DNA of 64,000 bases from Chromatiales bacterium (GTDB lineage Bacteria > Pseudomonadota > Gammaproteobacteria > RBG-16-57-12). Positions 1-64,000 of this stretch are shown here, piece by piece. The first letter of the stretch is position 1, and each line of letters starts with the position of its first letter. The stretch lies in assembly GCA_026989455.1 (NCBI GenBank), contig JALSJH010000009.1, positions 41,401 to 105,400 of the forward strand, in the 5' to 3' direction. The notes beneath the pieces are model-generated. The model searched no databases. It saw only the letters and a list, made by a program, of their open reading frames with translations, and was not told where the DNA came from. The position numbers and the translations under genes are program-made.

Positions 1-1
1 G

Positions 2-283
2 CTCTATTATCTGTTACGCAAAGAGCAGATTTTTGTATTGCAAAGTGGCTGGAGAAGCTTTCTGCTGAAGGTAGCGACAGCGGCATTGGTGATGAGCGCG
101 CTGCTCTACTTCTATTCGCCTGCACTTGAGCAGTGGATGGCGTGGGGGGGATGGCATCGTGCGGGGTGGTTGCTTTTCTGGGTAACAGCGGGCATGGCAA
201 GCTACTTTTCAACCCTGTTATTGCTGGGTGTTCGGGTTAAAGATCTACTGGGACGGCCAAAAAACAGTGTTTCTGGCGGTTAA
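2..283 (+). CDS. murJ: MurJ/MviN lipid II flippase, C-terminal fragment (5' truncated by window edge)
   Basis: Open frame from base 2 (LYYLLRKEQIFVLQSGW...), hydrophobic helices; position upstream of ribF matches the murJ-ribF-ileS gene order. Confidence 0.7.
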   Translation, partial: LYYLLRKEQIFVLQSGWRSFLLKVATAALVMSALLYFYSPALEQWMAWGGWHRAGWLLFWVTAGMASYFSTLLLLGVRVKDLLGRPKNSVSGG

Positions 284-363
284 AGTGACGCGGGGGGTTA
301 AGTTGTAGTGGCTGCTGCTGTTATACTCGCTCCTTTCTTTTTATATAGGTCTCGTTTAAGTAT

Positions 364-1317
364 ATGGAGCTGATTCGTGGATTACATAATCTACGTGACC
401 GACATCGCGGTTGCGTGTTAACGATTGGTAATTTTGATGGCGTGCACCTTGGTCACCAATCGGTGTTGGGGCGCTTGGCTGAAAAAGCGGCTGAGCTGGA
501 CCTGCCCGCAGTGGTGATGATTTTTGAACCCCAGCCACAAGAGTTTTTTGCGCCTAGTGATGCCCCAGCGCGGTTGAATCGACTGCGTGAAAAATTGATG
601 TCATTTACACGCTTCGCTGTCGACCGGGTGGTCTGCATTCATTTTGATCAGCGATTCTCTGAAATGACAGCTGAGCAGTTTATTGATCTGCTGGTGCATA
701 AGCTGGGTGTGCGTTATCTGGTAGTGGGTGATGATTTTCGTTTTGGACACCAACGCCGAGGGGACTTTTCAATGTTGCAGAGTGCTGGACGTGATCATGG
801 CTTTGATGTGGTCAATATGCACACCTGTAATATTGATCAGAGCCGCATTAGCAGCACCCGTCTGCGAGACTCTTTGCAGCAGGGCGACCTGCAAAAGGCC
901 AAAAAGTTGTTAGGTCGCCCCTATCGAATCTGTGGGCGTATTGCCCATGGCGATAAACGTGGTCGCCAATTGGGGTTTCCCACAGCAAACGTGCATCTGC
1001 ACCGTATTTCAGTGCCGCTGCAAGGGGTGTTTGCGGTGGAGGTGTTCGGCCTTGAGGGAGAACCATTGGCCGGTGTGGCCAATATCGGTACCCGTCCCAC
1101 GGTGGGTGGTGGTTGCCAACCGATTTTAGAGATACATCTGCTGGACTTCTCCCGGGAGATCTACGGGCGTTATGTCCAAGTTGATATTTTGTGCAAAATA
1201 CGCCAAGAGCAGCGTTTTGAATCACTGGATGCGTTGAAAGCGCAGATTGATTGTGATGTCACTACGGCAAAAACATTTTTTAGTAACCATCACCAGCCTG
1301 TTGAGCTGGGCGCATAA
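364..1317 (+). CDS. ribF: bifunctional riboflavin kinase / FAD synthetase
   Basis: N-term TIGNFDGVHLGHQ and C-term GRPYRICGRIAHGDKRGRQLGFPTAN motifs; followed by ileS. Confidence 0.95.
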   Translation: MELIRGLHNLRDRHRGCVLTIGNFDGVHLGHQSVLGRLAEKAAELDLPAVVMIFEPQPQEFFAPSDAPARLNRLREKLMSFTRFAVDRVVCIHFDQRFSEMTAEQFIDLLVHKLGVRYLVVGDDFRFGHQRRGDFSMLQSAGRDHGFDVVNMHTCNIDQSRISSTRLRDSLQQGDLQKAKKLLGRPYRICGRIAHGDKRGRQLGFPTANVHLHRISVPLQGVFAVEVFGLEGEPLAGVANIGTRPTVGGGCQPILEIHLLDFSREIYGRYVQVDILCKIRQEQRFESLDALKAQIDCDVTTAKTFFSNHHQPVELGA

Positions 1318-1338
1318 AGCGTTAAAAGAGAGACGGAT

Positions 1339-4158
1339 GTGAGCGACTATAAAGCAACCTTGAATTTACCAAAAACAGATTTCCCGATGCGGGGTAATCT
1401 GGCTAATCGTGAGCCTGAGTTCCTTAAGCGCTGGGCGGCTCAGGATCTCTATGCCAAGCAGCGATCTGCCGGGCAAGGGCGACCTCAATTTATTCTGCAT
1501 GATGGCCCGCCCTATGCGAATGGCAATATTCATATTGGTCATGCGGTTAATAAGGTGCTGAAAGATATTATTATCAAATCAAAGGTGATGAGCGGCTTTG
1601 ATGCCCCTTTTGTGCCGGGCTGGGACTGCCATGGTTTGCCGATTGAGTTAATGGTTGAAAAGAAGGTGGGTAAAGCGGGCCACAAAGTAGATGCGAAAAC
1701 TTTCCGCCAGAAGTGCCGTGAGTATGCAGCCAAGCAGGTGAATGGCCAGCGTGAAGATTTCAAACGTCTGGGTATCTTTGCCGAGTGGGAGAACCCCTAT
1801 CTGACCATGGACTTCAAATTTGAAGCCGATATTATCCGCGCGCTGGGCAAGATTGTTGAGAATGGCCATCTGCACAAAGGCTCCAAGCCGGTTCACTGGT
1901 GTGTCGACTGCGGCTCTGCACTGGCGGAGGCTGAGGTGGAGTATGAAGATAAAACTTCGCCGGCAATTGATGTGCGCTTTAGTGTGGTCGACGATGCCGA
2001 CTTTTTGAGTCGCTGTAGCCATGTGGAGGGTCATGAGGGGCATGGCGTAATATCTACGGTTATTTGGACCACAACACCGTGGACATTGCCCGCCAATCAG
2101 GCGGTCTCACTTAATCCCGAGTTTGAATATGCGGTGGTACAGACACCCAATGAGCGACTGCTGCTGGCAGAGAGCTTGCTGAAAGATGTGATGGCTCGTT
2201 ATGAGATCGATGAGTACCGTGTGATTGCATATTGCAAGGGATCTGATTTAGAGGGTATTAAGTTACAACACCCCTTCAGCGATCGCGAAGTACCGATTAT
2301 TGTGGGTGATCATGTGACATCTGAGGCGGGCACCGGCGCGGTGCATACCGCACCGGGACATGGCCAGGATGATTATGTGGTGGCATCACGGTATGGGCTG
2401 GCGGTGGTTAATCCGGTGGGTGGAGATGGTAAGTTCTTGCCGGATACCGAGCACTTTGCCGGGCAGCATGTTTTTAAGGCCAATGACAGCGTATTGGAGC
2501 TGTTAAAAGCGAAGGGGAAGTTGATACGTGCAGAGGCAATACGCCATAGCTATCCCCACTGCTGGCGACACAAAACACCGATTATTTTTCGCGCTACTCC
2601 ACAGTGGTTTATCAGTATGCAGCAAAATGGCCTGCGTGATACCGCGCAAGCTGAAATTCAGAAAACAGAGTGGCTGCCTGAGTGGGGTAAAGCGCGTATT
2701 GAAGGAATGGTGAATAATCGCCCTGACTGGTGCATCTCCCGCCAGCGGACTTGGGGTGTGCCGATTGCGCTTTTTGTCCATAAAGAGAGCCAGGCACTGC
2801 ACCCAGATAGCGCAAAGTTGATCGAGCAGGTGGCTCTCCGGGTTGAAACGCAGGGGATCGATGGCTGGTTCGAAATGGATGCCGCGGAACTGCTGGGCGA
2901 AGAGGCAGCTCAGTATGAAAAAGTGACCGATACCCTCGATGTCTGGTTTGATTCAGGGGTGACTCACCATGCGGTGCTGGCACGTCGTGATGGGTTGGCT
3001 TATCCGGCAGATCTCTACTTGGAAGGTTCAGACCAGCACCGTGGTTGGTTTCAGTCATCACTGCTGACCTCTGTGGCTATTAATGGCCAAGCTCCCTATA
3101 AATCGGTGCTGACTCACGGCTTTACTGTGGATGCTAAAGGGCAGAAGATGTCCAAGTCCAAGGGTAATGTGGTCGCACCTCAAAAAGTGGTTAATAACCT
3201 GGGTGCCGACGTATTGCGCTTGTGGGTTGCGGCGACGGATTACCGTGGTGAAATGACCGTCTCCGATGAGATTCTCAAACGCACCTCAGACACTTACCGC
3301 CGAATCCGTAACACCGCACGCTTTCTGCTGGCTAATTTGAATGGCTTTGATCCAGCAACCGATAAGCTGCAACCCTCAGAGATGATTGCTCTGGATCGCT
3401 GGGTGATTGAGCGTACAGCACAGCTCCAACTCGAGCTGCAGGATGCTTACAATAAATATGAGTTTCATCACATCTACCAGAAAGTACAAAACTTCTGCTC
3501 AGTAGATATGGGTTCATTCTATCTGGATGTGGTGAAAGATCGCCAATACACCACCCAGGCAGACTCTATCGCTCGCCGCAGCTGTCAGACTGCACTCTAT
3601 CATGTGGTTGAGGCGCTCTCTCGCTGGCTGGCACCGATTTTAAGCTTTACCGCCGAGGAGATTTATCAGCACATTCCCGGTAAACGCAGTGAGAGTGTCT
3701 TTCTGGAGCAGTGGTATTGTCTGCCTGAGACGGGTGAACAGGCGATGGACAGTGAATTCTGGAGCCAGGTGATTGCCATCCGAGTAGCGGTGACTAAGGC
3801 GCTGGAGCCATTGCGTGAATCGAAAGCGATAGGCTCATCACTGGATGCTGAGGTTGACCTCTACTGTGGTCGCGAAATCTATGATCGACTCGCCTTGCTG
3901 GATGATGAGCTTCGCTTCGCGTTGATCACCTCCTATGCGCGTATTCACACCACAGAGACCATACCCAGCCACTCAACCCACATTACGTTAGAGAGCAATG
4001 ATGAGCTGTGGATTGTGACGAAAGCATCGACACACGCCAAATGCGGGCGCTGCTGGCACCACCGTGAAGAGGTCGGCAGCCATGCTGAACACCCCGAGCT
4101 GTGCAGCCGCTGTATTGAGAACGTGGCAGGCGAGGGGGAGCAGCGTCAATATGCTTAA
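1339..4158 (+). CDS. ileS: isoleucyl-tRNA synthetase
   Basis: [33 protein letters not shown] motifs and C-terminal zinc cysteines (CGRCWHH...CSRC). Confidence 0.98.
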
Positions 4159-4633
4159 GTGGTTGTGGCTAACGGCACTGATTTTTACGCTGGATCTGGC
4201 GACTAAGTTTTGGGTCTCCAGCACTCTGTCGCTTTATGAGGTGATTCCGGTGACCTCCTTTTTCAATATCGTACTGGCACACAATAGTGGCGCCGCTTTT
4301 AGTTTTTTGGCCGATGCCGGTGGCTGGCAACGCTGGTTTTTTACCGCTATTGCGCTGCTGGTCAGTGTGGTGATTGTGGTGTGGCTTAAACGCCTTCCGG
4401 TTAATGAAAAGCTTCAGGCGGTCGGACTGGCATCTATACTCGGTGGTGCGCTGGGCAATGTCTTTGATCGGATTGCACACGGCTACGTGGTGGATTTCCT
4501 CGATTTTCACTATAAAAGCTACCACTGGCCCGCCTTTAATGTGGCCGACATGGCGATTATGATGGGTGCCGCTCTACTTATTTGGCACACTATTTTTTGT
4601 TCGCAGGAAGTTGGAAAGTCTGAGGTTAAATGA
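4151..4633 (+). CDS. lspA: signal peptidase II (lipoprotein)
   Basis: Start ATG 4151 overlaps the ileS end; [38 protein letters not shown] motifs. Confidence 0.96.
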
Positions 4634-4646
4634 TTTATTAGCTTCC

Positions 4647-4812
4647 CTAGGAGCCTGTCCGAGAATAGAAGATCTACTACGGAAAAGCCCTTTTGGCTCA
4701 TTTCTACGCTCATTTTCGTTAAATATGAACAACTATTTGCCTTAAATGACGAAAAAATGGACTCAAAATGGCTTTCCCTCGCTACGACCCCTATTCTCGG
4801 ACAAGCTCCTAG
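4647..4812. mobile_element. MITE-like 158-bp imperfect palindrome (family B) with CTAG target duplication
   Basis: GAGCCTGTCCGAGAATAG (4651-) pairs with CTATTCTCGGACAAGCTC (-4808); CTAG on both sides (4647-4650, 4809-4812); apical stem AAATA(tgaacaac)TATTT exactly at the centre; no ORF. Confidence 0.75.
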
Positions 4813-4902
4813 ACAGGGGCAATGAAGTTCGAACTGTACGATGAAATGTTAGCTGAACGTGGCCAATAAGATTGTATTTTTTTTGAAATTAAAGAGGACA
4901 CT

Positions 4903-5148
4903 ATGAAAATTAAAGCCAGTTCCATTCCGATAGAGTTATTGAATCGTATCAAAAATCCAGACCCGATCGCAGGTGAAGATATTTTGATTGAAAATGATGA
5001 CGGGTCATTATTAGGTGTTATTTTGCAGCCAAAGGCATATGAGTTCTTTCTTGAGAAAATTGAAGAGAGAGAAGATGCGTTGGATAGTTCATTAAATGAG
5101 CCTTACGATAAAAACTCCAAAACTTTAGATGACCTGTTAGGAGAATAA
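4903..5148 (+). CDS. small acidic protein, putative antitoxin component
   Basis: 81 aa, good RBS (aaagagg), directly upstream of a RelE/ParE-like toxin ORF; product inferred from context. Confidence 0.55.
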   Translation: MKIKASSIPIELLNRIKNPDPIAGEDILIENDDGSLLGVILQPKAYEFFLEKIEEREDALDSSLNEPYDKNSKTLDDLLGE

Positions 5149-5151
5149 AAT

Positions 5152-5298
5152 ATGAATGGCCATGAAAATCAAAAAGAGACAGAGGAAGAAAAAGAAAAAA
5201 GAATGAACCAGGAAGCGACAATGGAGAAGTTGAAAACGCCTAACCATAACATCAAACAACTAAAAACATTGGAAGAGCTTTTAAGGGAGAAGCGTTGA
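5152..5298 (+). CDS. 48-aa charged protein, putative antitoxin/accessory component
   Basis: ATG 5152 to TGA 5296-5298: MNGHENQKETEEEKEKRMNQEATMEKLKTPNHNIKQLKTLEELLREKR; stop overlaps the toxin ATG. Not in the ORF track (below length cutoff). Confidence 0.5.
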   Translation: MNGHENQKETEEEKEKRMNQEATMEKLKTPNHNIKQLKTLEELLREKR

Positions 5299-5552
5299 TG
5301 TATACAGTTCGTTTTTCAAAAAAGGCTGAGAAAGCTCTTAATAAAATAGATCATGTTATGAAGCGTCGAGTTTTACAGAAAATAGAAAATATTACAGCTA
5401 GCCCAAAAAACGGGCCAAATATTAAAAAAATACAAGGGTTTTATGATCGCTATCGTTACAGAATAGGTGATTTCAGAGTGATCTATGAGGTCATCGATTC
5501 TGACTTAGTGGTATGGGTATTGGAATCTGACTGGCGTGGCAACATTTACTAA
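5298..5552 (+). CDS. RelE/ParE-family toxin
   Basis: MYTVRFSKKAEKALNKID...IKKIQGFYDRYRYRIGDFRVIYEVIDSDLVVWVLE matches the RelE/ParE fold signature. Confidence 0.85.
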   Translation: MYTVRFSKKAEKALNKIDHVMKRRVLQKIENITASPKNGPNIKKIQGFYDRYRYRIGDFRVIYEVIDSDLVVWVLESDWRGNIY

Positions 5553-5655
5553 CCATTTACACCGGTTTTTTTGTGAAATTCACATGTTGAATTAATATCT
5601 TACAAGATATTTTCGCGTATTTATGAGCTATCTGAGTTAATTTGAGTAACAAACA

Positions 5656-6591
5656 ATGAAAGTCATTCTCGCTAACCCTCGCGGCTTCTGTGCTGGTGTT
5701 GACCGTGCTATCGAAATTGTCGAAAAGGCGTTGGAGATCTATGGGGCTCCCACCTATGTGCGCCACGAAGTGGTGCATAATCGTTTTGTGGTTGAGAGTC
5801 TGAAGGCGAAAGGGGCGATCTTTGTTCAGGAGGTGGATCAGGTGCCGGATGACAATCTGGTGATCTTCTCAGCCCACGGTGTTTCGCAACAGGTACGCAA
5901 AGAGGCGAAGCAGCGTGGTTTGCGGATCTTGGATGCCACCTGTCCGCTGGTTACCAAAGTGCACTTAGAGGTGATGCGATACGCCAAAGATAAACGGGAT
6001 GTGGTGTTGATTGGCCATGCCGGTCACCCGGAAGTTGAAGGCACCATGGGTCAATATAAGGGCGCTGGAGAGATGTACTTGGTGGAGACCCCGGAGGATG
6101 TTGCTAAGCTTAAAGTGGCAGACGGTGAAAACCTTGCCTTTGTTACTCAGACCACACTCTCCATGGATGATGCCATGGTGGTGATTGAGGCGCTGCGCCA
6201 GCATTTTCCGACAATTATTGGCCCGAAAAAAGATGATGTCTGTTATGCCACCCAGAATCGTCAGGATGCGGTGAAGCGTCTGGCAAAAAACTGTGACCTG
6301 GTGCTGGTAGTCGGCTCACCCAATAGCTCTAATTCAAACCGCTTGCGGGAAGTGGCCGAGCGCCACGGAATTTCTGCCTACCTGATCGATAACGCAGATG
6401 AAATTGATGCCCGCTGGTTGGAAGGCAAGCTGTGTGTGGGGGTCACCGCAGGTGCATCGGCTCCTGAGGTGTTGGTGGTGGCGGTTATCGATAAACTGAA
6501 GAGCCTGGGTGCAACGTCGGTGAAAAGTGACAATGGCGAGCCAGAGACGATTGAGTTTCCCATTCCCAGGGAACTCACCGCGAGAGGTTAA
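5656..6591 (+). CDS. ispH: 4-hydroxy-3-methylbut-2-enyl diphosphate reductase
   Basis: [49 protein letters not shown] motifs. Confidence 0.97.
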
Positions 6592-6601
6592 ATCGCACTA
6601 A

Positions 6602-6759
6602 GGAATCTCGGATTAAGTCTGGATGAATTTAGGCTGAGAGGAAATTGCTCTCATTAGTTCCGAAATGCGTAGTAATAGCTGTTCTATTGGTGCAATTTTC
6701 GGGACTAATGAGGGCGATTTCAGCCAGCATAAAATATTCATGACTTGATCAGAGCTTCC
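6602..6759. mobile_element. MITE-like 158-bp imperfect palindrome (family A, copy 1)
   Basis: GGAATCTCGGATTAAGTC... pairs with ...GACTTGATCAGAGCTTCC; apical stem AATAG(CTGTT)CTATT; second copy at 30322-30479 with about 14 differences by eye; flanks CTAA/TTAA. Confidence 0.8.
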
Positions 6760-6766
6760 TTAAAGG

Positions 6767-7219
6767 TCATGGATCGATTAACCGGGCACTCTCCATAAAC
6801 GAGGATGAGCTGATCTGGGTGACGAGTTGAATAGAGGTATTCTCGCTCACACCACCTGTGGCAGAGGTGTAATCATCCCACTCTACGGTCACCTCAATAG
6901 TGGCTCCTGTACCACTTCTGGTGATTTCCCAAGTCCGCATATAGTGCTCATTGATACCCGCCTGCACCGCCCCGTTAATCGTATCTGACCCACCTGCTAG
7001 AAGTGCGAAGTCGTGACTTCTCAAACGCTCTATTTTATCCTGAGCCAGATTGATTGCGATGGTTCTGTTTTTGGCCAGCGCGCTGCTTTGTATCAGCTGA
7101 CCCTGGAACTTAGCCATGGCCATTAAGCCGGTAGAGAGAATCACCAGTGTGATCAATACCTCAAGCAGTGAAAAGCCTTGTTTTTTATGGTGACTGCTAG
7201 TGAGTAAACTTATCGACAT
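6767..7219 (-). CDS. pilV: type IV pilus modification / minor pilin PilV-like
   Basis: Prepilin site G|FSLLEVLITLVILSTGLMAMAKFQ; start may be ATG 7219 (ORF extends to 7249). Confidence 0.8.
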   Translation of the reverse strand: MSISLLTSSHHKKQGFSLLEVLITLVILSTGLMAMAKFQGQLIQSSALAKNRTIAINLAQDKIERLRSHDFALLAGGSDTINGAVQAGINEHYMRTWEITRSGTGATIEVTVEWDDYTSATGGVSENTSIQLVTQISSSSFMESARLIDP

Positions 7220-7233
7220 GCCAGACCCCGGGT

Positions 7234-8304
7234 TTAAAAGTCGCGCCAACCACCGGCAACTCGAGCAACCGGACCGACGGCCTTGCCCACATTGTTCAAA
7301 ATAGCAGGCTTATAGTGGATGCAGAGCACCTCATTCGCTAAAAAATCACCTTCAACAACCATCGCACCATTGATTGTAGCCGCGCCTCCATCTGTATGGA
7401 AGTTGCCAGAGGTGTAGATGAGCCCATTGTAAACAGCATTTCCTGCCATGGTGAGGTCGCCATCAACAACCATTAAAATAGGTTTGCCAGCGGTGCCAAG
7501 CACGCCGTTTCCCGCTATTCTAATATCACCCTCAAACCACGCAATACCACCCGCTGTATCGATGAAATACCCCGCACTACAGTGACTACAGGCAATCTTA
7601 GTAGCCATCTCTTTGAGTTCGGTTTTGCTCATCTTGAAGGTGCTGTTAAAGAGTGACTCTGGGCTTGTGGATCTGTTTTGTGCAGAGAGTGTAATGCGGC
7701 TGTTTTTGCAGTCGGGTTCACTGGCAGGGAGAGATGTTTCCAGGGTGGTTTTTGTGGTTGAAATAGCCTCACTATTATTGGCTTGGCGCAACTTTGGTAG
7801 CGTAACATTGCCCCCAGTGATGAGTCCTTCGCTGGGTACATTCATCGCCAGTGGTAGTAGTTGAATGGTTTGGCTGATGGTTTTTGTGCTGCTGTTGTCA
7901 TCAGACTGGCCAGTGGCGGTGATAACGATCAGCTGAGTGTCGTGTTGAATAGGGTTTGAGTAGCTTATGTGGTAACTGGCGTTATTGGAAAGCACTACGC
8001 TGGGCTGAATCAGCTTATTGCTGTCGATAAACCCATCCGCATCACTCACCTCATTACCATCCGCAAGCAGAGTTCTGTTGGCAACGGTTTGCAGTTCAGT
8101 GATCGCAGCCTCCAATCCGGCCTGAGCAGCTTCATAGGCAAGTTTGCTACGATAATCATTAGCCGCTATTTGAGTCTCTATCACTGTGTTTTGTGCGGCG
8201 TAGAGCGTCATCATGGTGATGGAGAATAGCAGAATAAGGGAGATCATCAGTGTGGCGACGCCCCGTTGTTTTTGTGCGCTCTGTTGCTGTTTCAAAAACA
8301 TCAT
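7234..8304 (-). CDS. pilX: PilX-like minor pilin assembly protein with long C-terminal domain
   Basis: N-term QRGVATLMISLILLFSITMMTLYAAQN typical of PilX (no E5); C-term region GGIAWFEGDIRIAGNG...VVDGDLTMAGNAVYNGLIY; sits between pilW and pilV. Confidence 0.7.
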   Translation of the reverse strand: MMFLKQQQSAQKQRGVATLMISLILLFSITMMTLYAAQNTVIETQIAANDYRSKLAYEAAQAGLEAAITELQTVANRTLLADGNEVSDADGFIDSNKLIQPSVVLSNNASYHISYSNPIQHDTQLIVITATGQSDDNSSTKTISQTIQLLPLAMNVPSEGLITGGNVTLPKLRQANNSEAISTTKTTLETSLPASEPDCKNSRITLSAQNRSTSPESLFNSTFKMSKTELKEMATKIACSHCSAGYFIDTAGGIAWFEGDIRIAGNGVLGTAGKPILMVVDGDLTMAGNAVYNGLIYTSGNFHTDGGAATINGAMVVEGDFLANEVLCIHYKPAILNNVGKAVGPVARVAGGWRDF

Positions 8305-9032
8305 ATGCCAACCTCACAGGCTACGCCTGGGCAATAGCGGTGGTTAGCGATATGGGTGGTGTTTTGCAGGGTGGATGAAACAGTGGGGTCATTGGCGAGT
8401 TGGCCGCTGAGGGTGATGGTAATGACTCGAATAGAGAGTACGCCATTGGCCGTTGCTACAGTGCGACTGCTTGTAGCATCGAACGATAGCTGGGTTATGT
8501 TGCTCATAAGCGGGTTGCTTAAGCGCCGCCAGCCACCCGCTGCGCAGCCTGCACCGGAAAAGCGCCGGGCAATGAAGCCAATACCATCATCGCTGATATG
8601 GCGTTTGTAACCGTAGTTTTCGCTGGTCTGAACAATCCCATCAGGTGTTGCTGGGTTAGCGCCATTTTCATAATCATAGCTAAACAGAACGCAGTCGTTG
8701 GCTTGCAGGTTGCGGCCTATTTCGATCGGTGAAAAAGGATTGATCTGATGGGTGCAACCGGCACTCACTGCGGCAGTGGCTGAGAGGTTTCTTGCTGCCA
8801 AGGTGCAGTGTGCATCGCGGAAGTAACCGGCACGACGAAGGTCGCTGCTGATCAACTCCATGATGCTTCGCATCTCCTGGTGGAGTCGGGTGGTTTGTAG
8901 CGCGGAGCGGTTGGTGGCCACACTGTTTACAAACAGTGTGATAATGGTGCTGATTACCGTGAGCCCTAGCAGCATGGCAATCATCAGCTCAACTAGGGTA
9001 ACGCCCCGCTGGTTTTTAAGGGTGATAAGCAT
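8301..9032 (-). CDS. pilW: PilW-like minor pilin
   Basis: NQRG|VTLVELMIAMLLGLTVISTIITLF; probable start ATG 9032 (ORF extends to 9140). Confidence 0.8.
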   Translation of the reverse strand: MLITLKNQRGVTLVELMIAMLLGLTVISTIITLFVNSVATNRSALQTTRLHQEMRSIMELISSDLRRAGYFRDAHCTLAARNLSATAAVSAGCTHQINPFSPIEIGRNLQANDCVLFSYDYENGANPATPDGIVQTSENYGYKRHISDDGIGFIARRFSGAGCAAGGWRRLSNPLMSNITQLSFDATSSRTVATANGVLSIRVITITLSGQLANDPTVSSTLQNTTHIANHRYCPGVACEVGI

Positions 9033-9167
9033 GGGTAATCCTCCTTGATTACTCACTATTTGCATCCATGCAAAGTAGATTAGATAATTCAATCCACAGC
9101 TAAGAATAGAACATATTTCCCCTGGTGACTCAAGTTTCAATATCGGGACAGATAGGAGACGTCCATT

Positions 9168-9653
9168 TTATTGCTTGATCAGATCAGGGAAGCCGAGGGC
9201 ATCGACGACTATTTGGTAGGTTATTCCATTATTTGTGAGCCGATAGCGGCCAGCGCGAGTGCCTCCCCGGGTGCCCGAAAATGTAACCGAGTGATTGGCA
9301 AATGTTGAGCTGAGTTGGACGTTTTTGAAGTGGCTGCTGTGGGTGACTCTGCTGGGGATGTTGTCTATGCGGCACTGTTCAGCGACAGTGCAGTCGCAAC
9401 GACCACTATCTGATTGCGCGTAACACCAGGATTTATCTTCGGAGATAGTGGCAGAAAGTGTGATGCGGGTATGGCGTTTAATCGCCTCACTGCGGGTCAG
9501 TTGTAACGCGGCATAAAAACGCTCTGCCGCCCCTTGAAGGCGCTGTTTGTCGATGATGTTGCTAAAGGCCGGAGCCGATACAGAGGCAATAATCGCAATA
9601 ATGCCGATCGTTATTAGCAGCTCAGCCAGCGTGACTCCATGCTCTTTGTTCAT
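9168..9653 (-). CDS. fimT: FimT/FimU-like (GspH family) minor pilin
   Basis: KEHG|VTLAELLITIGIIAIIASVSAPAFSNIIDKQRLQGAAERFYAALQLTRSEAIKR. Confidence 0.8.
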   Translation of the reverse strand: MNKEHGVTLAELLITIGIIAIIASVSAPAFSNIIDKQRLQGAAERFYAALQLTRSEAIKRHTRITLSATISEDKSWCYAQSDSGRCDCTVAEQCRIDNIPSRVTHSSHFKNVQLSSTFANHSVTFSGTRGGTRAGRYRLTNNGITYQIVVDALGFPDLIKQ

Positions 9654-9807
9654 CGTTTGCCTCCCTGGCGATGTGACTCGATTATAATAGTACAGAAATA
9701 TTGCGCTGTAATGCTCAAGTATTATTCTACTTTTGTCGATTACGGTAGTTAGTCCACCTGTTGCTTGTTATTGAGTAATGTTAATGCTGTTTTATCGGGG
9801 AGTGTTT

Positions 9808-10221
9808 ATGCGAAGTGTTCAAAATCAGCAGGGGTTTACGTTGATTGAATTGATGGTTTCGGTGGCGATTGTGGCGATCATTGCATCCATTGCTTACCCC
9901 GCTTATACCGACTCGGTGTTAAGGTCTGGGCGGGCGGATGCGACCACCGCACTACTTCAGTTACAGATGGATCAAGAGAAACATCGGGCTAATAACCCAA
10001 CTTACGCGACGGCGGTCACCGGTGGCGGAGAACTTGGGTTGAGCTGGTCAAGTGATGTCACTGCAAAAGGTTATTATACCCTTGCCATCGCTGCCGCTGA
10101 TGCCGCCACATTTACCGCAACGGCTACGGTCGTTACCGGAACCCGTCAGGAGGCGGATACCGCCTGTGAAATCATTACGATTGATCAGGATGGAGCCGCA
10201 GGGGATCTGGATTGCTGGTAG
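9808..10221 (+). CDS. pilE: type IV pilin, PilE-like
   Basis: [48 protein letters not shown] cgggga before ATG 9808. Confidence 0.85.
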
Positions 10222-10882
10222 CAAGGGTTGCTTCTGTTCTCTTGCGCTTGCTTTGATCCAGCCAGTTTTTTGCCGCAATTAATAGCCCCAGACCAATAAA
10301 GGCACCTGGGGGGAGAATTGCCAGCAAAAATCCTTGGTAGTCATCAAACAGGGTGATGGTGAGCCAGGCAGCCCCACTACCAAACATTAAATGAGCCTGA
10401 TCAAAGAGCGTGCCTTGCCCCAGCAACTCCCGCAGTGCCCCCAATACCACCAGTACTGCCATAAAGCCCAAGCCCATCATTAAACCGTCCCAGAGTGCAT
10501 AGCCGGGGCTGTTTTTAGAGGCGAATGCTTCTGCGCGGGCGATGATTGCGCAGTTGGTGACGATGAGCGGGATAAAGATGCCGAGTATTTTGTGTAGATC
10601 GTGCATGAAGGCACTCATCAGCAGATCGATTGCGGTGACAAATGAGGCGATGATCATGACAAAAACCGGCACCCGCACTTCAGGCCTAACCCAGTAACGA
10701 ATCAGCGAGACGGTGAGGTTGGAGCAGAGCAGCACCAGCAAGGTCGCCAAACCCAGGCCGAGTCCGTTGATGGTGTTATTGCTCACCGCCAGCAGCGGGC
10801 AGAGCCCCAGCAGTTGAACAAAGGCGACATTGTTTTGCCATAATCCTTGTTCGGCAATATCCCGATAGCTGGTGTTACTCAC
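10175..10882 (-). CDS. rnfE: Rnf complex subunit E
   Basis: Membrane protein, [29 protein letters not shown] pattern; last gene of the rnf operon. Confidence 0.93.
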
Positions 10883-11522
10883 GGCTCTCTACCTCGCGGG
10901 GCATGGATGGGGTGTTGAAAATCATCTCTCGGTGTTGCTGGAAATACTTTAGCGTATGGTGAACCGCCTTCACGATGGCGCGAGGGGTAATGGTGGCACC
11001 GGTGAACTGATCAAAAACCCCGCCATCCTTTTCTACCCGCCACTGTTCACTGCTTAGCGTGGAGAGCGAGTGGTTGTTAAAACTCAAAATCCAGTCAGAA
11101 CGCTGAGCCTCAATATCATCACCCAGTCCGGGGGTCTCATGGTGTTGAAGAACCCGCACACCTGCCAAACTGCCATCGTAGTTGATCGCCACCAGCAGCT
11201 TGATCGCCCCGCCGTAGCCATTGGGTGCAATAGAGGTGAACAGTGCGGCAACTGGCTCTCCTGATTTGCGGGCACGGTATACTCGAGTGGGTTTGTGGCT
11301 ACCGAGCAGCGCTTTATCGGTGACCTCGATCACATCATGATAGAGGTCGTTGTCGCACCGCTCATGTGGAACCAGCTCATGCAGGCTGCGCAGCAGTGCT
11401 TCGCGGTGTGCTTGTTCGATTCGCTCTTCAGTCGCTTCGTAAGTCACCGCAACCAAGGTGCTGCCAATAATCGCAAATCCGCCAAGAATCGCGCCGGTAA
11501 TGAGTATCTGCCTCACGATCAT
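10875..11522 (-). CDS. rnfG: Rnf complex subunit G (FMN-binding)
   Basis: [16 protein letters not shown] covalent FMN motif; [10 protein letters not shown]. Confidence 0.95.
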
Positions 11523-12559
11523 GAGTTTCGACCCCTGCCAAATACTCTAGGTTGGGTGTAGTAGTCGAGGGTAGGTGCCAGCATGTTCATCAACAATACT
11601 GCAAAGGCAACACCCTCCGGGTAGCCTCCCCAGCTGCGAATAATGTAAACCAATATGCCGATGCCGATGCCAAAGAGGATGCGGCCCCGATTGGTGGTAC
11701 TGGCAGTAACCGGGTCGGTGGCGATAAAAAATGCCCCCAGCATTGCGCCGCCACTGAGCAGGTGAAAGAGTGGGCTGGCGTAGCGCTCAGAGTCGATGAG
11801 CCAGAACACGCCCGCAATTAAGGCAAGGCTGGCAAGCATCGCCACAGGTATGTGCCAGTGAATCACTTTTTTGTAGATTAACCAGCAGCCGCCCACCAAA
11901 AAGGCGAGATTGATCCACTCCCAGCCTGATCCGGCCAGTTGCCCAAAAATTGTGTTGTCATGGATGATCTCGCTGATGACGTGGTTCTGTGTTAGCTGGG
12001 TTTTGAGGTGATCAAGGGGGGTTGCCATCGAGATGGCATCCGGGTTAATGCCGTTGGCTAATGTCCCCGTTAGAGTCGCCGAGAGTGCTCCAACGAAGCT
12101 GATGCTCTCTCCGCTGATGGCTTCGGGTGGCAACCAGGTGGTCACCTCGCGGGGAAAAGAGATTAGCACCACCACATAGCCAATCATCGCTGGGTTGAAG
12201 GGGTTGAAACCCAAGCCACCATAAAGGTGCTTGGCAAATACGATGGCAAAAAAAACAGCGACGACTAATAGCCACCAGGGAGCCAGTGGTGGCAAGGCCA
12301 GTGCCAGTAAAACGGCGGTTAAAACCGCGCTGAAATCACCCAGATTAGACCCCAGTGGTCGTTTGCGCAGCCGTAACGCGATGGCTTCGAATGTGAGTGC
12401 CGCCAGTACCGCAATGAGGATGTTGACAATAATGCCCCAGCCGAAAAAAACAACATAGAGGGTAATCGCCGGAAGCAGTGCCCACAATACGCGTTGCATC
12501 AGTTGGCTTAGCTGATCACCTGAATGAATATGGGGCGAGCTGGGTGTGTTGAGCTGCAT
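11519..12559 (-). CDS. rnfD: Rnf complex subunit D
   Basis: Polytopic; GGLGFNPFNPAMIGYVV and ATDPVTASTTNRGRILFG motifs. Confidence 0.95.
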   Translation of the reverse strand: MQLNTPSSPHIHSGDQLSQLMQRVLWALLPAITLYVVFFGWGIIVNILIAVLAALTFEAIALRLRKRPLGSNLGDFSAVLTAVLLALALPPLAPWWLLVVAVFFAIVFAKHLYGGLGFNPFNPAMIGYVVVLISFPREVTTWLPPEAISGESISFVGALSATLTGTLANGINPDAISMATPLDHLKTQLTQNHVISEIIHDNTIFGQLAGSGWEWINLAFLVGGCWLIYKKVIHWHIPVAMLASLALIAGVFWLIDSERYASPLFHLLSGGAMLGAFFIATDPVTASTTNRGRILFGIGIGILVYIIRSWGGYPEGVAFAVLLMNMLAPTLDYYTQPRVFGRGRNS

Positions 12560-14134
12560 TTAGGTATTTCCCCCGGATTCTGGTTTTTCGGGGCTGGCTT
12601 CTGCCGCCTGTTGTTTTTTTGCCTTGACCCGCGCCATAGCGTCTTCTATCGCCTGCTTTTTGTCACTGTTTTCACTGTTGTTGGCCGCCACCTTGGCGGC
12701 TTTTGCTTTGTGGCGGGCCTTTTTTTCAGCCTTTTCTCGTTCGATGCGGAGCTGGCGGAATTGATGGCGCTCTTTAGCCAGTTCAGCCTGCTTTTTCTCC
12801 TGCTCGGCTTGCCAGATTGAGGTCTTGGCAAAGCGGAAATACTGCACTAAGGGGATCTGGCTGGGGCAGACATAATCACAACAGCCACACTCGATGCAAT
12901 CAAATAGATTGTAGTCCTGCACTTTATCAAAATCTTTGGCGCGACTGTGCCAGTAGAGTTGTTGTGGTAACAGGTTAATCGGGCAGACATCGGCACAGCT
13001 TCCACAGCGAATACAGGCGTGGGCTTGCTGTTTGTCGAGCAGGGGCACGGTTTTTTTATCGGTTACCAGCAGGCAGTTACTGGTTTTTATCAGTGGTATT
13101 TCAACGGAGTTGAGGGAAAAGCCCATCATCGGGCCGCCGTGAATAATGCGCTCCACAGATGACTCTTCAACGCCCGCTTGAGCTAACAACTCAGCGGCAC
13201 TGATACCGAATGGAATCTCATAATTGGCAGGTTTTTTTAGAGCGCCGGTAACGGTGGTGATGCGGCTGATCAGCGGCTCCCCTAGGCAGATGGCGCGGTA
13301 TACGGCGGCGGCTGTCCCGACATTATGCACCACCACCCGTTTTTCGATAGGCAGCGCTTTGGGGGGGATCTCTTTGCCGGTTAATATTTTGATCAGCTGT
13401 TTTTCACCGCCGGTTGGATAGCGTGTGGGCACCTCGATGACCTCAACCTCAACCGCAAGTTCCTTTATGGCACCGCGCAGTGCAGCGGCGGCTTCGGGCT
13501 TATTATCTTCAATGCCGATAACGCAGTTTTTTGCGACCAGCGCATGTTTCATGATCATTAACCCTTTAATGATCTCTAAAGGGCGTTCCCTCATTAATAT
13601 ATCGTCACAGGTGATATAGGGCTCACACTCCGCGCCATTCAAAATAAGGGTTTCGACCACTCGGTCGTTGCCGAGAGTCAACTTTAGAAAGCTTGGGAAG
13701 CCAGCGCCGCCTAACCCGACCACTCCGGCGTTACGAATGTAATCACGGATCTGATCCGGTGAGTAGTCGTGACAATCACCCACTGGTTTGCGGTGGTCAC
13801 ACCAGGCATCGTTGCCATCGGTTTCAATGACGATGCAGGGCGCTTTTAACCCAGAGGGGTGAGGGATTGCATATTCGCCGATCTCAATAACCCTGCCTGA
13901 CGTGGGGGCGTGTACCGGCGCACTAATGAGGCTGGCCGCCTTGGCAATCATCTGCCCTTTGAGTACCGAGTCACCCACCTCAACAATGGGGGTTGAAGGG
14001 GTGCCAATATGTTGCTGTAGTGGCAGCGTCAGGCGTTGGGGCAGTGCCGCTTTCTGGATCGGCAGGCGGGTGCTCTGTTGTTTATGTTCAGGGAGTTTGA
14101 CTCCGCCCTTATATTGGAACAACTGGCGAATCAC
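12560..14134 (-). CDS. rnfC: Rnf complex subunit C (4Fe-4S)
   Basis: Probable GTG start 14134 overlapping the rnfB stop (GTGA); [12 protein letters not shown] and [15 protein letters not shown]; Lys/Ala-rich tail. Confidence 0.95.
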
Positions 14135-14682
14135 TTGCGCGCCTCCAGTGTGTGAATGGGGTAGGGCCATTTCCAGTTCTGTGCGGTCTGCTTTACCGGC
14201 TGCATGACGATGCAATCAACCGGGCAGGGGGGAATGCAGAGCTCGCAGCCCGTGCACTCTGATTCGATGACGGTGTGCATCTGCTTGGCAGCTCCCAGAA
14301 TGGCATCGACCGGGCAAGCTTGTATGCAGAGGGTGCAGCCAATGCAGGTATCTTCAATGATAAAGGCGACGGTCGCCTCAGGTTCGGCCTCATGTTCGGT
14401 GCCGAGTGGTTGAGGGTCGACACCGAGCAGGTCGGCCAGAGCCAGCATGGTGGCTTCTCCACCGGGCGGGCACTGGTTGATGTTAGCTTCGCCACTGGCG
14501 ATGGCTTCGGCATAAGGGCGGCAACCAGGGTAGGAGCACTGTCCGCACTGGGTTTGCGGCAGTACATTGTCGATTTGATCAACAATGGGATCACCCTCTA
14601 CTTTAAAGCGAATAGCGGCATAGCCGAGAATCAGCCCAAAAACAGTGGCCAGCAGCGTGAGTATGATAATGGCTGTTAGCAC
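14131..14682 (-). CDS. rnfB: Rnf complex subunit B (Fe-S)
   Basis: [48 protein letters not shown]. Confidence 0.96.
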
Positions 14683-14686
14683 GCGA

Positions 14687-15268
14687 CTATCCCTTCACCA
14701 GGCCAGAAAAGCCCATAAAGGCCAGCGACATGAAGCCTGCGGTGATCAGTGCGATCGGTGCGCCACGAAATATTTCGGGCACATCGGCAACTGCGATGCG
14801 CTCGCGAATGGCGGAAAAGAGGATCAAAACCAGCGAAAATCCAACCGCAGCACCAAAGCCATAAATTGCCGATTGCAGGAAGGTCATCTCCTCCTGAATG
14901 ATCAGCAATGCAACCCCCAGTACCGCGCAGTTGGTAGTGATCAGTGGCAGAAAGATACCGAGCACCTGATAGAGCAGCGGACTGGTTTTGTGCACCACCA
15001 TTTCGGTAAACTGAACCAGTGCCGCAATCACCAGTATAAAGGCGATGGTGCGTAGAAACTCAAGCCCAAAAGGGATTAGCAGATAGGTGTTTATCAAATA
15101 ACTGCATACGGAAGAGAGGGTTAATACGAAAGTGGTGGCCAGCGCCATGCCGGTGGCGGTCTCCAGTTTGCGAGAAACGCCCATGAAGGGGCATAGGCCA
15201 AGGAACTTGACCAAGACGAAGTTGTTGACCAAGACAGTGCTGACTAAAATCAGCAAGTACTCTGTCAT
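14687..15268 (-). CDS. rnfA: Rnf complex subunit A
   Basis: [34 protein letters not shown]. Confidence 0.96.
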
Positions 15269-15431
15269 CTGTGCAGCTCCCCACTCTCTTCAGGTTGAGC
15301 GCTCTGTACGATTCATATTTTCGCTTTGTTGGAGCGAAAACTATTGTTCGTGCAAAGTCCCCAGGTTATGTGAATTCTCATTTTGCCGTTATCTGTCGAC
15401 TGTCGCAAAGCAATGTTTTATATGAGCCTAT

Positions 15432-15460
15432 AAAAAAGCCCATAACATTTTTTTATGGCC
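15432..15460 (-). terminator. intrinsic terminator after metG
   Basis: CCATAA/TTATGG hairpin followed on the minus strand by a T run (complement of aaaaaa). Confidence 0.6.
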
Positions 15461-15489
15461 TTGATAAAAGTAAGGCGGGTTGGTGGTGA

Positions 15490-17523
15490 CTATTTTACCT
15501 GCATGCCCGGTTGAGCACCTTCATCAGGGCTGAGAATCCACAGCTCTTCACCGCCTGGCCCGGCTGCAAGCACCATTCCCTCCGATAGGCCAAAGCGCAT
15601 CTTTCTCGGGGCAAGGTTGGCCACCACTACCGTTAATTTTCCTTTCAGCTGCTCGGGTGTGTAGGCTGACTTTATACCGGCGAAGACAGTGCGGCTCTCA
15701 CCGCCAATGTCGAGCGTTAGTTGCAGTAGCTTATCGGCTTTTTCGACCCGTTCAGCGGCAACGATTCTGGCAATGCGCAGGTCGATTTTGGCGAAATCAT
15801 CAAAGCTGATCTCCTCTTTGATTGGGTTCTCAGTGAGAGGGCCTGTGGGTGCGGGTGGGGTGATCGCTTGCATATGTTGTTGCGACGCTGCCAGCATCGC
15901 ATCCACTTTATCTCTCTCTACCCGAGTCATCAGCGGTTTAAACTTGTTGATCTCATGGCCAAGTAATGGATTTTTTATCTCACGCCAAAGTATTTCACCG
16001 CTATTCAGAAACAGTTCTGACTTTTCGGTGGTCACCGGCAGTACTGGTTTGAGGTAGCCTATAATGACCCGGAATAGGTTGATGCCCATTGAGCAGATGG
16101 CGTGTAGCTGCTCATCTTCGCCCTCTTTTTTGGCCACCACCCACGGCTGTTGTTCATCAATATACTGATTTGCTTTGTCTGCCAGCGCCATGATGCTGCG
16201 CATAGCGTGACCAAATTCACGATTCTCATATTGGCTGGCGATGGTGTCGCCCTGGGCGATAAACTCAGCGAAAAGTGCTGGCTCACTGAGGTTTTCGGTG
16301 AGTCTGTTGTTGAAGCGTTTGCGGATGAACCCCGCACAACGACTGGCGATATTGACCACCTTTCCAACCAAGTCTGAGTTGACTCTTAACATGAAGTCTT
16401 CCATGTTCAGGTCCATGTCGCTCAGGTCACTGCCCATTTTTGCCGCCAGGTAATAGCGCAGATGCTCCGGATTAAGATGCTCCAAATAGGTGCGCGCCAT
16501 AATAAAGGTGCCACGGGATTTGGACATTTTAGCACCGTTGACCGTCAGAAAGCCGTGACAAAAGACTGCAGTAGGGGTGCGTAAATTGGCACCCTTTAGC
16601 ATGGCGGGCCAAAACAGGGTGTGAAAGTAGGCAATATCTTTACCGATGAAATGGTAAAGCTCAGCTTTACTCTCTGGCCCCCAAAAGTCATCAAAGTTAA
16701 GGTCGTCCCGTTGTGCGCAGAGGTTTTTGAAGCTGGCCATGTAGCCCACTGGGGCATCTAGCCACACATAGAAGTATTTACCGGGTTGGTCTGGAATCTC
16801 AAAGCCGAAGTAGGGAGCATCACGGGAGATGTCCCACTCTTGCAGGCCGCCTTCGAACCATTCGTTGAGTTTATTGGCCACCTCTTTCTGTACGTGCCCC
16901 TCGGTCGACCAGTGCTTTAACATGGTCTCGAAATCGCCCAGCTTGAAAAAGAAGTGCTCGGACTCTTTCTCGATAGGCTTGGCTCCGGAAAGTGCAGAGA
17001 CGGCATTTTTTAGTTCAGTGGGTGAGTAGCTGGCACCGCACGCCTCACAGTTGTCACCGTATTGATCGGCTGCGCCACATTTTGGGCACTCACCTTTGAT
17101 AAAGCGATCGGGTAGGAACATCTCTTTTTCTGGATCATAGGCCTGCTTGATTACCCGGCTATTGATATGTCCCGCCTCACGCAGGCGCGTGTAGATCATG
17201 GCAGAGAGTGTTTTGTTCTCTTCTGAATGGGTGCTGTGGTAGTTGTCAAAACCGATGGAGAAGCCCGCAAAGTCGGCCTGATGCTCACGTTTACTCTTTT
17301 CGATCAGCTGCTCCGGGGTGATGCCTTCCTTTTGCGCGCGCAGCATGATGGGAGTGCCGTGGGCATCATCGGCACAGACAAAAATAGAGTGATGGCCGCG
17401 CATCTTTTGGAAGCGGTTCCAGATGTCAGTCTGGATATGCTCTAGCATGTGACCCAAGTGGATGGGGCCGTTGGCGTAGGGCAGGGCGCTGGTAATCAGG
17501 ATGGTTCTGCTTTGATTGCTCAT
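15490..17523 (-). CDS. metG: methionyl-tRNA synthetase
   Basis: [22 protein letters not shown], zinc motif [19 protein letters not shown]-terminal tRNA-binding domain. Confidence 0.98.
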
Positions 17524-17708
17524 GGTTTGGCTGTTCTTCTGTGGCGTTAGGCGTTCGCCTTTGTGTGGCTATCCGCGTAAAGCGTGCAATTTTGCAATAA
17601 ATCTACAAGTTTTGCACCGCTTTCGGGTAATATTGCGATTAATTGTGTAGATGGTGAGCTTTGTGCTGAAATCATGAGTTGTACCAAATATCTTGCCCCG
17701 GAGGTTTT

Positions 17709-18791
17709 ATGAGCAGTATTCAGCAGTCACAAGTCGAACAGGCTTTGGCGACCTATATCGACCCCTATTTGAAGCGAGACCTGCTCTCTGTCGGTGCTCT
17801 GAAGGGTGTGGAGATCGATGGGGAAAAGGTTCGTTTAAGCCTTGAGCTGGGCTTTCCTTGTGTGGGCCATCATGCGGCATTAGTTGATGGCATAACGGCC
17901 GCCTTACACGGATTTTCTGATGTTTCAGTGTCAATAACCACTAAAATCACCAGCCACTCTGTGCAGCGTGGTGTGACACCCCTGCCGGGGGTGAAAAATA
18001 TTATTGCTATTGCTTCGGGTAAAGGTGGGGTAGGGAAATCAACCACGGCGGTTAATCTGGCGCTGGCGCTTAAGCTGGAAGGTGCCAAGGTGGGTATTCT
18101 GGATGCGGATATTTATGGACCCAGTCAGCCTATGATGCTGGGGTGTCACCAGCGCCCACAATACGCTGAAGGCGAAAAAATGAAACCTTTGGTAAGTCAC
18201 GGTATTGAGTCGATGTCGATTGGTTATTTAATCGATGAAGATACGCCAATGGTGTGGCGTGGTCCTATGGTTGTTTCAGCGTTGCAGCAGCTGTTAAACG
18301 ATACCGCGTGGCAGGAGCTTGACTATTTGATTATCGACTTGCCTCCGGGTACTGGAGATATTCAGTTAACGCTGGCACAGAAGGTGCCGGTTACCGGTTC
18401 CGTGATTGTGACGACACCGCAGGATATTGCGTTGTTGGACGCACGCAAGGCGATCAGCATGTTTGAAAAGGTGTCGGTGCCGGTGATGGGTATTATTGAA
18501 AATATGAGTACCCATGTCTGTAGCCATTGCGGCCACGAAGAGCCTATTTTTGGTGAGGGTGGGGCTGCGCGTATGGCTGAGCAGTATGGTGTCGAAGTGC
18601 TGGGTTCCATGCCGCTGGATATTCGTATTCGCGAAAACCTTGATAGAGGGATGCCAACAGTGGCGGTTGAGCCTGATGGTGAGTTAGGCCTGCGCTATCG
18701 TGAGATGGCGCGTCGTATTTCGGCGCTTATCGCCTTAATGGGTAAGGATTACTCATCGAAGTTCCCCAAAATCGTGATACAAAATAAGTAA
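17709..18791 (+). CDS. apbC: Mrp/ApbC family iron-sulfur cluster carrier ATPase
   Basis: IASGKGGVGKSTTAVNLALAL, DADIYGPSQPMMLG, CSHCG; divergent from metG. Confidence 0.93.
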   Translation: MSSIQQSQVEQALATYIDPYLKRDLLSVGALKGVEIDGEKVRLSLELGFPCVGHHAALVDGITAALHGFSDVSVSITTKITSHSVQRGVTPLPGVKNIIAIASGKGGVGKSTTAVNLALALKLEGAKVGILDADIYGPSQPMMLGCHQRPQYAEGEKMKPLVSHGIESMSIGYLIDEDTPMVWRGPMVVSALQQLLNDTAWQELDYLIIDLPPGTGDIQLTLAQKVPVTGSVIVTTPQDIALLDARKAISMFEKVSVPVMGIIENMSTHVCSHCGHEEPIFGEGGAARMAEQYGVEVLGSMPLDIRIRENLDRGMPTVAVEPDGELGLRYREMARRISALIALMGKDYSSKFPKIVIQNK

Positions 18792-18795
18792 CGAC

Positions 18796-18919
18796 TCAGC
18801 GTATTCATCTTTTGCTGCAACGCTTGGTTATTTTTGTACTCAATCGGCCATATATTTCCTATATGCTCCCTCTTTGCGTGCGAAAATGTCTCGATTTGAG
18901 GGGAATTTAAACACGCTGA
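18796..18919. repeat. degenerate intergenic imperfect palindrome
   Basis: TCAGCGT (18796-18802) / ACGCTGA (18913-18919) concentric with CATATA(tttcc)TATATG (18849-18865); arms between are only partially complementary. Confidence 0.4.
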
Positions 18920-18956
18920 ATAGTCAGCAAAATAATTAATAGAGAGGGCCGAGTTG

Positions 18957-19523
18957 ATGAGCATTAAGTCAGACAAGTGGATCCGTCGCATGGCAAAGAG
19001 CGATGGCATGATTGAGCCGTTTGAACCGGGCCAAGTGCGAGAGGAGAATGGGCAGCGCATTATCTCTTATGGCACCTCTAGCTATGGCTACGATGTGCGC
19101 TGCTCTGATGAGTTTAAGATCTTCACCAACATTAACTCCGCGATTGTCGATCCAAAAAACTTCGATGAGAACAGCTTTGTGGATGTGCAGTCTGATGTCT
19201 GCATTATTCCGCCAAATTCATTTGCGCTGGCGCGAACAGTCGAGTATTTCCGCATTCCCCGTAGTGTCTTAACGATTTGCCTAGGGAAATCAACCTATGC
19301 CCGCTGCGGTATTATCGTCAATGTTACGCCGCTGGAGCCAGAGTGGGAGGGGCATGTGACGCTGGAGTTCTCGAATACCACACCACTGCCCGCCAAAATA
19401 TATGCTAATGAAGGTGTCGCGCAGATGTTGTTTTACGAATCCGATGAGGTTTGCGATGTGTCGTATAAGGATCGCGGTGGTAAATACCAAGGTCAGCGAG
19501 GCGTTACACTGCCAAAGGCGTAA
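18957..19523 (+). CDS. dcd: dCTP deaminase
   Basis: [13 protein letters not shown]...[52 protein letters not shown]. Confidence 0.97.
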
Positions 19524-19573
19524 TCACTATTTGTTGAATAGTCTGGTTTGTTAGTCATTTTTATACTCTTCTA

Positions 19574-19603
19574 TTGTGGTCAGCGGGGAACTGCTGCTAT
19601 ACT
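19574..19603 (+). promoter_or_regulatory. predicted sigma70 promoter upstream of the rimP leader
   Basis: TTGTGG (19574-19579), 18-bp spacer, TATACT (19598-19603). Confidence 0.55.
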
Positions 19604-19609
19604 GCGCCA

Positions 19610-19758
19610 CCATTGAAGTGCGGGCTCCCTCTGGGAAAGATAGTAACGCACTTGGAGTCGTCTGACGGGGTGATGGCAGTATGCTCGGTGATGATGTCGT
19701 TGTAGTATCGCTTTTGCGACTAATTTAAGACTCAGAGGCCCCGTCATGGGGCTTTTTG
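19610..19758 (+). ncRNA. structured leader / possible attenuator RNA upstream of rimP-nusA-infB
   Basis: AAGTGCG/CGCACTT stem enclosing TCCC-tct-GGGA; TCGC-tttt-GCGA hairpin; terminator GCCCC-gtcat-GGGGC-TTTTT; GACGGGG (19664-19670) can alternatively pair with CCCCGTC (19739-19745). Confidence 0.5.
19738..19757 (+). terminator. intrinsic terminator in rimP leader
   Basis: GCCCCgtcatGGGGCTTTTT. Confidence 0.7.
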
Positions 19759-19801
19759 TTAGCTGCAGGGAAGCCTGCTGGCTATATAGAGTTGTAATAG
19801 G

Positions 19802-19822
19802 TGGGCCATTGGCCCATTTTTT
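19802..19822 (+). terminator. second terminator-like hairpin just before rimP
   Basis: TGGGCCattGGCCCATTTTTT. Confidence 0.6.
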
Positions 19823-19841
19823 GTTTTTGAAGGTGGCCGTT

Positions 19842-20297
19842 GTGCGTAAAGCATCTGATAAGTTATACGAAATAATTACCCCGGTAGTTGAAGCACTTGG
19901 CTATGAGCTGGTGGGTATTGAGTATATTTCTCAGGGAAAACACTCGGTGCTGCGGCTCTATATCGATAGTGAAAAAGGTATCGTTGTCGATGACTGCGCT
20001 GAGGTGAGCCACCAGGTGAGTGGTGTGCTGGATGTCGAAGACCCCGTTAAGGGCGTTTACCATCTGGAGGTCTCCTCACCGGGTTTGGACAGGCCGCTAT
20101 TTAACGAAGAGCATTATGAGCGTTTTGCGGGACATCAAGCCAAAATACAGCTAACCGCGCCGCTGAATGGGCGGCGTAAGTTTCAAGGTGTTTTGCTTGG
20201 TTTGAAAGCGGGTGGAGTGGCAATTGTTGTAGATGATACTGAATATCTACTGCCCTTTGCTTCTATAGATAAAGCGAATTTGGTCCCCGAATTCTGA
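19842..20297 (+). CDS. rimP: ribosome maturation factor RimP
   Basis: GTG 19842: VRKASDKLYEIITPVVEALGYELVGIEYISQGKHSVLRLYID; followed by nusA. Confidence 0.93.
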   Translation: MRKASDKLYEIITPVVEALGYELVGIEYISQGKHSVLRLYIDSEKGIVVDDCAEVSHQVSGVLDVEDPVKGVYHLEVSSPGLDRPLFNEEHYERFAGHQAKIQLTAPLNGRRKFQGVLLGLKAGGVAIVVDDTEYLLPFASIDKANLVPEF

Positions 20298-20322
20298 TAT
20301 TGAGGCCGCTGGAGGCAGTGAT

Positions 20323-21819
20323 ATGAGTAAAGAGATTTTGATGGTTGTTGATGCCGTTTCCAATGAGAAGGGTGTTGAGAGCGAAATCATATTTGAGGCA
20401 ATTGAAGCGGCGCTGGCGATGGCGACCAAAAGGCTTCATAGCGAAGATATGAATATTGAAGTGGTCATTGATCGTAAGAGTGGTGACTACGAAACTTTTC
20501 GCGTGTGGAACGTGGTTGACTATCCTGATCTAGAAGATCCTGAAAGTGAACTGACCATGGTTGATGCAGTCGATTACGACGAAAATGCTCAGGTGGGTGA
20601 TGTCATCAAAGAGCCTATGGAGTCTGTTGAGTTTGGGCGTATTGCAGCGCAGACAGCCAAGCAGGTGATTGTGCAGAAGGTTCGTGAAGCTGAGCGTGCG
20701 CAAATTGTAGAGCTGTATGAGCACCGCAAGGGTGAGTTGATTACCGGTGTGGTTAAGCGCCTTGATAAAGGCGGTGTCATACTGGATATGGGTAACCACG
20801 CTGAGGCGAGCATTACCCGGGAAAATATGATTCCCCGTGAGGCGGTTCGTCCAGGTGATCGAATTAGAGGCTTGCTTTTTGATGTGCGCGCCGAGAGTCG
20901 TGGCCCGCTACTACATGTGAGTCGCAGCCACCCCGACCTTTTAATCGAGCTGTTTAAGCTGGAAGTTCCGGAAGTGGGTGATGATGTGATTAGCATCATC
21001 AGTGCGGCCAGAGACCCCGGTGTACGCGCTAAAATAGCGGTGCGTAGTAACGATGATCGAATTGATCCGGTGGGGGCTTGTGTCGGTATGCGAGGCTCTC
21101 GTGTGCAGTCGGTCTCTAACGAGTTAGCGGGTGAGCGGGTTGATATCATTCTGTGGGATGAAAACCCTGCGCAGTTTGTTATTAACGCAATGTCTCCAGC
21201 TGAAGTGAGTTCAATCGTTGTTGATGAAGATGCGCACAGCATGGACATTGCGGTGGTTGATGAGCAGCTCTCACAAGCGATTGGCCGTAATGGACAAAAT
21301 ATCAGGTTGGCGACAGAGCTGACCGGGTGGACGCTGAATGTGATGGGTGAATCACAGGCGGCTGAGCAGAGTGAGATGGAAGCAAAGGCCGCGCAGGCGC
21401 TGTTTGTTGATAAGCTCGATGCAGATGAAGATGTGGCGGCAATTTTGTATCAGGAAGGCTTTAGTAGTATTGAAGAGATTGCCTATGTGCCCCATGCCGA
21501 GTTGCTGGAAATTGAAGAGTTTGATGAAGATATTGTTGATGAACTGCGTAATCGTGCTCGAGATGTCCTGCTGACCCAGGATATTTCAAAAGAGGAGCAT
21601 GCTGATGATAAACCAGGCGTAATAGAGTTGATCGATTTGGAGGGTATGGATGAGGCGCTCTACCAGCTGTTAACCGCTCGCGGTATCAATAGTTGGGAAG
21701 AATTGGCGGAACTCTCCATAGATGATTTTGATGATGTAGACGGTGTTGATGAAACACGTGCGGGTGCCTTGATTATGGCCGCTCGCGCACCATGGTTTGC
21801 AGAAGAGAGCAATAAATAA
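20323..21819 (+). CDS. nusA: transcription termination/antitermination factor NusA
   Basis: S1/KH regions (DPVGACVGMRGSRVQSVSNEL), IGRNGQNIRLATELTGW, two C-terminal acidic repeats. Confidence 0.98.
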   Translation: MSKEILMVVDAVSNEKGVESEIIFEAIEAALAMATKRLHSEDMNIEVVIDRKSGDYETFRVWNVVDYPDLEDPESELTMVDAVDYDENAQVGDVIKEPMESVEFGRIAAQTAKQVIVQKVREAERAQIVELYEHRKGELITGVVKRLDKGGVILDMGNHAEASITRENMIPREAVRPGDRIRGLLFDVRAESRGPLLHVSRSHPDLLIELFKLEVPEVGDDVISIISAARDPGVRAKIAVRSNDDRIDPVGACVGMRGSRVQSVSNELAGERVDIILWDENPAQFVINAMSPAEVSSIVVDEDAHSMDIAVVDEQLSQAIGRNGQNIRLATELTGWTLNVMGESQAAEQSEMEAKAAQALFVDKLDADEDVAAILYQEGFSSIEEIAYVPHAELLEIEEFDEDIVDELRNRARDVLLTQDISKEEHADDKPGVIELIDLEGMDEALYQLLTARGINSWEELAELSIDDFDDVDGVDETRAGALIMAARAPWFAEESNK

Positions 21820-21840
21820 GTAGCTCAAGGGGTAGGTGTT

Positions 21841-24426
21841 ATGTCTAGCGTAACAGTCAAACAATTTGCTGAGGCAGTCTCTGTTCCGGTTGAACGATTA
21901 CTTTCTCAGTTGTCAGAGGCTGGGTTGTCAGCTGAGACAGCGGACGCGTTGATTAGTGATGATGAGAAGGTTCTTTTGCTGGATTTTTTGCGCAAAAGTG
22001 GTGATGGAGTGAAAGAAAAGGCAGTTTCATCGCCTAAGAAAATCACGCTTAATCGCAAATCGACCAGTGAGCTGCGCCAGTCATCATCCCAAGGTGGTCG
22101 TTCAAAGACGGTCAGTGTTGAGGTGCGTAAAAAACGTACCTACGTCAAGCGCAGTGCGGCGGTAGATGAAACACCGACACCTAGCCCAGAAGAGAGCTCT
22201 GTTGAAACAGTCGCAGAGGTTGTTGCAAAGCCACCCGAGCCAGAAAAATCTGAAGAGACGCTGAAGCAAGAGATGCGTGAACGTGCCATTGAGCAGGCGC
22301 GTGTCACTGCGGCGACAGAGGCCAGTAAGAAGGCTAAGCTGAAAGGCGATGTGCTTGAAGAGGTGCGTCGACTCGCCGCTGAAGAGTCGAACCGTAAAAA
22401 GGCAGAGGAGGAGGCGCGCCTGTTGATTGAAGCGCGTAACGCCGTTAAGAGCACGGCAGCGCCTGCATCCGAGAAAAAAGCGGATGACACTAACCCGCGC
22501 AACAATAAGCGCAGGGGTAAGGGTGGCGATCGTGAAACCAAGTATGGCCGCAAAGAGCTGCATGTGGCAAAAGGCAAATCGGGTCGACGTGGTGGCAAGA
22601 AAGGCAAGCGTGCTCGTATGGTTGTTGATGATAATCAAGAGCATGGCTTTACAGCGCCTACGGCTCCAATTGTGCGCGAAGTGGCTGTGTCGGAGACCAT
22701 TGCGGTTGCCGAACTGGCTCAACGCATGGCCGTTAAGGCTGCGGATGTTATCAAGGCGATGATGAATATGGGCACCATGGTGACCATAAATCAGGTGCTG
22801 GATCAGGAGACTGCCTCCATTGTGATTGAAGAGATGGGGCATAAAGTCAAGCTGATCAATGAAGATGCGATTGAAGATGAAATTGTAGGCCTAGTTGATG
22901 AAGATAACGGTGAGCGGGTTTCTCGGCCACCGGTTGTTACCATTATGGGGCATGTCGATCACGGTAAAACGTCACTGCTTGATTATATTCGAACCACTAA
23001 GGTTGCAGCGGGTGAAGCCGGTGGCATCACCCAGCATATCGGTGCATACCATGTGGATACACCAAAAGGAACCATCTCATTCCTCGATACTCCAGGGCAC
23101 GCAGCGTTTACTGCAATGCGTGCTCGGGGTGCTAAAGCAACCGATATCGTGGTGCTTGTGGTTGCCGCAGATGATGGCGTGATGCCGCAAACAAAAGAGG
23201 CCATTCAGCATGCGAAAGCAGCTGAAGTACCCCTTATTATTGCAGTTAATAAGTGTGATAAAGATGAGGCAGATCCTAAACGCGTCATGCAGGAGCTGGT
23301 GGCGGAAGAGGTTATCCCGGAAGATTGGGGTGGTGAGCATATGTTTATTCAGGTCTCCGCCAAAACCGGACAAGGTGTTGATGAGTTGCTGGACAGCATC
23401 TTACTGCAGACCGAGATCCTTGAACTCACAGCCGTTACTGATGCACCGGCAAGAGGCGTTGTTATCGAGTCACGTCTCGATAAAGGTCGGGGGCCTGTGG
23501 CGACCATTTTGGTTCAAAACGGTACCTTGAAAAAAGGGGATATCGTGCTGGCGGGTCTGGAGTATGGTCGAGTGCGTACCATGCTTGATGAAAACGGCAA
23601 GCTGGTGACCAATGCAGGGCCATCGATGCCGGTTGAAATACTCGGTCTATCCGGTGTTCCTTCTGCAGGTGATGAGGCCATTGTGGTTGCCAATGAGCGT
23701 AAGGCGCGAGAAGTGGCGATGTTCCGCCAAGGCAAGTTCCGCGAAATAAAACTGGCGCGCCAACAGAAGGCTAAGCTGGAAAATATGTTCAACACTATGG
23801 CTGAAGGCAAAGTCAGTACCATGAACCTAGTTATTAAAGCCGATGTTCAAGGTTCATCTGAGGCACTCTCCGATGCGCTGCGTAAGCTCTCAACGGATGA
23901 GGTTCGAGTTAATATCGTCGCCAGTGGTGTGGGTGGTATTACCGAATCTGATATGAACCTGGCGATGGCATCCAGTGCCGTGGTGATTGGTTTCAATGTT
24001 CGTGCCGAAATATCGGCCAAGCGTTTAGCTGAAAATGAAGAGATTGAACTGCGTTACTACAGCGTGATTTATGATGCGATTGACGAGGTTCGCCATGCCA
24101 TGACAGGCATGTTGGCACCTGAGTTCAAAGACGTGGTGGTGGGTATGGCTGAAGTTCGTGACGTGTTCAGCGCGCCAAAAATTGGTTTGATTGCTGGGTG
24201 TATGGTCATGGAAGGTGCGGTCAGACGCAGTAGCCCGATTCGAGTGCTGCGTGACAATGTTGTCGTCTACGAAGGTGAGCTCGAATCATTGCGCCGCTTC
24301 AAAGATGATGTCAATGAGGTCAAGAGCGGCACCGAGTGTGGCATCGGCGTGAAAAACTACAATGACGTTCAAGTGGGTGACCAGATTGAAGTCTATGATC
24401 GTATCGAGGTTAAACGTACACTTTAA
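21841..24426 (+). CDS. infB: translation initiation factor IF-2
   Basis: [41 protein letters not shown]. Confidence 0.99.
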
Positions 24427-24842
24427 TGGCGACGCGTAACTACAAACGAACGGACCGTGTGGCGGATCAGATTCAACGTGAGCTGGCTCAGTTGATTGCT
24501 CGCCAGGTAAAAGACCCGCGTGTGGGTATGGTGACGATTACGGGTGTTGATGTCACTCGTGAGTTTGATCATGCGAAGATATTTTTCACCGTTATGGATG
24601 CAGATCAAGCCACGATTAAAGAGACCTCGACTGGATTGACTAAGGCGGCGGGCTTTCTGCGAAGAGAGTTGGGGCGTGCTATTCGTCTGCGAACGGTTCC
24701 GCAACTTCATTTTCACTATGACAGTTCCATCGAGCACGGCGCTCACCTCTCCAACCTGATTGAGCAGGCGGTTAAAAGTGATAAACGGCTTGCCGATGAT
24801 GCGGATGAGGGTATTGATTTGCCTGAAAACGACAAGCGGTAG
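24426..24842 (+). CDS. rbfA: 30S ribosome-binding factor A
   Basis: [34 protein letters not shown]. Confidence 0.97.
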
Positions 24843-24850
24843 GTCGGCAG

Positions 24851-25768
24851 GTGGCTCGGCGTAAGAGAGGTCGTGACCTCAGTGGTGTTCTGCTTCTGAA
24901 TAAACCGCTGGGTGATAGCTCCAACGGCATATTACAGCGTGTAAAGCGCCTTTATAATGCCAATAAAGCGGGGCATACTGGCGCGCTTGATCCACTGGCA
25001 AGTGGCATGTTGCCGATCTGTTTTGGTGAGGCTACCAAGTTTTCAAGTTATCTGCTGAATTCTGATAAGTGCTATATTGCGACCTGCAAACTGGGTGCCA
25101 CCACCACCACGGGTGATGCCGAGGGAGAAGTGGTTCAACAACGCCCGGTAGGGGTGTATAGTAGGGCGCTAATGGCGCAAGTGGTTGCGCGCTTTAGCGG
25201 TGAAATTGAACAGATACCTCCCATGTATTCGGCCCTCAAACATAAGGGGCAGCCGCTGTACAAATTGGCAAGGCGAGGTGAAGAGGTTGAGCGTAAAGCA
25301 CGCTCTATAACGATACATCGCTTGGATATCCTGCGTCACGAAGGTGATGAGCTGGATATTCGGGTCTGTAGTTCCAAGGGAACGTATATACGAACCCTTG
25401 CTGAGGATATCGGTGAGTTCCTCGGTTGTGGTGCCCATTTAACTGCCCTTCATCGTGAATGGGTGGCAGGATACGAAGATCATCCAATGGTCTCTCTTGC
25501 GCTGGTTGAGCAGCTGGCTGAGCAGGGATTTGAACAACTGGATGAGAAATTGTTACCGATGGAAGCCGCACTGAAAGACTTTCCGCAGGTTGAGCTTGAT
25601 GCCGATGCCTCGTTTTACATCTGTCGCGGTCAACAGGTGTTTGTAGCGAATAGCCCCCCTTGTGGTCTGTTACGGCTCTATTCGCATGAAAAAGCCTTTT
25701 TGGGTTTGGGTGAAGTTCAGAGTGATGGACGAATCGCCCCCAAACGGCTTGTTAGCAGCGTTGAGTAA
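24851..25768 (+). CDS. truB: tRNA pseudouridine(55) synthase
   Basis: GTG start; GVLLLNKPLGDSSN, AGHTGALDPLASGMLPICFGEATK. Confidence 0.97.
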   Translation: MARRKRGRDLSGVLLLNKPLGDSSNGILQRVKRLYNANKAGHTGALDPLASGMLPICFGEATKFSSYLLNSDKCYIATCKLGATTTTGDAEGEVVQQRPVGVYSRALMAQVVARFSGEIEQIPPMYSALKHKGQPLYKLARRGEEVERKARSITIHRLDILRHEGDELDIRVCSSKGTYIRTLAEDIGEFLGCGAHLTALHREWVAGYEDHPMVSLALVEQLAEQGFEQLDEKLLPMEAALKDFPQVELDADASFYICRGQQVFVANSPPCGLLRLYSHEKAFLGLGEVQSDGRIAPKRLVSSVE

Positions 25769-25832
25769 TCATCAGCTGCTTAATTAATTTAAACTTATCC
25801 TGTACAGCAGGAGATTATTAGGAGTTTTACCA

Positions 25833-26102
25833 ATGGCATTAACTGCTCAAGATAAACAAGCTATTGTCAACGATTACAAGCGTGGCGAGAGTGATACAGG
25901 CTCCCCCGAGGTTCAGGTTGCACTGCTGACTGCGCGTATCGAAGACCTCTCTGGTCACTTTAAAGAGCACAAGCATGACCACCACTCACGCCAAGGTCTG
26001 CTGCGTTGTGTTAACCAGCGTCGCAAATTATTAAGCTACCTGAAAAACAAAGATCTGGGTCGCTACCGCGATTTGATCTCTCGTTTAGGTCTGCGTAAGT
26101 AA
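25833..26102 (+). CDS. rpsO: 30S ribosomal protein S15
   Basis: [46 protein letters not shown]. Confidence 0.99.
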
Positions 26103-26141
26103 ATTAACAATAATCTATGGCCTTATCTCAAGGAGCCTGAC

Positions 26142-28229
26142 GTGACGACAGCAACAGTAAAAACTTTCCAGTACGGCCAGCATACTGTCAAATTGGAAAC
26201 AGGTGAAATTGCCCGCCAGGCCTCAGGTGCCGTGATGATCAGCATGGGTGACACCACCCTGCTGGTTACCTGTGTTGCAAAGAAAGAGGCCGTCGAAGGG
26301 CGTGATTTTTTTCCGCTGACGGTTAACTATCAAGAGCGTACTTACTCTGCGGGCAAGATTCCGGGTGGTTTTTTCAAGCGTGAAGGCAGGCCGACTGAGA
26401 AAGAGACGCTGACCTGTCGACTGATCGACCGCCCACTGCGTCCGTTATTTCCTAATGGATTTATCAATGAGGTGCAAATCGTTGCTACGGTGGTCTCCCT
26501 CGATCCTGAAATTGATCCTGACATCCCCGCAATCATCGGTGCCTCGGCAGCTGTTGCGTTATCGGGTTGTCCGTTTTCCGGAGTTATAGGCGCAGCGCGT
26601 GTTGCTTATGTTGATGGTCAGTATTTGCTGAACCCTGATCGTACCGTGTTGGCTACTTCTGACCTGGACCTTGTGGTTGCCGGGACGGAAAGTGCGGTGC
26701 TGATGGTTGAGTCGGAAGCGAAAGAGCTCTCTGAAGAGGTGATGTTGGGGGCCGTAGTCTACGGACACGAGCAGCTGCAAACGGCGATTAAGGCGATAGA
26801 TGAACTGGTTGCTGAGGTGGGTGTCACAAAGTGGGAGTGGCAAGCGCCTGTAGAGGATGCCGAATTGAAGGCAGCCGTGGCTGAGATTGCTGAAACATCG
26901 GTCACTGCGGCGTATCAAATCAGTGACAAGCAGGCGCGTTATGCAGCACTGGATGAGGTTCGTGGTGATCTGGTGGCCAAATTGGCATCTGAAACGTCTC
27001 AGTGGAGTGCGGAGGCGGTTAAAGCAGCGCTGAGTAAACTTGAAAAATCGGTTGTGCGCACACGGATTATCGAAGGTAACCCTCGCATTGATGGTCGCGA
27101 TAGCCACTCTGTGCGTCCCATCACGGTCACTACTGGTTTATTGCCTCGTGTCCACGGTTCATCACTCTTTACCCGCGGTGAAACACAAGCAATTGTAGCG
27201 GTTACACTGGGTACAGAGCGTGATGCACAGGTGATTGATGCGATTGAAGGTGAACGTAAAGATCCCTTCATGTTGCACTACAATTTCCCACCTTACTGTG
27301 TAGGTGAGACGGGTATGGTGGGTAGTCCGAAGCGACGTGAAATTGGTCATGGTCGTCTGGCAAAGCGCGGTGTTGCTGCGGTTATGCCGACACTTGACGA
27401 GTTTCCCTATGTTGTCCGCGTTGTATCAGAAATCACCGAGTCAAACGGCTCCAGCTCGATGGCTTCAGTGTGTGGCTCGAGTTTGGCATTGATGGATGCC
27501 GGGGTGCCGATAAAAGCACCTGTTGCCGGTATCGCCATGGGGTTGATTAAAGAAGAGAGTGGCTTTGCGGTGCTGAGTGATATTCTGGGTGATGAGGATC
27601 ACTTGGGCGATATGGACTTTAAAGTGGCCGGTACTAATGGTGGTGTCACTGCATTGCAGATGGATATTAAAATCGATGGCATCACAAAAGAGATCATGGA
27701 GGCCGCTTTAGAGCAAGCCAAGGCGGGTCGCCTGTATATTTTGGGTGAAATGGCCAAGGTTATTCATGACTCCCGTGAAGATGTCTCTGATTTTGCACCT
27801 CGCATTCTGACGATTAAAGTTAACCCGGATAAAATCCGTGACATCATCGGCAAAGGCGGTGCAACGATCCGTGCGCTGACTGAGGAGACCGGCACCAGTA
27901 TCGATATTTCTGATGATGGTGTGGTTAAGATCGCTTCTGTTGATGGTTTGGCAGCAAAAGAGGCTGTAAAGCGTATTGAACAGATTACCGCAGATGTTGA
28001 AGTGGGTTCAATCTACGAAGGTACGGTATCCAAGTTGATGGATTTCGGTGCTTTTGTGAATATCCTTCCTGGCAAAGATGGCCTGGTACACATCTCACAG
28101 ATCTCTGTTGAGCGCGTTGAAAAGGTCAGTGACAAATTGTCAGAGGGTGATGTGATCAAAGTGAAGGTGCTTGAGATTGACAAGCAGGGTCGCATTCGCT
28201 TGAGTATGAAGGCAATCACTGAAGGCTGA
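26142..28229 (+). CDS. pnp: polyribonucleotide nucleotidyltransferase
   Basis: [20 protein letters not shown]-terminal KH ([16 protein letters not shown]) and S1 domains. Confidence 0.99.
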
Positions 28230-28258
28230 TTTTAGCTTTAGTTTTTTGTACAGGAGAG

Positions 28259-28276
28259 GGGCTTTTAGCCCTTTTT
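28259..28276 (+). terminator. intrinsic terminator after pnp
   Basis: GGGCTtttAGCCCTTTTT. Confidence 0.7.
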
Positions 28277-28408
28277 CTGTATGTGGTTGTTGACTCTTTC
28301 GGGGTGATTGCATGTGATCTACCTATTTCCCCCAGAAAGGCAGCGGTGGGTGGCGTGTTCTAGCGCGCTGAGTTCTAGCCGATTGAATAGAGAGGCAAGG
28401 CAACGGTT

Positions 28409-29311
28409 ATGAGTGTTGAGCAATTAAACGCAGAGTTTGCTATTTCTGGTCAACTTGAATTTATTCAGGGTAAGGGTGGTCTGCCCTTTATCGCCATTGA
28501 TAATGGCGCAGCGTGTGCCCTGATCTCAATCTATGGCGGACAAGTGCTGCGTTTTAAGCCCGCAGGGACTGCTGATGATCTCCTGTTCTTGAGTGATAAA
28601 GCTCATTATGTTCAAGGCCAGGCTATTAAGGGTGGAGTGCCGATCTGTTGGCCTTGGTTTGGTGATGACCCTGAAAATAGAGGCCGAGCAGCCCACGGCT
28701 TTGCGCGCAATCGAATGTGGCGTGTCATAGCGACTGAAGGTTCGGATGAAGGCGTCACCAAGGTGACGTTGGGTTTTTCTGATTCGGAGGATACTCGCAA
28801 AATTTGGCCGCACTCGTTTGATCTTCGTCTGGAAATTAGCGTGGGGCAGTCGTTGGGTTTGAGCTTGGTGACGCGCAATATGGGTGATCAGCCCTTGGTG
28901 ATTACCCAAGCGCTGCACACCTATTTTAGTGTAACTGATATTAATCGAGTCTTCATAACCGGTCTGGATGGGGTCGGTTATCTGGATAAGGTCGATGACT
29001 TTAACCAGAAACAGCAGTGTGGAGACCTCTCAATCAGCGGCGAAGTGGACCGAATTTATACCGATGTACCTGCGGTATTGGCGATAAATGATGTGGCACG
29101 GCCACGGGCTGTGCAAATTGAATCCAGCGGCAATAAAACCTCAGTGGTTTGGAATCCGTGGAGAGACAAAACCGCCAACATGGCTGATCTGGATGATGAA
29201 GCTTATCAGCACTTTGTCTGTGTCGAAACAGCTAATGCAGCGGATGACCGCATTGAGATAGCTGCAGGTGAGTCGTATCAATTAACCGCTTATTACCGGG
29301 TTGCTGAGTAG
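28409..29311 (+). CDS. D-hexose-6-phosphate mutarotase (YeaD-like aldose 1-epimerase)
   Basis: IKGGVPICWPWFGDDPENRGRAAHGFARNRMW, QALHTYFSVTDI, VVWNPW motifs. Confidence 0.88.
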   Translation: MSVEQLNAEFAISGQLEFIQGKGGLPFIAIDNGAACALISIYGGQVLRFKPAGTADDLLFLSDKAHYVQGQAIKGGVPICWPWFGDDPENRGRAAHGFARNRMWRVIATEGSDEGVTKVTLGFSDSEDTRKIWPHSFDLRLEISVGQSLGLSLVTRNMGDQPLVITQALHTYFSVTDINRVFITGLDGVGYLDKVDDFNQKQQCGDLSISGEVDRIYTDVPAVLAINDVARPRAVQIESSGNKTSVVWNPWRDKTANMADLDDEAYQHFVCVETANAADDRIEIAAGESYQLTAYYRVAE

Positions 29312-30238
29312 CTAGCTCCTATGGTTGGACTCCTCCTCACGTATGCAGTTGAGCAGCGCTTGTAAGTCCTTTTTACGTGCGTAGGTGGGGCGCCATACTA
29401 AGGCGATCTGTCGGTGTGGCCCTGGTTCTGATAGCGGGCGTAAGTGGATGTTGCTCTGCTCTACCAACATACTCTCTGCCGCCATATCAGGAATAAAAGT
29501 TATCCCCTGACCACCTGCAACCATCTCTATCATTGTGTAGAGGCTAGTGCCTTGGATTGCAGCACGTTGGCGCGACGATTGCCAATGGCAGGCAGCGAGC
29601 GCATGATCACGCAGACAGTGCCCCTCCTCCAACAGCATGATTTCATCAGCAGGCAACTGATCAGACGACATCGCTTGATGACTGCTTGCCAGTGGATGGT
29701 CTGGCGGGAAGGCGATGCAAAAGTTCTCTTCGCTGATCAATTCATGCTCTAACCCCTTTAAATTGTAGGGTAGAGCCATGATCGCGCAGTCAATCTGACC
29801 ACTGCTTAACCGCTCCAGCAGCGATGCGCTTCGCTCTTCGATGAGCAGTAGCTTCAGCTTTGCAAAGTGTTTGCGAATACCGGGCAAAACCTTGGGCAGT
29901 AAAAAGGGGCCAATGGTAGGAATGACACCTAACCTAAGCTGCCCGACCAAGGTACCCATTTCACCTTTGGCGGTCTCTACGATCTCATTAGCCTGCTCTA
30001 TCAACTGTCGAGCTTTAGGCTCCAACATATAACCCAAAGGTGAGATAAGCACCTTTCGTTTGTTGCGTTCAAACAGCGCTCCGCCCAGCATCGCTTCCAG
30101 CTCTTGTATGCCAGAGCTCAAAGTGGACTGGGTGACAAAGCAGCGCTCAGCCGCATGACCAAAGTGTTTTGACTCAATTACTGCAAGAAAGTATTGCAGC
30201 TGGCGCATGGAGGGTAAGTTAATAATCGAAATTTCCAA
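29312..30238 (-). CDS. oxyR: OxyR-type LysR family peroxide-responsive regulator
   Basis: LysR HTH (RQLQYFLAVIESKHFGHAAERCFVTQSTLSSGIQELE); GHCLRDHALAAC keeps both cysteines with the spacing of E. coli OxyR C199/C208. Confidence 0.88.
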   Translation of the reverse strand: MEISIINLPSMRQLQYFLAVIESKHFGHAAERCFVTQSTLSSGIQELEAMLGGALFERNKRKVLISPLGYMLEPKARQLIEQANEIVETAKGEMGTLVGQLRLGVIPTIGPFLLPKVLPGIRKHFAKLKLLLIEERSASLLERLSSGQIDCAIMALPYNLKGLEHELISEENFCIAFPPDHPLASSHQAMSSDQLPADEIMLLEEGHCLRDHALAACHWQSSRQRAAIQGTSLYTMIEMVAGGQGITFIPDMAAESMLVEQSNIHLRPLSEPGPHRQIALVWRPTYARKKDLQALLNCIREEESNHRS

Positions 30239-30321
30239 TCACAGTTAGTTAATTAATTCATTGGATCTACTTTATAGATTTTCTTAGACTAGCTCCAGTT
30301 TAAATATCTTTCATCACACAA

Positions 30322-30479
30322 GGAATCTCTGATTAAGTCTGGATGAATTTAGGCTGAGAGGAAATTGCTCTCATTTATTCCGAAATGCGCAGTAATAGTC
30401 ACTCTATTGGTGCAATTTTCGGGATAAATGAGGGCGATTTCAGCCAGCATAAAGCATTCATGACTTGAGCAGGGCTTCC
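30322..30479. mobile_element. MITE-like 158-bp imperfect palindrome (family A, copy 2)
   Basis: Same length and architecture as 6602-6759; flanked by ACAA direct repeats (30318-30321, 30480-30483). Confidence 0.85.
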
Positions 30480-30493
30480 ACAAGGAGCAATCT

Positions 30494-31507
30494 ATGAAAA
30501 AATCTATCTTTGCCCTCGCAATGCTGGCCGCTGGCTCAGTGCATGCCTTGGAGGCGATACCGAGTGTCGTACAAGTGCCTGCTGATAATCCAATGAGTAT
30601 GGCGAAAGTTGAACTGGGAAAGCAGTTATATTTTGACCCACGGCTCTCAATCGACGGCACCGTCTCGTGTAACACTTGCCACAATGTAATGGCGGGTGGT
30701 GCCGATGATCGCCCAACATCAGTGGGTGTTAATGGTCAGCGGGGTGGTCGAAATGCCCCCACTGTTTGGAATGCCGCTCTGTTGAGTGCTCAGTTTTGGG
30801 ATGGCCGCGCTGCAACACTGGAAGATCAGGCCAAGGGGCCACCACTGAACCCAATCGAAATGGGCATGCCTTCTGAACAGGCCGTTGAAGAGCGCCTCAG
30901 CAGTATTCCTGGCTATAAAGTCCAGTTTGAATCGATTTTCGGAGAGGTCTCTTACGATAATATGGCTAAAGCCATTGCTGCCTATGAGCGCACCTTGATT
31001 ACAATGAATAGCCCTTTTGACCGTCATGTGAATGGCGATAAAATGGCAATGAGTAAGCAAGCGGTTAAAGGTATGCAGCGTTTTGAAGAGATAGGTTGTG
31101 TGAGTTGTCACTCAGGAGTTAACTTTGCTGGCCCTAAAATGACCCTAGGTGAAGGCTTCTATCAAAAATTCCCTCTTTTTGAAAATGATGACATCGCTAA
31201 ATATAACCTGGACGAAGATAAGGGTCGTTACGAAGTCACAAAAGATGCCGCGGATATGAATAGCTGGCGTGTTCCCTCGCTGCGCAATATTGCGGTAACA
31301 GCCCCCTATTTTCACAATGGTGCAGTAAAAACTCTGCATGAGAGTGTGCGTATCATGGCCGTCTCACAGTTGGGTGTGGAGTTGAAGCCGAGTGAGGTTG
31401 AGGAGATTGTTGCTTTCTTAAACAGCCTGACAGGTGAGTTCCCTGAACAGACCATGCCTAGGTTGCCAGGAGTGGCAGGTGAGAGCTTGGTGGGTAGTAT
31501 AAAGTAA
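30494..31507 (+). CDS. ccp: di-heme cytochrome c peroxidase
   Basis: Signal peptide, CNTCH and CVSCH heme sites, QLYFDPRLSIDGTVSC, WNAALLSAQFWDGRA. Confidence 0.93.
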   Translation: MKKSIFALAMLAAGSVHALEAIPSVVQVPADNPMSMAKVELGKQLYFDPRLSIDGTVSCNTCHNVMAGGADDRPTSVGVNGQRGGRNAPTVWNAALLSAQFWDGRAATLEDQAKGPPLNPIEMGMPSEQAVEERLSSIPGYKVQFESIFGEVSYDNMAKAIAAYERTLITMNSPFDRHVNGDKMAMSKQAVKGMQRFEEIGCVSCHSGVNFAGPKMTLGEGFYQKFPLFENDDIAKYNLDEDKGRYEVTKDAADMNSWRVPSLRNIAVTAPYFHNGAVKTLHESVRIMAVSQLGVELKPSEVEEIVAFLNSLTGEFPEQTMPRLPGVAGESLVGSIK

Positions 31508-31518
31508 CCCACTGCTTT

Positions 31519-31558
31519 GCCACAAAAAAACCCGGCCTAGTGCCGGGTTTTTTGTGGC
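31519..31558. terminator. bidirectional-type intrinsic terminator
   Basis: GCCACAAAAAAACCCGGC-ctagt-GCCGGGTTTTTTGTGGC. Confidence 0.85.
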
Positions 31559-31633
31559 ACTTAAAACCATTATATTTAGATTTTGTGATGGGTAGCATGG
31601 CAGCTATCTTTTTATAACCTATACTTTTCTCCT

Positions 31634-33847
31634 ATGCAGAGTAAAAGATATCGTCTTGAGTGGAATAGCGGTATGAGTGTCGGTATCGATGTGATCGATA
31701 ACGAACACAAGGTGCTGATTGAGATGGTCGCCCGATTATCAGATGCCATTGATAACAATGATGCTGATGAGGTGGTACTGGAGATATTCGAACGCCTTGA
31801 ACTCTACGTAAAAGAGCACTTCTCCCGGGAAGAGGCGTTGATGGCAACACTCAACTATGCGCGCTTGCCCCCCCACAAAAAACAACATCAGAAATTTATA
31901 AAGAAAATATCCGAATTTAAAACGACGCTACAAGAGAACTACTCCATCGCCGTTGCAGAAGAGGTTAACCTGTTTCTATTCAACTGGTTAACCAATCACA
32001 TCCTGATTGAAGATATGCGTTTCTCCCTGCCGGCCTATGAGCGTGGCTTGAGCGATTACCAGGCCAGAAAATTAACCGGATTAAAGGGTTTTGCTATCTG
32101 GCTGGGCAGCAATATTCCTCTCAGACAGCGAATAGTGTTGGCCGCATTGATCCCCATTGGCGGCATACTGCTGTTGAGTTTTTTCATACTTTTTTCGGGC
32201 TATCAACAGTTAGGCGAGATGAAATCGCTGTTGGTAAAAAACAAGCTGCTGCAGACAGTCAATGAGCTTACCCATCACTTACAAACCGAACGCGGCCTCT
32301 CCCTAGGTTATCTAGCCGCTGAGAACGACTACTATTTTAGTAAGCTTGTAGATCAGCGCCGTCTCAGTGATCACTCTATTGCACAGTTTAATGATGAGTT
32401 ACAGCGCAGTTATGCAGTAACGCTTGGGGAGGGTGTTTTATTGCCCATCGAGCAGGCTCGGCAACAGCTTCTTCAATTGAAACAATGGCGTGAAAAAGTG
32501 GACAAAAAAGTGGCTGTGGAGGGTGAGGTTAAGCAGTTTTACACGGTGCTGATTGCCGACCTTCTTGATCTTCCGGGTACCCTATTACAACTCGAAGTAG
32601 CCTCTAATATCGCCTTGAAAATGGCCGCCTTCACTTCGGTGTTGCGCCTTCGGGAGTCGGGGGCATTGCAGCGTGATTTGGGTGTTGAGGTGATCGATGC
32701 AGTGTACTTTAGTGAGGAGGATCACACTGTTTTTGCCCGCTTGTCAGGTGAGCAGAGTGGCATCAACCATTTAATTGAGCAGCTGTTAACCCGTGAGCAG
32801 AGGGATAAATTTCTCGCGCTGTACCAGCTTGAAGCTGCCGCAGTGCAATCTTATCAGGTACAGATATACCAGGCAGCGGCTGATGGTCGGCTAACTCACC
32901 TGAGTAGCCAGCGCTGGTTTGAATTGATGTCAAACAAGCTGGATAAGTTGAAAATGATCGCCAATCAGTTGGCCGCAGATGTTGAGTCTCGCATTCACCA
33001 TAAGATTCAAATATTAACCACAAGGCTCAGTTACTACGCTTTCGGGCTCTTGGTTATTTTGGCGCTGATCTCATGTTCATCCTGGTTATTGAGTTACAGC
33101 ATAATCTCTCCTGTACACCGCGTTACCCGGGCAATGAAGCGCTTGGCGCAGGGGTATCGGGATTTTCATTTTTTCGATAAATTTGCCAAAGATGAGCTGG
33201 GTGAGATGGTGGGTGCCTATGAGGCTTGCCGCATCAACCTGCTGCGGGCTGATATTGCCGAAACGGTTCACTCCCGGCGACAAGACTTTAATCTGAAAAC
33301 AAAAATTAGGGAGCGGGAGCATTATAGAGTGCTCTCATCAGTTGATCCTTTAACCGGAGTACTGAATCGGCGTGAATTCAATAAGCGTGCCCAATATGAG
33401 ATTGAGATGGCGTGGCGTTATGGTCGGCCCTTTTCCCTGATGATGATCGACCTTGATCATTTCAAAAAAATAAATGACCTGTACGGCCACGGGGGAGGTG
33501 ACAAGGTTCTCAAGGAGTTTTGCAATACCTGTTATCGCACTATTCGAGAGATTGATATTCTGGCCCGTGTCGGAGGGGAGGAGTTCGCTATTCTTATGCC
33601 GGAGACAAATGCCAGGCAAGCCTACGAGCTGGCAGAGCGGATACGCAGTGCGGTTAGTAAATTATCGATTCCTGTGAATGGCGCAGAAGCCTCTGTTACG
33701 GTCAGTATTGGGATCGTTGAGTGGTCATCGGCACATCAAAAAGAGGTCGGAAAAGTATTGACTGATGCAGATGCAGCACTCTATCAAGCTAAAAATTCAG
33801 GAAGAAACCGAAGCGTAATCTACACTCCCCCCCGAGGCGAAGCCTGA
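31634..33847 (+). CDS. hemerythrin - NIT-like periplasmic sensor - HAMP-like - GGDEF diguanylate cyclase
   Basis: N-term bacteriohemerythrin (GIDVIDNEHKVLIEM, HFSREEALM, HKKQHQKF, NHILIEDMRF); TM; LQTERGLSLGYLA NIT-like; second TM; RxxD I-site (REID) 5 aa before GGEEF. Confidence 0.85.
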   Translation: MQSKRYRLEWNSGMSVGIDVIDNEHKVLIEMVARLSDAIDNNDADEVVLEIFERLELYVKEHFSREEALMATLNYARLPPHKKQHQKFIKKISEFKTTLQENYSIAVAEEVNLFLFNWLTNHILIEDMRFSLPAYERGLSDYQARKLTGLKGFAIWLGSNIPLRQRIVLAALIPIGGILLLSFFILFSGYQQLGEMKSLLVKNKLLQTVNELTHHLQTERGLSLGYLAAENDYYFSKLVDQRRLSDHSIAQFNDELQRSYAVTLGEGVLLPIEQARQQLLQLKQWREKVDKKVAVEGEVKQFYTVLIADLLDLPGTLLQLEVASNIALKMAAFTSVLRLRESGALQRDLGVEVIDAVYFSEEDHTVFARLSGEQSGINHLIEQLLTREQRDKFLALYQLEAAAVQSYQVQIYQAAADGRLTHLSSQRWFELMSNKLDKLKMIANQLAADVESRIHHKIQILTTRLSYYAFGLLVILALISCSSWLLSYSIISPVHRVTRAMKRLAQGYRDFHFFDKFAKDELGEMVGAYEACRINLLRADIAETVHSRRQDFNLKTKIREREHYRVLSSVDPLTGVLNRREFNKRAQYEIEMAWRYGRPFSLMMIDLDHFKKINDLYGHGGGDKVLKEFCNTCYRTIREIDILARVGGEEFAILMPETNARQAYELAERIRSAVSKLSIPVNGAEASVTVSIGIVEWSSAHQKEVGKVLTDADAALYQAKNSGRNRSVIYTPPRGEA

Positions 33848-34069
33848 TGGTGTAGAGTAGCGGTACACTACTGCTCCCTGCAATCCCCTCTTTTACATAA
33901 AAAAATACCTTTTACCGCCAAAGATCGAGTGCGATACTTGGTTTCACGTCGTTGTTACGTCAAAAAAATAGCGCCCGCTGTTTCATGGGGGGGTAAGGTC
34001 GGATATAAACGGGTATCGAACGTAGTTATTTTTTGTATCTATTTGTTTTTATATGATAAATGAAAAGTG

Positions 34070-34083
34070 GGCGCAAAATTTGC
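34070..34083 (+). promoter_or_regulatory. predicted sigma54 (-24/-12) promoter upstream of fliL
   Basis: GGCGCAAAATTTGC compared with consensus GGCACG-N4-TTGC; GG-N10-GC spacing; about 34 bp before the fliL ATG. Confidence 0.6.
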
Positions 34084-34116
34084 ATTTTGTGACGCAAGTT
34101 TAATGGAGAGTGAGTT

Positions 34117-34656
34117 ATGGCGAAGCCAGAAGAGCTTGATTTGGCAGATAAAGGCGCAAAAGGCGGTAGCAAAAAGATTATTTTAATCGCCGTGCTGGTG
34201 CTTGTCGGGATGTTAGTGCTCGTGGGTACTATGGTTGGCACACTGTGGGCGTTAGGTGTTATTCCATCGCAACAGGGGGAGTCTGCACAGGTTTCCGAGG
34301 CGCAGGTTGAAGCAAGCGCCGAAGAAGAGCCAAAAGGGCCTGCTGTTTATATGAAGGTTGAGCCTCCTTTTGTGGTTAATTTTGATGGGCAGGGGAAAGC
34401 GCGCTTCCTGCAGGTGACGATGGAGCTTGTGGGGCATGATGAATCGGGGCTGGAGGATGCGATGCACCACATGCCCGCCATCCGCAATGCAATGCTGTTG
34501 ATTTTAAGCAGTCAAAGTTATGACGTGCTGAGTACTGTGGAGGGGAAGGAGCAGCTGCGGCAGCAGGCGTTGGCTGAAGTGCAGGTCATTCTTGAGCGTG
34601 AAGTGGGTCACTCCGCCGTTGAAGATCTCTATTTGACCAGCTTGGTGATGCAGTAG
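34117..34656 (+). CDS. fliL: flagellar basal body-associated protein FliL
   Basis: Single N-term TM, VEPPFVVNFDGQGKARFLQVTMEL; precedes fliM. Confidence 0.93.
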   Translation: MAKPEELDLADKGAKGGSKKIILIAVLVLVGMLVLVGTMVGTLWALGVIPSQQGESAQVSEAQVEASAEEEPKGPAVYMKVEPPFVVNFDGQGKARFLQVTMELVGHDESGLEDAMHHMPAIRNAMLLILSSQSYDVLSTVEGKEQLRQQALAEVQVILEREVGHSAVEDLYLTSLVMQ

Positions 34657-34665
34657 GAAAGTACC

Positions 34666-35679
34666 ATGTCAGCTAACGACTTACTCTCACAAGATGAAAT
34701 CGATGCGCTGTTACACGGCGTAGATGATGGCGATGTTGAGACCGATAATATGGCCGATGATGGCCAGCCTCACAGCTACGACTTTACATCCCAGGATCGT
34801 ATTGTGCGGGGGCGGATGCCGACCCTGGAGATGATTAACGAACGTTTTGCCCGTTTTTTTCGTTTTAGTATTTTCAATATGTTGCGTCGTTCGCCGGAGA
34901 TCACCACCAGTGGTGTCGAAATGATCAAGTTTGGTGAATATGTCCACACTCTTTATGTTCCGACCAGCTTGAATATGATCAAGGTAAAGCCACTGCGTGG
35001 AACTGCGCTGTTTGTTATTGACCCTAAATTAGTCTTTATTCTGGTGGATAACTTTTTTGGCGGCGAAGGGCGTTTTCATGCGCGTATTGAGGGGCGGGAG
35101 TTTACACCGACGGAGCAGCGTATTACCCATATGTTGTTGCAAGAGGCGTTCAACGATATGCGAAAATCCTGGGCTCTGGCGATGGATGTGGAGTTTGAGT
35201 ACCAGAGTACAGAGGTTAATCCGCAGTTTGCCAACATTGTAAGTCCTACCGAAGTTGTGGTGGTGAGTAAATTCCATGTCGAGTTGGAGGGTGGCGGTGG
35301 CGATTTTCACATTACCATGCCTTACTCAATGCTGGAGCCGATTCGTGAGCTGTTGGATGCGGGAGTCCAGAGTGATCGTTCAGAACGAGATGATCGCTGG
35401 ACTGATGCGCTGCGTGAGGGTGTTCAGGATGCACTGGTGGAGGTCGACTGCCCTCTGACCCGGGCAACTATGTCGCTGCGGGATGTTGTCAAGTTACAAG
35501 CGGGTGATGTTATTCCCATTGAGATGCCGGAGTCGTTAACCGGATATATTGAAGGCTTGCCGATGTTTCGTGGCCAATATGGCAGCCATAAAGGTAATGC
35601 GTGCCTGAAAGTAGATGAAATTATCTCTCGCCCTGAACAGAAACCGAGCCTAACCATAGGAGGCGATGCCGATGAGTGA
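34666..35679 (+). CDS. fliM: flagellar motor switch protein FliM
   Basis: N-term LLSQDEIDALLHGV CheY-binding type motif; RIVRGRMPTLEMINERFARFFR. Confidence 0.98.
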   Translation: MSANDLLSQDEIDALLHGVDDGDVETDNMADDGQPHSYDFTSQDRIVRGRMPTLEMINERFARFFRFSIFNMLRRSPEITTSGVEMIKFGEYVHTLYVPTSLNMIKVKPLRGTALFVIDPKLVFILVDNFFGGEGRFHARIEGREFTPTEQRITHMLLQEAFNDMRKSWALAMDVEFEYQSTEVNPQFANIVSPTEVVVVSKFHVELEGGGGDFHITMPYSMLEPIRELLDAGVQSDRSERDDRWTDALREGVQDALVEVDCPLTRATMSLRDVVKLQAGDVIPIEMPESLTGYIEGLPMFRGQYGSHKGNACLKVDEIISRPEQKPSLTIGGDADE

Positions 35680-36130
35680 TGACAAAAACCAGGATGAGAT
35701 GGCTGACTCTTGGGCGGCAGCTCTTGATGAGCAGACCGGCGAGAGTGCTGATGCTGCAGATGCCGAAGCGGGTGATGCTTGGGCTGATGCCTTGAATGAG
35801 CAGGCAGAGGCGGAAGTGGCACCGCTACAGGAGATGTCTGAGAACTCAACATTTGCATCTGCGGAGGGTGACGTAAATCTGGATATGATCCTGGATATAC
35901 CGGTTGATATTTCAATGGAGATCGGGCGCACCAAGATCAGCATTCGTAACCTTCTGCAGCTCACCCAAGGCTCGGTTGTTGAGCTGGACAGGCTGGCGGG
36001 TGAACCCCTCGATGTGATGGTTAATGGCACACTCATTGCACACGGCGAAGTGGTGGTGGTTAATGAGAAATTTGGTATCCGCCTAACTGATGTGATTAGC
36101 GCCACAGAACGCATTAAGCGTTTGAAATAG
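35672..36130 (+). CDS. fliN: flagellar motor switch protein FliN
   Basis: ILDIPVDISMEIGRTKISIRNLLQLTQGSVVELDRLAGEPLDVMVNG. Confidence 0.97.
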   Translation: MSDDKNQDEMADSWAAALDEQTGESADAADAEAGDAWADALNEQAEAEVAPLQEMSENSTFASAEGDVNLDMILDIPVDISMEIGRTKISIRNLLQLTQGSVVELDRLAGEPLDVMVNGTLIAHGEVVVVNEKFGIRLTDVISATERIKRLK

Positions 36131-36131
36131 C

Positions 36132-36599
36132 ATGTTTAAACGCCTATTCACATTACTGGTATTGGCTCTGTTCCCACTATTGGCGATTGCCGGGGGTGAG
36201 GTGAGCAGTACCGATGCAACCGCTCAAACAGGCGTACTGGATATTGGCAGTGCGATACGGTTAATTCTGGGGCTGTTTGTGGTGCTCTTTCTCATCATCG
36301 CTAGCGCCTGGTTGTTTAAACGGTTTGGCCGCTGGCAGGGCGGCTATACCGACCAGCTGAAAATTGTCGGTGGTCTGGCCGTGGGGGCGCGTGAACGTAT
36401 CGTTTTAGTTCAGGTGGGTGAACAACAGCTGTTGATTGGTATCGCACCGGGAAATATTCGCACCCTGCATGTGCTGGATGAGCCACTTCCTTCGGTAGAT
36501 CTTGGCAGTGCGGGCAAACCGATAGTCGAGAAGTTTGCAGCGGTTCTTAAAAAACAACGTAACGGGCGAGCGGTGAATGAAGCTTCTACAGAAAAATAG
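36132..36599 (+). CDS. fliO: flagellar biosynthesis protein FliO
   Basis: TM plus [34 protein letters not shown]; between fliN and fliP. Confidence 0.9.
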
Positions 36600-37347
36600 C
36601 CTCTCCTTTATTTTGGTTGTAGTGGCGCTGCTGTTAATGCTGCTGCCGACACTCTCCATGGCAGCGGAGGGTGTCCTGCCTGCAGTAACCGTGACAGATA
36701 ATCCTGACGGTTCAAAAACCTACTCCGCAACCCTGCAAATTCTCTTTTTGATGACCATACTCAGCCTGCTGCCAGCAGCGCTGATCATGATGACCTCTTT
36801 TACACGAATTATTATTGTACTGGCGGTATTGCGGCACGCTATCGGGCTGGCGCAATCACCTTCCAACCAAATTTTGATTGGTCTGGCACTGTTTCTTACA
36901 CTATTTGTGATGGCTCCGGTATTTGAAAAGGTCAATGAGATGGCGGTTCAACCCTACTTGGCAGATGAGATGAACCTTCAGGATGCGGTTGTGGCGGGGA
37001 GCGCCCCATTTCGTGAGTTTATGCTCAACCAGACCCGGGATAATGACCTAGAAGTGTTTGCAAAAATATCAGGTACCGAGCACATCGCCTCACGGGAAGA
37101 GATTCCTTTTACCTTGCTGTTGCCCTCATTTGTAACCAGTGAGTTGAAAACAGCATTCCAGATCGGTTTTATGATTTTCCTGCCTTTTTTAATTATCGAT
37201 CTGGTGGTTGCCAGTGTGTTGATGGCCATGGGCATGATGATGCTCTCGCCCATGATGATCTCACTGCCCTTTAAATTGATGCTGTTTGTCTTGGTTGATG
37301 GCTGGGTGCTGATTATGGGCACCCTCGCGTCAAGCTTCTACATGTAG
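36577..37347 (+). CDS. fliP: flagellar biosynthesis protein FliP
   Basis: [39 protein letters not shown]. Confidence 0.98.
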
Positions 37348-37356
37348 GAGGAAGAT

Positions 37357-37626
37357 ATGACGTCGGAAACGGTTCTCACTATTGCTCGACATGCCATTGA
37401 AGTGGCGGTATTGATGGCGCTGGTACTGTTAGTGCCGGGGTTGATTATCGGTTTATTGGTTGCTGTCTTTCAAGCGGCTACACAGATCAATGAGATGACA
37501 CTCAGCTTCGTGCCTAAATTAATTTTCACTTTTGGGGTGCTACTCTTTGCTGGACCATGGTTGCTAAACCTGTTGGTTGATTATACGCGTGGGCTGTTTA
37601 TGAGCATCCCCTCGATGATTGGTTAG
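37357..37626 (+). CDS. fliQ: flagellar biosynthesis protein FliQ
   Basis: 89 aa, two TM, QAATQINEMTLSFVPKLI. Confidence 0.97.
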   Translation: MTSETVLTIARHAIEVAVLMALVLLVPGLIIGLLVAVFQAATQINEMTLSFVPKLIFTFGVLLFAGPWLLNLLVDYTRGLFMSIPSMIG

Positions 37627-37631
37627 ATACC

Positions 37632-38408
37632 GTGCACTTCACAACGCCAGAGCTCACCGCCATGGTGGGTGCTTATCTGTGGCCTTTTTTTCGTATTGCT
37701 GCCATGTTGATGGCGATGCCTCTGATCGGCACAAAAACAGTACCCAAACAGGTGCGCCTCGGCTTTGCTCTAGTTTTAACGCTGATCATAGCGCCGCTGG
37801 TGCCCGATGTCCCTCAGGTTGATCCTCTCTCCATAGAAGCGGTTCTGATTGTTTTTCAGCAGGTGTTGATCGGTGTTGCGATGGGTTTTGTGCTGCAACT
37901 GGTGTTTGCTGTTTTTCTGGTCGCTGCACAGGTGATCTCCATGCAGATGGGACTAGGCTTTGCGATGATGATTGACCCCCAGTCAGGTACTAGTGTTCCC
38001 GTTTTGGGACAGCTATTTTCGATTGTGGTGACACTGGTATTCCTATCACTGGATGGTCACTTGCTGCTCATCGAAATGCTGGCGAACAGTTTTCATACCC
38101 TTCCTATCTCCACCTCAGGCATCACATCCAATGGTTTTTGGCTGATCGCCTTATGGGGGCGGGAAGTTTTTTCCGGTGCTGTTTTGGTGGCGTTGCCTGC
38201 CATTGCGGCACTGCTGTTTGTTACGCTCACGCTGGGTGTGATGACCCGAGCAGCCCCGCAGTTTAATATTTTTGCGGTGGGTATTCCGATTAGCCTTATC
38301 TGGGGAATGATGATCATTTATATCATTTTACCCGGCTTGATTGAGCAGATTGATGATCTGTTTATGAGTGGCTTTCAACTCATCAGTCGTCTGCTGGGTG
38401 GTGCGTAA
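37632..38408 (+). CDS. fliR: flagellar biosynthesis protein FliR
   Basis: Polytopic; MGLGFAMMIDPQSGTSVPVLGQ, APQFNIFAVGIPI. Confidence 0.96.
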   Translation: MHFTTPELTAMVGAYLWPFFRIAAMLMAMPLIGTKTVPKQVRLGFALVLTLIIAPLVPDVPQVDPLSIEAVLIVFQQVLIGVAMGFVLQLVFAVFLVAAQVISMQMGLGFAMMIDPQSGTSVPVLGQLFSIVVTLVFLSLDGHLLLIEMLANSFHTLPISTSGITSNGFWLIALWGREVFSGAVLVALPAIAALLFVTLTLGVMTRAAPQFNIFAVGIPISLIWGMMIIYIILPGLIEQIDDLFMSGFQLISRLLGGA

Positions 38409-39544
38409 TGGCTCAGGACGATAGTGGTGAACGCACCGAAGAACCTACCTCAAAACGACTGCAGGAGTCCCGTGAAAAGGGGCAGATCCCTCGATCTCGT
38501 GAATTAAATACCCTGATGATTTTGATTGCCAGCGTAATGGGGCTTCACCTGTTGGGCGCTGGAATTATTGAGGAGATTTCATCCATCTTCAAAACCACCC
38601 TGCAAATTAGCCGTGAAGAGATTTTTGACGTTAGTATCTTACTCGTGGTGTTGAAACGGGTGTTAATTGATGCGCTGCTGATGCTGGTGCCCTTTTTTGC
38701 ATTGGTCGCTGTGGTTGCCATTCTCTCGGCGGTCATGTTGGGAGGCTGGAGTTTTAGTGTGAAATCGCTTGGCTTCAAAGCCTCCAAAATGGATCCCGTC
38801 AAAGGTATTGGCAGAATGTTTGGTGTCAAAGGATTGATGGAGCTGGTGAAAGCGTTGGCCAAGTTTTTCCTGATCGCAACCGTGGCCGGATTCTTATTGT
38901 GGGTTCAGCTGGAGGAGTTTCTCCAGCTGGGAATGCAGACCGTTGAAGTGGGGATGGCACACTTTGTGGATATCCTCTTCTGGGTGATGCTTATTTTGGT
39001 GCTCTCGCTGGTGGTGGTTGCGGCCCTCGATGTCCCTTTTCAGCTATGGGACCATAAGCGGCAGCTGAAAATGAGTATGCAAGAGATCAAGGATGAAACC
39101 AAACAGGCTGAGGGTAGCCCCGAGATGAAAGGGCGGATTCGACAGCTACAGATGGAGGCCGCTCAACAGCGCATGATGCAAGACGTACCAACGGCTGACG
39201 TGGTCATTACCAATCCGGATCACTATGCGGTAGCGCTCAGTTACAACCAGAATGAGAGTGGTGCTCCCAAGGTGGTTGCCAGTGGTGTTGACCTAATTGC
39301 ACTGCAAATTCGCGCGATTGCTAAAGAGCATGATGTGCCTATTGTAGAGGCTCCGCCTCTGGCGCGTGCCATCTATCACAGTGCTGAGATTGGAGCCGAA
39401 ATTCCGGCAGGTCTCTATGTCTCAGTCGCCAAAATTTTGGCTTATGTCTACCAAGTTGATTTGTACCAGCAACAGCAAGGGGGTAAGCCCACCTCATTAA
39501 AAGAGAGTGACTTACCTATTCCTGATGATTTACGCAGAGATTGA
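38408..39544 (+). CDS. flhB: flagellar biosynthesis protein FlhB
   Basis: DSGERTEEPTSKRLQESREKGQIPRS; autocleavage NPDH (ITNPDHYAVAL). Confidence 0.98.
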   Translation: MAQDDSGERTEEPTSKRLQESREKGQIPRSRELNTLMILIASVMGLHLLGAGIIEEISSIFKTTLQISREEIFDVSILLVVLKRVLIDALLMLVPFFALVAVVAILSAVMLGGWSFSVKSLGFKASKMDPVKGIGRMFGVKGLMELVKALAKFFLIATVAGFLLWVQLEEFLQLGMQTVEVGMAHFVDILFWVMLILVLSLVVVAALDVPFQLWDHKRQLKMSMQEIKDETKQAEGSPEMKGRIRQLQMEAAQQRMMQDVPTADVVITNPDHYAVALSYNQNESGAPKVVASGVDLIALQIRAIAKEHDVPIVEAPPLARAIYHSAEIGAEIPAGLYVSVAKILAYVYQVDLYQQQQGGKPTSLKESDLPIPDDLRRD

Positions 39545-39550
39545 TTGTTG

Positions 39551-41656
39551 ATGTTTGAGTTAAAAAAAATCACTCAATTTTTTAAAATGATAATGAGCAA
39601 TGGCTTGGGTGCGCCGCTGTTAATGCTGGCGATGCTGGGCATGGTGGTGGTGCCGATGCATCCACTTATGCTGGATGCGCTGTTTACCTTTAATATTGCG
39701 CTGGCACTGCTGGTTCTACTTGCTGCCGTCTACGTCAAGCGCCCGCTTGATTTTGGCGTATTTCCAGCTGTTCTGCTGATTGCTACCCTGATGAGACTGG
39801 CCCTTAATGTAGCCTCCACACGGATCGTTTTGCTTGAAGGCCATACCGGAACAGATGCCGCAGGCTATGTGATTGAGGCTTTTGGTGAGTTTGTTATCGG
39901 TGGTAACTACGCAGTAGGTATTGTGGTCTTTGCCATATTGGTCATTATCAACTTTGTGGTGGTGACCAAAGGTGCCGGGCGCATATCCGAGGTGAGCGCA
40001 CGCTTTACCCTCGACTCCATGCCGGGTAAGCAGATGGCGATTGATGCTGACTTGAATGCTGGCATGATCGATGCGGAGACCGCCAAGCAGCGCCGATCAG
40101 AGGTGGTGCAGGAGGCTGACTTTTATGGCTCCATGGACGGTGCCAGCAAATTTGTGCGTGGTGATGCCATTGCGGCGATCATGATTCTGTTTATTACCCT
40201 CATTGGTGGCTTGGCGATTGGCATGGCGCAGCATGATATGCCCTTTGGAGAGGCGGTGCGTAACTTCAGTCTACTGACCATCGGTGACGGGCTGGTGGCA
40301 CAAATTCCATCACTGCTGCTCTCGACTGCGGCGGCGATTGTAGTGACCCGCGTCTCCTCAGAACAGGATATGGGTGGCCAGGTGGCCGATCAGCTATTGC
40401 AGCCTAGGGCGTTAGCGGTGACGGCCGGTATTATGGTGGTGATGGGGGTTATTCCGGGTATGCCTAACATCGCTTTTTTAAGCTTAGCGGCGCTCTGTGG
40501 TGCGGGTGCTTATTGGGCTAAACAGCGTCTCGCCCGGTTGCCAGAGATGGCCCTAGCGGGAGGGGGCACGGCTGGGCAGGCTGCGGTTTCGCCGGTTGAA
40601 TCAGTGCCACCGGAGCCTGAGGTTAAAGAGTTGGGGTGGGACGACGTACCACCCGTTGACCTAGTAGGGCTGGAGGTTGGCTATCGCTTGATTCCGATGG
40701 TGGATAAATCCCAGGGTGGTGAGTTAATGGGGCGCATCAAAGGTGTCCGTAAAAAACTCTCACAAGAGTTGGGTTTTTTGATTCCGCCGGTACATATTCG
40801 GGATAACCTGGATCTCGCACCGAATGCTTATCGCCTTATATTGATGGGGGTTACGATTGCGGAAGATGAAGTATTTCCTGATCGTGACCTGGCGCTGAAT
40901 CCAGGGCAGGTGTATGGCAGCCTGCAAGGGGCCGAGTGCCGTGATCCCGCCTTTGGCTTGGAGGCGGTCTGGATCGATAGTGGACAGAAAGAGAGTGCAC
41001 AAACACTGGGGTATACCGTGGTCGACCCCAGCACCGTGGTGGCAACACATTTGAGTCATATCTTGCAACGTCATGCCCATGAGCTGCTCGGTCGTGAAGA
41101 GGTTCAGCACCTATTGGATAACCTGGCTAAAAAAGCCCCCAAACTGGTGGAGGAGCTGGTGCCCAATGCGCTGCCATTGGGGGCTGTGTTGAAGGTGTTG
41201 CAAAACTTGCTGGTGGAAAATGTCACTATCCGGGATATTCGTACCATCGCCGAAACATTGGCGGATTATGCACCACAAAGCAAAGACCCTCTCTTTTTGA
41301 CCGGTGTGGTGCGGGTCTCACTGGGGCGCGCTATCCTGCAAAGCATTGCGGGGCCGGCAGTTGAGCTGGAGGTGATGACGCTCGCCCCTAATCTGGAGCA
41401 GATACTGCAACGCTCGGTACAGCAGGCAGGTGAGGGTGGGATAGAGCCGGGTATGGCGGACAAGTTGCACACTGCACTGCAAGAGCACACGCAGCGCCAG
41501 GAGTCATTAGGCAAGCCCGCGATACTTCTGGTCTCCGCACCGATACGTCCCCTAGTGGCGCGATTTGTGCAGCACTCAATCCCAGGGGTGAGTGTGCTCT
41601 CATACAACGAAGTACCAGATGATAAACAGATTAAAATTATCGCCACGATTGGATAG
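39551..41656 (+). CDS. flhA: flagellar biosynthesis protein FlhA
   Basis: RLALNVASTRIVLLEGH, FTLDSMPGKQMAIDADLNAG, EADFYGSMDGASKFVRGDAIA. Confidence 0.98.
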   Translation: MFELKKITQFFKMIMSNGLGAPLLMLAMLGMVVVPMHPLMLDALFTFNIALALLVLLAAVYVKRPLDFGVFPAVLLIATLMRLALNVASTRIVLLEGHTGTDAAGYVIEAFGEFVIGGNYAVGIVVFAILVIINFVVVTKGAGRISEVSARFTLDSMPGKQMAIDADLNAGMIDAETAKQRRSEVVQEADFYGSMDGASKFVRGDAIAAIMILFITLIGGLAIGMAQHDMPFGEAVRNFSLLTIGDGLVAQIPSLLLSTAAAIVVTRVSSEQDMGGQVADQLLQPRALAVTAGIMVVMGVIPGMPNIAFLSLAALCGAGAYWAKQRLARLPEMALAGGGTAGQAAVSPVESVPPEPEVKELGWDDVPPVDLVGLEVGYRLIPMVDKSQGGELMGRIKGVRKKLSQELGFLIPPVHIRDNLDLAPNAYRLILMGVTIAEDEVFPDRDLALNPGQVYGSLQGAECRDPAFGLEAVWIDSGQKESAQTLGYTVVDPSTVVATHLSHILQRHAHELLGREEVQHLLDNLAKKAPKLVEELVPNALPLGAVLKVLQNLLVENVTIRDIRTIAETLADYAPQSKDPLFLTGVVRVSLGRAILQSIAGPAVELEVMTLAPNLEQILQRSVQQAGEGGIEPGMADKLHTALQEHTQRQESLGKPAILLVSAPIRPLVARFVQHSIPGVSVLSYNEVPDDKQIKIIATIG

Positions 41657-41689
41657 TCATCTCTCCAGCGCGGGTGAAAGGGGTTAGCG

Positions 41690-43090
41690 ATGAAAATTAA
41701 GCGTTATTTTGCGGCTGATATTCGCCAGGCGATTCGCCTCGTTCGTGAAGAGCAGGGGCCCGACGCGGTGATTCTTTCCAATCGCAGTGTTGAGGGTGGC
41801 GTTGAGATCGTCTCGGCAGTTGACTACGATGAGTCACTCTTTGAAGAGCAAACCGCTGAATCGGTAGCCCCTCCAACCGTAAAACCCGCTGTTGTAGCGA
41901 CGCAGAGTGAACAACGTTCTCGCTTTGATGATCACTTTCGTGATGATGAGTATCACCCCGCCCCGACACCTCAAAAGCGTGTCAATAAGGGGGCTGCAGA
42001 TCGCTCTTCCCGGGCAGTGCCTGAAAAAAGAGCCGAGCAGATGCGTCAAAATCGTGTTGCACCCCCAACAGAGGCGGCGGTATCACCTGCAGGTCGTCAA
42101 ATTTCCGGCAGTACGCGAACCCACCGCGCACCTCAAATGGAGTGGAGCCAAGACCCGGTATTGGTGGGTATGAAAAATGAGCTGACAGAGTTGCGCGGTT
42201 TAGTTGAGCAGCAGTTGAGTGGTTTTGCATGGGGAAGTGTAGTGCGCCAGCACCCGTTGCACGCACGTCTAATGCGCCAGCTAATGACGCTGGGCTTAAG
42301 CGCACAGGAGAGCAAGCAAATCGCCGCCGCGGTGAATGAAAAACAGACCTTTGATCAAGCGTGGCGCTTGGCATTAGCGATCATGGAGCAGCGCTTGATG
42401 ATGACAGAGGATGATATTTTGAGTGATGGCGGCATGGTTGCGCTGGTAGGGCCAACCGGTGTCGGTAAAACCACCGCCATTGCGAAACTGGCGGCACGCT
42501 ATACGTTGCGCCACGGAGCAGGCCGGGTGGCGCTGATTACCACCGATAATTATCGCATTGGTGCTCAGGAGCAGTTGCGCACTTTCGGCCAGATTTTGGG
42601 TGCCCCGGTCTATGTGGCCAAAAACTATCAAGAGCTGGCGCAGACGATTGAGGCGATTGATGACAAAGATCTGATACTGATCGATACCGCAGGGATGAAC
42701 CCCCAAGACCTTCGATTAACAGAGCAACTATCCCAGCTGCGAAGCTCGGTGCATGAGGTGAAGTGTTATCTGGTTCTCTCGGCAAATAGTCAGGCCGCTG
42801 GGCTGGAGGTGGCCGTGAATACCTTTGAAAAAGTGGGTTTGCAAGGGTGTATTATCAGCAAGATTGATGAAACAACCAGTCTTGGTGAGGTACTATCGAC
42901 CGTGTTGACTCACAACTTGCCCATCGCCTATATCAGCGACGGGCAGCAGGTTCCAGAGGACCTTCACCCCGCTCGCTCACATGATTTAGTGGCACGTTGT
43001 CTTGCGATGGCTGAGAAACAGAACAACCCCCTCTCCGATGAAATGGTTGAACTTCAATATGGAAAGGTGGCCATGAATGCTAATGTCTGA
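41690..43090 (+). CDS. flhF: flagellar biosynthesis GTPase FlhF
   Basis: MKIKRYFAADIRQAIRLVREEQGPDAVILSNR; SRP-type GTPase GPTGVGKTTAIAKLAARY. Confidence 0.97.
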   Translation: MKIKRYFAADIRQAIRLVREEQGPDAVILSNRSVEGGVEIVSAVDYDESLFEEQTAESVAPPTVKPAVVATQSEQRSRFDDHFRDDEYHPAPTPQKRVNKGAADRSSRAVPEKRAEQMRQNRVAPPTEAAVSPAGRQISGSTRTHRAPQMEWSQDPVLVGMKNELTELRGLVEQQLSGFAWGSVVRQHPLHARLMRQLMTLGLSAQESKQIAAAVNEKQTFDQAWRLALAIMEQRLMMTEDDILSDGGMVALVGPTGVGKTTAIAKLAARYTLRHGAGRVALITTDNYRIGAQEQLRTFGQILGAPVYVAKNYQELAQTIEAIDDKDLILIDTAGMNPQDLRLTEQLSQLRSSVHEVKCYLVLSANSQAAGLEVAVNTFEKVGLQGCIISKIDETTSLGEVLSTVLTHNLPIAYISDGQQVPEDLHPARSHDLVARCLAMAEKQNNPLSDEMVELQYGKVAMNANV

Positions 43091-43961
43091 AGGCTATGAT
43101 CAGGCAGAAGGACTTCGTCAAATGAGTAAAGCAAACCCGGTTAGAGTGTTGGCGGTTGCCAGTGGTAAGGGCGGAGTGGGTAAAACAAATATTTCGGTCA
43201 ACCTCGCGGTGAGCCTTGCCCAGTTAGGTCGCCGAGTGATGGTGATGGATGCCGATCTGGGGTTGGCGAATCTTGATGTTATGCTGGGTCTTCATCCGCA
43301 ATATAACCTCTCACATGTGCTGAGCGGCAAACGAACACTGGAGGAGATCATACTCACAGGCCCGGCGGGTATTCGTATTGTCCCCGCCGCGTCTGGCATA
43401 CAAAACATGGCAGAGCTGGAGCCGGCACAGCATGCCGGTTTAATCCGCTCATTCAGTGAGTTAAGCCATACGCTGGATGTACTGATCATCGATACCGCAG
43501 CCGGAATTTCAGATAGCGTGGTTAGCTTTAGCAAGGCAGCACAAGAGGTGCTGGTGGTGGTATGTGATGAGCCCGCTTCACTCACCGATGCTTATGCGCT
43601 GATTAAACTATTAAGCCGTGAACATGGGCTGTTTCGTTTCCGAATTATAGCAAATATGGCAGGCTCTACTCAGGAGGGGCGTGAGCTGTTCAAAAAGCTG
43701 ACACGGGTCACCGATAAGTTTTTAGATGTGATGCTGGACTTTGTTGGCGTAGTTCCCTACGATGAATACCTGCGAAAATCCGTGCGCAAACAACGAGCTG
43801 TGGTTGAGGCGTTTCCTAGAAGCAAAGCCTCGATGGCCTTTAAAGAGATGGCCAAACGCATTGAAAATTGGCCAGTGCCCAGTGGGCCTGGAGGCCACGT
43901 TGAGTTCTTTGTTGAGCGACTAATACAAGCAGGGCGAAACAGTGAAGAGGGGAAACTATGA
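43083..43961 (+). CDS. flhG: flagellar number regulator FlhG/FleN (MinD-like ATPase)
   Basis: N-term DQAEGLR motif, SGKGGVGKTNISVNLAVSLA, MDADLGLANLDVMLGL. Confidence 0.96.
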   Translation: MSEGYDQAEGLRQMSKANPVRVLAVASGKGGVGKTNISVNLAVSLAQLGRRVMVMDADLGLANLDVMLGLHPQYNLSHVLSGKRTLEEIILTGPAGIRIVPAASGIQNMAELEPAQHAGLIRSFSELSHTLDVLIIDTAAGISDSVVSFSKAAQEVLVVVCDEPASLTDAYALIKLLSREHGLFRFRIIANMAGSTQEGRELFKKLTRVTDKFLDVMLDFVGVVPYDEYLRKSVRKQRAVVEAFPRSKASMAFKEMAKRIENWPVPSGPGGHVEFFVERLIQAGRNSEEGKL

Positions 43962-44692
43962 GTGGCGTTGCCATGCCTAAAGCTCCAAGAAGTGATATTG
44001 CCATCCCTGATAAGATGGTTAAAAAGTATGCCACCTTGGTAAAGCGAATAGCTTATCACCTGATGGGGCGACTGCCGCCTACGGTTCAGGCGGATGACCT
44101 GATTCAATCAGGCATGATTGGTTTACTAGAAGCGGCACGTAATTATGATGAAACTCAGGGTGCCAGCTTTGAAACCTATGCCGGCATTCGTGTGCGAGGC
44201 TCGATGCTGGATGAGATTCGTAAAAATGATTGGGTGCCCCGTTCAGTACACAAAAAAACCCGCATGGTGGCTGAGGTTGTCAGAGAGATTGAGAACCGTA
44301 CCGGGCGCGATGCCCGTGATCATGAGATTGCCGAAGGACTTGGCTTTACCATGAAGGAGTATCACAAAATACTCAAAGACACCGGTGGGCAGCGGGTATT
44401 TAGTTTTGATGAAATCGGCTTGGATGGTACCTCACTTTCTGAAACCTATGCAGATGAGCGTACCGGTCCCTACGAAGGTTTACAGACCGCTGGCTTTCGT
44501 GATCATCTGATGGATGCCATTGCGGGCTTGCCTGAGAGAGAGCGTTTGGTGATGGGTTTGTACTACGACGAAGAGCTCAATTTGCGAGAGATCGGAACCA
44601 TCTTGGGGGTGAGTGAATCCCGGGTCAGTCAAATTCACAGCCAAGCCGTTATTCGTCTGCAAGCGCGCCTAACACCTTGGACTCGGGGCTGA
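43958..44692 (+). CDS. fliA: RNA polymerase sigma-28 factor FliA
   Basis: LVKRIAYHLMGRLPPTVQADDLIQSGMIGLLEAARNYDETQGASFETYAGIRVRGSMLDEIRK. Confidence 0.97.
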   Translation: MSGVAMPKAPRSDIAIPDKMVKKYATLVKRIAYHLMGRLPPTVQADDLIQSGMIGLLEAARNYDETQGASFETYAGIRVRGSMLDEIRKNDWVPRSVHKKTRMVAEVVREIENRTGRDARDHEIAEGLGFTMKEYHKILKDTGGQRVFSFDEIGLDGTSLSETYADERTGPYEGLQTAGFRDHLMDAIAGLPERERLVMGLYYDEELNLREIGTILGVSESRVSQIHSQAVIRLQARLTPWTRG

Positions 44693-44755
44693 TTTATCAA
44701 TTAAATAAAAAAGCACCTAAACTAAACTCCACTATAGGCCGAATAGTAATCCATA

Positions 44756-44818
44756 GAGAGCTTTGCACGAGAAATAGTTTCCATTTCTGCAAGGCAAAAA
44801 TGATCGAACAAAGCTCTC
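44756..44818. repeat. 63-bp inverted-repeat element in the cheY leader
   Basis: GAGAGCTTTG (44756-44765) and CAAAGCTCTC (44809-44818), perfect 10-bp inverted repeat, with an inner AGAAAT...ATTTCT. Confidence 0.7.
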
Positions 44819-44860
44819 CCCCTAGTTTATTACTTCAGATAATTACAAGGTGAGCTTTCA

Positions 44861-45253
44861 ATGCCTGCAAATCCTAATATGAAGATCCTTATTGTGGATG
44901 ATTTTTCCACAATGCGACGCATCATAAAAAATCTTCTTCGAGATTTGGGTTACAACAACACAGCCGAGGCGGACGACGGCCAGACCGCGCTACCCCAGTT
45001 ACAAAACGGCAACTTTGATTTTTTGGTAACTGATTGGAACATGCCGGGCATGACCGGCATCGAACTTCTTAAGCATGTTCGAGCTGATGAAAATCTCGCC
45101 AAGTTACCTGTCTTGATGGTGACGGCAGAAGCCAAGCGCGAACAAATTGTTGATGCTGCGCAATGCGGTGTTAATGGCTACATCATCAAACCCTTTACAG
45201 CAGCCACTCTCAAAGAAAAAATCGACAAAATATTTGAACGCATAGACGGTTAA
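44861..45253 (+). CDS. cheY: chemotaxis response regulator CheY
   Basis: [42 protein letters not shown] in ..NGYIIKPF. Confidence 0.97.
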
Positions 45254-45296
45254 CACGGCTCCCATGTTTCCCCTTATCTAGGACGACTCTTTAAAT

Positions 45297-46025
45297 ATGT
45301 GCGATTCAAATACCCACCCAGAGATGCTCTCTATAGCTGAAAAGCTAGTGGTCGAATTAAAGGCTGGAAATGATGAGCAAGTGACACTGCTGGTCGATGA
45401 GCTGGCTCATATTAGAGAGGGTGAGCTGTTTCAGGAGATCGGCAAGCTAACTCGGGAGCTACACAGCTCAATTGCCAGCTTCGAGGTGGACTCGGCGCTT
45501 TGTGATATTACCAAAAGCGATATTCCCGATGCAAAAGAGCGCCTGAGTTACGTTATTACCATGACCAATCAATCCGCCAACAAAACACTGACGGCGGTTG
45601 AAAATGCCATTCCTCACTGTGAAATGTTACAGGAGAAGTCCATTGAACTGCGAGCCGAGTGGAAGCGTTTCGTAAATCGAGAAATGAGTGCAGAAGAGTT
45701 TCGCCGGGTAAGTAAAACCCTTGAAGTGTATTTGTCTGAAAGCGAAGGAGAGTTGGACTCGGTTAAAGGTGCGCTAAATGAGATTTTGATGGCTCAGGAG
45801 TTTCAGGACCTGACCAGTCAAATTATCAATCGTGTGATCAAAATGGTTGAAGAGGTAGAGGCTCATCTGGTCAATATGATAAAGGCCACGGGTGGTATGC
45901 CGATTGCGGACAAAAAAGATGAAAAAGGTAAGTTGGAGGGGCCGCAAGTTCCCAGCTTATCCAAATCTGATACGGTGAGTGGGCAGGATGAAGTGGATGA
46001 CCTGCTCTCTAGTCTAGGCTTTTAA
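45297..46025 (+). CDS. cheZ: chemotaxis phosphatase CheZ
   Basis: QEFQDLTSQIINRVIKMV catalytic helix and C-terminal DEVDDLLSSLGF CheY-binding tail. Confidence 0.95.
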   Translation: MCDSNTHPEMLSIAEKLVVELKAGNDEQVTLLVDELAHIREGELFQEIGKLTRELHSSIASFEVDSALCDITKSDIPDAKERLSYVITMTNQSANKTLTAVENAIPHCEMLQEKSIELRAEWKRFVNREMSAEEFRRVSKTLEVYLSESEGELDSVKGALNEILMAQEFQDLTSQIINRVIKMVEEVEAHLVNMIKATGGMPIADKKDEKGKLEGPQVPSLSKSDTVSGQDEVDDLLSSLGF

Positions 46026-46034
46026 GGGTTAATT

Positions 46035-48152
46035 ATGTCGTTTGATGCTGATGACGAAATACTTCAGGACTTTCTGGTTGAGGCGAGCGAGATCCTTGAG
46101 GAGCTATCTGAGCAACTGGTCGAGTTAGAACACTCCCCCGATGATAGCGAACTGCTGAATACTGTTTTTCGTGGCTTTCATACCATTAAGGGCGGTGGAA
46201 GCTTTCTCAGCCTTACAGGCTTGGTGCAGGTTTGTCATAGTGCGGAAGATCTTTTTAATCTTTTGCGCAATGGTGAGCTTTCAGTCAATGCAGAGTTGAT
46301 GGATGTGGTTTTGCGGGTTCTGGATGTGGTGAATGAGCAGTTTGATCAGCTGCGCGAGGGGATAGAACCCTCACTGGCACCACCCGAATTATTGCAACAA
46401 CTTGAAGCGCTGAAGTCGCCAGGCTCAGCGAAAACTGAACCCGTAGCCGCGCCCGCACCTGAAACAGAGACTGCCCCAGCTACACCCGCTGTGGAAGAGT
46501 CGGCGAGTGCCAGTGACGATGTTTTTTTCGAAGCGGATGCGATCACTGATAGCTCGAGTGATTCCGATGAAATCACCGATGAAGAGTTTGAAAATCTGCT
46601 GGATCTGTTGCAGGGTGAGGATGGCAAAGAGGTGGCAACCGCGCCGGCATCCGATGAGATCACTGATGATGAGTTCGAAGCGCTACTCGACCAGCTACAT
46701 GGTAAATCAGGCGCACCTGCCCCCGTTACCGAAACTAAAGCAGTGCCGCCAACTCCCCCTGCTCCCAGCGCCAGCAGTGATGCTGATGAGATCAGCGAAG
46801 ATGAGTTTGAGGCGCTGCTGGATAAAATTCACGGTAAAAGCGGAGAGTCGACTCAAAGCACCCCGGCAACCGCTCCGAAAAACCCACCAGAAACCTCTGC
46901 CGCTAACGAACCCGCAAAGGCTGCTTCGCCAGCGGCTGCAAAAGAGCCTGTGAAAGCGGCAACTCCTAAACCTAAAGCAAAAAAACCAACCGCACCCCAG
47001 GCTGAAACAACGGTGCGGGTAGATACCAGTCGCCTAGATGACATCATGAATATGGTGGGTGAATTGGTGTTGGTCAGAAACCGTCTTGCAACACTTGAAG
47101 CGGTTCAAGTGGATGAGGAGATGGCGAAAGCGGTTGCCAACTTGGATGTAGTCACCGCTGACCTACAATCTGCTGTAATGAAAACCCGTATGCAGCCAAT
47201 CAAGAAAGTCTTTGGTCGTTTTCCGCGGGTTGTGCGCGATCTGGCGCGCAGCCTGAAAAAGGAAGTCGATCTGGTGCTGGAGGGAGAAGAGACCGATCTG
47301 GATAAAAACTTGGTTGAAGCGCTTGCTGACCCACTGGTTCACCTAGTGCGTAACGCGGTTGATCACGGTATTGAAATGCCGGATAGCCGTGTTAAGGCGG
47401 GAAAAGAGCGGATAGGAACCGTTGTTCTTTCGGCCGAGCAGGAGGGTGATCACATTCTTCTGACCATTTCAGATGATGGCGGCGGCATGGATGCGGATGT
47501 GTTGCGTAATATCGCGGTGAAGAAAGGTGTTCTGGAGCCGGATGCGGCCGCTCGTCTGAGTGACCAAGAGTGTTTTCAATTGATTTTTGCACCCGGATTT
47601 TCCACCAAGGATGAAATTTCAGACATATCCGGTCGTGGTGTCGGTATGGATGTTGTCAAGACCCGTATCGTACAGCTAAATGGCTCTGTTGAGATCAACT
47701 CTGAGCTGGGTGTAGGCACCACGCTACAGATAAAAGTACCGCTGACATTGGCGATTATGCCAACCCTAATGGTTTCACTTAAAAAACAGACTTTCGCCCT
47801 GCCACTGGTTAATGTGAATGAGATTTTTCATCTGGATCTTCGCCACACCAATGTGATCGATGGCCAGTGTGTCATTATGGTGAGAGAGAAAGCACTGCCC
47901 CTCTTTTATCTCGCGGATTGGCTGGTAGGTGGTAGTGAGCAGAAGGATGAGGGGCACGTTGTGGTGGTCAGTGTGGGTTCACAAAAAGTGGGCTTCGTGG
48001 TTGATCAGCTGGTTGGTCAGGAGGAGGTTGTGATTAAACCACTGGGCAACATGCTGCTTGGGACGGGTGGCTTAGCAGGCGCTACAATCCGGGGTGATGG
48101 GAAAATTGCATTGATTCTGGATGTGCCCAGCTTGATGAAATCTTACGCCTGA
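46035..48152 (+). CDS. cheA: chemotaxis histidine kinase CheA
   Basis: HPt (FHTIKGGGSFLSL), H-kinase dimer, HATPase (HLVRNAVDHGIE), CheW-like C-term. Confidence 0.97.
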   Translation: MSFDADDEILQDFLVEASEILEELSEQLVELEHSPDDSELLNTVFRGFHTIKGGGSFLSLTGLVQVCHSAEDLFNLLRNGELSVNAELMDVVLRVLDVVNEQFDQLREGIEPSLAPPELLQQLEALKSPGSAKTEPVAAPAPETETAPATPAVEESASASDDVFFEADAITDSSSDSDEITDEEFENLLDLLQGEDGKEVATAPASDEITDDEFEALLDQLHGKSGAPAPVTETKAVPPTPPAPSASSDADEISEDEFEALLDKIHGKSGESTQSTPATAPKNPPETSAANEPAKAASPAAAKEPVKAATPKPKAKKPTAPQAETTVRVDTSRLDDIMNMVGELVLVRNRLATLEAVQVDEEMAKAVANLDVVTADLQSAVMKTRMQPIKKVFGRFPRVVRDLARSLKKEVDLVLEGEETDLDKNLVEALADPLVHLVRNAVDHGIEMPDSRVKAGKERIGTVVLSAEQEGDHILLTISDDGGGMDADVLRNIAVKKGVLEPDAAARLSDQECFQLIFAPGFSTKDEISDISGRGVGMDVVKTRIVQLNGSVEINSELGVGTTLQIKVPLTLAIMPTLMVSLKKQTFALPLVNVNEIFHLDLRHTNVIDGQCVIMVREKALPLFYLADWLVGGSEQKDEGHVVVVSVGSQKVGFVVDQLVGQEEVVIKPLGNMLLGTGGLAGATIRGDGKIALILDVPSLMKSYA

Positions 48153-48162
48153 TGGAGGCTGA

Positions 48163-49320
48163 ATGTCGGTACGTGTACTGGTAGTTGATGATTCGAGATT
48201 TTTTCGCAAGCGTATCGAAGAGATTCTTAAAGTTGATAGTGGGATAGAGATTGTTGGTTTTGCCGTAAACGGCAAAGAGGCGGTTGAAATGGCCGCCGAA
48301 CTCAAGCCTGATGTGATCACCATGGACGTGGAGATGCCAGTAATGGATGGCATTACGGCGGTGCGAATGATTATGAAACGCAGGCCGGTGCCAATTTTGA
48401 TGTTCTCCTCATTAACAACCGATGGCGCGCAATCGACACTGGATGCACTGGATGCGGGTGCGCTGGACTTTATTCCCAAACGATTTGAAGATATCTCCAG
48501 TAACAGTGATGAGGCGAAGTTATTGCTGCGCCGAAGGGTTAAGGAGATTGCCCGTCGAGGTCGCGCTATCAATATGCGGATTCGACACGGTGCTGTCGTT
48601 GCACGCCCTGCGTCAACTGCAGCGGCCGAATCTCCTAGCTCAATGGTTCCCCGTAACAAGCCTATCCCTCGGGTGCCGATTCGCTCCCATGACTTACCCA
48701 AACAAACGCCCCCCACCGCGACCTTCTCGCGGGCGCATGCCAGCGAGGCGGCAGATATTAAACTATTGGCAATTGGCACTTCAACCGGCGGTCCTGTTGC
48801 TCTGCAAAATGTATTAACGGCGCTACCTGCCAACTTCTCACTACCCATTCTCATGGTTCAGCACATGCCTGGCACCTTTACGCCTGCATTTGCTCAGCGC
48901 CTGAATCAGGTGTGTGCGATTACCGTCAAAGAGGCGCAGGAGGGTGACCTGTTGCAACCGGGCGTGGCTCTGCTTGCGCCGGGTGGTATGCAGATGAGGG
49001 TTGCACGTCGTGGTAGTCAATATATTGTCAAGGTAGAGGATGGCGACCCCCAACTTAATTACAAACCGAGTGTCGATGTCACCTTTGCTTCGATTGCCGC
49101 TAACTTCAGTGGGCGTACGTTGGGGGTCATACTGACGGGTATGGGGGCGGATGGGCGTGAGGGGTGTCGTGCACTTAAACAGAAAAAAGCTGAAATCTGG
49201 GCCCAGGATGAAAAAAGTTCCGTGGTATATGGCATGCCTTTTGCTGTTTTTGAGGCAGGGTTGACCAATAGAGTTCTCCCGCTTACTGAAATAGGCCCGG
49301 CCATATTGCAAGGAGTATAA
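48163..49320 (+). CDS. cheB: chemotaxis protein-glutamate methylesterase CheB
   Basis: Receiver domain plus CheB catalytic domain (GTSTGGPVALQNVL, QHMPGTFTPAFAQRL, LTGMGADGREG). Confidence 0.97.
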   Translation: MSVRVLVVDDSRFFRKRIEEILKVDSGIEIVGFAVNGKEAVEMAAELKPDVITMDVEMPVMDGITAVRMIMKRRPVPILMFSSLTTDGAQSTLDALDAGALDFIPKRFEDISSNSDEAKLLLRRRVKEIARRGRAINMRIRHGAVVARPASTAAAESPSSMVPRNKPIPRVPIRSHDLPKQTPPTATFSRAHASEAADIKLLAIGTSTGGPVALQNVLTALPANFSLPILMVQHMPGTFTPAFAQRLNQVCAITVKEAQEGDLLQPGVALLAPGGMQMRVARRGSQYIVKVEDGDPQLNYKPSVDVTFASIAANFSGRTLGVILTGMGADGREGCRALKQKKAEIWAQDEKSSVVYGMPFAVFEAGLTNRVLPLTEIGPAILQGV

Positions 49321-49322
49321 CA

Positions 49323-50063
49323 GTGGATTATATAGCCCTAGTGGGCTTGGCGCTCGGGCTGCTTGCCGTGCTAGCGGGACAGCTTGTTGAGGGTGGATCA
49401 CTCTTAACGTTGATCAATGGCCCGGCTTTTCTTATTGTCGTCGGTGGCACACTGGGAGCCACCATCCTGCAGTCGCGCTTGCCGGTCTTTAAACAGAGCA
49501 TACGCTCTCTGCCCACGGTATTTACACCACTTGATCTCGATGACAAGCAGATCCTCAGAAAAGTGATGCGCTGGTCAACCGTGGTACGCAAAGAGGGTTT
49601 TCTGGGGCTGGAACCCATCATGAATCGAGAGCAAGATCCTTTTGCTAAAAAAGCGCTCTCCTACCTAGTTGACGGCATTGTTCCGGCTAGTCTGCGTGAT
49701 GCGCTGGAGATGGAAATCTCCCTGAGACAAGAGTCGGAAATTGAATCGGCAAAGGTTTTCCTCGCCATGGGTGGTTATGCGCCTACCATTGGTATTATTG
49801 GTGCGGTAATGGGGTTGATCCATGTGATGCACAACTTGACCGAACCTGAGCTGCTGGGTGCCGGTATTGCCACCGCATTTGTGGCCACAATTTACGGTGT
49901 TGGATTTGCGAACCTGGTTTTTATTCCCATCTACAATAAGCTCCGCAGCCTCACTGCGATCCGATGCCGTTACCGTGAAATGTTGATGGAGGGGGTGGTG
50001 GCCATTGCGGAAGGCGAAAACCCTCGATTTATCGAATCAAAACTAAAAAGCTTTCAAACATAG
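49323..50063 (+). CDS. motC: flagellar motor stator protein MotC (MotA family)
   Basis: GTG start; GGTLGATILQS, MGGYAPTIGIIGAVMGLIHVM, GTP-like stator helices. Confidence 0.92.
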   Translation: MDYIALVGLALGLLAVLAGQLVEGGSLLTLINGPAFLIVVGGTLGATILQSRLPVFKQSIRSLPTVFTPLDLDDKQILRKVMRWSTVVRKEGFLGLEPIMNREQDPFAKKALSYLVDGIVPASLRDALEMEISLRQESEIESAKVFLAMGGYAPTIGIIGAVMGLIHVMHNLTEPELLGAGIATAFVATIYGVGFANLVFIPIYNKLRSLTAIRCRYREMLMEGVVAIAEGENPRFIESKLKSFQT

Positions 50064-50069
50064 ACTGCC

Positions 50070-50927
50070 ATGGCACGTAAATATCGCAAGCGTCACATGG
50101 AGCAAGACCCAGATATACATGAACGCTGGATGGTCTCCTACGCTGATTTCATTACCCTGCTGTTTGCCTTCTTTGTGGTTATGTACGCCATTAGCATCAG
50201 TAAAGAGGGGACACTGAGCGTGGTGAGTGATTCGATTGAGCGGGCATTTACCCCACAAGATAGAAGTAAAGCGACCTCTGAAGCGGATGCTACCTCTTCA
50301 ACAGGTAATGCCCCCAGTCTCATTGACCTGAATGGCGGAGAGGGTGTGCTTGATGGGCATGAATCACCATCGCCTCCGGTACCGGAAATATCTGAATCAA
50401 TGGCAAAGTTACAAGAGCTGGCAACTCAGGGGGTGATGAAGCCGGTTGTTGATGAGGTAGAGAAAGCGCTCGAATCCCTGATTGAAGAGGGGGGGGTCAA
50501 CATTTCCAGTGATGACCTTTGGGTGCAGATCGACATCGAAAGCAACCTGCTCTTTGAGAGTGGTTTAGCTCAGCTCAATAACAACGTCACCTCGACGATG
50601 CGTTCACTTGCGCGGGTGCTCGAGCAATTCCCCCATAATATCCAGGTGGAGGGGTACACCGACAATATCCCGATTCAGAACGAAATTTACCCTTCAAACT
50701 GGGAGCTGTCGGCTGCCCGCTCAGCCAGTGTGGTTCACCTTTTTGCGCAAAATGGAGTGGATCCAAGGCGGATGTCGGCTGTCGGCTTTGGTGAGTTTCG
50801 GCCAGTGGCAGGGAATGATACCCCACAAGGACGCGCTAAAAACCGGCGTGTGGTTATTGTAGTTTTGGCAGATCAACAGGCGGGTCGACTGATTGATCTT
50901 CAGCAGCAATTGCAACTGAATGACTAA
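50070..50927 (+). CDS. motD: flagellar motor stator protein MotD (MotB/OmpA family)
   Basis: WMVSYADFITLLFAFFVVMYAIS; OmpA-like EGYTDNIPIQNEIYPSNWELSAARSASVV. Confidence 0.93.
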   Translation: MARKYRKRHMEQDPDIHERWMVSYADFITLLFAFFVVMYAISISKEGTLSVVSDSIERAFTPQDRSKATSEADATSSTGNAPSLIDLNGGEGVLDGHESPSPPVPEISESMAKLQELATQGVMKPVVDEVEKALESLIEEGGVNISSDDLWVQIDIESNLLFESGLAQLNNNVTSTMRSLARVLEQFPHNIQVEGYTDNIPIQNEIYPSNWELSAARSASVVHLFAQNGVDPRRMSAVGFGEFRPVAGNDTPQGRAKNRRVVIVVLADQQAGRLIDLQQQLQLND

Positions 50928-51099
50928 TAAATTAATCCCTTTGTGATGGCTTTTGCTTCCCATTCTAGATGGATTGAAATCTACACCAATCCTCATATCC
51001 CTATGTTTTTTAAGTATTTATACATTATTTGACCTTCCCACTGTCAGCACGGAAATAGATATCCCCCTGAGCATGGCGACTTCAGTGTATATTTTAGGG

Positions 51100-51126
51100 T
51101 AAGTGAATCGATTGTTGTGACGATAA
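51100..51126 (+). promoter_or_regulatory. predicted sigma28 (FliA) promoter upstream of MCP gene
   Basis: TAAG-N15-GACGATAA versus consensus TAAA-N15-GCCGATAA. Confidence 0.6.
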
Positions 51127-51201
51127 CAGCGGGTATAACCAAAAAAACTTTTACGCATAGGATAAATATAGCGTGATGAAGCATTGTATGGAGGGAGCTG
51201 G

Positions 51202-52398
51202 GTGAAGGGTCGTGATCGAATATTTTTGGGTGTGGTCTTAACACTTATTGTGGCGGGAGTCATGTCTCAGTTCTCCTCTCCTCTCTATAGCATCCCCCTG
51301 CTTTTTGTGGTCTCAGGATACTGGGTCTATAGCCTCTTGCGGATGAAAAACAGTGCTGAAACGGCGGCCAAAACAGCACTAAATAATGCTCGCCAAGAGA
51401 TAAAACAGAAAATCATCGAAATCAACCAAGAGACGGCTCAATTTGGTGTGGCACAAATCAGTGCGGTTTCTGAAGGGTTGGGAAGTGCTCGCACTATTAT
51501 CTCCAGCGCGGTAGAGGGCTTGTCCATGGGTTTTCAGGGGATGGAGAGTAAATCCCGGCTCCAGCTCGATTTGAGTCTACAGATGATGCAGCGTTTGTCT
51601 CCTGATGATGGTGCCGATGGGAAAAGCTTGGCAGATGAAGTGTCAGATATCATGGGGATGTTTACGGAAAATCTAACCATGATGCGAGATGATAGCTTGG
51701 CCATGGTTACGTCGCTGAACGCGATGAAGGAGTATATTTCCGAGGTTGATCGTCTACTTCATGAGATTGATGGTATTAGTGCACAAACAAACCTGCTGGC
51801 ACTCAATGCGGCCATTGAAGCGGCAAGAGCGGGTGAGCAGGGGCGCGGTTTTGCGGTAGTGGCGGATGAGGTGCGTGCCCTCTCGACACGAAGTCATCTG
51901 TTCAGTGAGCAGGTCAGAGGCAAGTTCACCGTGGTTAAAAGGGAGATGGAGGTGGCCAGTCGTGTGGTGGGTAAGATGGCCTCCCGTGATATGACAATGT
52001 CTCTCAACTCTAAAGACCACCTTAATGACTTGATGCAAGATATTGAGGATATTAATCTCTATGTGGCGCAGAAGCTTAACGAAGTCTCCGGTGTTTCTGA
52101 AGAGCTGGCGGTCGATGTGGGCAATGCGGTGCGCTCACTCCAATTTGAGGATATATCACGACAGCTGTTAGAGCATATGGAGCACCGTGTACAGGGTCTG
52201 AACCAAGTGATTGGCTGTGTGACTCAATTTGAGAGTGACATGGTTGAGATAATGGCCTCTACTGGTGGTCAGCAAGAGGTGCTCTATTTTGAGCGCATTG
52301 AGCAGTTGCAAAACCAGCTCAGTGACATTATGGCCGCTATTCGTGATACCCCTGTCAGTCATGAAAATATGGATGAAGGAGAGGTAGAGTTATTTTAA
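51202..52398 (+). CDS. methyl-accepting chemotaxis-type signalling protein without a large periplasmic domain
   Basis: GTG 51202 preceded by GGAGGG; short N-term TM pair; tip [44 protein letters not shown]-term [14 protein letters not shown]. Confidence 0.85.
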
Positions 52399-52481
52399 CA
52401 GTCGCTGGTTTCTATCCGAGGGTTTGGGATATATAATGGTGAGCTTTTATCAAGTCCCCTTACATTAGGTTGGAAACGCCC

Positions 52482-55400
52482 ATGTCAACGCACACCTCCC
52501 GTGCACAGCAACTCAGTGATGCTCTCGAACAACGTATTTTGATTCTCGATGGTGCCATGGGTACGATGATTCAGGGGTATTCCTTGGATGAGCGGGGTTA
52601 TCGTGGGGCGCGTTTTAGCGACTGGCATTGTGATGTAAAAGGCAATAATGACCTGTTAGTGCTCTCTCAGCCTGACATCATTAAGGCAATTCACAGTGAA
52701 TACCTCGAAGCAGGCGCTGATATTCTGGAGACCAATACCTTCGGTGCCACCACCATCGCAATGGCTGATTACGATATGCAGTCACTTGCTTATGAGATGA
52801 ATGTGGCTGGTGCTCGTTTGGCCCGTGAGGCGTGTGATGCGTGTGAAACCCCGGAGCGCCCCCGCTTTGTAGCGGGCGTACTCGGCCCTACCAATCGTAC
52901 CTGCTCTATCTCTCCTGATGTCAATGATCCCGGCGCACGCAATGTCACTTTTGATGAGCTGGTGGAGACATACTGCGCAGCGACCCGAGGCTTAATTGAG
53001 GGTGGCTCCGACATCATTCTGATCGAAACCATCTTTGATACCCTGAATGCCAAAGCGGCTATTTTTGCGGTACAGAGTGTCTATGAAACGTTAGGCGTTG
53101 AGTTGCCGATTATGATCTCTGGCACCATTACCGATGCCTCGGGTCGAACCCTGTCGGGACAGGTGACAGAAGCATTTTATAACTCACTGGCACATGCTAA
53201 ACCGATCTCCATTGGTTTGAACTGTGCACTGGGTGCCGATGAACTGCGTCAATATGTAGAAGAGCTGTCACGGGTGGCAAACTGCTATGTGAGTGCTCAC
53301 CCCAACGCCGGGCTACCCAACCCACTGGCACCTACCGGCTATGATGATACCCCGGAGAATATGGCGGGCTTGATCGGCGAGTGGGCCGAGAGTGGTTTTT
53401 TGAATATTATTGGTGGATGTTGTGGTACATCACCGGCTTTTATCAAAGCCATTGCGGATGCGGTGGCGGGGATTTCGCCCCGCAAAATACCCGATAACCC
53501 TGTCGCCTGCCGTCTGTCAGGCCTTGAGCCACTCAATATTTTTCCAGAATCACTGTTTGTTAACGTCGGTGAGCGCGCCAACGTAACGGGATCGGCGATG
53601 TTCAAGCGGCTGGTGCTGTCGGGTGACTATGATCAAGCGCTGGGTGTTTGCCGTAATCAAGTTGAAAATGGTGCGCAGATTATCGATGTCAATATGGATG
53701 AGGCGATGCTGGATGGTAAACAGGCGATGGTGACCTACTTGAACCTGGTCGCCTCCGAGCCAGACATCTCCAAAGTACCGGTTATGGTTGACTCCTCCAA
53801 GTGGGAGATAATTGAAGAGGGGCTGAAGTGCATTCAAGGGAAAGGGGTGGTCAACTCGATCTCGCTGAAAGAGGGTAAAGCGCAGTTTGTAAAGTATGCG
53901 ACTCTGATTAAGCGCTATGGTGCCGCAACGGTGGTAATGGCATTTGATGAGAAGGGTCAGGCCGATACTTTTGAGCGCAAAACAGAGATTTGTAAGCGCT
54001 GCTACGACATCTTGGTCAATGAAGTGGGCTTCCCGCCGGAAGATATTATTTTTGACCCTAATATTTTTGCCATTGCCACCGGTATTGATGAGCATAATAA
54101 CTATGCGGTGGATTTCATCGAAGCGACCCGTTGGATTAAGCAGAATCTGCCCCACGCCATGGTCAGTGGTGGGGTCTCAAACGTCTCCTTCTCCTTTCGT
54201 GGCAACAACCTGGTACGTGAAGCGATTCACGCAGTATTTCTCTACCACTGTTTTAAAGCCGGTATGGATATGGGCATTGTCAACGCGGGTCAATTGGCAG
54301 TTTATGATGACCTGCCTGACGAGCTGCGAGAGGGGGTGGAAGATGTGGTGCTTAACCGCCGTCCGGATGGTACCGATCGGCTGCTGGCGATTGCTGAAAA
54401 GTACCGTGGTGATGGCATTGAGGCAAAAAAAGAGGACTTGGCGTGGCGAGAGTGGCCCGTGGGCAAACGGCTGGAACACGCGCTGGTGAAGGGCGTTGAT
54501 GCCTATGTCACCGAGGATGCTGAAGAGGCGCGCCTCTCCTTTGAACGACCGATTCATGTGATTGAAGGCCCGCTGATGGATGGTATGAATGTGGTGGGTG
54601 ATCTGTTCGGCGAGGGGAAGATGTTTCTGCCGCAGGTGGTGAAATCTGCCCGGGTGATGAAAAAGGCGGTCGCACATTTGATTCCATTTATTGAGGAGGA
54701 GAAAGCGGAGGGTGCTAACAAGAGTAATGGCAGAATATTGATGGCCACGGTAAAAGGTGATGTACACGATATTGGTAAAAATATCGTCGGCGTGGTGTTG
54801 CAGTGTAATAACTTCGAAGTTGTGGATTTAGGGGTTATGGTCTCTACCGCAACCATTCTGGAGGAGGCGAAAAAGCATCAAGTAGATGTGATCGGCCTCT
54901 CTGGGTTGATAACCCCCTCACTGGAGGAGATGACCCATATTGCCAAAGAGATGCAGCGTCTTGGTATGAGCACGCCGGTGATGATTGGGGGAGCGACAAC
55001 CTCCAAAGCACATACCGCAGTCAAGATAGCCAACAACTGCGACCACCCCATTGTGTGGGTGAAGGATGCTTCCCGCGCCGTGGGTGTGGCCCAAAGCCTG
55101 ATCTCTCCTGAGCTGCGGGGCAAGTTTGTTGATAAACTGCAAGCTGATTATCAGCGAGTGCGAGAAGGATTTGCAGCACGGCAAAAAGAGGCGAGCTCGG
55201 TCTCTTTGAGTGAAGCTCGCGCCAATAAAACATCGATTGACTGGAGTAGCGGCGTTGCTTCGACTCCCAACACGCTTGGGGTGCAGGTTTTTGAGGGTTA
55301 CCCACTAGCAGAAATTGTTGAGTATATCGACTGGACACCCTTTTTCCACGCTTGGGAGTTGAAGGGGCGCTATCCAAATATTCTGGATGATGCCACCAAG

Positions 55401-56171
55401 GGCGAAGAGGCGCGCAAAGTATTTGCTGATGCCCAGGTGATGCTTAAACAGATTATCGAGCAAGCGTGGCTCAAGGCCAACGCGATTGTTGGCCTGTTTC
55501 CCGCCAATGCGGTGGGTGATGATGTTGAAATATATGAAGATGAGTCTCGCCAGAACCGGTTAGAGACCTTCCATTTTTTGCGGGTTCAGAAGCAGCAGCC
55601 AAAAGGTAAGGCAAACCGCTCCTTATCTGATTTTATTGCCCCTAAAGAGAGCGGTCAGCCTGACCATATGGGCTTTTTCGCACTCACCACCGGCTTGGGG
55701 ATTGATAAAAAACTGAGTGAATTTGAAGCGGCTCATGATGACTACAGTGCCATCATGCTGAAGGTGCTGGCCGATCGACTTGCCGAAGCGTTTGCCGAGT
55801 TGATGCACCAAAAGGTGCGCAAACAGCTGTGGGGCTACGGTTCCGCCGAAGCGCTGAGCAATGAGCAGTTAATCATGGAGGATTACCAAGGAATTCGACC
55901 GGCGCCCGGCTATCCAGCCTGCCCAGAACATACTGAAAAAGGGGTCATCTGGAAGCTGCTGAATGTGGCAGATAGCATCGGCCTTGAGCTAACCGAAAGT
56001 TATGCGATGGTACCTACGGCGGCGGTGAGTGGTTTCTATTTCGCTCACCCAGAAGCCCGCTACTTTTCGATCAGCAAGATCTACAAGGATCAGGTTGAGG
56101 ATTATGCGAAACGCAAGGGTATGAGCCTAGCGGTGGCTGAAAAATGGCTGGCTCCCAACCTGGGCTACTGA
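52482..56171 (+). CDS. metH: cobalamin-dependent methionine synthase
   Basis: [22 protein letters not shown]12-binding [28 protein letters not shown]-term SAM activation domain. Confidence 0.98.
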
Positions 56172-56216
56172 CGCTGAGTAGATTACTTAATCTCTACATT
56201 TTATGAGGTAACCAAT

Positions 56217-56777
56217 ATGGCTCACGAGAGTGATACTGATTATGGACCACTGACCGGGTTGATAGGTACTTGGCAGGGTGACAAGGGAATGGATGTGGCA
56301 CCTGAGCCGGATGGGCCAGATAATAACCCCTATTATGAGACCATTACCTTTGAGGCCGCCGGTGATGTGGATAATGCGGGTGAGCAGTTTTTGTCGATTG
56401 TTCACTATAAACAGGTGGTGCAGCGTAAATCCAATGATGAAGTATTCCACCATCAAGTGGGCTACTGGTTGTGGGATGCGAGCAAACAGCTGGTAATGCA
56501 GTCATTTACGATTCCCAGAGGTGTGGCCTTGGTAGCGGGAGGCGCGGTTGTTGCGGATGGTGAAACAGTTGTGATAGAGGTGGCCGCAGGTGGCCGTCAT
56601 GCTGAGTGGCCCATTGCTCAGTCGCCATTTATGCTTGATAAGGCACGTACCTTGGCATTTGACCAGCAGCTAACACGGCAAGGTGACCGCCTTCACTATC
56701 GGGAAACCACGTTGCTGGATATCTACGGCAAACAGTTTGAACATACCGATCAGAATGAGTTACTGCGGGTGCAGTGA
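56217..56777 (+). CDS. FABP-like/nitrobindin-like heme-binding beta-barrel protein
   Basis: YGPLTGLIGTWQGDKGMDVAPEP...YYETITFE resembles the heme-binding beta-barrel (THAP4/nitrobindin-like) family; assignment from motif memory. Confidence 0.6.
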   Translation: MAHESDTDYGPLTGLIGTWQGDKGMDVAPEPDGPDNNPYYETITFEAAGDVDNAGEQFLSIVHYKQVVQRKSNDEVFHHQVGYWLWDASKQLVMQSFTIPRGVALVAGGAVVADGETVVIEVAAGGRHAEWPIAQSPFMLDKARTLAFDQQLTRQGDRLHYRETTLLDIYGKQFEHTDQNELLRVQ

Positions 56778-56799
56778 GTGGTGGGGTGTTGAGCAATGC

Positions 56800-56829
56800 C
56801 CCCTTCACCCATAGAACCGGGTGAAGGGG
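56800..56829. terminator. hairpin between convergent genes
   Basis: CCCCTTCACCC-atagaacc-GGGTGAAGGGG; no U-tract, so termination is tentative. Confidence 0.4.
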
Positions 56830-56837
56830 TATTGGTG

Positions 56838-58244
56838 TTAGCGCTTAAGAATGTGCAGCTCTACACGACGGTTTTTCATGCGTCCATCGGCATTGCTGTT
56901 ATCTGCAATTGGGTTGGCTGATCCATACCCTTTAGCTTGTAGGCGCTGTGCAGCAATACCACGATCCGTGAGGAAAGTGACCACCGCTTGGGCGCGTTTG
57001 TGGGAGAGTTGCTGGTTGAAGCTCTCTGGGCCACGGTTATCTGTGTAGCCAGAAACCTTGATCACCAGTGTTGGGTACCGGTTCATGGTATTCACAACTT
57101 GGTTCAGCTCGATGGCTGATGCTGAAGTCAGCTCTGCTGAGGCTGTTTTAAAGGTGACACCTTTTAGTACAATCACCTCAGCAAGTTTGCAGCCACTTGC
57201 GTCAACTTTGGTGCCTACGGCACTATCAAGGCACTGGTCGACATTGTCCAAGACACCATCACCATCCTGATCAGCAATACACCCTTTGGCGTTAACGGCA
57301 ACTCCCATTTCGGTGTTTTGACACTCATCCAATGCATCTACAACACCATCGCTATCACTATCTTTCTCGCAACCATTAAGATCGATAACACGGTTAGGCG
57401 CGGTATCAGGACACTGATCAAGGGCATCTGTTACACCATCACTATCGCCATCTTTTTCACAGCCATACTGATTAACTATGCGTTCAGCGGGAGTGTCAGA
57501 GCAGCGATCTACCGCATCAGCCACACCATCGTTGTCACTGTCTAAAGCACAGCCATTCGCATCAACTGCAACGCTTTGTGCGGTGTTGGGGCAACGGTCA
57601 CGGCTGTCTGCAATGCCATCATTGTCACTATCTGTTGAGGCCACTGGCATCGGCTTAGGTGTGGGCTCTGGCGCGGGCTGGGGTTTGGGTGCTGGCTTGG
57701 CTTTCTCACCAAAGGGGATCATTAGACCAATGTTGAGCAGCGCATCTCCAAGGCGATCTTCACCCGGGACTCGATTCTCTTCGTCGAGTCGGTAGCGCAG
57801 CTCAGCGCGTAGCTGCATAGCATCCCCAATCGGCTTCATCAAGCCAAGGCCGATGTTGGCGCTGGGGTTGGTGTCAGTGTCACTCTGTATAGTGGTGCGC
57901 AGCATACCCACACCCAAAATTCCGTAGGTGGAGAGGTCGCTACCCCGGTTGAAGAAATAGAGACCATCAAGCTGTAATCCGGTCTGTTTATATTTACCAT
58001 TGCCACTCTCGAAATCCAGTCTGTCCAGATTGAGGTTAAGCTCAAGATTCCAGCGCTCGGAAAGTTGTTGTCCCACTGCGATTTGTGCACCAAAGCCGTT
58101 ATCAGAATTACGATCTTTATCCGCCTGAATATAGGTCAGCATCGGCGCGATATATTGCCCCGATGGCTCTGCTACTGCGTTACTTAGCGGCAGTGCCGCC
58201 AGCAATGAAGCGCAGATTAGTAGTGGTGATAACGGTCTTTTCAT
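56838..58244 (-). CDS. OmpA-family outer membrane protein with thrombospondin type 3 (Ca2+-binding) repeats
   Basis: Signal peptide, N-term beta barrel, about 5 repeats (DxDxDGVxDxxDxCxxT...GC), C-term OmpA domain KVSGYTDNRGPESFNQQLSHKRAQAV. Confidence 0.9.
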   Translation of the reverse strand: MKRPLSPLLICASLLAALPLSNAVAEPSGQYIAPMLTYIQADKDRNSDNGFGAQIAVGQQLSERWNLELNLNLDRLDFESGNGKYKQTGLQLDGLYFFNRGSDLSTYGILGVGMLRTTIQSDTDTNPSANIGLGLMKPIGDAMQLRAELRYRLDEENRVPGEDRLGDALLNIGLMIPFGEKAKPAPKPQPAPEPTPKPMPVASTDSDNDGIADSRDRCPNTAQSVAVDANGCALDSDNDGVADAVDRCSDTPAERIVNQYGCEKDGDSDGVTDALDQCPDTAPNRVIDLNGCEKDSDSDGVVDALDECQNTEMGVAVNAKGCIADQDGDGVLDNVDQCLDSAVGTKVDASGCKLAEVIVLKGVTFKTASAELTSASAIELNQVVNTMNRYPTLVIKVSGYTDNRGPESFNQQLSHKRAQAVVTFLTDRGIAAQRLQAKGYGSANPIADNSNADGRMKNRRVELHILKR

Positions 58245-58429
58245 TTTCCCATTCCTTTATTTTTTCGAGTGTTTAGCTTAAGGCTTTAGAGGCGACAGTG
58301 TAGAGGATAGCGGTGATAAATAAAATAGACTAGGACTCAGATTGGTTGAGTCTATCATTCGCTTTCTTGATTAGTATCGAGTTTCTATCTTGAGGATTAG
58401 GGCGCCATATGTAGTGTACACTACGCCAC

Positions 58430-59332
58430 ATGATTGAGCATATCGACTTTTCTCCACTGAAAATCGACAACGCAGAGCAGGCGCGGCGGCTGTTTCATGG
58501 TCGTGGTCAGGGTTATCCGGGTTGGGAGCATCTCTCTATCGACTGGTTGCCGCCGGTGGTGTTGATCACTCTTTATAAAGAAGAGCCACGCGATGGTTTG
58601 ATGGTGCTGGCCGAGCAGCTCATGGCGCGGTTAGCCGATTGTCGCTCGGTGCAGGTGCAGTTTCGCTGCCGACCAAGGGCACCGACCGAGCGGTTGCTGG
58701 GTGTGGCGGTTGAACAGTTGACGGTTGAGGTTGCGGGGTTGACGTTTCAACTGCAACTTGGGCGCAGGCAAAATTGTGGGCTGTTCTTGGATATGAGTAA
58801 CGGCTGGCAGTGGTTACGAGAGCGAGCAGAGGGTAAGCGGGTGCTCAATCTGTTCTCGTATACGTGCGCCTTTTCTGTAGCCGCAATGGCGGGGGGTGCT
58901 GAGTCGGTTGTGAATGTCGATATTAGTAGGGCGGCGCTTAGTCGTGGCCGCGATAACCACCGTCTGAATGGCCAAGATACCCGCAAGGTGACCTTTCAAG
59001 GTGTGGATATTTTCAAATCCTTCTCACGCCTTAAAAAATACGGCCCATATGACCTATTGGTGTGTGACCCGCCGCTATTTCAAAAGGGCAGTATTGACCT
59101 AAAACGAGACTATAAGAAAATTATTCGACGTATTCCAGAGTTGATGCGTCCGGGTGGCTTGATGATGCTCTGTCTGAATGCGCCAGAGCTGGATGAGTCA
59201 TTTCTGCATGAAACCGTAGCACAAGCGTGCCCGGCATGTCGTTATCTGGAGCAGATATCGCCGCCCGAAGTATATGTCGAGGCGCAGCTAGGTAAAGGGC
59301 TTAAAGTGTTAATATTTATTTATGAAGGTTGA
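58430..59332 (+). CDS. class I SAM-dependent methyltransferase (RlmI/RlmK-like)
   Basis: GKRVLNLFSYTCAFSVAAMAGGAESVVNVDISRAALSRGRDN, DLLVCDPPLFQKG. Confidence 0.85.
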   Translation: MIEHIDFSPLKIDNAEQARRLFHGRGQGYPGWEHLSIDWLPPVVLITLYKEEPRDGLMVLAEQLMARLADCRSVQVQFRCRPRAPTERLLGVAVEQLTVEVAGLTFQLQLGRRQNCGLFLDMSNGWQWLRERAEGKRVLNLFSYTCAFSVAAMAGGAESVVNVDISRAALSRGRDNHRLNGQDTRKVTFQGVDIFKSFSRLKKYGPYDLLVCDPPLFQKGSIDLKRDYKKIIRRIPELMRPGGLMMLCLNAPELDESFLHETVAQACPACRYLEQISPPEVYVEAQLGKGLKVLIFIYEG

Positions 59333-59380
59333 CCTGTATACCATGCAACGCAATATCGTGTGCTCGGTTACTAAATTCCG

Positions 59381-60112
59381 ATGATTCAACTGCAACAACT
59401 CACTGTTACCTATCCCGGAGCCACCCAGCCTGCGCTTCTACCCACCTCGCTCATTTTTCAATCGGGCGAGTTAGTGGGGCTGTTGGGTGCTTCGGGGGCG
59501 GGGAAGTCGACCCTGTTGCGGGCGATTAATATGTTAATCAGGCCGACAGCGGGTCAGCTGGTGGTGAATGATCAGACGATAAAAAGTGCGCGTTCACTGC
59601 AACAGCACCGTCGTAACAGTGCGATGATATTTCAACAGCATCAGCTGTTATTGCAGCAGAGCGCACTACAAAATGTGCTGCTGGGTCGGCTGGGTTACTA
59701 CCGCTCTTTGCGTAGCTTATTTCCGATGTCAAAGGAAGATAAAGAGTTCGCACTCTACTGCCTAGAGCGGGTGGGGTTGCTGGATAAGGCGCTTGAGCGG
59801 GCAGGTAGACTCAGTGGCGGTCAACAGCAGCGGGTCGGTATTGCCCGGGCCTTGGCGCAGCGACCTAAAGTGATTCTTGCCGATGAGCCGGTGGCCAGTC
59901 TTGACCCTCTCGCCTCTCAGCAGATGCTCGCGCTGCTGCGTAAACTCTGTAAAGAGGATGGTATAACGGCCATCGTTAGCCTGCATCAGGTGGTGTTGGC
60001 AAAGCAGTTTGCAGAGCGTATTGTTGCCCTCTCAGCAGGTGAGGTGGTGTTTGATGGCCCCCTTAATGAGTTGGATGAGGCGCGGCTATCGAACATCTAT
60101 CCACAGAATTGA
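59381..60112 (+). CDS. phnC: phosphonate/phosphite-type ABC transporter ATP-binding protein
   Basis: GLLGASGAGKSTLLRAIN, LSGGQQQRVGIARAL, LADEPVASLDP; followed by phnD/phnE-like genes. Confidence 0.88.
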   Translation: MIQLQQLTVTYPGATQPALLPTSLIFQSGELVGLLGASGAGKSTLLRAINMLIRPTAGQLVVNDQTIKSARSLQQHRRNSAMIFQQHQLLLQQSALQNVLLGRLGYYRSLRSLFPMSKEDKEFALYCLERVGLLDKALERAGRLSGGQQQRVGIARALAQRPKVILADEPVASLDPLASQQMLALLRKLCKEDGITAIVSLHQVVLAKQFAERIVALSAGEVVFDGPLNELDEARLSNIYPQN

Positions 60113-60131
60113 AGTGTAGAAGAGATAAAAA

Positions 60132-60965
60132 ATGTTACAAAAATTGATATTAGTTATGGTGTTGGCCGGGCTACCTCTGTTTGCCGCTGTGGCGGATAAT
60201 CCTGAAACCCTAAAAGTTGCACTACTGCCCGATGAAGATGCGGCGACGATTATTAAAAATCATCAGGCATTCAAAGCCTACCTTGAAGGTGCGCTGGATA
60301 AGAAGATTGAACTGGTTGTCACCACCGACTACTCCTCAATGATTGAAGCGATGCGCCACGCTCGAATCGACCTGGGTTACTTTGGCCCACTCTCCTATGT
60401 GATGGCAAAGTCGAGAAGTGATATCGAAGCCTTTGCCGCTAAAAGTACCCAAGGATCACCCCACTACCAAGCGCTTCTGATCGTTAATAGAGCGAAAGGG
60501 ATTAGCCGCTACGCCGATATCAAGGGCCATGATGTGGCTTATGGAGACCACGCCTCAACCTCATCTCACCTGATTCCCAAGTCGATGTTGGTGGCGGCTG
60601 GCCTAACGGCGGGTGTCGATTATAAAGAGCATTTTCTGGGTGCCCATGATGCCGTGGCGATGGCAGTGCAGCGTGGCCATGCCGCAGTGGGCGGTCTCTC
60701 CAAATCTATTTTTGAAACATTAATTAAGCGTGGCTTGATTGATGCCAGCAAAGTGAGTGTATTGGCCGAATCAAAACCATTTCCACAATACCCCTGGGCG
60801 ATGCGTAGTGATCTGGATAACGCACTTAAAACACAGATCAAAAAGGCTTTTTATGCCTTAAAAGATAAACAGATACTGGCGGAATTTAAGGCGGATGCCA
60901 TGGTTGCCGTCAGCGATGCTGACTACGATGTGGTGCGCCAGCTAAAACATGATCTTGAGCTGTAA
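60132..60965 (+). CDS. phnD: phosphate/phosphonate-type ABC transporter substrate-binding protein
   Basis: Signal peptide, LKVALLPDEDAATIIKNHQAFKAYLE, DLGYFGPLSYVMA, GDHASTSSHLIPKSML. Confidence 0.88.
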   Translation: MLQKLILVMVLAGLPLFAAVADNPETLKVALLPDEDAATIIKNHQAFKAYLEGALDKKIELVVTTDYSSMIEAMRHARIDLGYFGPLSYVMAKSRSDIEAFAAKSTQGSPHYQALLIVNRAKGISRYADIKGHDVAYGDHASTSSHLIPKSMLVAAGLTAGVDYKEHFLGAHDAVAMAVQRGHAAVGGLSKSIFETLIKRGLIDASKVSVLAESKPFPQYPWAMRSDLDNALKTQIKKAFYALKDKQILAEFKADAMVAVSDADYDVVRQLKHDLEL

Positions 60966-60966
60966 G

Positions 60967-61767
60967 ATGCCTAAATCGCGTTATCACTCCATTTTTCAGC
61001 AGCTTCGTAAACAGCGCCAACGGCGTGGTTTACAACTCAGCTTATTGCTGGTGGTGATCTTGGTTTGCAGCTATTTTGTTGGTTTGTTTGATGGCGCACG
61101 ACTAATGGATGGCATTCCCAGCCTGTGGCTGATAGCGCAGGAGAGCTTTCCCCCTGATGCAAGCGAGTGGAAAAGCTGGTTAAAGCCGCTGTTCGAGACC
61201 GTAGCAATGAGCGTCGTCGGTACCGCGTTAGCCTTTCTGATGGCGCTGCCGTTAGGCATTCTTGCCGCACGCAATACCTCACCCCATCCGCTGATCTACT
61301 CGGCTGTCCGTGGTCTGCTTAACCTGCTTCGTGCCATACCCGAGCTGGTGATGGGGATTCTGTTTGTTGCCGCAGTGGGCTTCGGGGCTTTGCCCGGAGT
61401 GCTGGCGCTCGCCTTTCACTCTATTGGTATGGTGGGCAAGTTCATTGCAGAGGCGATTGAACATGCTGATAATGGCCCTATTGAAACGGTGCGCTCCACC
61501 GGAGCCACCCCCTTTCAAGTGATCAGCCATGGAGTATTGCCGCAGGTCACTCCTCAGTTGCTGGATCTGGCACTCTATCGGTGGGAGTATAATTTTCGCG
61601 CCTCTACCGTCATGGGGATGGTGGGTGCAGGAGGGATTGGCCTAGAGTTAATGAGTGCGCTAAGGTTGATGAACTATGATGTAGTGGCGGCTATTTTACT
61701 GCTCATCTTGTTTACGGTCACTCTGGTCGATACCACGGGTGCGGTACTACGCAAACGCTATAAGTAA
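60967..61767 (+). CDS. phnE: phosphonate-type ABC transporter permease
   Basis: ETVAMSVVGTALAFLMALPLGILAARN, RAIPELVMGILFVAAVGFG; FRASTVMGMVGAGGIGLEL. Confidence 0.9.
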   Translation: MPKSRYHSIFQQLRKQRQRRGLQLSLLLVVILVCSYFVGLFDGARLMDGIPSLWLIAQESFPPDASEWKSWLKPLFETVAMSVVGTALAFLMALPLGILAARNTSPHPLIYSAVRGLLNLLRAIPELVMGILFVAAVGFGALPGVLALAFHSIGMVGKFIAEAIEHADNGPIETVRSTGATPFQVISHGVLPQVTPQLLDLALYRWEYNFRASTVMGMVGAGGIGLELMSALRLMNYDVVAAILLLILFTVTLVDTTGAVLRKRYK

Positions 61768-61846
61768 CGCCGGGTTTTTGGGTATGAGTCTTGATACGGT
61801 ATAATTACCACGGACATTTCTGACTAAATAATTAAGAGCAAAACAG

Positions 61847-62395
61847 ATGGCAGGTTCACTATTTGATCAGCTGAAAAAAGCAGGCTTGGTTGATGAGAAA
61901 AAAGCCAAGAAGGCTAAGCAGCAAAAATATCAGCAAACCAAACAGAAAAAAGGCAAAAAGGGGCGTGTAGTTGAAGATGATGCCAGCGTAGCCGCACAGC
62001 AAGCACAACAGCAAAAAGTAGCGCGTGATCGTCAACTCAATCAGCAGCAACAGCAACAGCAGGCAAAAAAGGCAGAACAAGCCGCGCTGCGGCAGTTGAT
62101 CGCTAGCCATCAACTCAGTGGCTATGAAGGTGAAGAGCGCTTCAATTTTGTTGATGGCAAACGAGTCAAAACACTCCATGTTAAGCCCGCAATCCAGCGG
62201 CAGTTAGCCGAGGGTGATGTGCGGGTAGCCCGATTTAATAACGGCTACGCCCTGTTGCCCAAGGCGGCGGCAGAGAAAATTTCGCAACGAGATGCCACGG
62301 TATTGATACCACTGGCTGTAGCCGAAGCAACACTGTCGAAAGAAGAAGATGACCACTATTCACAATTTGAAGTGCCGGATGACTTGAACTGGTAA
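61847..62395 (+). CDS. DUF2058 (YaiL-like) domain protein
   Basis: MAGSLFDQLKKAGLVDEKKAKKAKQQKYQ; FNFVDGKRVKTLHV; matches the DUF2058/YaiL pattern from memory. Confidence 0.8.
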   Translation: MAGSLFDQLKKAGLVDEKKAKKAKQQKYQQTKQKKGKKGRVVEDDASVAAQQAQQQKVARDRQLNQQQQQQQAKKAEQAALRQLIASHQLSGYEGEERFNFVDGKRVKTLHVKPAIQRQLAEGDVRVARFNNGYALLPKAAAEKISQRDATVLIPLAVAEATLSKEEDDHYSQFEVPDDLNW

Positions 62396-62416
62396 GGGTT
62401 GCCTGTCGGGCAATTT

Positions 62417-62500
62417 GATCGCAAGCTGAAGCTTGCTCCTACGGGTGGTTGAAATGTTTCGAGATTGTACCTGTTGTAGGAGCCATCTTTGGGTGGCGAT
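62417..62500. repeat. REP-like inverted pair (REPIN-like)
   Basis: ATCGCAAGCTGAAGCTTGCTCCTAC and, inverted, GTAGGAGCCATCTTTGGGTGGCGAT: hairpins ending in CTCCTAC/GTAGGAG. Confidence 0.7.
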
Positions 62501-62518
62501 GAGAAAACCTTTATGCCA

Positions 62519-63277
62519 TCAGAGGTAGAAATTTTTGGTCACCTCATCCACAGGAAACATCAGTTCTACTTTAAGCTCACTGACCGTCACATCCTGAATT
62601 GTGCTGAGTTGGGATACTATTGAAAAAAATGAGAGCTCTTTACCGCCGACTCTAAACCTAGTCGACTGTATTAATTCTCCCTCAGCGTCGCTAATGACAT
62701 TAGTCTCTTGCAACAAGCGCAAAGCTAGCAGCTCCTCCAGCTCTTCCAGTCGACTAGAACCACCAGAGATACTTATTTCTAACCTTAACCGCGTTAACAG
62801 AGCTGAAGCCGTTTCATGCCAGTTTAAAACCTTTGATGTTTCGGGCGTATCGGCAGCTAACGCTTCGATTAAGTTTTTATGCTTAGAGTAGCCTACGTCG
62901 ACAAGCAGCTTTTTTGCCGATCCATTGAGTTGCAACACATCCCAACTGTCATTTAAAACAAGTGCTGGATAGGGCATATGATTTTCAATCATTTTTTCTA
63001 CCGCCGAAAAGACAGGTTGTAAATCTTTGTGCCCGATTGGCAAATCTCTATAAACAGGCGCATAACCCGCCAAATAGAGTCCTCTATTTATTTCACGCAT
63101 AGGTAAAAACAGAAAGTTTCCAATTTTAAGAATCATCTCTTTGCTGGGGATAGAGCGCCCCGTTTCAATAAAACTGACATGTTTGCTAGAAATTCCCAAC
63201 TCTAAGGAGAGTTGAAGCTGGCTGTACCTTCTTTTTTTACGCCATTGCTTTAAAAAACAGCCAATAGAATGACTCAT
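62519..63277 (-). CDS. XRE-family HTH regulator with MmyB-like ligand-binding domain
   Basis: N-term HTH (KQWRKKRRYSQLQLSLELGISSKHVSFIETGRSIPSKEMILKIG) and PYPALVLNDSWDVLQLNGSAKKLL; probable start ATG 63277. Confidence 0.85.
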   Translation of the reverse strand: MSHSIGCFLKQWRKKRRYSQLQLSLELGISSKHVSFIETGRSIPSKEMILKIGNFLFLPMREINRGLYLAGYAPVYRDLPIGHKDLQPVFSAVEKMIENHMPYPALVLNDSWDVLQLNGSAKKLLVDVGYSKHKNLIEALAADTPETSKVLNWHETASALLTRLRLEISISGGSSRLEELEELLALRLLQETNVISDAEGELIQSTRFRVGGKELSFFSIVSQLSTIQDVTVSELKVELMFPVDEVTKNFYL

Positions 63278-63313
63278 TCCACGCTCCCTGAATTTAATCC
63301 ACAATCTAAAATT

Positions 63314-63330
63314 ATTACCTTTGAGGTAAT
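63314..63330. promoter_or_regulatory. inverted repeat, candidate operator in divergent intergenic region
   Basis: ATTACC-tttga-GGTAAT between the XRE regulator and the membrane protein gene. Confidence 0.5.
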
Positions 63331-63390
63331 TGTTTTACAGTACAGCGCAGCCTAATATCCTGCATCTACTTTTTTATTTTGGAAACTAAA

Positions 63391-63837
63391 ATGTCACTGG
63401 ATACGCGTGCAAATTTTTTAATGGCTGTGGCGGTCATCTTTTTTATTTATTCGCTGCTGTGGGGCTTGGCACCTTTTGCAGAGATGAATATTTCCGCTCG
63501 AATAATCCTTGATCTTGCCGATTGGCCGCTGGATAACTTTTCTCACCCTCTCGATAAAAATACAATGTGGCTCTCTGCAATCGGCGCTGGGTTATTAGCG
63601 GCTATTGCAATATTTCTAGGGGGCATCGTTGTGCCTGCACTCAAAGAAAATAATCGGTCAGTGATTCGGACAACAATTGTGGCAATGACGGTTTGGTATG
63701 TTATTGACGGAGTAGGGTCAATAGCGGCGGGGGTCAGTTCAAATTTGATTTTCAACTCTATCTATTTGTCTTTGGTTCTCATTCCACTTCTTGGCATAAA
63801 AACCGAGGAGATTTCTAGAGATAAGGCAGGTACTTGA
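63391..63837 (+). CDS. small integral membrane protein of unknown function
   Basis: About 4 hydrophobic helices, 148 aa, divergent from the XRE regulator. Confidence 0.75.
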   Translation: MSLDTRANFLMAVAVIFFIYSLLWGLAPFAEMNISARIILDLADWPLDNFSHPLDKNTMWLSAIGAGLLAAIAIFLGGIVVPALKENNRSVIRTTIVAMTVWYVIDGVGSIAAGVSSNLIFNSIYLSLVLIPLLGIKTEEISRDKAGT

Positions 63838-64000
63838 TAGTCTGCTCAAACACTCAATTTTTATCGCTAAATTAGCGAATTTAACATAGATAAAACCTCA
63901 TCTCAGATCTACACTTTAAGGGTAAGTGGCGGGCGCTTAATTGAGTCCATTAGTATCTCGGAATGTATACCTAATTCTGAGTAATCAAAGCAATTGATGA

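Follow-up and report, generated by a model that had tools for sequence, protein, structure and literature searches.

We found that the chemotaxis kinase CheA encoded in the window (the whole stretch of 64,000 nucleotides analyzed here) bears three copies of a conserved short motif in the linker between its P1 and P3 domains, where a P2 domain is undetectable. The best supported reading, to which we assign a probability of roughly 60%, is that these motifs act as short linear peptides that dock CheY, standing in for P2. P2 is missing from more than half of CheA proteins (PMC10782961), and a repeated peptide resembling that of the flagellar motor offers a directly testable answer to how such P2-less versions find CheY.

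The gene order in the window is fliM, then fliA-cheY-cheZ-cheA-cheB-motC-motD. The CheA is an F6-type flagellar version with a P1-P3-P4-P5 core in a cheY-cheZ-cheA-cheB-motCD cluster, the class name being assigned from the cluster and its relatives rather than from a class-specific model. Its relevant features are:

46035..48152, + strand: cheA, 705 aa, with P1 (Hpt), a long linker and P3-P4-P5; P2 undetected by Pfam
46056..46355, + strand: P1/Hpt domain, aa 8-107 (Pfam)
46416..47006, + strand: P1-P3 linker, aa 128-324, about 200 residues, predicted to be disordered except for three helices
46566..46625, + strand: motif copy 1, DEITDEEFENLLDLLQGEDG, aa 178-197; genome-wide match to the motif profile at E 3.2e-7
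46653..46712, + strand: motif copy 2, DEITDDEFEALLDQLHGKSG, aa 207-226; genome-wide match at E 3.4e-12 to the motif profile, of which this sequence is itself a part
46785..46844, + strand: motif copy 3, DEISEDEFEALLDKIHGKSG, aa 251-270; genome-wide match to the motif profile at E 1.2e-10

Beyond Hpt (8-107), Pfam recovers H-kinase_dim (325-384), HATPase_c and CheW in this protein, whereas its P2 and CheY-binding (PF09078) families match neither this CheA nor that of P. aeruginosa; as a contrast case, the CheA of L243 matches PF09078 at 62.2 bits. An AlphaFold2 model built with 33 sequences gives pLDDT <50 across most of residues 132-331 and predicts no compact fold between P1 and P3, just three short helices at 182-192, 211-221 and 255-265, which are the motif positions. 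A P2 fold hidden in the linker is detected by neither approach; the three motif copies described in the earlier note are confirmed by translation of 46035-48152, and its lack of a folded P2 is supported in that none is detectable. The linker shares with P2 its location between P1 and P3 and the proposed docking of CheY, but P2 is a folded domain, whereas the linker displays no family match, no predicted fold and short helices. A fold search of the PDB ranked CheA kinase-core structures at the top, with no P2 structure among the 50 matches listed, and is uninformative for the linker. The genome encodes a second CheA (L004), for which a folded P2 was also considered because its linker is domain-like in looks, but Pfam makes no such call.

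The motifs are the sole strongly constrained sequence in the linker: in comparison to a sister species 59 of their 60 residues are identical, as against 89/137 in the linker outside them. In DNA the three copies are identical to each other at just 40-43/60 bases; hence, a recent tandem duplication can be ruled out as their origin. Chance can likewise be dismissed, both by a reversed control and by the specificity of the motif for CheA: the pattern D-E-F-[DE]-x-L-L-D-x-hydrophobic-[HQ]-G, searched at the DNA level, is present in 71 of the 274 genomes sampled from the class, while the reversed control matches none, and in nine whole genomes CheA is the only match to the motif profile at E<1e-4. 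Wherever the CheA was read, the pattern matches lie inside it, the exception being a fragment adjoining a broken cheA in G229. This fragment (L168, G229:C14) is located between fliA and motC, with cheY, cheZ, most of cheA, and cheB seemingly deleted or broken. The letters of the motif themselves were not found in the text of the literature searched. The Pfam family SHOCT (PF09851), named for its C-terminal position, shows a sub-threshold likeness to the motif in the window CheA (24.9 against a cut-off of 27).

The motif is not peculiar to the window genome but common to nearly all sampled CheAs of this type, including those of Pseudomonas. We observed CheAs of the same kind with one to four copies in 80 named GTDB genomes (Pseudomonas, Stutzerimonas, Shewanella, Pseudoalteromonas, Marinobacter, Marinomonas, Oceanospirillum and others) and with one to eight copies in the 274-genome sample of the class, for which gene calls were mechanical and many genomes are drafts or MAGs, such that single absences may reflect gaps. 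The logo of 429 distinct copies from outside the window's genus reads D-E-I-[TS]-[DE]-[DE]-E-F-[ED]-x-L-L-D-x-L-H-G-x-G, with F at 100% (demanded by the search pattern), E at 98%, the second L at 99% and D at 96%. Other classes of CheA in the sample lack the motif: that of L243 scores as PF09078, and some with short linkers have neither. Long CheA linkers were seen in L217 (G036; about 560 aa, eight motif-like copies) and L230 (G228; about 450 aa, five copies). The CheA of G028 has degenerate motifs, as read by eye. The CheA of G194 (L178:474-2612) retains the core ITDDEFEALL in each of three long repeats of the form LPEGVDPDG[ED]ITDDEFEALLNQRD, in which the L-H-G-K-G tail is lost and replaced; this protein as a whole scores 32.6 against SHOCT, above the cut-off of 27.

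A clue to a partner comes from the CheY-binding peptides of the flagellar motor and the phosphatase, which are encoded in the same window together with the proposed ligand:

34666..35679, + strand: fliM (TIGR01397)
34684..34713, + strand: N-terminal CheY-binding motif of FliM, LSQDEIDALL, aa 7-16, a comparison sequence (consensus LSQxEIDxLL; PMC5677366)
44861..45253, + strand: cheY, encoding the proposed ligand, with R92, Q94, V103 and K117 (E. coli numbering)
45297..46025, + strand: cheZ
45984..46022, + strand: C-terminal peptide of CheZ, QDEVDDLLSSLGF, a comparison sequence at the protein end

The EIDALL of FliM sits in the groove between α4 and α5 of CheY (PMC9126983). The CheA core ITDDEFEALL aligns with the literature consensus LSQxEIDxLL without gaps over all ten positions, which are mostly alike in chemistry: a helix cap L/I-S/T-x-x-E is followed by a hydrophobic, an acidic and any residue and then L-L. 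The CheA version differs in its location in a kinase linker, its repetition, the Phe for Ile and the D/E for Gln, and the D-x-L-H-G-K-G that follows the core. LSQDEIDALL is the best non-CheA match to ITDDEFEALL among the ~28,900 ten-mers of the window, in a frame chosen after the alignment had been seen. With an 11-mer frame, FliM ranks third and CheZ fifth (tied with another); with a 15-mer frame FliM is third in a tie and CheZ is not in the listed top. An eight-column profile built from other genomes places FliM first (14.0) and CheZ second (10.7) among the other ORFs of the window, scores that are within reach of the best matches in shuffled ORFs (mean maximum 12.6), and a 12-column profile places FliM second, with the best CheZ match lying elsewhere than at the CheZ tail. 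The CheZ peptide shares with the CheA motif a D-E/D-V-D-D-L-L-x-x-L core and the spacing that follows it, but is C-terminal and single-copy, and its match is weaker and frame-dependent. The likeness to FliM and CheZ drawn by the earlier note is genuine, FliM being the top ten-mer, although its strength varies with the frame and CheZ falls behind FliM. We regard the FliM likeness of the CheA motif as suggestive; the resemblance is strongest for FliM because its site was known beforehand.

The CheY side points in a compatible direction. Among 102 distinct CheYs partnered with motif-bearing CheAs, Q94 and V103 are each present in 101 and K117 in 95. The CheY of E. coli, a species with a P2-bearing CheA, has N94, A103 and E117. 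The same positions were reported by Ortega et al. to change upon the switch from CheA-F6 to CheA-F7; they place 92, 94 and 103 on the P2 face and 117 in the helix contacting FliM (PMC7184735). These differences would fit another dock on the same face, and other causes are possible. In P. aeruginosa, CheY colocalizes with CheA at the pole (PMC12410967).

Taking these features together, we infer that each motif would form an amphipathic helix, with an I-[ST]-x-x-E cap followed by E-F-[DE]-x-L-L-D, and sit in the α4-β5-α5 groove of CheY in the manner of the FliM N-terminal peptide. CheY docked in this way would be raised in local concentration beside P1 for phosphotransfer, and several copies in a flexible linker could provide avidity or capacity. 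The idea of a CheY-docking array, advanced in the earlier note, is supported in part by the undetectable P2, the conserved motifs as predicted helices in disorder, the FliM-like core, the survival of the motif in genomes that lack other candidate partners (below) and the P2-face residues by which these CheYs differ from the CheY of a P2-bearing CheA.

Several points count against CheY docking. Where FliM has Ile, the CheA motif has Phe, and its L-H-G-K-G tail is without a close FliM counterpart. CheY-P is the preferred ligand of the FliM and CheZ peptides, but unphosphorylated CheY would be expected to bind better to a substrate dock; hence, the array could alternatively hold CheY-P back instead of feeding phosphotransfer. 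The sub-threshold SHOCT match shows that unrelated proteins can have helices that begin in a similar way. Since E. coli CheA is able to phosphorylate CheY without P2 (PMC10542144), docking may not be required at all. Finally, a CheA region within this linker has been experimentally reported to bind ParP in Vibrio.

This last point introduces the main rival, or a second function, which was absent from the earlier note and is serious: the motifs could be the LID (localization and inheritance domain), a ligand of the ParP AIF domain that anchors CheA arrays at the pole, with CheY uninvolved and the FliM likeness fortuitous. In Vibrio the LID is situated between P2 and P3, and its presence is reported solely for CheAs with ParC/ParP (PMC5706961, PMC7534058). 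The motifs, too, precede P3 within the linker; at least one copy is present in every ParP-positive genome for which the CheA linker was readable, and conservation elsewhere in the linker is slight. Hence, the two probably overlap, the LID probably being contained in the region of the motifs, although the identity of LID and motif is something we infer. The window genome itself has ParC and ParP, which are encoded with CheW and a DUF2802-like gene on another contig (L009). This ParC-ParP-CheW-DUF2802 set usually follows motD; here it is found at L009:3870-6303 (G000:C22), as against 50070-52398 of the window, where motD is followed by an ORF resembling a soluble receptor (51184-52398), with metH coming next. 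A P. aeruginosa record (NZ_CP131792.1, L015:13249-15019) has ParC and ParP homologs beside motD/cheW, although PMC12410967 describes this species as lacking related genes.

Genome-wide searches for ParP, using a profile built from 23 AIF domains, and for ParC, using one built from ten sequences, in which true ParCs score >260 bits and generic ParA proteins <190, speak against ParP as the only partner. A strongly diverged ParP (e.g., that of G161) scores no higher than CheW, so the absence of ParP is best judged together with that of ParC. Both are missing from nine motif-bearing genomes, namely G025, G172, G013, G174, G156, G194 and G029, which are at least 95% complete, along with G004 and the genome of L147 (G275); thus, unlike the LID as reported, the motif also occurs without ParC/ParP. 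Where fetched, the clusters of these genomes read cheA-cheB-motC-motD-cheW or shorter, and in a CheA-core tree built quickly with FastTree their ParC/ParP-minus label maps to seven changes, at least four of them on well supported branches. A further four genomes (G113, G059, G158 and G268) retain both ParC and the motifs, although their clusters contain no ParP. A ParP-only function is weakened by these genomes, and we consider it rather unlikely. As a second role of this region, ParP binding would nevertheless be compatible with CheY docking. The score of the tail drops in two groups of ParP-less genomes (15.2 and 12.5 versus 19.9; Mann-Whitney p=0.04 for the group without both genes, uncorrected for kinship), which hints at such a role and weakly indicates the conserved L-H-G-K-G tail as the ParP-binding part. 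A clean split, with the core for CheY and the tail for ParP, can be rejected as more than a hint: the core score is also lower in the group without both genes (p=0.013, uncorrected for kinship).

Other candidate partners are also absent from some motif-bearing genomes; the argument from absence draws on several lineages and on genomes with a completeness of at least 95%. No CheZ match is present in G025 and G172, both motif-bearing and without ParC/ParP, which rejects CheZ as the partner. No FliM match is present in the motif-bearing G037, a single contig of 100% completeness that encodes a CheA with three motifs, CheY, CheZ and ParP. A CheY ortholog, on the other hand, was found in nine of ten tested genomes of this partner-lacking kind; in the tenth (G156) the contig ends beside cheZ-cheA. 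With ParP, ParC, CheZ, FliM and (see below) FlhG/FleN each missing from some motif-bearing genomes, CheY, CheA itself, CheW and the receptors are left as candidates.

It is accordingly conceivable, if improbable, that the motifs bind within the array, to another CheA domain, CheW, CheB or a receptor, and tune the geometry of the kinase. Every array of this kind contains CheA, CheW and receptors, which the absence tests therefore leave in as candidates, and the P2 of E. coli also binds CheB. Against this, the motif has no known likeness to ligands of those proteins, whereas its core matches a CheY ligand, and the AlphaFold2 helices are isolated, of low confidence and embedded in disorder, a monomer model being a weak test. 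Binding to the MinD-type ATPase FlhG/FleN, which interacts with FliM via the FliM N-terminus (PMC12826062), is largely refuted and very improbable, for four Oceanospirillum/Marinomonas-type genomes with two to four motif copies (those of L085, L110, L143 and L155) have no ortholog, their best matches being at the MinD level (50-71 bits versus 339-414 for true orthologs).

A broader version of CheY docking can be tentatively entertained, though we would not favor it on present evidence: within a single large bacterial class, kinase, phosphatase and motor may all offer CheY the same kind of peptide, with a variable array of one to eight motor-like peptides replacing P2 in the kinase, their copy number setting the docking strength and their tail binding ParP. 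Were this true, CheY docking and polar anchoring would compete or co-operate at one site. The motif is present in Pseudomonas, Shewanella and many relatives, and would serve to separate CheY docking from the reported ParP binding of the linker.

We also observed that the N-termini of ParPs (L009:4664-5365; L015, L079, L090 and others) have a conserved L[DEN]xLL-like stretch, for example QSYLDALLQEA, that resembles EIDALL. ParP contacts ParC through its N-terminal part; ParC is related to FlhG within the ParA/MinD group, and FlhG in turn binds the FliM N-terminus.
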